Origin: Dysidea avara
Taxonomy: Eukaryota > Porifera > Demospongiae > Dictyoceratida > Dysideidae
DNA length: 64,000 bases
Direction: 5' to 3'
Assembly: GCF_963678975.1 (NCBI RefSeq)
Contig: NC_089274.1
Span: 31,745,053-31,809,052 of the forward strand
Shown: one piece after another, positions 1-64,000 of the stretch
How positions within the stretch are numbered: the stretch's first letter is position 1
Layout of the letters: each line of letters starts with the position of its first letter
Translations under genes and position numbers: made by a program
The notes under the pieces: generated by a model
What the model saw: only the letters and a program-made list of their open reading frames with translations
What the model was told of the DNA's origin: nothing
Databases searched by the model: none

Positions 1-120
1 GGTCCAAAATCAGTAATAGAAAATAAATACCACAGCTTTCATACAGAAGTTATCAATAATTGTTTTGATGCAACATATGAATTAGATCTACAGGAAAATC
101 TAAAAGCTACTTCATATGGT

Positions 121-1030
121 ACAGTAGTAGTATTACTAGGGATCATGGTGGTTTGGCCTTTCTTGCCCAACAATATATATTATCAGTATTGGTTAAGCAT
201 AGCCAAGCCAAAAAAATGTCTTCAGAGCTATGTATGTGTACCCTAAACTAAAAATTAAGCAGAAATTTATGCTGACTAACTGCTAACTGATACCTCCAGC
301 CAAGTATAACTTGACAATGGATAAGGCTATGGGCTTGATTTCTTCACTGTTCAATGTTGCTTCGTCCCGAGATGTGCCTTTACGCCAACCGGTACATACA
401 ATGCTCGCATGTTTTGTCCTCCTTTGTGTCCCAGTTCTTTTTGTTGACCAAACACAAGGTACAGTATATACATGGATGTGCCCGCAGTGGTCGGTACAAA
501 CCACCACTCAAATGAAATAGCCACCACTACCTCTCAACAACCACTACAAATTCACCTCTGCCATACACAAGTTAAGGCCCCACACAACATTTCTGGACTC
601 ATCCCTGTCTCTTGTAGCCACCACTATTCTAAACCTGGGCACATCCCTGTATATATATATGGTGTTGATTCGCAATAGCGAGATACTGTTTCCCTATCTT
701 GTTCATTGCCTGTATTTTCTGAATTAATTTCAGAGATGCTTTTCATACTAGCTGTTCTTCATTTGTAATGCTGTGTAATGGGTGGGACATAGCTGAAAAC
801 AAAGCATAATTGCCACTTCACTTTTTAGTAATTGATTGTAGGGAGGCAAATGTTCAGATGCAAAGTTAACTCTATAGCATGCCTGGCGTCAATCATGCAG
901 TATGCATGGGTTTGATTAGTAGTTATTGTGTTGTAAAAAAAGGTTAACAAACAAGTAGAAGGAAAAATTAGGAATTTTAGGGATCAAATTGTGAAACAAT
1001 GAAATAAAGAGGCTGTGCATATCTGCAGGT
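121..1030 (+). repeat. Dispersed about 900-bp repeat, family R1
   Basis: It starts near AGGGATCATGG and contains the core AAGGCTATGGGCTTGATTTC and CCTCCTTTGTGTCCC, ending near GTGAAACAATGAAATAAAG. Related copies or pieces lie at about 1,900-2,010, 7,025-7,770 (inverted), 11,150-11,690, 19,690-20,250, 20,810-20,900, 27,795-28,300, 34,970-35,230 and 59,690-60,300. It occupies intron upstream of the first visible FBXW7 exon. Confidence 0.65.
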
Positions 1031-1193
1031 ATAGATAGCTTCTTCTTTTTTAACTTTTTCTTTGATCCCTTAAAATTCCTTATGAAATAAACTGTAGAAA
1101 ATTTTACTAAGATTATTCATTAAACTTATACTTGGGTTATTATATTATCAACATTGTTTGATATAATTCATCTATGCATGTTACATTTTTCAG

Positions 1194-12897
<11,704 letters not shown>

Positions 12898-13150
12898 ATT
12901 TTATTTATTAAATGGTTCTGTTTTGTAACAATATATCATGCAGTTGTTTTATGAAGTGCATGCCTGTTATATCCCTTTTTATCTGTTCTGTTGTTGTACT
13001 TTGTCTCAGTCATATATCTTTGTGAATCTGCAACCACAGATTTTGTGTGGGCAGTTATCGCCCCCATACATAAACCCGTTTTATTTTTTTGGAGTGATAC
13101 TCGGCAAAAAAAAACTGTTACTCAAGAAGCTAAAGCTTTCTGTGTTAAGC
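12898..13150 (+). other. Compact intergenic region, presumptive promoter of the MARVEL-type gene
   Basis: Only 253 bp separate the FBXW7 stop from the next ATG. It must contain the FBXW7 3' end and the next promoter. It is T-rich; no clear TATA box or known site can be named. Confidence 0.4.
12907..12912 (+). promoter_or_regulatory. FBXW7: FBXW7 polyadenylation signal (ATTAAA)
   Basis: The common variant hexamer ATTAAA lies 10 bp after the FBXW7 stop. No AATAAA occurs in the 250 bp before the next gene, so the 3' UTR is probably very short. Confidence 0.5.
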
Positions 13151-13231
13151 ATGGCGTTTATTAACCCTGGCATCGCAATCTTGAAGACGTGGCAAGGCAT
13201 AGTGGAAATAGCGTTGCGAGCGGGATGTGCG
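13151..13231 (+). CDS. MARVEL-type gene exon 1
   Basis: ATG in the context AAGCATGG, 27 codons MAFINPGIAILKTWQGIVEI through ALRAGCA, then donor GTAAGT. It supplies the first half of helix 1, which continues directly in exon 2. The frame stays open upstream to about 12,938, so a longer start is possible. Confidence 0.7.
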
Positions 13232-16200
13232 GTAAGTACATTCATAGATATTATGTTGCCAAGTGTACTTCGGAAAACCTGGTTATAAGTTGAAGTCTCG
13301 CCTGGCCGGTCAGACCGTAGCGCAGCTAGCTAAACCGCTTTTCTTTTTTTTTTTTTTACTGTCGTTTTGTAGGGAGAAAAGGGTCAACAATCGTGAGTTA
13401 CTTCAGTATTAGGCCACTCCAAATAGATTGCCCAACTGGTAGACTTTAGATTATCTACTTCGTCTAAAAAAAGTGGGCGCACAACTTTGTCAGAACAACT
13501 TTGCTATTCGAACTATACCAGACCCTTTCGCAGCTAGGCTAGGCGCTTATAATTATCAATCGATAAGTGCCGCGCGAATGGGTCTGGCTACGCGAGACTA
13601 TATAAAAAGTTGACTAGGGTGGCGGGGGTGATGAGATAGCCAGTTTATGAGATAACTAGATACTTCATAGGACAGAGTTTAATTGCTGTATATAATAAAA
13701 CCAGGAACAAAATCAAATCAAGCGATCAAGAGTTAAATTTGGAGTGAATCAAGCGATCAAGACATCCTAGAAAGTGGTGATTAAACTAGCCCACAAGCAA
13801 AACGATAATTTACAAAAAAAAATGTGCTAACTTATCAAGCAATCAAGGCTATTTTTAAGACGAAATGTATATTTTCGTCGATCAAAAACCTTGATCCCGG
13901 TTGCAGATGGTTCTACAGGACTATTGGTAGTGACCACTCCTTGTTTAATATATGTAACAGTATGGACAGTTTTGTACTTATTTGGTTATGTATATAGCTA
14001 CAGGTGGGTGTTATACTGAGATCATGATTTATGCCATTTCACACAACTTGCTTTATCATGAACCTCACAGTATGATTTCATTGTAAATGGGAAGTGACTG
14101 CTATCAAGCTACGCTGTTTAACTAACAAAAAAAACTTGTGTTGTATATCAATATACCTTCATTTCAGCAGCTTTCAAGCTGCATTGGTATTGTATCGATA
14201 CTTTACAAGAAATATTGGATCAAATCAAAAATCCTACTATCACCCATCCTTATAGATTTGTTTGATTATGCGTTCCAGCTAGCTGTGTACTTATACAACA
14301 CTGAAATATATTTAAATATACCACTTTAGTGTAGGCGATCAAAGGTGCCACTTGGGGGTTACACATATTGCCCGAGCAATATTATGGCTTTGATGCCCAA
14401 CCAGTTCAAAGATATGATATGCTTTGACTTGTTATATTGAGCAACACCGAGTGTAATAAACACCGAATGATGAGTAAAAATAATTGTTTTGACAATGCAT
14501 GGATGCGTATTTGTACCTATCACGTGCCAGCCATTGATCAGACCATGGAACAACACAAAGAGAACAACTAGGTGAGTAACTTGTAGTACTAATTAGCTTA
14601 CTTACTGTCCCAATAGCGAAGTTAGTAGGCTTAATGTAGTACAAAATGCAAAGAAAAAGAAAAAAACAGATTCCACGATCACAATTTTCTGGTGCCATGT
14701 GTAAAGCATAATGACATATGAATAACTTTCTAACTGTTATTAGCCCACACTATTAAATCCACTATTGATCATCAGATACTGATGTATAGGGTGAGTGCTC
14801 TGTAGTTCTTTCGTCTATCAGATGAGTGTGCCTAGAGTGATATATATCACTTATACCACAGGTTTTTCTGATACATACACCCTTACGGTACTGCTCAAAC
14901 GTAACATCGCACCATTCGATTGCGAGTAGTGATTAAAAAACTTGCTAATTAAAGGGTGTGGCACCCATTTCTTTCACGAGTATTCATTCCATACGAAATG
15001 GGATGAATTATCACAAAGGAAACGGGTGCCATGCCCTTTAATTAGTGAGTTTTTTAATCACTCACAATTGAGCGGTGCAAGCGAGTGCAAAGTTATGTTT
15101 GAGTGGTATACAGTAGTTCTCAGGCATGCTTTGGGTGTATATATCGGCAAAATTCCTCATAGCCATGGTATACCTATTGATTGTAGCATGTAATGTTTGA
15201 GCTACAGCATTGATATGATAGAAATTGGTATCATTAAAGAGAAAGATAAAGCATCACTGGGTGAGATATTCTAGGCCAGTTTCACATAAGGCCTTAAGAA
15301 TGCAATCAGTGTTAATTGTCTATTGCGTAACCACTGGATGCTGTGGATGCCCATAAAAATGTATTGAAGCCATTGGGAAAACGATGATAACCGGCAGCAA
15401 AACTTTGGTAACTTACAAAGTATACGGTATGTTCTAATTTTCTGTACATGGAAAGAAACTACATTGATTTCTCTTTCGTTTCGTGGTTGTCCGCTGTGAA
15501 TAGGACGAAAGATGCCCGAGTTAATAGAGGATATGCACTGCCGAATACATTCTAATGAACACGTGATTTTTTCATACGTCATGACGGTGAACGGAATGCG
15601 AATCGATTCATTACATGGACGGTAGATCAGTTACGAGCAATTCTTACTAAGTGACATATCCTTCTGCCTAAGAAGTAGTACATCCGGCGAGAAGAAGCTG
15701 GCCCGTGGCTTTAGTGGCGAGTTCCAGTTCGAACATTCATTCACTGCCCATACTTTTATATGAGTTTTTCGTGACCTTGTGGTAATCGTTCACGACAACA
15801 GAAAGCCTGCTTGTAGCTTAAAAGGCGAGTTATACTTCGAGCCGCATTCACTACCCAGTACTTTTATATGGAATTTTCGTAAATCTTCGATAGTCGTTCA
15901 CCATCAACTTTTTTTGGAAGCGCCGCGCCGCTGATCATTTTTCGTTCGAATAATATAGCATGCATATCCTCTATAGGGTGGTGAAGTTAGAAATGTCACC
16001 AGACAAGGCCTTCCACAGCTGATATTTGTAAGTTCGAAGTCAGAAAATAACACAGGAACTTCAACAAGTCTTAACAATAGTTTTTGTTGCGAATCGCTTC
16101 GCAGGAAAGCAGGAAAGCGTTGAATTGGCATGAGAGCTAATAAGTTAACAGCGTGTTCAGGGAGCCCAGATACATCATCCAGGTGATAGTACGGCTTGCT

Positions 16201-19200
16201 CTTGTACTGTACATCTGGTAAACAAGAATAACAAGCAGCTGCTTGTGTGTTTCGTCTCCAGAAAACATTTTTATCACGCATTCTAACCTTTATTGGCTCA
16301 TAACTCGCTAGTGACTTAGCGTGTTACGGCAGACAAACACCACAGGGCGTAGAAATCAATGTAGTCTACAGTGCTGCTTTAAAAACTCGGATATTTCCAT
16401 TAGATTCTATGTGACAATAGATTTTGGGTCCATGGTTGTTCGTTTCCCAATGGTTTCTGTACATTTTTATGGCTAACCGCAGCATCCAGTGGTTGCACAA
16501 CCACAATTAAAAGATCAATTAAAATACTTTCCCTTACATGAAACTGGCCTATACAAAAAAAAGTTTAGAGTGGGATCAAGAGCTCCCCTTGACACTCCAT
16601 CCCCTAAATTTGCTACTGTTTTCATTTGCCCCAATGTGATTGTCATAATTGGCCTGTGTGATTGTCATAATTTATGTGCTCTGTAGTAATAGATGAATTT
16701 CACAGTAAGGAATTATTACACATAATAATAGTTTCCCCTAGTAACCTGAATTTTACAGTATTTGTAGATGTCACTGTCTAACTGCTCCAAATTTTGAAAG
16801 GATAACATACAGGTCATGCAGTTTTATATGTGAGAGACAATTAACAGTTGCCCCGTCTGGGCAACCACATACCTCTGAGATACGATTTTTACAGTGTTGG
16901 TAGCTATATGTATAAGAAATTTTAAGTTTGATTAGGGATCATAGAAATAAAAAGTAGGGAAACAAGGGAGGTCGCCTACAGGGGTTGTTTTCGTAACACT
17001 GCTTACATAACTGTACTTTATTTGCCCAATGAGCCACATAACTGTGCTGTAGACTCATACAGTACAGTTATGCAGCTAAGTCATCTTGGTGATACAATAT
17101 AGAAAATACAGCACACGGCAGCACTTTGATTCTCCCACACAAAGTACAATAATTGACTGTTCTATTAGAGTGAACATTTGATACATTTGCAAATCATTGC
17201 AAAATCATTTTTAATCGCCTGAATATACTCGATCCCCCTGCTGTACCCACCCCTGAAATATCCTGTATGTTATGTTTTCATAATTACTTTAGTAAAAATC
17301 AGGCTGCTAGGGGCAACAATTACTGTATTATTATGCATAATAATGCCTTATGAAATTTGTCTATTTTTCAAATTTTTATTTGTTCACGTTGTTTAAACTT
17401 TGATGGCATTACATGATAAGTTAGGTACCAGGGTTATAGTAGTAATCAGTAAAGAGGTACAGGATGCTTGGTGGCTTTGAATTACATGTGGAATAAGTGT
17501 TGTTGACTTAACAGAGAAAATTCCTTTCTGATCTACTGTATTTCTTCATGTTTCACAATCATATATGCTCTTATTAAACAGCATGTATTACACTTAATAG
17601 TGTGTTGGGTGTGTACTGTGTACAATAAATAGTGCATTCAACTTTATTCTGCCTACAGGTGTTGTGTTTCATCATATTGATCTGTGCTGGGGTTACACTA
17701 GGAGCTGTATCTAGTGCTGAGGATAATGCTGATAGGCTTAATGATGGTCGTACTGATAGTGTTGATTTTGGTAAATACAGATCTGCTGCTGGGTGGATGC
17801 TGTTTGTGGCTATTATGGGAATGATCATCGAACCATCTCTAATACTTGTCCGTTTCCTCAATGTAGAGATCGTCAATAAAAATTTTTTGTTATTTGGATT
17901 TGTAGTAAGTAATTATTTTGTTACTTGTGTGTACATTTGCATGGGATACTCACAATATACTATAAAATGTACTAGCATGATACCAATATGTCATACATGT
18001 ATCATGATAGCTGTACATGGCACATCATTTTAATGCAAAAATAGCTGGCACAAAGATTGTCAACGGTAATGTGAGTACCTCTTCTATACTATATGTCTTA
18101 AAGTACATACCCACCCATGCGGCTAAATGCACATGTCTTTCAGGTGTATTTCTGTAAATGTGTGATCATACAGTACAATAGTACTGTATAGTAGGGACCA
18201 CAAAGGTGTGGGCATGGCCCATGAAAAAAAACATCAAAAACCAGCTTCACTTTTCCCTGACGACGATGAGGTAGGTAAAACTAAGCCCAAACAAGTCTTC
18301 AGATTGACCTGAAATATTTTTAACTATGGAATTTAAATATATATATTAATCCAACAACTGAATGTGTTACTGTATAATACTCTCAATAGCACCTTGACGT
18401 ATTATATTGAAATACGTCAAGCGATTAGCCAATGGAATTAGTATTACACTTTTTTGTCAAGGTCCCATGACAAAAATCTATATTACTAATTTGATTGGTT
18501 AAAATATTGTGGTGTGTTTATATTAGAAGTAAATGTCTGACTTGACATCTAGTGTTACCATAGTAATGGATGCCCCATGGCATAGCAACAATATGGCTGC
18601 TTAGTAATGGTTGCTAGGCAACAGTTGTTAAGTGTGATTGGTCTATTACAGTGGTTGTTTTTTGAATTTCTGTTGCCTAGCAACAGTTGCTATGGTTGTC
18701 GGATTAATTTGCAATAGGACGGATGGCTGTGGTATTCAGGAGACTCCTTCCTGTTTACAATGCTCGCACTATATTTGCAATAGGACGGATGGCTGTGGTA
18801 TTCAGGCGACTCCTTCCTGTTTACAATGCTCGCACTATTAATCCTGAATACCACAGCCATCCGTCCTATTGCAAATTAATCCGACAACCATAGCAACTGT
18901 TACTAGGTAACAGAAATTCAAAAAATAACCACTGCAAAAGACCAATCACACTTAGCAACCGTTGCTATGGTCTCAAAACGACTTTTACCTTAGCAACGGT
19001 TACCTAACAACTGTTGCTAAGCAACAATATTGTGTCATACCTTGGGGGCATCTATCACTATGGTAACAATAGTTGTTGAATCGGACATTTACTTTATAAA
19101 CACACCACACTATTTTAGCCAATCAAATTAGTATTATAGATTTTTGTCATGGGACCTTGACAAACAAGTGTAATACTAATTCTATTGGTTAATCGCTTGA

Positions 19201-22200
19201 CTTATTTCAATATAATACATCAAGCTGCTATTGAGAGTATTATACAGTAATTTTATACAGTAACACATTCAGTTGTTGGATTAGTACTAGTAATAGCATG
19301 GGTAGCAGTGAAATTTGGGATAAATATCACGAGTGTTGTATTGGAAATGGGGATAAATTTCACGAGGCGAAGCCTAGTGAAATTTACCATTTCCAATACA
19401 ACAAGAGTGGTATTTATCCCAAATTTCACTGCTACCCATGCTATTCCCAGTTAATACCATACTCGCTGCATATGCTGTGCATTAGCTTTGCTATGTACGC
19501 AATTTGTCACTATGTACTAAACACGCGTCGACACTAATTGGTGCTACATTGTTAACATAAATTCTAGCCAATGAAATTTGCAATTACAACTTTTTCACTG
19601 CTGTCAGTGAAATATGGGATAAATTTCACTGCTACTATTGAGACTTTTGTACGGGCAGTGAAACAGGTATGGTATTAATATATATATTTAACAGAATTTT
19701 CTAGTGACTAACTGACTGAGTGAACAACTAGTGCCTTCAGACAAGTGTAACGTGATAATAGCTAATGCTATGGGCTTGATTTTTGCACTGTTCAACGTCA
19801 CTTCAGTCCAAGAGGTGCCTTTTGGCATACCACAGTACGTACAATGCATTCTTCATGGACTTACCAGTGTCCTCCTTTGTGTCCCATTCATCTTTACTGG
19901 CAGTGAAAAGTGTCGATTTGGCAATAGCGCATGATGGCTTCCCTTCGTAACAGAAACCGTCCGTATTAGTGGCTACTTTGATTGCAAGGGTGCTTTTCAA
20001 ACAGTTCTTGATTCGTACTGCTGTATAACAGGTTGAACATAGCTGACAACGAAGCATAATGGATACTTCACTTTTCAGATGATAATTGATATACTGTAGC
20101 TGGGGCGCGCGGCACCATTTGATGCGGTATGTGTGGGTTGACCAGTCATAATAATTATTATTTACAAAAAAATTAACAAACTACACAAAAACATTGGAAT
20201 TTTCAAATAGAGTAGGGACCATAGCACATCAATAAAAAGTACTGGAGTATTGCACTCCTGTTTTCTTCAACATACTATATTTTCCGATTCAAGCTTACAT
20301 GGAACTCAATAAAATGTTATTCGTTTCATTGTTTTCAGCACTGCACAGAATTGTCAGTATGACTACATCCACTCACTACATCTTGTAGTATTATTTCATT
20401 TACATTTGCTGTCTTAATGTTTTGCAAAGAGATGATAAAACTCAGGTTCATTTTTTATACTAACATTTTCCATGTAGATGCTTATATAGATGCCACAAAA
20501 TTATTTAAAGAGGTGTGTTAAAGCTTACAGTGTACACTATATGTACAATTAAAAATTACTTGGAATGCAGTTAACACAACTTTAGCACCATGCCTTACAT
20601 CCTGTATAGCCTAAATATTTCGAGGGGAAAATATTTCGAGGTTGAGCAATGTTGCCAAAAATAAAAATTTCATGGATTTGTAAACACCCCCAAAATGTAT
20701 TAGACTATATGGAGGTCTAAATATTTCAAGGATAAAATTTTTGCTGGTGATCACCAAAACTGTGAAATCAGCAAAAATTTTCCCTCTCAAAATATTTAGG
20801 CTCTATACAGTACAGTACTGCATATTAGGGATCATGAAAGTTTGGGCTTTTTCTGGCCAAAAATATCACCCTACTAAAACCAGCCTCACATGGTGCCTTG
20901 CAGTATACTTAGGTATAACCAATTCCAAAAGTGCCTGCAGTACAAATGGATAAATGGAACAAAAAGAAGGACACAGGTAAGTCCATGGCTGAAGCGACAT
21001 CAAATAGTGAAAAAATCTAGCCTGTATATCTTCAGTATGCATCATGAGGTTAACTATTATCATTGTAAACTTTGTGGTATGTTTGAATAAATGCATTTTT
21101 TCAAAGGATGTAGGAATCAGTGTGGTGTTTGCACTGTCCCTGTTTGCTGGAGCAACAGCTAGCGCTGCATATGCTAGTGACGTTGCTGATGAGCATGATA
21201 CATTAGAGGACCGTCGCTTCTGTAATGGTGGAGATGTCAGAGAAGACTTCTGCAATGATGTGGAAACAGTCAGAGATTCTGAAGGTGCAACTGCGGTAAG
21301 GTTATACTGTAGTATAAATACTGTCTATAAAGCAAAGTTGTACACAAATATACCCACGATTGAATTAGGCTAACTAAATGCCTTCAGACAAGCATAATGA
21401 TGATGTATTTGACCCACTGAGCTGACTGGTTTATTTTTTTCTTGAACTTCTTTTGTGTCTATTGGGAAAACCAATGGGCTGTTAAAGTTTCATCCTTATC
21501 TGGTAAATACTATTGAAGTCATAACAATAAACATCAGGAAGAGCGAAACAATCGATTTGTACAGTGCCTATATACAAAAAATGAATTACAGGCACTTATT
21601 TAATTGATCACAAGTCACAAGTACAACAGGTGACTTATCTCATTGTGTTCACCATGAACTGGAAAATTCTTTTAAGTACAATTTTTTTTGGCCTAGTTCT
21701 GCCCTGGTCTTGTGATTCCAGGGACCGACCTTCGGTGAGACATCTGAGGAGCCATGTAGCTGATGACATCACGAGGCTCCTACTAGAGGTCTTGCCACTG
21801 AACAAAGAGAGCCCCTTGGAGCCCAGATTTATAGGGATTAGGCTGAGCTCTGCCAGCTTCCCAGTGTTTGATCAAGGAATCTTGGATGCCTTGCTGTGGT
21901 TGCTGCAGTCTATTTCATGGAGTCTGCTAGTGTTGTGAGAAACAGTTTGAGAGAAACAGTTTGAGAACAGTGTCATCCATGTTGATGATGTCCAGTCTGG
22001 CATTGGTATGACAAGTAGCTCTAGCAGAGGCTGGGGAATCACCTTCTGACATCCTGGTGCATCCAGAACCTGTGAGAAGAAACGAAGCAAGGTTATTGTG
22101 GGAAATGTCATCAGCCCAGCAGTTTGCAGTACCTGGCACATAAATGGCTTACAAGAAATACTAAAAATGTGTCCAGATGAAGAACATACATCGTAGAAGG

Positions 22201-25200
22201 TGCATGATGTGTTGTACCCGGCTGTTCCTGGAATTGGCTATTGATACGACAGCCTTGTTGTCACAGTGGGCAATAACATGGGAACATTACCTAACCCTTT
22301 CCCTAATTGCACAGGCTAAGATGATTGGAAGTGGCTCTTTTAATGCTACATGTAACACTTTCACACCTCAGATCAAAGGAGCCGCCCGGGCTACATTTCG
22401 TATGTAGCTCAGCTGGCCGGGCTACAACTGGGCAGTGATTATATAGACGCCGAGGCTGAAATTGATCATGGGGATGCATGACTTGGATTTCGCCATGAAA
22501 ACCACTCAGACGGAGAGCGTTTCATTATCCTCACCATCCTACGAGTTGAAAAACAGGCTCACAGGCATGAGGGCTTTGCCTGATATGTATGCCCTCTGTA
22601 CTGCAGCCCTTGGGCATACATATCAGGCAAAGCCTGAATGCCCCGTGTTACAGCTAATATGTAACACTTGTCAGGCTGATAGGGCGATCAATTACCCAAG
22701 TCAATACAAGTGCAGCAACTGGATGTGTTATATATGCATACATAAAATTTTCGATTATGGGTTAGCAGCTAATACGTTCTGGTTACGTTTGGTTATGATA
22801 AACATGTATACCGGACTCATGTAACCTTTCTGAATACAATGCATGACCATAGAAGCTAGAACCATTACTGGAACAATGGGTAAACTGCACCACAACCGAA
22901 CAAACCCAAGGCATCAGATCAAAGGTGGTGAGCACTATCACTGCTGCAAGGCATGAAGGAGGTTCTATTCCGTGTCCTGATGAATGTTGCCCACCATAAA
23001 ATATCTGAATGTGTGGTGGTTTCACCAAGCCGAGACCTGTGATGAGGCTGAGCTGGTGAAATTTTTTTAAGACTGGCAAGTTTTTCAAACAGCATCTCAT
23101 GAAGGTCTACCCAGGTTGAACCACATGGCTTGCATGAGCTAAATAGCTAATTAATGATTCTAGTTCCTTCCTAGTACATCTCTTGACTATTCAATGGAGG
23201 ATCATCTGCTGCAGTTCAGATAACTTGAGTGCCAGTAGCCTGATCTCCCAAGGACTGTAAATGAATCTAGAATGTTAAACAGGTAGTCAGACCCTATAGT
23301 TTCTCCTCTGTGATTGGGAGACCCTTGGAAATGACTGAAGGTGGAGTTTAGTATGTGGAGAGGGGGAAGAATCAGGTGCCTCAATCACCTAGAAGTCATC
23401 CAAATAATGAATCAAAAACTCTACACCAGCTTGCTTGATAATCCATTCGGCTGCATTTGTGATATCTTGGGGGCTGACCTTAACCCAGAGGGAAGAGCGG
23501 TGTCGACAAACAAGCCCATAGTATTATTGTTATTACAGCTTTACAATGATCAGCACTGAAGGTCTACAGCAAATTGTGCTGCAGTGTTGCCAATCATCAG
23601 GATGGACTGGAACAGTTCTGTGGGCACTTCTTATGTCCACCTTAGCAAGTCAGGCCCCCTGGCCCATGCTTAACACACCATGTGCTGTACCATGAATTAT
23701 GACATAGATACGGGAGCATAAGGATCCTGGTACACCATCATTGACACTGGATCCCTCCAGGGAGGACATGTCCACAATCAGCCGTCACTGTCCCAGTGTG
23801 TACTTGGAAATTACACTCATCTGACTAACTTGAGTAGATAGGAACCTGACAGGATCTAGCGGGCCCAGAACATGACCCTCACTGCACCCCTTAGCCAGGG
23901 GTAGGTAAAAACAGTGGACCCGGGGACCCGCGGGAATCCAACTCTTCTTGGAATTTTATACACTTCACAGTATTCTATACTTGTAGTCTTGTACTAAATA
24001 CCTCTGCAAGTAGTCTAGCATGGCCAATCCACTTTTCCCCCCTCGCAGCATCTCGCATGATGTCTACACCAATTAGAAATTATAAGCGCCTCTAAAAAGT
24101 GACTGAAGCTGACTGCATTTATAGACCACTGCCTGCTGCACAGTAAGCATACGTACTAGTCTATTATGCCGCCTAGCTACTAGAGTAGTTTAGGAACATT
24201 GTGCAAATGCACCATGACATATGAAGAACTGCTGGAACTTGCTTAGCTTGGCTTAGCTGATAATTGTTCGCCTGCTGCACAATGGCATGCTAGTCTATTA
24301 TGTCACCTAGGTCCCCGGGTCCACTGTTTTTACCTACCCCTTTTCCAGGTATTCATGAATTACTTGAGGTTGCTCCCCTGCTGAGTGCATGTTCTTGACT
24401 GAGCTAGTACAGGTGTAACCATACTTACAACCATATCTGATTCCATGGACTATGTAGGACCTGAAATGTTGATCCAGGTGGGTGGCCATACTTCTGTCCC
24501 ATTCCTGCCACTGTAAGGGGGTTTGGAGTAGCTGCGAGCCATGGCACTTGAAGGGTGAGGTCCTGGGCCTGCAGTTTGAGTTAGGGCTATGCAATAATTA
24601 AGATAATAAGAGATATCAATGCAATTATCGTTATTGTGGCAGTTTTCATTATCGTGATAATAGTTGACTATTATCACCTATTGTAATCACCTTTGTGCAG
24701 TAAAATTAGCTACCACAAACTATTATCAACCAATACAGTGGAACTTGTTAATCAGGACACTTGAAAATAAGGACACCTACATAATCTGGACACACATTTC
24801 TGCATACTATAAACATAATTTCTGCATATTATACAGGACTAGCGGTCATTTATTATTTCGCCATGGATGGGCATTGTTTATGAGAAGTTTGAGCTATAAC
24901 TAACAGTTGACAAGAACATTAGGCTGTGCAAAGTTAATTATATATTTCTGGTCCTACCAATTCCCCAAAATTGACCAGGCTTTTTTTTGGCAACTTTTTG
25001 ATGTGGTACACTACATTTGACATAGCAGTACATGGAATTATAGGTTAATGTATAAAGTTAGTGCATCGTTGTAAGAAAAAAGTGTTTACAAGACATGAAA
25101 ACCTTTCATAGGTATAAATTATTGTATGGTGATTGCACAATTCATTCAGCAAAAAAAAAATGACCAGGAAGGGAACCAGAAACATATAAATTGACCTGAT

Positions 25201-28200
25201 AGGGTGATATATAAAACCTTATAGCCAACTGATATGACATACGTATATGTACAACCGATACATGGGGTGACAGACCAGCTGCCAGGTCCACGGATATACA
25301 AATACATGTGTACATATTTCTATATGGCAAGCTAGGATGCTTTGACCACAGATGTAAATACATGTACATAGTTGCTATGCTATATTCCTATGTGAATAGA
25401 ATAAGTCAATGGCCACTCTTCCAGTGGACAGATTGCAGTCACAACAGTCGCCTCCTGGTGTCTTTCCATGCTGCCCCTGTGGACACCAGATTTCTCTAGA
25501 AGGACACCTTGCTGGCCCAGATAGCAGTAGCTATCTCACCACTGGTTCAGTGGTGTAAGGCCTTTTTTGGGTTGAGGCACACTCTGTTGTCCTGTGAGAT
25601 GTTTCCATGCACAGGTCACATCTTGAGGCTGATCTTGTGGCCCCAGTGAAGTAAATGGCATACAGAGTAGTAGTATTACCAGACAAGGCTACCAGGCGCC
25701 TGAAGGCTGCATCATAAAAGAACCCATCCCAGACCAGTAAAGTCCTGACTTACATGGAGTATGGTTGTCATGTATACCATCAGCTCTGGAATAAGTCAGG
25801 CTTCTCTGAACCACACACACACTGACATAAGATGCAAAGTATTGCAGCCATGTAAAGATGTCTGTGATGGCTCAAGGTCGGCAATGTTTAGCGTTGCCTG
25901 TCTCTCTGTTGTCCACTGACAGTGCTCCAAGAGTAGCTCCCCCATGTCTATGAAGTCACCTTGGTGGATTCTGCTAGCCAGGCTTGCTGAAATAGGTGTG
26001 AGCCCTTCCCCAACATAAACCCCCTTTCCATTTGTAGTCGTAGCATTCTTCCTGTGTCCATTAGAAACACTACCTGACAGTGTTTTAGCCAGCCACTAGC
26101 TGAAGATACAGAGTCATTGCCATCTCTTAGTGGTGATTGATCTTGGGATGGTAAGGAGTCACAGGGCTCCAGCTGCAGATTGTTGGTTCCACCACTGACT
26201 TCGTGCACATTCCTTAATGACTCTTCTGGAGGCATAATATGAGAGGGAGACACATGAGTAATAGCTGCACTAGGTACAGTGTACCAGTAACTTGTGACCA
26301 GATAGACCCCCTGTGTAGGTGTTAAGAAAGAGTAGGGGTGCTAGCAAGCATGAGCAGCTTACAACTGAAGGTTTTTTTTATAATTAAGCTTGCATGGTAT
26401 GGGGCATGAGCCGGAGCAAGCAACGAAACTGGGAAGGATGCAAGTTCAAAATGAACTGGCCGTGAGGAACTTCGAGAGTCTTTAAAACATGTCATTATGG
26501 TCCCTTGAATACACCGGGTTATACATGGTCGTGAGCATGAGTGAGTATAGAATTATTAAAAAATAATACGAGTTATGTGAATAATCACAGTGAGTAGTAT
26601 GAGCCAAAGGTCCTGGTCGTCTCAGAGGATATCCTCTGAGAGACATACCACAACACTGCTGATTACCACCATTATTTTTAGGAGCTTTTTCTACTGCCCT
26701 TCAGAGAACTGCTTCAAGTTCTTCAAGCCGTACCCCCTTGTTTCCTTTCTCCATCCACCCTGGGTTTCTTGGACCTTGGTTCTTCATTGTCCTAGTCAGC
26801 CATGGCACAACTTACTACAGAACACTTCAAGGAGAGGAGACTCTTGAGGAAGCTGCTTAGTCAATTGCTAAGGCCTTAGCTATGGCGCTCGTTTGCTAAT
26901 GCTCACATAACAGTTAGGTACGCCACTGCCCCCTGGATCATGTGAGGAGGCTTCTATAGTCTTGCTGAGCTGTGTAGTTGTATCACCATTCCACTGCACC
27001 ATGATGGACAGCCAAGAGGAGAGCCATTCATCAATTAATCTGGTTAAACCCCAGCTTTAGCCTACATTGGAAAGGCATAAAAAGGGCATTGATTTGCCAG
27101 TGATGGTTATAAACCACACCGGAATGCCATCGAAATGGTAGTGAAGTAGTGTGCCTGTTACAAATACACTGTACTGTACATGTGTAGCAGGTTTTGCTTC
27201 ATTATATTTATCACTGTGCAAAAATACATTCTAGCTATTATTGTTTCAGTTTCTGTTCTTTTCCACTTCACTGGAAAGACCTTTTCCACTTCACTGGAAA
27301 GACCTTTTCCACTTCACTGGAAAGACCTTTTCCACTTCACTGGAAAGACCTTTTCCACTTCACTGGAAAGACCTCAAGTCAGGTACCATAAGTCTAAGGA
27401 GATAGTTAGCAATTACTTTACCAACTCAGTGCCAGTAATAAAGACTGTTTGACAAGCTGTGAAAAAAAGGGTGCGGTCCCAGAAATCCAGGGTGAAACAT
27501 GATGTGAAATCAAAGGCAAAAATTTGTATTATAACTATGGTATAAAGCAAGGTAGATGTTCTATAAGAGAATATTGTAGGCCAAAGCCTTCCTCCAATAA
27601 ATAATTACTCTTGTAGAGCAGTCAGTCAAATACTCTAATAGAACAGTCATCATGTAACACTCACCACAGTTATGAAAACTTTCCATATATCTTTAGAATC
27701 TGGGGGCACAGCCCCCTGCTCCGTATACCTACTACCCTGGTGCACTCCCTTGCCAATCCCTGGATCAGCCCCTACATATCACCATCATCTTACAGTATGG
27801 TAGTACTATATGTTAGGGATCATGGAGATTTGGCACCCAAAAAAATTAACCTTTCCTTTATAACAGCTTGGCAGTATTGGTTAGGCATAGACCATAAATG
27901 TCTTCAGAGCAACCCTAAACCCTTCCAGCAAAGTTCTAAGAATTTTTAAAAAAAAATCTATTTAACAGAATTTTGTGCTGACTGATAACTGATGCCTCCA
28001 GCCAAATGTAGGTCAATAGTGGATAAGGTATGAGCTTGATTTCTTCACTGTTAGACATTGCTTCATCCCAAGATACAGTATGCCTTTTTGCCAACCACAG
28101 TATATACAGTACACGTATCATGGACTTCCCTTTGTCCTCCTTTGTTGTTAACGCAAGGTGTCAATTCACAATACCATGATACACTTCAATGTGGCTGCTT

Positions 28201-29887
28201 GGCTAGCTATTATACATATCGCTCGTATTTTCCATAGTGACTCGATTGATTGCAGTGATACTTCTCATACTGTTCTTCATTTGTAATGCTGTGTAACAAA
28301 AATTATCTTAAATTCTTGCCAACTTGTGGCTTGCAATTGATGATGATTGTTTAAAATTAAAATCATCAATTACCCAATGAGCTATCAAGCTAAGCAATGA
28401 ATCACTGCTCATATTTGAGCTCCATACATCAGTGGTAAAGCTGAGATGTTTTAGTAATTCAAGTTTACCTCTAATGACACAAACCATCCTCTCAACTATG
28501 CTTGCAATCACGATCTCAGAAAAATGAGTATGTTGTACTTTGTGTGTATCAAGGCTCCAAAGCTGGTATCATCAACAATAGAGTATGGCTGACAGTCTAT
28601 CGCAATCATCTCAACAATTTAATGTGAATTGATTTTGCTCGAAGGTCGTTGTTGTCCCAAACCTTGTGCATGGGTCAAAGTAACTTGCTTTAGCCTCAAC
28701 TCCTTTTACCACCTTGACTGCTTGTTGCTTCTTTCTCCTTTTCCTTCATTACTTCATACTGATTGACAAGGTTACTAGTAGACTATCTCCTTCATATCAC
28801 ATGTATCAAACATATACCGTAGTTTGTTTTATTTTTGTGCAACAAATTTTCATGTAAAAATATTTTCATATGATTTCCATGAATGACTGCTCTATTAGAG
28901 TAGTTCAATCTTGTGTAAAATTTTTCGTACAAATTTTGCATATGAAAATTATTTTACAACAAAAAAAAAAGAAGCAAATTACGGTAGCAAATTTTGAGTC
29001 TTCTGCAACCTTAAAGAAATTCCCAAATTTCTGTTCAAAGCCATATTTGATTAAATTAGTGCGCATGAAGCGCTACCTCATATCGTGGTAATAGAGGTAG
29101 CAATACAAAATTGGTTGAAAACAAACCAATATTCAACATTTCCGATAGCTGATCTGATTATCGGTGCACTTTTAGTTTATTTTCATCTATTTCGAATACA
29201 CCCATGCACTCTGTCATAGCCATCACCTCACAAAAGAAACAGTAATAAGCACATAATTAATAGCTGTAGTAAGTAATAATGTTGATGTGTAATCTACCAC
29301 AGACTTCCCCTTTAATTTGTTATTGTATAGACTGGCACCAATAATTATCTCTGTATTCTTGCAGTTTAAGGATGACACAGTGAGCTATCTTACTCCTTGG
29401 TACATTTAGTAGTCCAGTTTCAGGATTATTAGTGACAATTACCTTATATAGAACTGCAGTGGAACAGTATTAAAACAGCAATGGAATGGTGTTGAGACAG
29501 CAGCGGAATGGTGACAGAACTCAAATAGTGCCAAAATGCCATTGAAATGCAGTGAAACACCATGTAATGTGATGGAGTGGAGACTTTTTTGATGCCTACT
29601 GTACATATCTGAAGCATTAAATTGATTACCCACATAATTAATTAAAATTGTTGCATTATAGTAAAACCCATGTCTTTTCTAAGGCTGAATGTATTCATAA
29701 TTATGTGTATGTATGTATGTATGTGGTCTTGTTGTAATGTCATAAGGAATTTCTCCCAAGTTGATATTTAATGCTTGTCTTGTATGTATAGGCATTTGGC
29801 TACTTTGCTATGGTGGCATTTGGAGCACTAGCAGCAATCATAATTCTGACCATTTTGCTTGGCAGGAAATCCCCAAGTAAAAGTAGC
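13151..29887 (+). CDS. MARVEL-type four-helix membrane protein, 4 exons
   Basis: Exons join as 13151-13231, 17659-17904, 21107-21295 and 29792-29887 (27+82+63+31 codons plus stop, 203 aa), all in phase 0 with GT/AG boundaries. The order is a short cytoplasmic start, helix 1 across junction 1/2 (ALRAGCAVLCFIILICAG), an acidic loop, helix 2 (WMLFVAIMGMIIEP), helix 3 across junction 2/3 (FALSLFAGATASAAYAS), a long acidic loop with two Cys (RRFCNGG, EDFCNDV), helix 4 (FAMVAFGALAAIIILTILL) and a basic tail. This topology and the small-residue-rich helices fit the MARVEL/tetraspan class; I assign no specific orthologue. Members act in membrane apposition and vesicle trafficking, but a role here is unknown. 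The start is the first Met after an AT-rich leader; the same frame is open further upstream. A paralogous last exon lies at 58,198-58,308 on the other strand. Confidence 0.75.
14868..15145. mobile_element. Foldback element in MARVEL-type intron 1
   Basis: The arms pair outward from GGGTGTGGCACCC and GGGTGCCATGCCC through GATTAAAAAACT to ACGTAACAT-type sequence. The outer limits are approximate. Confidence 0.65.
15300..16520. mobile_element. Element of about 1.2 kb with inverted ends and a 125-codon minus-strand frame
   Basis: About 15,325-15,395 (CAACCACTGGATGCTG-type, ATAAAAATGTA, CCATTGGGAAA) returns inverted at about 16,440-16,502. A minus-strand frame at 15904-16281 (125 aa, cysteine-containing, KPYYHLDDVSGLPEHAV) matches no family I recognise. 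An imperfect direct repeat of about 85 bp lies at 15,713-15,797 and 15,820-15,905. Confidence 0.5.
17659..17904 (+). CDS. MARVEL-type gene exon 2
   Basis: Acceptor TGCCTACAG, donor GTAAGT, 82 codons. It holds the rest of helix 1 (VLCFIILICAGVTLGAV), an acidic extracellular loop (SSAEDNADRLNDGRTDSVDF), helix 2 and the start of helix 3 (FLLFGFV). Confidence 0.82.
18349..19281. mobile_element. 933-bp near-palindromic foldback element with TA duplication
   Basis: The left arm starts ATCCAACAACTGAATGTG and the right arm ends with its complement; the arms pair over most of their length. TA flanks both sides. The left half contains a 66-bp tandem duplication (18,711-18,776 and 18,777-18,842) present once in the right arm, so one copy forms the loop. 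No coding sequence is credible. Confidence 0.85.
19292..19446. repeat. Short foldback element
   Basis: The left part (AATAGCATGGGTAGCAGTG, AAATTTGGGATAAATATCAC) returns inverted at 19,408-19,446. It lies 10 bp after the larger foldback. A related string recurs at 19,605-19,632. Confidence 0.7.
19690..20250 (+). repeat. R1-family copy, one of the more complete
   Basis: Contains GCTATGGGCTTGATTTTTGC, AGAGGTGCCTTTTGGCAT, CCTCCTTTGTGTCCCATTC and GGTTGACCAGTCATAAT in order, matching pieces of the other copies. Confidence 0.65.
21107..21295 (+). CDS. MARVEL-type gene exon 3
   Basis: Acceptor TTTTTCAAAG, donor GTAAGG, 63 codons, DVGISVVFALSLFAGATASA then an acidic segment with two cysteines. It covers helix 3 and the second loop. 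Confidence 0.8.
22345..22815. repeat. Two-module repeat (B inverted, A direct) inserted in the DIRS-like RNase H
   Basis: 22,345-22,555 is the reverse complement of about 3,690-3,935, and 22,563-22,810 is a direct copy of about 3,205-3,465. It splits the RNase H between GCGAV and KEPLPII. The short string CATGTAAC occurs at both edges. Confidence 0.7.
23899..24342. mobile_element. Foldback (hAT-like) MITE inserted in the DIRS-like RT
   Basis: The ends are inverted copies, GGGGTAGGTAAAAACAGTGG at the left and its complement at the right, continuing through GGACCCGGGGACC (about 31 bp). It separates two adjoining pieces of RT coding sequence. The left end CAGGGG resembles hAT termini, but I could not define a clean target duplication. 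Confidence 0.7.
25400..26803 (-). pseudogene. DIRS-like element, gag-like region
   Basis: On the minus strand, YDAAFRRLVALSGN, TLYAIYFTGATRSASRC and the zinc knuckle CDLCMETSHRTTEC (CX2CX4HX4C) lie at about 25,550-25,735, preceded by serine-rich sequence. At 26,803 a possible start reads MAD, stop, then NEEPRSKKPRVDGER, resembling a basic gag N-terminus. Frames are broken. It lies upstream, in element orientation, of the RT block at 24,594, separated by about 800 bp of unrelated sequence. Confidence 0.6.
27258..27372. repeat. Five exact copies of a 23-bp unit
   Basis: The unit CTTTTCCACTTCACTGGAAA plus GAC is repeated five times without a mismatch. Each unit contains a near-palindrome TTTCCA...TGGAAA. 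Confidence 0.95.
27795..28300 (+). repeat. R1-family copy, truncated by the hAT transposase fragment
   Basis: Starts AGGGATCATGGAGATTTGGC and has the core GATTTCTTCACTGTTAGACA. It loses similarity near 28,300, where the hAT fragment begins. Confidence 0.6.
28300..28720 (-). pseudogene. hAT-family transposase fragment
   Basis: On the minus strand frames read VEMIAIDCQPYSIVDDTSFG, IVERMVCVIRGKLELLKH, then LSFTTDVWSSNMSSDSLLSL and IAHWVIDDFNF. The FTTDVWSS block carries the first catalytic Asp of hAT transposases. Two frameshifts are needed and no BED finger or C-terminal dimerisation part is seen. It lies in the last intron of the MARVEL-type gene. Confidence 0.75.
29792..29887 (+). CDS. MARVEL-type gene exon 4 (last), with possible frame problem in the tail
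   Basis: Acceptor TATGTATAG, in phase with exon 3. It encodes helix 4, AFGYFAMVAFGALAAIIILT then ILLGRKSPSKK, and stops at TAG 29885-29887. A run of five A at 29879-29883 precedes the stop. One A fewer would read through to a 16-residue hydrophilic, acidic tail ending at TAA 29931-29933, which looks like genuine coding sequence, so the true C-terminus is uncertain. Confidence 0.78.
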
Positions 29888-30624
29888 GGCCAAAGTGACC
29901 CGTCTGATTACAAGGAGGATACTACCCAGTAATGTCTGAAACAAACACATTAATATTTTATGATACTAGTTTATTGTGGTTGAACATCTATATAGCATGT
30001 TCCTTCTTCCAATAATTATATTGTTGTTCAATAACAGCCTGACAATGTAACATATAATCAAGACACACATAGTCGGCACGCCATACCGTGGTTACAGTAT
30101 ATTGCAGGGAGAAGAAAACGGCATTTTCACGCATGCATAACTCTGGCCCGTTCTCCAAAGCACACCATTTTTGCATAACACACTGTAGTTGTCCTCCAGG
30201 TAGGGTAGACTGCACAGAATATTTGACTAAATTTGTAGCAGCCATTTGTGAGATATGGACATTCAAAATTTAGACTTTTCCTTAAGCCATAGGAGCTTTA
30301 TGGGGGGGGGGGGGGGGGGCTTCAATGTTTTCTGCACACTGAAAAAAAAAGTTATAAAACACAAACGTGTAACTTGATTGCCAACACAAATGAAGAGTAT
30401 ATAAACATTCTAAAGCTTACTAATAAATAGTCTTGGAGTTATGAATGTTTATTTGCATAAAAGGCTTACGGCTACAAGATAAACCAAACATGAGTACATA
30501 GGCAGGAGTGCCTTTTTGAAAAACAATTGAGTTACAGAGTTATAAAGCAAAAACTAAACAAGTGTAGAATTGCAGGATCAGATACCCTAATAGAGCAGTC
30601 ATCATGGGATAAAACTGTCAAAAA

Positions 30625-30706
30625 AATACCAGGATTCAAACCAGGGATTTCCATACCTACATGTAACATCCACATCCGTAACCACTGAGCCACTGCTATC
30701 TTCACT
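30625..30706 (-). repeat. tRNA-derived SINE head
   Basis: On the minus strand, A box GGCTCAGTGGTTACG and B box GGTTTGAATCC are correctly spaced. Past the head (decreasing coordinates) comes the recurring motif GACTGCTCTATTAGGGTAT at about 30,580-30,600. Confidence 0.65.
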
Positions 30707-31132
30707 CCAAATTTCTACTTTGTAAATGGATATTCAAATCAGTTTATTGGTAAATGTTTATAATTTCATAGATCTACCAATAGAAATTCTAGAACATTAT
30801 AATGTGCATTTAATTAGAAGTTCTCAAAAATGTGTGCTCTATTAGAGTATTACAATAATATTAGCAATACATTTATATACAAGTTTGTATTCAGTATTCA
30901 TCATTGTGTCTGTACAGATGAGAAGAAATGAGAAAAAAACAAACCCAGAAGTCAGCCATAGGTTGGTTTTGGGACCTTATAAGGTTATAAAGTACAAAAG
31001 AAGTGAAATCCATGCATGCAAAAATAGCTAAGCTGTGAAAAAATGGTGTGGCCTTATAAGCTTGAGCCGCACCATTATTTTCACAGATTGGCTGTTTTTA
31101 TGTGGTTAACATTACTTTGCAATAGTACATAT

Positions 31133-31503
31133 AACTAGCTATTTTAAAGGAAGTATAATAGACATGCTACAAAAAGTAAGGAAACAAGCTCAAAAATATT
31201 ACAGCTGAAATGAGAAATGATCCAGCAGTAAAAGTAAAGAAACAAGATTAGACGACTACTTGCTAAAATGAGACACACTTTAATACCTACTTTTGGCTAC
31301 CTAGCATCTTGAAATGAGACCATCAAATTAGCCAAAAGTAGGGATTAAAGTTTGTCTCATTTTAGCAGTTGTCTAATCTTGTTTCCTTACTTTTTACTGC
31401 TGGATCATTCAGCTATAACATTTTTGAGCTTGTTTCCTTACTTTTTGTAGCATGTATATTATACCAATCCCTACTTCCTTTAAAATTTTTAAAATAGCTA
31501 GTT
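31133..31503. mobile_element. Foldback element, about 370 bp
   Basis: Arms pair from AACTAGCTATTTTAAA at the left to its complement at the right, with shared blocks such as ACAAAAAGTAAGGAAACAAG and ATTAGCCAAAAGTAGG in opposite orientation. There is no open coding frame. Confidence 0.75.
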
Positions 31504-32087
31504 TGTTTACTTTTTGTCTAGCTAGCTAGCTAGCTCCTTTTGTTTTCCACATAATATAAATATCGCTTAAAGCAGCTATCTTTTACCTTCGTACACAATA
31601 AGTGCCTCTCAAAATAATTATTGTCTTATCTTTTAAAGCTATTACAGCAACTGTTAAAGGCTTCAGCTGCATTTCTAATGGCCTGAATATTGATGATTTT
31701 ACAGTAAAACATTGCTGGATAGTCCACCATTAAGAGTGGAACCCTCGCTTTTAGGAGTCTGTTAGCTAGCTACCTCACAAAAACTAAACTGGTAATTAAG
31801 ACTATATAAAATGACTACCCAGCGTTAATAAATGCTAGAGACAAGTCCTTGGGTACTACCTACACACACATGCTCACACTTCGTTAAAATCACGTTTTTG
31901 ACTTGTGGTGCGTACCGCAACTATTAAGCACTGCAATTAAGAGCAAAAGAAGCAAATGAATGATGAAAGCAAACAGCATGGTGCAGTAGACAGAACGTAA
32001 TCGGAACAACAGATTCGTGAATCTGCCGTCATTACCTTAGCTCTGAAATTTCTGGAGCCGTACACCTAGCGCAACCAGGTCTTACAG

Positions 32088-32262
<175 letters not shown>

Positions 32263-35200
32263 ACAGATGAAATTCAGGTGAATTTCGAAATTTATAAAAC
32301 TCACTGTACATCGAAACATTCGACTGTTTGCTTTGTTTAACCAAGGTACAGCATCATTACAGCAGTACTAATGTGTTCCAGGTGGTTTTTCAGATAAAAT
32401 TTATTGCAAGGCTGTTTTTTAAGGTGCAAAAATCCATGAAACCATGTGATTTCTTACCAACCCCTACTATACAGTACTGTCGTACTGTATGATACATGTA
32501 GCTACTGTGAAAAAAAATCCGTTAATACTTAAATTGTGGACTTTGCACTAGCTTTGCTACAAGCATTAGTGCTCAGACAAAACTGCTTATATTCTTACAC
32601 ATTTTTCATCACTGATGCATGTAGTTTGTCAATCAATGCCTCAAGTTTTTGCACAGTGGAATTTACCCTTTGGCCCCTAAAGCCAATATTTTGGCTTTGG
32701 TTCTTAAAAACAAAAGTTATTTTACGAAAATTACGTGTTTTGACATATAATTTGGGCTCCTGTTACTCCATGTAGAAACAACCTTTTCCTTCGTGGTTTG
32801 TGTTAAACTACTCACGAAGGATAGATCTACAACATCATATAACTTTTACTAACCTTCTTTATTCCGTCTCTCCTTTATGACAGGTAGCATCGTAGCAATT
32901 ATTGTCTTAAAAATGGCCGAAAATTCTTTCAAACGCATATTGGCCTTACTTCACGCTCAATCGTGCTACAATGTTCGAATAAAGCTTAGGGTATTACCAA
33001 GACTTGGTATTACCCATTAACCACAGAGTAGCGTGGTCCAAACCGTATATTCATAGGATATTTTGTTTATGAGATATGTGTGTTTTGAATGCATGCGTGT
33101 AACAAAAGCCAATATATTGGCTTTCGCGTTTAACAGAACACTTTTCTTTATTAACATAGGGGCCAAAAAGTTAACATGCAGGGTTATAAGACCTTTTGTG
33201 CACTTTTGGGTAAAAGCATGAAACCTACCACATAGTTTATTTTGATAGAGAGCCATCTCAAATTTGAGCTTTGGTGACTTTTACACCCAATTTAATTAAT
33301 GCTTTAAATGGTCAGTTTTTCATCTATCTTACCTATACATGATTCAAAATTTGCTAAATTAGTGTCGAATTAGTGCTCTTACTCTAAAAGTACACTAACA
33401 TTAATATAAAGACAGTCCCCCTGTAGCTTTCACTATTCCGCAATTTATGAGAGCAAAATCTAGCTACTGGTGATTTATATGTGTAGAAATCGCAAAGCTG
33501 TTTGGCTAGTGGTATTTATATATAGTATTGAAAATAAACTGCCAATTCTTACTGCAACCCTATTGACATCATATTCAGTAAACTGACAATAAATACAAAT
33601 AAAAACTTGTACTAAGTTTCTACATTCCATGGCTAGGTAATATTTATTTTAAAATGTACATATATAAGTCACACTACTGTTTTGATTTTAAACCTGCACC
33701 ATGACCAGTACCTAGCTATATGAGCAATGTATCTTACCGCTGCATGTGTAGAATGGCTTTTCCTGCTCTATGCACTGGGAGATAACCCATTACAGCACTC
33801 CCCTAGCTATATTATGAGATTATAATACATGCATTATACTATACTATAGGCATTGAATAAAAAGATCAATGATGTGATTCCATAAAAATTGTAGACATGC
33901 AGAGGTGATCATGATTTGCTTATATATGCTGAGATGCAATAAATTTACATTTAACATGTTGGTTCCCCTGGGAGTAGTGACACGGCCAACATTTATTGGG
34001 GGCTCTATTACACATAATTATGTGCTCATATATAGCCATTCAAGTTTCAACAACATGGTGCATCACGCAACCCAAACCTGTTAAACCAGTTTACAGATTG
34101 AGTTATTTTATATAGGCATTATTCATAAGGTTGGTGTTTGATTGATAGTACTTTGTGGCATAATATTACATCTTCATTTAGGATTCTGTGCAGATGAACT
34201 CAAGACATGGTCTCACAACATGCTTGTATAGTTAAGGAAAGGTTTGAGGCTTAAGCACTTACCGATTAGTCCCAAAAGTCTTCTTGTTTCAGTATATAGC
34301 TGTTATATATGCAGTAAATTGTAAATGCTGAAGCCCGTACACCTGTACTGGAGGGAGCTAAACAATTCCTATGTCCAGCTAGGTGGTGAATTTAGATTTT
34401 ATCTTTCCTTGAAAAAATACATGGGAAAAAGGTATGGGTGTACATATGTAGGTGAGGAAATCCTATTAGACATAGAAATGTATTTTCGATACTGTTATAC
34501 ATACATCAACACACAAGAATCAACGATTAGCTACATTATAATGATTAAGACATCATCACAGACTTTAATTACTTACAAATGTACTTACTTCATGATTAAT
34601 ATTTTCATAGGTTAAAATGTCAAGAATTGGTAGGTTGGTACACATGTGAATAAAATTCAGGACAAAAGGAATACAAAAATAACAATACAATATATCCTAA
34701 CGGCAGATAACAAGGTATGCATGGTCTTGACAAAACAGCAACTCATATACAGCCATAGTGTGTTTCTGAGCTAGGTTTTGGGAAGATTTGCATTTAGCTA
34801 AATGCACTAGAAGACTACAAGGGCTTGTACTCGGAGATTCTTGTGGTTTGTTTCACTTGTGTTAATTTTTCAATCTACAATAATAACAGAGGGTCGGTCT
34901 GACAATTAAGTTTACATGGCCTTATGTTCATATGGTTTTGTTGAACATGACTTCCTTAGTGGGTAGCTAGGGATAATGTAGAGGTGTGGGTTTTTCTAGC
35001 CAAAAATATCACCCAAAAGCTAGCTTCACGATACCTTTCTGGCGCCTTAGCAGCATTATTCAAACTCTTTATTATGTATGGCTTCTTATTCTGACTGATG
35101 CCTTCAGACAAGTTTAACTCGATAATGACTAAAGCTAAGGGTTTGATTTTTTTTTCACTGTTTGGCATTGCTTGACTTGCCTTTGTCCTCTTTCTTTTTT

Positions 35201-35823
35201 CTGATAGCCCAATGTGTTGATTTGCCCACCTATAGTGGTAGCTAGTCTCAAACTAAAATTTGAAACAGTCTCTGTTTACCATTCATTTGTTACAATAGCA
35301 GGAGTGTAAAATTAATCCCAAGTTTGTTATTGCACTGTAAAACAGCTAATGAATTACATGTAAAAGAATCACAGAACCCATTTAAGTATGACGAGAGGGT
35401 GATATAATAAATATCCAATCAAATAGACTGCCAATAGAGGGTTTTTAAGTGCAACAAGTATTGATAGTTTGAGTATAGCCAATCAGAATTGTTCGCATAT
35501 GAAGTATGATAGTATATGTATCAGACTAAGAAGCATTTTAAGTGTTGAAAGAATGATGTGGTTACACAGAACTGGATACATGTGCACTACAAAATATGAT
35601 TAGCAGGCAATCACACGCACTTTCATGCAATTAGGGAACATAATTATAATTATACTTGTAGCAGTCAAAATTCTCGTGCAATGTTGACTGTTACTCATAC
35701 AGTTATTCCAATTGCACTCACAATGTGTGTGATTACCTATACAAATTGATTTCTTTGCTCTTCCTACAGCATGTCTAGCAATTTAAACCTAGAAAACATA
35801 ATATTATTACATAGTGGATATTG

Positions 35824-36236
35824 TGCCGGTACCGGTTAACAAGCACGAACGGCTATTGTGCCAGCATAGTAGTATGCCCCAAGTATTCGACTTTAGGGCA
35901 CGCGACCAGTAGTTTGCCTCGAGTCTTGTACTTTAGGGCACGCGACAAGTAGTATTAACGTCAGGGTTGGGTCGGGTTCAACTTTGATTTCTTCTTCACT
36001 TCAGTTGGACATTTATAAGGTAGAAACTAAAGCAAACCAGTAGAAGTGGTACAGTGGTTACGAGTATGGACTACGAGTATGGAAGCTAGGGTTCAAATCC
36101 CAGCTGAGGCAACTTTTTTTTTGCTTTCTTAGGTTTTTTTGTACAAGTTTTCTTTTTTAATGCACGTAACATTCTAAGTATTACACCCTCTACTGCCGGA
36201 AAAATAGCCGGCAAAACAGTGTAACCGGTACCGGCT
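35824..36236. mobile_element. MITE with GCCGGTACCGGTTA ends carrying an internal tRNA-like promoter
   Basis: The ends are inverted copies of GCCGGTACCGGTTA. Inside, 36,040-36,112 has an A-box-like GGTACAGTGGTTACGAG and a perfect B box GGTTCAAATCC followed by a run of T, as a Pol III terminator would be. The tRNA-like part contains a small direct duplication (GGACTACGAGTAT). Confidence 0.65.
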
Positions 36237-36519
36237 CTATATAACCTACCATATTATTATGCTGATACTTTAGTAGTTTATTCTAGACATTCAATAAGGC
36301 TTGAGACAGAATGGTGTGTGCATGTGGTATGATTATGAATTGCATCCTATAAACTGAAGGAAATCATGAGAAATATTGCTACTTGCCAACTAATATGTAC
36401 ATGTACACATGTAAAATGGAAGAAAAGGGTTAATGCAAATTGTTTGAGGAAACATGACAATCCAAACAAATTGCTTTTTTTCATTTGTGACCGTCTCAGC
36501 AAAAACCCGACTTGGTCTG

Positions 36520-36660
36520 TCATGCTACAACTGGTCCCCCCGGACCAGTTGCAGCAACCATACTTGGTCCCCCCGGACTACTTGCAGCACTGCAACTTGT
36601 CCCTCCCGGACAACTTACGCCGCCACAGTTGGTCCCCTTCTGCCACAAGTGGTCCCCCAC
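36520..36660. repeat. Degenerate minisatellite, about 33-bp unit
   Basis: Four imperfect copies of a unit around TTGGTCCCCCCGGAC with TTGCAGC spacers. Confidence 0.7.
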
Positions 36661-36994
36661 TAGCTTTATCATAGAATCAATCATAGATCTTTGAGAACCC
36701 TATAGAGCTATAGGCGCAAAGTGCTCTATGCACTGTGCCATGGCTGACCTGGCTTCTTTTATGACCTTCCACTGTGGCCTTGCTAGTATGCGTACGTGTT
36801 ATACAAGATCAAGATACTCTAATAGAGCAGTCAGTCAATACTCTAATAGAACAGTTATCTAACATTTACAGTTACATTGGTACATTTAGTCTAGCTGCAT
36901 GCTAAGGATATCTTGCAAATGAAATGCATGCGATCTTGTGTATACCATTCTTTAGGTTTATAATAATAATTATAGCTAAACTGCTCATGATTGT

Positions 36995-37324
36995 CAGGGC
37001 CGCCCAGAGAAATTAAGGAGCCCAGGGCAAAGAGTTAAAGTGGGGCACTTCACCCAAGTTGTAAGGTGAAGACCAAAAAAAAAAAAAAAAAAAAAAAAGG
37101 TCACAACCTGCTGGCAATGACAATAACTACCCATCACCAACCATATCTCCTTATCTATAAGCTTGCTACACTGCTCCTCTGAAGAATACTGTGACTGCTC
37201 TATTAGAGTATATCAATCTTTTAAACAGGTATTCAGGGGGCCCTTCATGGGGCCTCCTGGGGCCCCTTTCAGGCTGGGGCCCGGGGCAAAATGCCCCAGT
37301 TGCCCCCCCCTGTGGGCGGCCCTG
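36995..37324. mobile_element. hAT-like MITE with perfect 8-bp target duplication
   Basis: The ends are CAGGGCCGCCCA and TGGGCGGCCCTG. ATGATTGT flanks both sides exactly (36987-36994 and 37325-37332). The interior has an A-run (about 37,075-37,098), the recurring motif GACTGCTCTATTAGAG at 37,194, and G/C-rich arms. Confidence 0.88.
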
Positions 37325-38004
37325 ATGATTGTCACTTTAATGTCCCTATGCAACTCATGATCAATGTAGTCTACATAAAAGGCAGTATGATTTAAACCAC
37401 TCTACATCAAAATTTTTACTCCTGTAAAAAGCTTTATCCTCTGGGGGGCACTGTAGCTAGCTAATGCATACAGTTAAACTTGCAATGTAGCTTTATGCTG
37501 ACAAGAAAAATTACATAATATTATAAGCAAAACTTTAGCTGATACCATGCATTATTAGTAGCTAACATGTTAGTGTTCACAGTATTGAAGTTGACTGGCA
37601 AAATCCACTGGCAGGGCAAGAGGCTACTGGAGGTTTATCAGCTGTGATGTCTGAGCATATAATGTACTCACACCCACGCATATACGTACAGCTAGCTACA
37701 ATGCTATTTAATGATGATGAAAAGTATAATGGCTTAATACATATCACGTAAACGCAATTATATGGAAAGGCAATCTTATGTCATTGACATGAACCATGAT
37801 TAAATTAGGAGCTGGATTTCCCTACAAGTACTGTGACACCTTCGCTGATCTCATGCACAACACTATACAGTCCATGATGAGCTGATAAAGTCACCAGGAA
37901 GGTCAGTACCATCTGAATCAATATGTGGCAGTTGTAAACTGGAACTGCAAATTAACAATAGTAATTTCACCTGATATAATAAAAGTACTTGAGCTCTTTA
38001 CAGC

Positions 38005-38125
38005 TACCAACCATATCCTTCACAGCCAATGCACAAGAAGAGGATGTCATCATCTTCAAGGATAAATGTTCATAAATACTTTCCGGCCACCACTAGATTA
38101 TGGAACAGCCTGCATGCCTGATCAA
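38005..38125 (+). pseudogene. Non-LTR retrotransposon, short C-terminal fragment
   Basis: One frame reads RINVHKYFPATTRLWNSLHA, the conserved segment near the C-terminus of many non-LTR reverse transcriptases. Only about 40 codons remain. Confidence 0.5.
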
Positions 38126-39203
38126 ACTATTAAATTAGAAAGCATATATATAAGATTTCAAAACTCTGTTAATGTTATGTGATCAATAAATAACTTAGTA
38201 CTTAATAATTACTTACACTTAATAATATTATTTTATATTGCATGTATACCCTTTTAGAGTCCTGCAACTTTGAGTGGCCATAACAGTCTTTGTGATGAAT
38301 TGTGTGTCAGTGCTTTTGTGAAGTGTTGTTGTGAACATTTCCTATAGTACCATGTCCATGTGTCACCCACAACCAGCTAGTGTAAAATGGTGAAAATATA
38401 CAGTAACTTTAATAGCTGCATGGACATCAAGTGGAGCTTTCAGATTTAGCAATTATATCTAACTTGATTGGTAATCATTCTAACCTACCGTAACACTGGC
38501 TAACATTGAGGTCATAACACTGATGCTTTCACACATTCATGGGTAAAACAGTGGATATTATTATTATAGAGAATTCACTAAATGCAAATTTTGCCGATGC
38601 TGGTATGAATCTCAACTACATGCAGGATTCAAGAAATGGAAAGCATGAAAGTATGTAGCACTAACTCATTATCACAATAGTTTGAAATAGAAATAAAATA
38701 AAATTCCAATGCCACCTTTTCTTCCCAACAATTTCTTGTACAACTCAATCAGCTTGTCTTTATCACATTCAGTAACCTCTACTGGCTCCACAGAGTCCAC
38801 ACATACAAGTCTGCTGACAGCTGCTAAGTAACATGACTGAGTATACAGTATCTGCTGTAATTGTACCTGATTTTCTACATATGTAAGTCGTAAAATGTTA
38901 ATCTTTGCTAGTTGTCATAATCAGTTGTTCCAAGTGACTGAAAAGCACACCAAGCTAAATAAAAGTGAATAACAGTGCAGATTCTAAATGGAGAATCTAC
39001 ATAGCTAACTGAACAAAATTTAATGATTTCTTATTTTAACTAGCCAAGTTGTGTGCGTTTATACATGCATGCTGCTTAGGTTCATTGCCAGAAATACATT
39101 CAGTAACTATAGTTCCCAATCACTGTCCAAGCCTATATCCAAGGTGAATCAATGGTTTTCACCGTTGGTAGAACAGCTGTCTAACCCATGCACTGTAAAA
39201 AAT

Positions 39204-39290
39204 GAAGTGTGTCTGACACACCAATATACACACCATGTGCAAAAGTGTATATTGCAACATTTTTTGGTGTGTCAGACACACTTCGACATA
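39204..39290. repeat. Small inverted repeat (GTGTGTCTGACACACC)
   Basis: AAGTGTGTCTGACACACC and the complement GGTGTGTCAGACACACTT flank about 50 bp. A third related GTGTGTCTGGCAC follows. Confidence 0.65.
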
Positions 39291-39384
39291 CTTCGACTTT
39301 GAGTGTGTCTGGCACATACGTATACAGTCTACTGCAGCCTAAATCAGAGTATAGAGATTCAACCATGTATTATTATAGAACTGA

Positions 39385-39620
39385 CACTGCTTGAAGTATC
39401 TTAGTTTACTACAGTGGTATATCCCCAGTATATGGAACAGTTAATTGTTTGTTATTTTAGTAGTTTTTCAGTAAACCCGCATCACTGATGTTTTACTGAG
39501 AGTTTAAAACTTAGTAAAATAATTATGTTCCATATACTTAAGTTTACTGACACTTTACTATCAGTATAACTACAGTAAGGCATCTTAACAAATTAGTAAA
39601 CTAAGAACCTTCAAGCAGTG
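39385..39620. mobile_element. CACTA-like MITE with TGA target duplication
   Basis: Inverted ends CACTGCTTGAAG and CTTCAAGCAGTG, continuing with TTAGTTTACT-type homology. TGA flanks both sides (39382-39384, 39621-39623). The CACT(G/A) start and 3-bp duplication fit the CACTA/EnSpm pattern. Confidence 0.7.
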
Positions 39621-39744
39621 TGAGAAAGCTAATCAACTGTTCAGTTGGTGTGTTATGGCCTCTGGTAAGTGGAGATGGTAAATTGAGCATTACAAGTTAC
39701 ACCAAAGTGATGGAGGTTCCCAGAAGCTATATTTGTAGTCTCTT

Positions 39745-40175
39745 CCAGAGATGCATCTTAGTGCTACTAAATATATTCTCAATGATTATGTTTCTGATTA
39801 CAAAACTCGCCTTATTATTAAACTCAACCTACTACCATTAATGTATATTTATGACCAGTGTGACATTCTAGCTGCTCTTCATCAAATCACTTCAAAATCC
39901 ATCCGATCATTTCGATATCCAGACCTTCATCAAATTCTGTCATCATTCTACTACGTTGGTCTTCTTCCTGTAACAAACTTGAACATGTTTTCACATTATC
40001 TAATCAACAAAGAAACTTCTACCCCAACAGACTTCCTCGAACTTTCAACAGCTTACCAGCAATTACTAAACTCAACCTTTACCACTAAATTTCAACTAAC
40101 TAAATTCCTATGGCAACATTTTATGAGAAATTTCGATCCAGACAACCAACATGCATAGTTCTCATTTACTTGTCC
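39745..40175 (+). pseudogene. Non-LTR retrotransposon, 3' end of reverse transcriptase region
   Basis: The frame reads LNDYVSDYKTRLIIKLNLLP then LMYIYDQCDILAALHQITS, typical of the region after the RT palm in animal non-LTR elements, and later TKFLWQHFMRNFDPDN. A frame change is needed around 39,930. The fragment ends near 40,175 and is 5'-truncated, as expected for target-primed insertions. Confidence 0.65.
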
Positions 40176-40770
40176 GCTCCAAACATCCCAAGCCACCCAA
40201 TTTTGATGTACTTATCAGCTAATTGTAATTATCTAATAATAAGTAATAATAAGTATACTGAATTTTAATGTTAAGTTATGGGGTCTGGTACTTACCAGAT
40301 TACCTTTAATGCAATTGTACACTAACTCACTTTACTGTTGTACATCCATGTATACGCCTGCAACATTGCGCTACAAAGCTGAACTGAATTGTGCCGTGGC
40401 TGCTGGCAACTGCATATGGATGACTATATGACACTCAAGACATGTCATAGTGGTGACTGTTCTCAGTATTAAATGACTGACAGCTCTATTAGAGTATGTT
40501 TGTATTTTTGAAAGGGAGAATCGAAAGGGACACGTGCCCACAACATGTCACACTAATACGGCAATGGTTACTGAGAATAATAGGTCATGCATTACTCAAA
40601 TTTCATTATATAGATTTTAAAAAAACAAAAAAAAACTACACCATACTACTACCTCTCTTATTATTAACTCTTGCTACTACTTATTACCTAACTATATACT
40701 TATTACTACCTACATACTTAACTTAACCAATGTCAAAGTCAGGAAATTCGTCCTCAGCAGTAAGCGAATA

Positions 40771-43700
40771 CTAGCGGAGTATCATTTTCGCATTGTACCT
40801 CCACAAAGTCACAGATAGTTGCTGGAGAAGTTGGCGCCTAGCAAACTTTCTAGGTAAACCGTTTCTAACAGTTGTTCTGTCAGCTATGGATCCTAAAATT
40901 GATAGGGCATATGGTGACCAAACACCAAAGGTCTCACATACAAGAAGGATAAAATCTCCATTATCATTCACAATATCCTGGTATTGGTTATCCTTAGCTA
41001 TCTCACCAACAGCAGAGGCCACCCCAGCCTGAGAAGAAGCAGAAGATATGACAGCAGACTGAGTGGTACTCCTGACGGAGAGATCAAAATAGGCAGGACG
41101 ACTAAGATGAAGGTCAGGGTGGTATATGTCGCCAGGACGAGATTGGTCAGATGAAATTCCTTGCTCCCTAAGAACACCAGGGTGATCTTGGAGCAAGGCA
41201 CGGTGTATAACAGACGCTAAAGCATTATGATGCTGGATCCTCAAGGGACCATGAGAGCACCCCAGCAGATGATCACCAAACTAGTCAATGACAGATAGAC
41301 AAGTACAGAGTGGTAAAGAAGGGAGCAAAGGAATGCCAAGCCACAAACGTAAAGCTATAGTAAAATCGTGAGGAGGAATAGCTAAACCCAAAGCAGGCTG
41401 TGGAAGTGCTTTAAGCCAGCCACTGCTGGTGCCAGAAGAATGTGATATAGCACGCAGACGTGCTTTATCACGAATAGTGGAACTGCTTACAAGCTGTTTA
41501 AAAAGTGAATCATCTAAAATGGCTTGAAGGTCAGTTTGAGAGGAGTTATGCAACACAGAAACAGACATACCTTCGAAGAAAGCGAGGGAGCAATCCTCCC
41601 CGGGAAATGGCATCAAAACATCAAAAGTTTCCACTAAGCACGACACTAAAATACGGGCAGAATTACAGGACCCCACAAATGCAGGAGTAGCAGAACGCTC
41701 AGATTCACGTAGGCCCAAGCCTCCTAACCTAAATGGCAAGGTGGCTTGTGTCCAACTACTATCAGAAATTCCACAACACAAGATTCTACTAAGGCATTCT
41801 CGCAACCTAAGGTCAAAATGTGAGGGAAAGGAGCCCAAAGAGGAAGATGGCACACAACGTAAAAGGTGAGTGACCTTGCAAACGCTAAGACAGCTCTTAA
41901 GCAGATGCAACTCTACTTGAGGGTCCTCGAGGTCAACCAATTTATCCTGAATTGCAACTATTTTATCAAACTGAACAGACAAAAAGGCATCGTAAAACTG
42001 TGGAGGTCCCCAAATAGGAGATCCAAGAAGCTCCAAACCACTGTTCTTGGGGTTGATACGCTTGATGGCAGGATGAAAGTTAGGAAAAGAACTGTCACCA
42101 GAAGGCCAGTATAGTTCACACTTGGATAGGTTGATGTAAAGACCAAAACTGTGACCCGACTCAGTAAAATGTGAAAGTAATGCATGAAGACAAAGTCTAG
42201 TACCTATAAATGTGCCATCATCTAAATACCACAGGTTAAGAAGACATGTTTCACTATAAGAGATGGAACGAAGAAATTGCACCAACACCAAAGAAAAAAG
42301 TAAGGGACCAAGAGGATCTCCTTGTTGGACACCTGTGGAAGCAAGAATACGCCTGTGGCCAAACCTCAGCTCAGCAGGTTGACTGTAGCACCAATACACC
42401 CAGGGGGAAATCTCTGGAAACTCTTTACACACACCATCATTCCATCAAGAAAAGCTGAGCGATTACATTCATTAAATGCATTCTTCATGTCTATTTTGAG
42501 TAGAGCTAGAGAATCATCATTGCCTAATTGTGAAAGAGAATGACGGACAGCATGGATAGCTGCCTCAAGACCACCTGGGATACCAACACCCACTTGACCA
42601 TAAAGTAGGAAAAAGTCAGAGAGAAAGGGACAAGCAAACTGACAGCACAGACGACTGGCAAGGCGGCGAAGAATTTCACCAACTGCAATAGGGCGAACAC
42701 CCCCATTCTTTTTCAGAAGAACTGTTAAAGGGGCACCACACAACCAAGGGGCAAGCGATGGAGAAGCTTTTCCAGAAAGCAAAAAGTTCATCAGACAAGT
42801 GAGGGTGGTAAGGCAAAGTTCAGCAGAAGGTGCAGTGTGGCCACTGACTGCATCAAGAAGGTGTTGAGCCGTAAACCAGAGGCACCGGGACTGGTACCAC
42901 GAGGAAAGCCCTTCAAACATATTAATACAGCAGATTTAACTACAACTAAAGAAGCAGTTTTGGGGGGCCAAACAAGAAGGTGGATCAGAGACAGGATGTC
43001 GCTGAAATAACTCTTGAAATGCCAAATCATCATTCTTATCAGCCACACCGGTAGAAGTAAGAGACTGTACAGCATTACTGTACCTACCTTCCCGAGCCCA
43101 GAACAAAGCTCGAGAAATATTGTGTTTTGAAGACTGAATACAGTGACTGGAGCGAGAGACATGTAAATCATCTTGTAGAGCTTTCCAAAGATTATACAAA
43201 CCATCGGACTGAGACCAGAGATGAAGGCGGTCTAGCAAAACAGAAGCTAAAATAAAACGACGGCGGCGCTGACGAAGTGGAGGCATACGTAGTGCCAGTT
43301 TAGCAAAGAGAAAAAGACGCATAGCTAAAGCCCCAGATTGAAGAAATTGCATTTCGAAACTCGGTGGACAAGATTCTATCTAGCAAAGGATGAACACTGC
43401 GGGGAATGTGAACAACAGTTGAGACAGGACAGGTCATAACATAAGTCATCACTCCAGAAAGAGCCTCAGACTCAAGATGAGGAGGGCCAACAAAAGAACA
43501 AGCAGAAGCTGACAGAAGGGCTAACTCTAAAGGATCAGAAGGAATACTGGTGGAGAAAGCTAAGGAAGGTGGTGAAGGAGAAGTGGGAGACTGACTTTCA
43601 GACTGATCACAAATTAAGAAAGGAAGATCAGAAGCAGAAACTAATGGAGCATTACAGCGCTGACCAGCCCGGCTTAAGTAAACGTCTGCAGCCTGTTTTA

Positions 43701-43773
43701 CGAAAACGTTCATGAGTAGCCCAATTAACGCATAGATAATATATACCTTACCCGGGATTGGAAACAGAGGCAA
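40771..43773 (-). pseudogene. Non-LTR reverse transcriptase with R2-like zinc/endonuclease C-terminus (frameshifted)
   Basis: Minus-strand frames overlap in sequence 43773-43300, 43352-42936, 42920-42366, 42432-41281 and 41244-40771, implying several frameshifts. The RT domain shows LLKKNGGVRPIAVGEILRRL, KIDMKNAFNECNR (first catalytic Asp), GVQQGDPLGPLLFSL and YLDDGTFIG. The C-terminal part has CTC followed by GDHLLGCSHGPLR and HHNAL, a Cys/His knuckle like that before R2-type restriction-like endonucleases. Then RPGDIYHPD and YFDLSVR fit the PD...D catalytic pattern. One TAG (41281-41283) splits the knuckle region from the rest but the frame continues unchanged. No apurinic-type endonuclease is seen. 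A T-rich non-coding stretch follows at about 40,610-40,770. Confidence 0.8.
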
Positions 43774-44879
43774 TTAACACCAATCAACAGATTCACTCAT
43801 GCAGCATTGCAAAGAGCTAACTTATAGTATAACGTACCTCCGTTACATTACTCCGTGTTATTTAAGATGGAACGAAAAGAACCCGCGCCGCAAAAATGAA
43901 GGAACCAACGCGTGGGAATGACAGTGACGGTGTCACAGTGATATGTGTTTCCCCGCGTTTTGTGTTCCCCGCACACATATCACTAGGGATCCGTGTTTCC
44001 CCGCACACATATCACTAACTGGCTAGTAATCTACAAGTCACAGTGATATATGTTTCCCCGGGTATTATGTTCCCCGCACACATATCTCTAGGGATGCGTG
44101 TTTCCCTGACGTTCCTGGCAGTTTCGAAGTGCATGTACATATACTGTTTTTACTTTGCTGCTTCTACCACTGCTACTAGCCACTGCTGCCCCTTTTCCTG
44201 CTGCTATACTACTTTTCTACTAGCTGCGCCAGCTACTGTATGTAGGATCTGAGCTCCTTTTGCTGCTTTACTTAGACTACTGCTTGTTGCTGCTACTGCT
44301 ATAGTTATACTGCTCCTATACTTGCTGCTACCACTATAGCTATACTACTTGCCACTATACTACCAGCTACTATTCGCTGCTATACGAGCTGCTATACTTT
44401 GCTTGGTGCTACTATAGCTAACACTTGCTAGTACAACTATACTATAGCTACTTGCTACTACTTTTTGCTACTAGTACTGAAGTGAAGACAAATATGTATG
44501 AGAATGGATTAGATAACACACATACAATAATACAAATTAAGTTAGCTACTATACTGTGTAATGAATTCTGCAAATAGTTTGATGGAATTCTATAAACAGT
44601 ATAGAATTTGGCTTCAGCCACTTCCAAATAGCATGTGTGTCCATTTGTCATATTTCACCTGTGAAGAGAAAAAAAGAACAACATAGCTAAATCCAACGCT
44701 CACATTATGCTGGCATACCCAATCACAATAGTATATGGATGGCTTAAACTTTCATCTCCTGCATGCTCTGCACATAATATTTTCTTGTCCATGCAGATAT
44801 CTTGCAATAGATTAATATATACCTGTACAGTCAAGTGACTTTGGAAGTACATAACTGACTGGAAAATCTGTAAAGAAAA

Positions 44880-45300
44880 AATCTGAGATCTCTCAAATAT
44901 AAAATCTCTCAAGTAGTCTAAAGTTCTCAGGTGAAAGTCTCTTGGGTAGTCATATAACTTTTAAGTAAAATTCTCAAGTACTGAAATATCTCTATAAAGT
45001 AGATTTTCTCAAGTAGTCAAAAGTCTCTCAAGTGAAAAGCTCTCAAGCATAGTCTAAAATCTCTCAAATACCTAAATTAATCAAGTCACTCAAGTAAAAT
45101 CTCTTAAGTAGTCAAAAATCTCTAAGCTCTCACAAGCAGTTTGAGTAACTAAAGTCTCTTAAGAACTTGAAAGTCTCACTATCAGTTGAAAGTAAAATAT
45201 CTCGAGTTGTCCAAAACCTCTCAAGAAAACTCAACTTAAGCACTCTATAGTAGTGCAAACCCTGCGTGTCTAGTGAAAATCTCTCAAGTATATAGCTATA
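44880..45300. repeat. Degenerate tandem repeat (CTCTCAAGTAGTC-type) inside the foldback element
   Basis: More than 15 imperfect copies of a roughly 20-25 bp unit built on TCTCTCAAGTAGTCTAAA. Confidence 0.7.
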
Positions 45301-45572
45301 AACTACTTGAATATATGAACTTAGCATGCATGCGTGCACACAAGTATTATAGCTCATTTGTATATACACAATTGATGCATACAAGAGATATAATATGCAG
45401 TGCAGCTCTTAGAATTGCACTGAATTAAGACCAACTGCTTGTCTTTATTGGTAGCACAATGCATTCTATTGTAGCTTATAGATTCGCAGACATGCAGCAT
45501 ATAATATGTACCATGCAGGGTAGATGAATCCTATTTTGTGTGCCAAGAAACAGAGAATTAACCAAATATGGA

Positions 45573-45650
45573 GGAGACTGAGTTTGGTGCTTGACTAGAC
45601 ATTGGGTAGCCTGCAGTTTGAATCCTGGGGTAGGAGGGATTTTCCTTTCT
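45573..45650 (+). repeat. Decayed tRNA-like SINE head
   Basis: A B-box-like GTTTGAATCCT at about 45,619 follows a weak A-box-like region by about 35 bp. There is no intact tRNA fold. Confidence 0.35.
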
Positions 45651-46965
45651 TTGGCCCATTTTCTGTTCATCTGTGTTATAAGTATGTCAAAGTCTACATG
45701 CATGTTTTAGCTCAAAGACTGCAGCCACACTAGTTGCTATCAGATCTTCATGCTGGACACTGTAAAGTAAAAGTAAAAAGTTAAATTACTTCATCAAGAA
45801 TGCAAAATGTACAATTTAAATTCGGTTTCAGCTATACACAAAATACCAGTAGTAGCAAGCAGTATAGCAACAGTAGCAACTGCAGTAACAGCTAGCATGT
45901 ATAGCTAGTGTAATACTAGCAATATTAGCATCTAGCAGTATAAGCAGTAGGTAGTTGCTATAAAAATAGCATGAGTGTATATAATAGATCTATAGCTACA
46001 GCTAGTAGCAGTAGAGGCAGTACTAAGCAGTGCATGACTGCAGTTTAGTAACAGTATAGTAGCAGTAGCATGCAGCTATAGTATAGTACTAACAGCAGTA
46101 GTTATACTTATAGTACTGTGACGCGTGCTCAGTATAGAGCAGCAGTAGCTAGCTAGTCGACTCGTAGTATATCAGCAGCAGAATTTAAACGCGGGTGTTG
46201 GGCGTGGTAGCTATAAAAACTGATAAACTGGAAGGGAAACATATATCACTAGCGCCTATGTCAGGGAAACACGCATCCCTAGAGATATGTGTGCGGGGAA
46301 CATAATACCCGGGGAAACATATATCACTGTGACTTGTAGATTACTAGCCAGTTAGTGATATGTGTGCGGGGAAACACGGATCCCTAGTGATATGTGTGCT
46401 GGGAACACAAAACGCGGGGAAACACATATCACTGTGACAACGGTCCGTTTTTAAATAAATGATAGGGATAAGTACTACAGTTAGGTAGCTTAATACTCGT
46501 TTGTAAACCATCATTAACCTTATCAGTCAGTCAGTAAGTCAAGTCATTAGGCCTGTCTAAGCCAACTTCCTGAAATTAGGTTAGGTAATCCTAAGGCTGC
46601 AGTACATGTTGCTGTCAGACCTTCAGTGCTGGTCACTGTAAAGTGCTAATAATAATAATTAAGTGTTTGTGTGATATCAGTGGTGATAGATGACTTCCGG
46701 AATGAAATACTGTCTCTGGTTTTTTCATTACAGGTGCCAAGGCAGAAAACACTTTTGAGGATGATGCTTTTATTATTAAGTCCATAGAGGCAATAGAAGC
46801 AAAAGGAAGTGACACAGAGCTCGAGCCTGTTTGCTAGACGGCTGGCATTTTGCTGCTGAAAACAGCTCCAGTTTCAGTTTTGATTTAAAATTGCCAAGCC
46901 AGTCCACATTGTGAGGGCAATGCTCTTTGTTATGCTGCTGGCTATGTTTGTAATCATCAGAACTG

Positions 46966-48690
46966 TTGACACAGTATGGTACCATCATCGCTGAGCAAGA
47001 ACGGAAGGGCTTCATTGAACAAGTGGCTGATGCTGATTGTAGCAACAGTGTACACTACATCCCACACCATCCGGTAAGGAAGGAGTCAGCCACTACCCCA
47101 ATAAGGATAGTGTATGACTGTAGCTGTAAGCAGTCCCGTGATTCCCCTAGTTTAAATGATTGTCTCCATGCAGGTCCCCCTTCCTTAACGATCTCAGCGC
47201 TATCCTTTTGCGGTTCCGACAACACCCCTTTGCCTTCTCAGCAGACATTGAGAAAGCATCTCTCCATGTATTCCTAGATGAGACTGACCAGGATTACACG
47301 AGATTTCTATGTTTGTCAGATCCCAACAATGCTAGTAGCTCCTTTGTTACTTACCGATTCAGAGTGGTGTTGTTCGGAGCCACCAGTTCCCCGTTTATGC
47401 TCAATGCCACCCTGAAATTCCATCTAACACAGAATGCTAATGCCACATCCAAGGACTTGCTCCACAACTTGTATGTGGACAACTTGGTGTCTGGATGCGA
47501 AAGTGAGGAAGCTGCCATTGAGTACTTCACTGAATCTCGATCAGCATTAAGCAGTGCTAGTTTCAATTTGCATTCATGGGCATCAAAACTGTTCACTTCT
47601 CCAGACTACTGCATTGCAACATAAGGTTGCTGAACACAACAACCCAGTGAAGGTGCTTGGTATACTCTGGAATGCTCAGAAAGATTTAATCCATCTATCG
47701 CCATGTACAGGCACTAGCAATTCACCTTCCCTCACCAAACGAGAAGTCTTACGATGGTCCTCGACTATCTTTGATCCACTTGGCTTGATAACACCAGTCA
47801 CGATTTCTGCCAAACTATTTCTTCAACAACTGTGACAGGAGCACATTGGCTGGGACATCAGATTGAATGACGATCTTTGTGCCAGATGGATGGAAATTGC
47901 AGATAACATCAGAGGTGCCACAACACTATCAATTCGCCGTCAGTATGCTGCATCACTATCAACAACTCAGAGCATGCCCACTTACCTTCATATGTTCGTG
48001 GATGCCAGTCTTAAGGCTTATGGAGCTGTAGCATACATTCAACAAGGCCAAAACCTACCCTCACTAGTTACGTCAAAATCAAGGGCAGCTCCACTGAAGC
48101 AACTAACCTTGCCAAGGCTTGAGTTGAAGGCTGCTGTGCTTGCAGCTAAACTGAGCTCCCTTGTCAAGGCAGCCTTGAACCTTGAATGTGCTGTGCAGCT
48201 TTGGTTGGATAGTCAGATTGTCCTACATTGGATATCCAGCCATAAGCCACTACAACCATTTGTAAATCACAGGGTTGAAGAGATCCGTGTAGTATCCACC
48301 AACTGGAAGTACTGCCCCTCAGCAGACAACCCAGCTGATCTCCTAACTAAAGGCATTACAGCTGAGCAACTCAAGTCTTCACATCTCTGGGTACATGGCC
48401 CAACATGGCTGCCTACACAGTCTGCCTGGCCAGCCTGGGACCCTACAGAGGTTCTGCTCACCTGCTTAGAACTAGGATGCATTGACCATGTGCACAGTGA
48501 CCAAACTAGGCCTCATAAGAATCTACCGGCTTCAGTGGCAAGAATCATTGACATCAACAACTTCAGCACTCTATCCAAGCTGCTAGCAGTCACTGCGTAC
48601 ACTCTAAGGTTCATTAACAATGTCATGCACACATCCCCCAACACAGCCATGCATTTGTCACCAGCAGAACTTATATACTTAATATCTTTT
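46966..48690 (+). pseudogene. BEL/Pao retrotransposon, reverse transcriptase and RNase H half (decayed)
   Basis: Segments in order read as BEL/Pao Pol: TIIAEQERKGFIEQV and YIPHHPVRKESATTPIRIVY before the RT palm, then ADIEKASLHVFLDE, FVTYRFRVVLFGATSSPFML, the catalytic LYVDNLVSG, the connection LGILWNAQKDLIHL and IFDPLGLITPV, RNase H with FVDASLKAYGAVAYI, LPRLELKAAVLAAKL and LWLDSQIVLHWI, and finally SADNPADLLTKG. Frame changes occur near 47,160-47,280 and 47,560-47,625, and a TGA interrupts at 47833-47835. It stops matching after HLSPAEL, just where the pre-integrase linker should begin. No gag or protease is seen upstream. The second Asp of the RT motif is Asn, a variant I believe occurs in this clade. 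Confidence 0.88.
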
Positions 48691-49559
48691 ATTATGAACT
48701 CTTAATGTTAAAAAGAAGTAGGGATTCAATCAATAAAAGGTGGTGAAATTAGAGATATGGATGATGTATATAGCTCAGTTGGAAAAGCCTTACCAAACAA
48801 AATATTTAACTGCTGACACGCAATTGTAGAGATTTTCTTACTTAGCTGTGTAGTAATACCATTGTTAATACATGTATTCTTATTTTACTACTTTTTATCA
48901 CTTGGATCTGTAATGCCTTCTTAAATTAATAATTTAAATGTACTAGTGATAGCCCAATTTTACATCATAAATTGTTTATAACTCAGTAATTGTTTATCAC
49001 ATGGGCGTAGGAACAGGGGGGGCCACAGGGGCCAGGGCCCCCCTAGTCTGTGGCCATGGATAGATATAACAGGCCAGGGCCCCTCCAGTTTGCAGCAGGA
49101 ATCATTTTTACAGTAATGCACCATGTGACACGTAATAATTATAGATCATTGGCCTACTTGGACGCTGTTAAGCTATGTTCCTTCCTCACCGAGTGAAATG
49201 TTGGTCCTAGTTTATTTGAAATAATATTAGAGGCGCTTAAAATGCTGTGATAATAAGCTACACCTCACGTGTGATTCGTGTTAGAAAATAATTAAAGATT
49301 ATCTGTGCAGCTGCAGAGAGTTAACTTATATCTCAGTCTCACTGTCAGAAAACTTTGTCAGAATTAATCCGTAGTCGTGGTAGACCTATTTCAATGAGTC
49401 CAGTTGTTAGTGAAGGAGCATCTAGCGAGGCTTCTAGCGGTTCCCAAGCGGTTCTAGCAGAGGTAGTATTGTTCTAGCCCTGGCTCTCTCCCTAATAACG
49501 AACCTGTGATCATAGATAATAGACACCCCATACTAGATTGGAAACTTCTAAGCGCCACC

Positions 49560-50710
49560 TAATCTATCCGCGCTTCGCGCCCCTTAGGCCACTCCAAGTC
49601 ATACCTTAGTTTCTGGTCACTCCCAAGCCTACAAATGGATGCGGGCGGGCGGATGATCAGGACTTCAGACTCTACTGTGACAATATACTGTATGGTATTA
49701 TTATTTGCTCAATTTAGCAAATTCATGTTGATTTTGTTTTTAGTCAAACTTAACCAACAACATTAGTAGTTGTGCTTCGGCAAAAAATGCACTAGGAAAG
49801 TTGTTGATGGATCATGGCTAGCTATACACTGATGTATAGCATTTAAGTATATTTATTTATTTATTTATTTAGAATATACTATAGGAAATGTTTTGCTCAT
49901 GTAGCTACTTATGCTTTCCAAGTGAAATAAATGTTTCATTAGCTATGTCAGGAAAATATTACTATGACTTATATAGCTAAGTTGTTCAAATGATCATGAT
50001 CCAAAATGAAATTTAACTTCTATTTTCACATCAGAAATTCTTCATTCAGATGTGAAGTCGTAGCCCACTAGCTATGTGTTTCCAGCCTTCTATTCAGTAA
50101 ACCTTGAGAAAAGTAACTGTCTAAGTTTTGAGTCATTGAGTGCTCCAGACTAATGTTTTTTAGTGATCATCTGGGAATGTTTAAACTATAAGGGTTTCTA
50201 CTTGCCAATCTAATTTTAGTTATGGAAAAGTTTAAGTTTAAGCTCACCAAATGTTGCCGGCTTTCCATACCCCTGCAGTGTTCAGTGATAAGGAATTTGA
50301 AGTTACTAGACTAATCATTAGAGGACTACATTTGAATTATAAAGTTAAAGCTATGGCCCATCTGCATGGGCTAGTAGTTAATGCTACTGAAATTACTTTG
50401 GTTACAGAAGCATTAGTAACAGTTATAATCTGAACAGCTATATAATCAAGGACAAAACTAGCTATAGTTAGAAACATTTTATTAGTGTAGCATATATACC
50501 TAATATTAGAGTTAAGAATAGTGTGACTGCTCTATTGGAATCCCTGACTGCTCTATTAGAATATCTCGATCTTTTACAGTAAAAAATAAGTGTCTTGCTG
50601 GGTCACATGCACTTAAGCACCTGTAATATTAATAATAGTCCTCATAAACTAGGGTTCCAGGTTTACCATGCGGGCGGGTGACCAGAAACTAAGGTTTGAC
50701 TTGGTGTGGC
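49560..50710. repeat. Inverted repeat pair about 1.1 kb apart
   Basis: GGCCACTCCAAGTCATACC and TTAGTTTCTGGTCACTC (49,588-49,625) return inverted at 50,668-50,710. The sequence between is AT-rich with the recurring motif at 50,521-50,575; no transposase is seen. Confidence 0.55.
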
Positions 50711-51866
50711 CTTATACTGTACACAGTACCGGGAGTATATTTTATAAGAACATGTTTTGCTTACTGGTGAGTAGTAAACCTATCGCTATGGAATATAAGG
50801 TTTGGCCTATTCATAGTGGGTGTACTGATGTGTATTAGCTAGAAGTTTGACAAGCGCGAAAGGTGATACTTGACTAAACTGGAGCAAATATACCATGAAA
50901 CACATACCAGTACACGTAACATTAGTTAGTAATAAGCATCAGCCTTAAACTAAACTTGTTCACCACGCCATTTTCACAAACATGTTCAAATACTTTTTAT
51001 ACGGAAAGCGCCTATACCAGTAGTAGACCAATCGCCACCCAAGAAACAATCTACTAAACTTACTAGTTAAAGCAACCGAGCTGTATCCAGACAGTAAAAC
51101 AGAATCTTCGAATGAAAAAGAGTGTTTGAAAACTTCAGGCGCGAAACGCGGATAGAACAGTAGTTTTGTATGGGCACTATACATGTGCTTCCAATCCAGG
51201 TAGGGGTGTCTATTATCTATGCTGTGATGGAGGAAGCTGAATCAGAGCAGTCCCACTTCCCCCCTGCACTTTCCAGACAACTACGGATCTGCGAAATGTA
51301 GCTAATAGCTACTCAGGGGGGAGATGTTAATTCATTAATTCATCCATATAAGTAATTTATACCTAGCTATCCTATCTATGTGTATTTCTGGGGGTAGATT
51401 TAACAACATGAAATTAGTTCAAGTAACAGCCCCTTAAAAGCCTTATTAATTGTGTTTTGTGATGTCATCATTCTATCACATCATTAACGTGGTATACAAG
51501 GTTGCTATAAGATTATTTATCTAGCATAACTGTCATTATGATTATTGGCTAAAATTGCCTCCAGATTCAACCTCATAGCTCCTATTTTTCAAAATTTTCC
51601 TGCAGGGGCATGCCCCCTAGAAGGAGAGCATGCAAAGTTCATGCTCTGTGCATGTGCCCACAAGTAGCTACACTCTCCTCCACCACTGTTTTAGTTACCA
51701 GTAGTGGCCCCCTTATAGTTTTTTTGCTTTGCTACGCCCCTGTATCAGGTATGCATCAAAATTGGTAAAGTTTCAAGGGATTCAAATAACCACCTTCCTT
51801 GGCCACAGATTTAGTTTATTGCTTGTTTCTCGCCACTAAAATACATGTTAGCAGGTAGTTATTTTA

Positions 51867-52079
51867 CAGTGGAACCTTAGTTATCCAAACCCATTGGTAC
51901 CAGGGGTGGTCCACAAGTCTGAAAAGTCCATATCTCTGAAACTGTGTTTAAAAAGCATAAAGAACATTTTTTTAAATTTCAGTATTATCAACTACCCTAA
52001 TAGAACAGTCACTACTCTAATAAAGCAGTCATTTCCGTAGTTTGGTTAATTGAGAATCCGGATAACTGAGGTTCCACTG
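51867..52079. mobile_element. pogo/Tigger-like MITE with TA duplication
   Basis: Inverted ends CAGTGGAACCTTAGTTATCC and GGATAACTGAGGTTCCACTG are flanked by TA on each side. Length 213 bp. It contains two minus-strand copies of the recurring GACTG(C/T)TCTATTAG motif. It lies about 430 bp upstream of WDR25. Confidence 0.82.
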
Positions 52080-52503
52080 TAATTATTTGAAGATGTGTTA
52101 TATAATTGGCTCTTTAAAAACACAAAATAGTGCACTTGGTTAGTCTTGCATGGTAGGACTGTACTATTACTTTTATGTATGAATGGGGGAATACATACTG
52201 GTGAAATCAATCTAGTCACATGGTCTGTCAGGATACCTATATGAGTCATACTATATATAGGTAAATTATTCATCTGATCTCTATAGCCTCTATATATGCA
52301 AAAGGAATGCATTCGCAATAATTCTTGGTCTGAAATAGTACACTTAAGTTCCCATAGCCAGACTGGCCATAGCAAGCACCTTAAGTAACCACTGTAATGA
52401 TGTAACGTATCTCAAAACATTGTGTTGCATGCATGGTAATAATGATTATGCAAAGCAGATTATTTTGTATGCTTGTTAGGTTGTTTATCTGCTGTAAATC
52501 ACA

Positions 52504-53676
52504 ATGAACAACATCATATCTGCCTATCAGTCAGACACTGATGATGAAGAAGGTATATCATCAAGCACTAAAGCAACGCCTTCACATCAGTCGAAGCAAG
52601 GTGCTATTTCTGGGTATGTATCTAAACGAAAGAGAAAACATTTAGCTGACAATCATGAATGTACCAGTGAAGTGAAAGCAGCTAAGTTTGATGCATTATC
52701 ATTTTATTGTTGTGATGAATCTAACGTTGAATCATATTCAGATACATACCAGGTGCCAAAGAAGAAGTTGATTAGTTTTAAGGAACATACAACAGCTGTA
52801 ACCTCTCTTGATTGGCACTTACATGACCACAGGCTTTTGTTGTCTTCTTCAATGGATCATAGTGTGCGTGTGTGGGACCCTTACATGCAGGAGTGCTGTG
52901 TAGCCAACTACAAACCTTTGAATGCAGCATTGCAAGTTTCAAAGTGGGTCAATGGTCATACTGTAGTATGTGGTGGGTACAGTAACCATGCAGTACACGT
53001 TGACATGAACACACTGCAAAACATTTCAACAATAAAACAAGATTCATTTGTTACTGCACTAAAGGTACATCCAACAGACAGAAATAATGTAATTATTGGT
53101 ACTTACAAGAGTCAGGTTCATTCCTGGGATCTAAGAAGTGATAGAGCTGTGAATACTTACAAAGGAGCTGATGGTCAGATACTAGACTTGGAGTTTTTAG
53201 TAAACAATTCGGAAATGGTTGCCAGTGCTGATGTTGTTAAAAAGAATTCTAGTAGTGAGACAGTCGTAGTATGGGACTATAGGTCTGCTGTGGTTAGATC
53301 AAACCAGGTTTATCAAGAACCATATACTTGTCCTAGCTTGTGCGCACACCCTTACGAGCATGTGTTTGTAGCACAAAGTAATGCTAATTATGTGGTTATA
53401 TTTTCTGCAAGGAGGCCATATAAATTGAACAAGTTCAAGAGATATGAAGGTCATAAAGTGATGGGATATCGCATATCAATGGACATTAGTCCATGTGGTG
53501 GTTTATTATGTAGTGGTGATGCCAATGGACAGTTGTACTGCTATGATTATAAGAGTTCCAAGATATTGACTAAACTGCAAGCATACAATGGTAGTGCATG
53601 TATTGACTGTAAATTTAATCATGGACTATCCTCTATTGCTACTTGTAGTTGGGATGGTCAAGTGACTGTATGGTAG
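52504..53676 (+). CDS. WDR25: WDR25-like WD40 repeat protein, single exon
   Basis: A 390-aa intact reading frame. The N-terminus is acidic (AYQSDTDDEEG, residues 7-17) and followed by a basic stretch KRKRK (41-45) that could be a nuclear signal. WD40 repeats run from about residue 95 (HTTAVTSLDW, SSSMDHSVRVWDP) to the end (ATCSWDGQVTVW). The segment RYEGHKVMGY followed by SPCGGLLCSGDANGQ is characteristic of WDR25, a relative of the splicing factor CDC40/PRP17. The family is uncharacterised; a nuclear scaffold role is inference. No intron interrupts it. The start follows a possible acceptor-like TTGTTAG, so a 5' untranslated exon cannot be excluded. It sits between the two halves of one BEL/Pao retrotransposon. 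Confidence 0.85.
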   Translation: MNNIISAYQSDTDDEEGISSSTKATPSHQSKQGAISGYVSKRKRKHLADNHECTSEVKAAKFDALSFYCCDESNVESYSDTYQVPKKKLISFKEHTTAVTSLDWHLHDHRLLLSSSMDHSVRVWDPYMQECCVANYKPLNAALQVSKWVNGHTVVCGGYSNHAVHVDMNTLQNISTIKQDSFVTALKVHPTDRNNVIIGTYKSQVHSWDLRSDRAVNTYKGADGQILDLEFLVNNSEMVASADVVKKNSSSETVVVWDYRSAVVRSNQVYQEPYTCPSLCAHPYEHVFVAQSNANYVVIFSARRPYKLNKFKRYEGHKVMGYRISMDISPCGGLLCSGDANGQLYCYDYKSSKILTKLQAYNGSACIDCKFNHGLSSIATCSWDGQVTVW

Positions 53677-53733
53677 AATATGTGAATGTATACCATATAT
53701 TATGTGTGTTATAGGCATGATAGCACGCATGTA

Positions 53734-53739
53734 AATAAA
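53734..53739 (+). promoter_or_regulatory. WDR25: WDR25 polyadenylation signal (AATAAA)
   Basis: A canonical AATAAA 58 bp downstream of the WDR25 stop, followed by a T/GT-rich stretch. No genomic poly(A) tract follows it. Confidence 0.65.
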
Positions 53740-54400
53740 CTGTTGTTTTATATGCTAGTTGTATTTATATATTTGTTGGTGATATTGTAGCTGCAAATAT
53801 TTGTTGTTGTAGCTAGTGTTGTCACATGACTATGTCATTCAATGAAGTAAACGTCAGTGTGTTTCAAATAACAAAGGGTTTGTGTGGAGATATTCTTTAC
53901 ACCTTTGTTCCATAGTGTTACAGTATAGTGCATGTGTCAAAAGATTAGATTCTGCTGTCTACATAGTTCATGTAGTTCATGATATTGATATTGCACATGA
54001 AAAACAACTATGTAAAGCCATACACAATTACAAGTTTCCAAGCTGGCCTGTGATTACAACTGACTATCAAGTATTTCAATGCATTTTCATGTACACCTAG
54101 CTGGTGCAACTACTACGGCAAATTGGTAAATTATGTAAAATGTGGTGGAGTGACACTAACTGCCTCAATATAACATTGTGTTATTGTAACTTCAGAGTAT
54201 CCTCAACATCAATTAGTACTGAATATAGGTGACTCATTTTTCAGTCTGTTTCTGATTAATTGCTTATGATCAAACAACTTTTATGCCCTTCAGTACAGAC
54301 TTGCATGCTTCCGTAGTGTGTGTGTGTGCATGTTCTGTGTGTCTGTCTGACATAATTATAAGTGTGTGTATGCTCTAGTGTATGCATGCACAGTGCACGT

Positions 54401-54437
<37 letters not shown>

Positions 54438-54689
54438 CTTCATTCAGGAGTATGCAACAGTGAGATGAGTCAAACCAACAACCTGCTATATGGACAGAAA
54501 TTTTTGAGAGACAAACATTTGTAAATTTAACAAGTGATGACAGCTAGATAGTGACAGTGTCACAAAAATACAATCTTAATCACCACTGGTTGTTTTTGGA
54601 ATTTCATGAAAATAATTTATACGTATGGATCTGCTTTCGTATACTATACATGAACATTGTCTCAAGGCATGCAGGGGAGGGGGTATCAT
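53740..54689. other. Region between WDR25 and BEL integrase half
   Basis: A small CA tract (54,401-54,433) is the only clear feature. A 72-codon frame at 53,882-54,100 has no family resemblance. Confidence 0.5.
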
Positions 54690-56104
54690 TTTTCACAGTA
54701 ATAACCAGTGTGAAGTGGATCTATGCTGTTCAACACGAACATTTCTCAGAAGAAATCCAGAACTTACAGTCACAGTCCTTGCGACTTTCACTGGTGCGAC
54801 AGCTGAGACTGTTCTTAGACAAGGACATGTTAATTAGGTGTGGTGGGCGAATACACAATGCCCCGTTGTCTGAACAAGCAAGATTCCCGTACCTTCTGCC
54901 ATCGAAGCACCACTTCACTAACCTAGTGATACTGCAGGCACACACACAACTACATCACAGTGGCGTCAATGCAACCTTAACATTGATACGCCAACGCTAC
55001 TGGATACCCTCAGGCAGGCAACGTGTACAATCACTGCTTCACAAGTGTGTCATCTGCAAGAGAGCTGCAGGTAAACCTTATGCTACTCCAGATCCCCCAC
55101 CACTTGTCAAGGACCGGGTGAATGCCTCACGCCCCTTTGAGGTTACTGGTGTGGATTTTACAGGTGCTCTGTATGTCCGCAACAACACTGGAGAGCAGAA
55201 GGTTTATATTTGCCTTTTCACCTGTGCAGTATCCAGAGCAATACATCTTGAAATTGTGTGTGATTTAACCTTGCAGTATTTTTTACAGGCATTCCGCAGA
55301 TTTGTCAGCCGGAGATCACTACCTCGATTGATGCTCTCAGATAATGCGTCCACGTACCAAGCCATGGCGGAGGAGCTGCAGAAGCTACTCACATCTGCAG
55401 CAATAGCAGAAGATCTAGTCAGAAGAGGAATTAAGTGGCACTTCATCCCAAAGAGAGCTCCGTGGTTTGGAGGATTTTGGGAACGGCTTATAGGACTCAC
55501 TAAGTCAACGTTGAAGAAGGTACTGGGTCGAACTCATGCCACCTTAGAGAGCCTCCAGACCATGGTAGTTGAAGTGGAAGCCATTCTTAACAGCTGTCCC
55601 CTTACATATGTATCATCTGATACTGATGACATTGAACCAATTACACCCTCTCATCTGTTACATGGCAGACCAATTGTTTCTCTGCCACACTATGTTGTCC
55701 AGGATGATGAACTGAATGACCCAGCTTATGGTGAGACTACAGACATAAGAGGATGTGCGAAAACCCAGGCCTTACTACTGTCATACTTTTGGAGCAGGTG
55801 GAAGATGGAATACTTGACAGCCTTGCGCAAGTTTCATCGAACAACAGGGTCTAATACACAGACAGTGAAGGTGGGAGACATAGTTCTTATTCATGGTGAT
55901 ACCCCCAGAGTGTAGTGGAAGCTGGGTATAATAGAATATGTAAATAAAGGAGTTGACGGACTCATTCGTTCAGCCACTGTGAGAACACCTACCGGGAGAA
56001 CGAATCGGCCAATAGCCAAGTTGTATCCCTTGGAAGTTACAGCAGCAGAGCTACCCACTTCACGTCATATCACTGAAGAGAAATCCACAACCTCAGCAGT
56101 GTAG
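54690..56104 (+). pseudogene. BEL/Pao retrotransposon, integrase half (one nonsense codon)
   Basis: The frame runs from the linker (VKWIYAVQHEHFSEEI) through the HHCC zinc domain (HTQLHHSGVNATL, KCVICKR) and the integrase core with its D, D and E positions (TGVDFTGALYV, LMLSDNASTYQ, WFGGFWERLIGLTK). It ends in the C-terminal DNA-binding region (VKVGDIVLIHGDTPRV, then after a TAG at 55913-55915 WKLGIIEYVNKGVDGLI and GRTNRPIAKLYPLEV) and the stop near 56,102. Homology starts almost exactly where the half at 46,966-48,690 ends, so the two are probably one element. No LTR could be defined downstream. Confidence 0.9.
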
Positions 56105-56334
56105 AACACCTCGCCAGGCCGCCTTACAGGGACGTCAGAAGGTGCAACAATGGACTCACTCCTTACTTACCCCTCCCCCCCCCCCCCCAAGGATGTCAAG
56201 TATTGATTGACAGACAATTATGCTATTGTAATTTAATATTATTTAGCTGTATGACATATGCGCATGCGTGCTTCTAATACTTTAAGACAGATGAAACTGC
56301 AACTACACGTGGCACTGAAACTGTAGTCGCTGTA

Positions 56335-56575
56335 ATCCACCACTATACTTCACAATTTGCCGGGAAAGCTAGTGGCTACAAGAAACAGCCACTAGCTCAA
56401 GAACAATAAATGACTGGAACATACTACCAACTGATACAATTGAAATTGCAGATACTGATCTATTTACGACTAGACTCCGATCATATTATTGTACCTAATG
56501 TATTTGTGTTTATGTGATTCCTGAGCACACCAGTAGGGCTGACTGCTCAGTAAACAATAATAATAACAGACACTT
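56335..56575 (+). pseudogene. Non-LTR retrotransposon, C-terminal fragment with AAT-type 3' tail
   Basis: One frame reads SSRTINDWNILPTDTIEIAD then FTTRLRSYYCT and stop, the usual end of a non-LTR Pol protein. It is followed by a short 3' UTR and a simple AATAATAAT-type tail near 56,555, which marks a likely element end. It begins about 230 bp after the BEL integrase remnant. Confidence 0.6.
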
Positions 56576-56885
56576 GTTTTGTTTATTACAAAAGTAACAT
56601 AACTATACATTTTGAAAGTGGCTCGGAAAGTGGGATATATCTAGGCGTTCCGTTCCAGAGAATAATGCCACGGAATATGCCATTCCGTTCCGTGGAATAA
56701 TGGTAACCTTATTTTTAAATTTCGTTTTTCTCAATACGCATGCTTGTGCGAACAAGTCGGGTTTTCACCGGTCACATTTTTTATTAGGGCTTTACAGCAC
56801 AAGTGCTGAAGGTACCTGTGCTACACTCCCAGCTCCTATCATGGCAATCACAAATACTGCAAATACTATAGTTTGGATAGTCATT

Positions 56886-57711
56886 CAGGGGCGGATCTAG
56901 GATTTATAAAAGGGGGGGCTAACTCAAGGTACTAATCTCTTGGGTGGAGAAGCATGCTGGAACTAGGGGGGTCTGGGGACATGCCCCTGCAGGAAATTTT
57001 TGAAAAAATAGGTGCTAAAATACTGCAATTTGGAGACATTTCCACTTAAAATGCATATTTCTGCCTGTAGATATTCTACATACTGCCTTTAAATATATAT
57101 GACTCTCTGCAGTATTTGCTAATGGAAAGGTTTGGGTAGGTTCAGACAACCAAGCACATGATGCACCCTCTCACAATTGCATGCATGATAGAATAATAAT
57201 GTTGAAACCTGGAAATTTTTGAAATTTGAATGATACGAGATTGAATCTGAGAACATTTTCTATGGAAAGTGTGTACTTGAATTAAGTATACCGGTACCGG
57301 TAATAACTACACGAGTAGATGAACAAGCCTATTAAACAGACCAATGCACTTTATTGTATGTATAGACGCAAGCAGATTTGGAAAAATTTCATAACAACCA
57401 ACTTTTTTTTTGCTTACACTGAATGTTTTATTAGAGTAGTTAGGTGACTGTTCTATTAGAGTATCTCGATCTTGTACACCTCCAATCCTGATCCGGGTCC
57501 TTGTTGCATAGCCTTTAGCATAAATCCACTATTAATGCCTTGGAAAGATGTTTATAAGGTGGTTTATGAGTATTTGTATTATTAGTGATCATACAATATT
57601 ATTATGCTAAGCCAAAATTTCATTATAATCCTCAGCATATTGATTAAGTAAAGCCTAAAAGTGAAAGGGGGGGCTTCAGCCCCCAAAGCCCACCCCCTAG
57701 ATCCGCCCCTG
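56886..57711. mobile_element. hAT-like MITE, 826 bp
   Basis: The ends are CAGGGGCGGATCTAGGA and CCTAGATCCGCCCCTG, followed inward by G-run and C-run arms. Flanks share TCATT but no exact 8-bp duplication. The recurring motif is present twice near 57,426-57,473. The part next to the left arm also occurs inverted at about 51,545-51,745. Confidence 0.75.
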
Positions 57712-58197
57712 TCATTTTAGATTTACTTGTTAAGATCATGTGTCACACAAAACATTTATCATCAAGAAATCAGTGACACCATAAAGGCTACTGATTGAAT
57801 TTTAAAATTTTAAATTGGTATTTAAATTAATGTATCATTGTTGCTAGTTTAAAAAGTTGCAACTGTTGATTGTCGATGTAAAAACATGTCACATATAGCT
57901 AGGTATGGCTACAAGTAGAAATATTCACTACAGAGTACTTGAATACTAGGAGCCCATGATCATTTTAGCCCTATAATTATGGTGTCACAAAAAACTAGAG
58001 CATATCACATGTAGCAACTACACACATTCCACATTCTATATGTTTTATAAGAAAATAGTGTTGAAACTACAGTATATCAAAAATAATATTATAGTGATCT
58101 ACAAAACAACACAACTAGTTTGTTGCTGCATAGCTAATATCAAAGGAAAAAAATTCTCTAAAACTGTTATATAACACTTCCATGTCTATCACCAGAG

Positions 58198-58308
58198 TTA
58201 AGGGCCTTCTTTCTCACCTCCTGGTGATCCTTGTCGCTTAAATATTATAGTGAAGACCATGATTCCTCCCAGTGCTCCAAATGCTACCATTGCAAAGAAG
58301 GAGAATGC
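58198..58308 (-). CDS. Last exon of a second MARVEL-type gene (paralogue)
   Basis: On the minus strand an acceptor (TTTTTGTAG) at 58309-58310 opens a 37-codon phase-0 exon. It encodes helix 4, AFSFFAMVAFGALGGIMVFT then IIFKRQGSPGGEKEGP and TAA. It matches the last exon of the 13,151-29,887 gene at 15 of the first 25 residues, including FAMVAFGAL, and starts at the same junction. The earlier exons would lie at higher coordinates; I could not find them before 64,000, so they are either beyond the window or hidden by repeats. The two genes face each other tail to tail. Confidence 0.68.
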   Translation of the reverse strand, partial: AFSFFAMVAFGALGGIMVFTIIFKRQGSPGGEKEGP

Positions 58309-58587
58309 CTACAAAAACATGGCAACAATGTGTATATGGTTGCAACTAAAAGAATTTGCCTGTACATATTATACATGAAAAAATAATAAATTTGAGTGGG
58401 GACCATAGACATAAACAGCTATGAAACAAGCTAGGGAGGACATGCAGCTGGAAAGGGAGAGAATTTGAAGGGAACTTAAGCCTATTTTTAACTTTAAAAA
58501 TAATAATCTCAACTTAACACTATCAGTCTTGCTTTGTTTTCAAACAAAAATTTCATGATAAAATATTTTTTTGTGTGTTAATATATG

Positions 58588-59452
58588 TGACCTGCGGAAC
58601 AAAAAAACTGACATTTTTGCATTTTTATTATAACAATTTCTTTACTCTCTAGATGGAAAAACCAATAGGCTGTTAAAGTTTCTGGTGAATTCTTTTGGAG
58701 TTACAACAATAGACAGCAGGGAGATCAATTTGTACAGTAACTATATGGAAAATAAATTACAGGCATTCATGAAATCAATTGTAAGCCACAAGTACAACAG
58801 GCTATGAAATTCAGACTTGTCTCATTGTGTTTACCATGAACTTAGTACTTTTGTTAACCCTTAAACTTGCAGCTAGCTGTTTCAAAAAAAAAATGCAAAC
58901 ACTGTTCTGGATTTTATGCATGCCTTTTAAACAACTTCCATAGCACAAAAAGCTGTTAATGCTGTCTAAAAACTACAAAAACCCATTTTGCTCACCATTA
59001 AATTTTGGTTTAAATCGTTCTATCCTTTGTTGCATCCTTCCAACCCAGAACTTCATGTTGTATCTTGAAAGTACAAAAGAATTACCTTTTCATCTTCCTT
59101 CTTCAAATAAAATAGCCATACTTTACTTTCTCTTGATGTCATGTTGCTTGTCACGTTATGACGATTCAGTTGATATATAGACAGGTAGAAGGAAAGTTAG
59201 GAATTTTAAGTTGAATTACAGATCAAAGAAAAAACCAAGGGAACAGCTAAAAAGCAGTGAAACAAGAGGCTGCCTATACCTGCAGATATACTAGTGGACA
59301 TTAATTTGAGTATTTAATGTTTACTGAAGCAATTAAAATGTGCATAAAATTATTTTTGCAGCATGCATTTTTTTTTACCCAATGCACTTCCTAAAAACAG
59401 AATTACACTAACTATATACTAGTTGGGTTTTTACTTAGTGGGTCACATATTT
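58588..59452. mobile_element. MITE with ATATGTGACC ends
   Basis: ATATGTGACC at 58,588 and GGTCACATAT at about 59,445 flank about 865 bp. Part of it (58,640-58,850) is shared, same strand, with 21,430-21,660, where only a truncated copy remains. Confidence 0.55.
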
Positions 59453-59689
59453 TCATACGATTTGCAAGAAATTGACTGCTCTATTAGAGTATATCAGTTT
59501 TCTGCAGCACTGGTAGCTGCAGTGATGACAAAGATTGTTTAGCCACATTCTTTGATGCTTGATGTGTCTAAACTTGGAAACTCGGACTAGTTTAGATGAT
59601 ATAATTGTGCAAAATTTATAATACTTTACAATAATGATAAAAATAATTATGGCACTGATTAGTTATCATATGATAATAGTTATCATATG

Positions 59690-60420
59690 ATAATAGTGCT
59701 ATACAATAGGAGGTTTGTGCTTTCTTACAAAAAGTATTGACCAGGAACCAACCTCACAATACCTTCACAGTACCTTGGTAGTATTGGTTACAAAGGACTC
59801 CACATACACTATCACTCTTTGTTCATGCCTGCAACTCTGTCTCCAGTGCTGTCTAGGCCCAAAATGCAACCAATCACGAGGCTGACTACAAATGTGCCTT
59901 AAAAAGAAGTCATGCATTACATTTGTTACAATATCCGGATGTAAACTCCATTATATATTACTCGCTATTTCATCATGTAACACATTATTTTACTCGTTAC
60001 TGAATAAGTAATATTATTACATAACGCGTTACACCCAACTCTGGCTGAACATACCTGAAAATGAAGCATAATGGCCACTTCACTTTTCAGTAATTGATGG
60101 TTGGGCAGACACAAAACTAATTACAATTACGTCTGACATCATTCTTTTGATGCAGTACGTGTGGGGTTCACCAGTCATAATTATGTTTCAAAAAGTAAAC
60201 AAACAAGTAGAAGGAATAATACAAATTTTTAGGATCACAGAAATAAAAGCAGTGAAACAAGGAAGTCTACACTTGCAGATATACTAATGGAGATTTAATT
60301 CCTTATTCAGCCATGGCAGTAGAAACTAAATGTCCGCTATAGTATACCTTTAGGTGTGTAGGCAACCACCCTGTTTCACTACTTATTTCTAATCAAACTT
60401 AAAATTCCTTGTACTTGTTG
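59690..60420 (+). repeat. R1-family copy with inverted terminal block
   Basis: R1-like at 59,740-60,200, then TAGGATCACAGAAATAAAAG at 60,228 with an inverted partner (TTATTTCTAATCAAACTTAA) at about 60,385. Confidence 0.55.
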
Positions 60421-62204
60421 TATTACATATAATGCGAAGGGTCAACTTAAAAGTAACCATTATTTGGAAGTATTGGATGCATGCCAAGAGTATTATTTAT
60501 ATTTTTCTATCAAGACTGTGACATCAGTCACTCTTTGTTGATGTGCCAGGTCACCAAAATTTTGACATTACAGATGTGAGTGTGAAACACATCATTATGC
60601 ATGCACATCAAATATTGAAATGGCAGATTTAGGAGGGGTATTTGGGGCATTTCAAATCCTCATTTCCCCCTTGTGGAGCCATACTTCTTTAGATTCAATT
60701 TTTTACTTAATGTTATCACTCAAGAAACACCATACTATCTTCATTTATTGTAAATGCAAACCCTCTGAAACAAAAGTTGAACCAGCTGTCGAACCGTTAC
60801 CTAGCACCTTTGTGCATACTAAGCGCCTCTAAAATAATTATTGTGTTGTTGATGCTTAAACCAATCATAGCCTCTCTCTAACAGCTTTTAAGACACACAA
60901 ACACCTACTGCTAAAAATCAACAGCGAGACACAATTATTTTCTGCTTCAAACACACAGCAACTAACAAGAGAATCTGTGCTCGCAACTACCTGCAACTTA
61001 GCCTGTTTGCACCCTTCCCCTTGCCACCTCATGTTTTGTATTAATCAAGTCTTTGTTGGTATGTAATGATGTAATTTACTCCTTCATTAGTAACTTTCAA
61101 ACGCATTTTTTTAGACACACAATAGTACATAACAATGGTCTTAGTAACAAGCGCATTTCATGTGGGTATAACTAGTCTACATAATAATTCTCTAACTGTT
61201 TTCTGGCACTGTCCCTTCATTCTCACTCAGGTTTCCATCGGATTACCACGATTGAAGATAAATCTTTTGATCTGGATTTGGTGGCAATTTGTAAACTATG
61301 GAAACACCCTCTTTAAACTGTACATGTATGCCACTGTGACCAGAGGAAGCTACTAAACACTCTGGACCTTTATACTGGGACACACATCTTAATGCTCCAC
61401 CAACTGCGTGGATGTTCAGGCAGAACAGAAATTTCAGTGTTAATACCCACAAGTTCAACCAATATTATCAAAATTGTGACATCAGTCACTCTTTGTTGAT
61501 GTGACATGTGACAATACGATGCTAGTGTGCAACACACCATTGTAGAAATCATGCATGCACATCAAATAATATATGTATACCAAATCATGTCTTTGTTTAC
61601 TCGTTGTAACATTCACACAAAAATTTGGAAGTTTCAACTAGAATAGGGACCATACCATATTGATAAAAAGTACTGAAACAAGCTGGAGTAATTGTAAATC
61701 TAAACCAAAAAACAGCCAAGCTGCAAAAAAAAGAGTGCAAAAATTTTAATTACGACAATTCAGGTGAATTTGGTGCCGGATCCTAGTGAAATGTGGAGGA
61801 GGCAATGCAAATTCAGCTGAATTGTCATTATTAAATTTTTTGCCATTAACCTACCATCACAGCCATTTCTTGGCCGCCACCTCGGATTTCACATCTTTTT
61901 TCACCCTGGCCTTTTTTGGGGCCGCACTCTTTTTTACAGCTTGGCTGTTTTGGTTTAGATATCACTTCTTTTTGTATTGCAAGCCACAAAGCCGGCCATC
62001 AACTGGCTATGGTGCTTCCTTTTAACTTGTTTTTTTTTTTCACTGCAGGAATTGTGGAACAAAAGCCAGAAGCAATTATGTGTATACGTACCTTTTTTGT
62101 CTGATTAAATATTTGTATATTTTACACTAAATGATATCACATATGTAATAGGGCGATTTCTTACATAACTGAACTGTAGCTGAAACTCTCATTGTTTGTA
62201 GTTT

Positions 62205-62610
62205 GAACTCTTTTCAGGGTGACTTGTTTCTAGCTGAACTCTCTACATGGTGATATGTTTCTAGCACATATTTCTACAGAGTGATTTGTTTGTAGCTGAT
62301 CTCTCTATAGGGTAACTTGTTTCTAGCTGATATCTCTACAGAGTGACTTGTTTCCAGCTGATCCTTCTACAGGGTGATTTAATTGTTTGTAGCTGATCTC
62401 TCTACTGGGTGACTTGTTTCTAGTTGAACTCTCTACTGGATGACTTGTTCCTAACTGATCTCTCTACATGATCATTTGTTTCCAACACATATTTCTACTG
62501 GGTTATTTGTTTGTAGCTGATCTCTATATGGGTTACTTCTTTCTATCTGATCTCTCTTCAGGGTGACTGCTCTATTAGGATGACTGCTCTATTAGAGTAT
62601 CTCGATCTCG
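62205..62610. repeat. Degenerate tandem repeat (about 33-bp unit) ending in the GACTGCTCTATTAG motif
   Basis: About ten units of the type GGTGACTTGTTTCTAGCTGA then TCTCTCTACA. The last units change to GGGTGACTGCTCTATTAGG and GACTGCTCTATTAGAGTATC. Confidence 0.8.
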
Positions 62611-63248
62611 CACTTCCTACACTAAGTTGGATTTTGTGTTATAACTCTGTGGCTTTAAGTCTGATTCTTCTACATTATTGAAGAGCCTTTCATGATTACT
62701 CCATCTGTACAGCGATTTTCAAAGCATTATTCCAAGCGGTTTTTCCGGTAGGGCATGGCAAGTGGTCATTGTTTATTAGCTAATCTCGATTGTGTAATTG
62801 GCCTTTTCGCTGTATCTTCATGGTTTTTAGCTCGATTTTTTCAAACCACAAAAAGTTTGAGGTTCAATAGTTAACCTATCCATGCACCAATTTTCAGCTT
62901 CTTCCCATAAGCGGTTTACCCTGTAGGCATGACAAAATATTGGTGTTATTTTTTGTGAATAATTGCTAATAACTCCTTGACTGTTTACTGTATTCCAGCC
63001 AAACTTGGTACCAAGATGCGCCTTTATATCCCCCTTCTGTGTACCAAATTTCAAGCTTGAAGCGATTTCGCTCAAATTTGGAAGAAGTTGGTGGGCATGT
63101 CCACAGCAAAAATCATCTTGTTTCATCAAGGCAGCACAGAGCTACAGAGGTGCGAAAATTGTGTTTTCTTTCTTCCTGTCAATATACTCACGAGTGTTGC
63201 GCGCTGGCTTCTTGGGCCGCACGACACTACCGTGTGTCTTGATATATG

Positions 63249-63398
63249 TTAAAGCATTGCCACGAGCGCAAAATGAAAAATAAAGCACGAGGTGTGCAGC
63301 CAAGATGCTAATAATGCACGAGGTGAAGCACATTATTAGTATTAAGGCCAAGCACCGAGTGCTTTATTTTTCATATAGCACTCGCAGCAATGCTTTAA
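63249..63398. mobile_element. Foldback element of 150 bp
   Basis: Inverted ends TTAAAGCATTGCCACGAGCG and CTCGCAGCAATGCTTTAA, with AAATAAAGCAC pairing inside. Confidence 0.72.
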
Positions 63399-64000
63399 AT
63401 GATTTATGGAACTTTCTAGTGGTAGCTTGCAGCCATACACTAGGACTCATAATTAACACACATTAAATTATTAGCAGCCTGAATGCACACAAACTAGTTT
63501 ACCAAAGCAACTCATGCGTAGTTCACCACCATAGTTTGGCATGGTAGACGCTCATTGCATATTTTGGCAGGTTTTGGTCACAACCCACAATTGATTCTAT
63601 TGTGACACATGGTGAAGTATTTCCATGATATCTCCAGGACTTGTCCGTTAACAGTAACAAACGTAATAGCAACATTACCTTCTCCCACCCATCATCAAAG
63701 TATTTAAATATGTCTATAAAAGCAATCCAGTGGTAGAACTCGTATTGGCTGGGGTGATTGACCACTCAGCGCGGTGAGGGCTATCAGCCGGCATCGGCTT
63801 GGGTGATTAGTTGTACCGGCGTGAGCACCATGGGCTATTAGCCTGCACTAGAGCACATGGGCAACTGTGCTTTGCTTTATTGCACTGAGAAATAAAAGCT
63901 CTCTAAAGCACTCTTTGCGGTGCAATAAAGCACTCTTTGTGGGCAATGAAGCACTGTTTGCCCTAAAGTGTACTTTATGAAAGTTAAAGTACATTTTTCC

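Follow-up and report, generated by a model that had tools for sequence, protein, structure and literature searches.

How has an intact, intronless WDR25 gene come to lie between two parts of a BEL/Pao retrotransposon? A sequence-only reading of the window (the whole 64,000-nt stretch of the Dysidea avara contig NC_089274.1 analyzed here) had placed a reverse transcriptase/RNase H half and an integrase half on the same strand with WDR25 between them, and had proposed either a large insertion into one element or two independent, abutting insertions. Pfam domains and the open reading frame bear out this arrangement, which consists of the following parts (window positions).

46952..48672, plus strand: left part of the BEL/Pao element, from reverse transcriptase to RNase H and linker (Pfam RVT_1, Peptidase_A17)
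48673..48681, plus strand: left-junction filler of 9 nt (comparison with BEL copies and with the 29.94-Mb segment)
48682..54707, plus strand: duplicated segment, twin of C3:29941232-29945629 (blastn; last base ambiguous with BEL)
49511..51221, no strand assigned: inverted-repeat transposon of 1,711 bp (repeat search; ends inverted over about 33 bp; 7-bp target-site duplication CTGTGAT)
51867..52079, no strand assigned: small MITE-like inverted-repeat element, TA-flanked (repeat search and end sequences)
52504..53676, plus strand: WDR25, intact intronless ORF of 390 codons (ORF list, Pfam, solved-structure match)
54707..56354, plus strand: right part of the BEL/Pao element, with integrase, C-terminal domain and 3' end (Pfam Integrase_H2C2, rve, DUF5641)

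The left part carries RVT_1 (E = 1.3e-8) and Peptidase_A17 (4.5e-26) domains in Pfam, and the reverse transcriptase, the Pao-type Peptidase_A17 and the integrase domains follow each other on one strand in the order expected of a BEL/Pao element. Both reading frames are broken, the left by shifts near 47.18 and 47.6 kb and a stop at 47833-47835, the right by a stop at 55913-55915 and a frame change near 56.1 kb. Comparison with the copy at C6 showed that the element is also 5'-truncated, at 46952, a point absent from the sequence-only reading. The copy lacks long terminal repeats at both ends with a target-site duplication, since the cut at 46952 leaves at most a putative 3' LTR. The family has at least 40 matches in the genome besides the window and a common 3' terminus: seven copies (L014-L020) end in TTCACA and then run into unrelated flanks, and the point where the flanks of the copies diverge defines 56354. 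The window copy is thus a fragment of a BEL/Pao family. It has the same domain set as the BEL/Pao retrotransposons described in PMC3118150, but is 5'-truncated, interrupted and frame-broken. Pattern matches to the two halves (1 viral-contig stretch and 25 genome-contig stretches) encoded no relative; none was confirmed for either half in viral or genome contigs, nor for the integrase half in phages and plasmids.

The two halves are parts of a single element, as had been proposed. Among the 19 other BEL loci examined, 18 run without interruption across the junction point, and the remaining one (L026) is itself incomplete there. The halves do not overlap and only 9 bp are missing between them; both have a G+C content of 0.466, against 0.371 in the insert to the left of WDR25 and 0.356 to its right. 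Both are nearest to the same copies, six of which have identities of 96.4-97.3% to the left half and 97.5-98.5% to the right half. The left half has not decayed significantly more than the right: measured against their nearest copies, in counts rounded from distances, the halves show 39/1,488 and 12/794 differences (p = 0.10).

The DNA between the halves has a twin on the same chromosome and in the same orientation, 1,852,502 bp away. In blastn the segment matched C3:29941232-29945629 in three blocks (96.9-98.7%), with homology ending at both BEL junctions, and apart from a later transposon and some small gaps the match runs from end to end. This supports the suggestion that a duplication carrying a gene was inserted into a single BEL copy. 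The twins differ by 50 substitutions in 4,295 aligned bases (1.16%) and by 14 gaps, and their flanks are different. The copied piece comprises more than 3 kb of non-coding WDR25 flanks, including a microsatellite and the MITE-like element, whose presence in both twins indicates that it predates the duplication. At 29.94 Mb a small palindrome lies across the left end of the segment, which fits an undisturbed source. No hairpin of that kind is seen at the right end there, an observation that counts against such a source. Rfam searches at gathering thresholds gave no match in the window.

It is very improbable that the two loci were mis-assembled, or that the segment changed place uncopied and one of its two sites is a duplicate made by the assembly. 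The structure is known here from the assembly, but there is no N in the window or in 40 kb surrounding the 29.94-Mb locus, and the substitutions, gaps and different flanks that separate the copies show that one locus was not assembled twice.

Where the nearest BEL copies read GAACTT-TCACTAGCT-AGTGTGAAG, the window has GAACTT, ending at 48672, and then 9 nt of filler; the foreign DNA begins at 48682 and AGTGTGAAG at 54707. The left boundary follows from the 18 uninterrupted loci and the right from comparison with BEL copies and the match to the insert end, so that the junctions, previously placed at about 48,680 and 54,690, shift to 48672 and 54707. The BEL target lost 9 bp, and at most one base is ambiguous at the right junction; the inserted DNA therefore spans 48673 to 54706 or 54707. 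The filler differs from the 9 bp that the nearest BEL copies have here and has no exact match in the 29.94-Mb segment. The bases encoding ITS before VKWIY had been considered as BEL sequence, with ATA as a 3-bp repeat; this was wrong, as they are part of the copied segment.

About 6 kb now separate the halves, as first estimated, but the original insert was about 4.3 kb, the 1.7-kb transposon at 49511-51221 being a later addition. CTGTGAT flanks this transposon on both sides, and the 29.94-Mb locus, where the site is empty, has it a single time; the transposon thus entered the window copy after the duplication.

Could the whole segment instead have been carried into the element as cargo by a DNA transposon? 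It has sharp ends at a different location, as such cargo would. However, terminal inverted or direct repeats at the junctions scored no higher than in 200 shuffled sequences, so that the short direct repeat expected at both junctions was not borne out, and there was no target-site duplication. Moreover, 9 bp of target were lost, and the only transposon with a target-site duplication is internal and later. Full-length matches to the final 608 bp of the insert occur at two genomic places only, the window and 29.94 Mb, and BEL sequence adjoins only the window copy; this argues against a mobile element. The terminal repeats, target-site duplication and composite present at several places that mark gene-cargo transposons (Pack-TIR, LTR capture) are likewise missing, and we regard this origin as highly unlikely.

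The ORF resembles WDR25 more closely than the paralogue CDC40/Prp17 (226.9 versus 115.4 bits). Among solved structures it matched WD repeat-containing protein 25 best (4.5e-66) and Prp17 less well (3.4e-32); residues 78-390 aligned through the last blade without a stop, while residues 1-77 lay outside the alignment. A second WDR25 with introns had been anticipated elsewhere. The second copy exists, at 29.94 Mb, but it is intronless too. In the assembly it carries a 2-bp frameshifting insertion near C3:29.944 Mb, whereas the window copy is intact. An intact gene in the proposed copy and a frameshifted one in the proposed source are the reverse of the usual expectation, which counts against the explanation favoured below. 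Between the two genes there are 2 synonymous and 3 non-synonymous differences, too few alone for a test of selection. A third WDR25 copy may be the true source, and there may be a third copy that bears introns. A literature search for WDR25 together with intronless genes found nothing.

An intronless gene oriented in the sense of the element might suggest that WDR25 mRNA was reverse-transcribed into it, as a retrocopy or by template switching of the BEL reverse transcriptase, giving a gene-cargo element. This has scarcely any probability for the present insertion. The matching locus is likewise intronless, which argues against a processed retrocopy in the window; the flanking DNA common to the two loci, MITE-like element and microsatellite included, extends the copy far beyond an mRNA; no poly(A) was seen at the insert in the window sequence, and the right 608 bp have no further full-length copies. 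How WDR25 earlier came to be intronless is a different matter. Equally implausible is that two elements of one BEL family inserted independently and that their broken ends abut in protein order by chance, since the family, rich as it is in copies and with incomplete ones such as L026, would have to supply two breaks no more than 9 bp apart in the element that also coincide with both ends of a segment duplicated elsewhere.

Taken together, these features are best explained by a break in the BEL element and its repair with a copy of DNA from far away on the same chromosome, a reading to which we give a probability of roughly 0.9. A double-strand break would have occurred in an already inserted copy, in the linker between RNase H and integrase. 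During repair, 9 bp of the element would have been lost and the gap filled with about 4.3 kb of host DNA, probably copied rather than cut and pasted from 29.94 Mb, 1.85 Mb away, leaving the 9-nt filler on the left and an ambiguity of at most 1 bp on the right as scars. This piece would have brought a complete, already intronless WDR25 with its flanks, and the 1.7-kb inverted-repeat transposon inserted into it afterwards. The frameshift at 29.94 Mb, if real, probably arose after the copying. That BEL insertion preceded duplication is suggested by the divergence of the window element from its six close copies (2.6-4.1% left, 1.5-2.4% right), compared with 1.16% between the twins.

In dispersed intrachromosomal segmental duplications, a stretch of a few kb is copied together with its flanks. 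The present case is similar in this respect, with twins about 98% alike, but its ends are nearly base-exact, since the DNA landed in a repeat whose sister copies are uninterrupted. Closer still are the repair-mediated duplications inside transposable elements described in PMC2671141 (PLoS Genet 2009), in which donors lie less than 5 kb away and the mean length is 162 bp, with deletions of 1-15 nt, fillers of 1-68 nt and microhomology of 2-9 nt; in their close-range class, poly(A) was reported in 0/39 and a target-site duplication in 6/39. As in those cases, host DNA was duplicated into an existing element that has uninterrupted sister copies, a duplicate is identifiable elsewhere in the genome, and a small deletion and filler occur without poly(A). 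The window case differs in its distance, its length of about 4.3 kb and its inclusion of a whole gene. Two of its features count against the repair reading: a distance far beyond the 5-kb limit of that set, and an overlap of 0-1 bp, below its microhomology range. Given the distance, the event works like such a duplication but is not filed in the set of PMC2671141. Single-copy Pack-TIRs described in PMC8277862 formed by gap filling, and 59.8% of 281 were captured from the same chromosome. They share with the window a capture at the time of repair by an already inserted element, for which transposition is not needed, but the acceptor here is of the LTR type and not a TIR element.

The type of event is thus already known; its twist is that WDR25 is intact inside the retrotransposon and frameshifted in the twin outside. 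The locus is a near base-exact record of a whole gene copied into a retrotransposon, apparently by repair and not by transposition, and twin locus, target, scars and later insertion are all legible in one genome. It also cautions that an intronless gene within an element is not necessarily a retrocopy. WDR25 has been proposed as a minor-spliceosome protein in PMC9887622. It is possible, though we advance it tentatively, that the working WDR25 of this genome has moved into the retrotransposon and is kept at the site of break repair while its match outside is frameshifted. If so, a proposed minor-spliceosome gene would now be maintained at a repair-made site within a mobile element, and, if the intact copy is the sole working WDR25, a conserved gene can relocate via a repetitive element.

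The WDR25-bearing segment inside the BEL/Pao retrotransposon fragment is real and well resolved, and it represents an event of a known kind. The window, C3:31745053-31809052, contains no N bases, and the genome searched comprises 550.8 Mb in 108 contigs. The parts concerned are as follows.

46952-48672: left BEL half, with RVT_1 and a Pao-type Peptidase_A17 (domain search)
48682-54707: inserted host segment
49511-51221: 1,711-bp element with inverted ends, within the segment
52504-53676 (+): WDR25 ORF, 390 codons
54707-56354: right BEL half, same strand as the left, with Integrase_H2C2, rve and DUF5641 (domain search)

A family search took the initial 601 bp of the integrase half as its query and scored 40 of 118 candidates, so its count, at least 41 matches in the genome including the window, is a lower bound. 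Besides the window, 19 loci among the matches listed (L014-L032) were checked for contiguity, and in 18 of them the RNase H side is directly joined to the integrase side, as the sequence-only reading had supposed for an intact BEL element. In the exception, L026, the left side is absent, as is the beginning of the right side. Against the six nearest copies among the loci examined, identity is 96.4-97.3% for the left half in the window and 97.5-98.5% for the right. This contiguity and these identities indicate that both halves, each with a G+C of 0.466, come from a single family and join at a single point. Thus, the proposal of a single element on one strand held, and the opposing prospect of two different BEL families was not borne out. 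The element ends at 56354, beyond which the flanks of the copies are unrelated. Its 5' side is abruptly truncated at 46952, where a sister copy runs on upstream in an open frame; a search of the window for the missing part, with the neighbouring 562 bp from one copy as query, did not find it.

In the seven loci compared in detail (L014-L020), the junction reads GAACTT-TCACTAGCT-AGTGTGAAG. In the window, BEL sequence up to 48672 is followed by 9 nt of filler and then by segment DNA from 48682, while on the right segment DNA and BEL share the single base 54707. Overlap or a large loss at the junctions had been named as evidence against a single element; the halves do not overlap, and the window lacks TCACTAGCT, the 9 bp that the nearest copies have there. 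The short direct repeat sought at both junctions did not appear, no direct or inverted repeat there standing above shuffled sequence.

The inserted DNA (G+C 0.371 left and 0.356 right of WDR25) matches C3:29941232-29945629, on the same chromosome and strand 1,852,502 bp away. The homology falls into three blocks with identities of 96.9, 98.0 and 98.7% and stops at both BEL junctions. With the 1,711-bp element excluded, 50 of the 4,295 bases aligned between the copies are substituted (1.16%), and there are 14 gaps. The insert's last 608 bp has full-length matches at two places, the window and 29.94 Mb, although the search passes over simple repeats and very common words and this is not proof of rarity. 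Of the query's other 17 matches, two are weak and short, and the remaining 15 fall in its BEL end, none of them starting before base 608. A high-copy repeat at 49000-49200 in the segment recurs at 87-99% in at least 38 further places besides these two copies.

The 1,711-bp element is bordered on both sides by CTGTGAT, a 7-bp target-site duplication. At C3:29.942 Mb a single CTGTGAT without the element forms a clean empty site, which indicates that the element entered the window copy after the duplication. Its ends resemble the stretch 43730-43766 (77-78%).

The inserted segment includes flanks and lacks poly(A), terminal repeats and a target-site duplication, and it is accompanied by small target loss and filler. 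These features match the trace of a break in the BEL element that would have been repaired by copying distant DNA; that a break occurred, and which way the copying went, is what we infer. Such repair duplications have been described in vertebrates (PMC2671141), and gap filling inside DNA transposons drew on the same chromosome in 59.8% (PMC8277862). The BEL element must have been in place before the segment arrived. Its differences from six close copies (2.6-4.1% left, 1.5-2.4% right), set against the 1.16% between the duplicates, agree with this order. A palindrome with 16-bp arms (C3:29941215-29941253; L010:6215-6253) spans the left boundary at 29.94 Mb, with the segment's end in its loop; nothing comparable was found at the right end. 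This single case would fit an undisturbed source and possibly a fragile site.

Other features were observed nearby. Just upstream of the BEL fragment, 183-bp inverted repeats (43928-44110 and 46260-46442, 99% complementary) enclose about 2.1 kb. Frame-broken ORFs occupy 40771-43773 (minus strand), and one of four scanned (41284-42441) carries RVT_1 (E 7e-8). The 29.94 Mb locus is flanked by a diverged inverted pair about 20 kb apart (L009:3962-4820 and L011:3704-4540; 73-86% in two pieces). Further away, about 0.94 kb at 18344-19286 shows a 75.5% match to its reverse complement, and an ORF at 17629-18030 has a weak MARVEL-domain match (E 1.1e-4, short of the curated cut-off).

The intact, intronless WDR25 reported between the BEL halves was confirmed. 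Its product scores 4.5e-66 against WD repeat-containing protein 25 and 3.4e-32 against the paralogue Prp17; the alignment runs from residue 78 to residue 390, taking in the last blade, and meets no stop, and the first 77 residues lie outside it. A second copy, to be sought elsewhere with introns, does exist at 29.94 Mb but is likewise intronless, and in the assembly sequence a 2-bp insertion shifts its frame near codon 236. Substitutions are rarer in the coding sequence (5/1,170) than outside it (45/3,125; Fisher p = 0.004), a hint that at least one of the copies has been under constraint. What is unusual is that a whole gene was carried over 1.85 Mb and that the intact gene is the copy inside the element. 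Which copy works is of some interest because WDR25 has a suggested role in the minor spliceosome, put forward from its distribution (PMC9887622).
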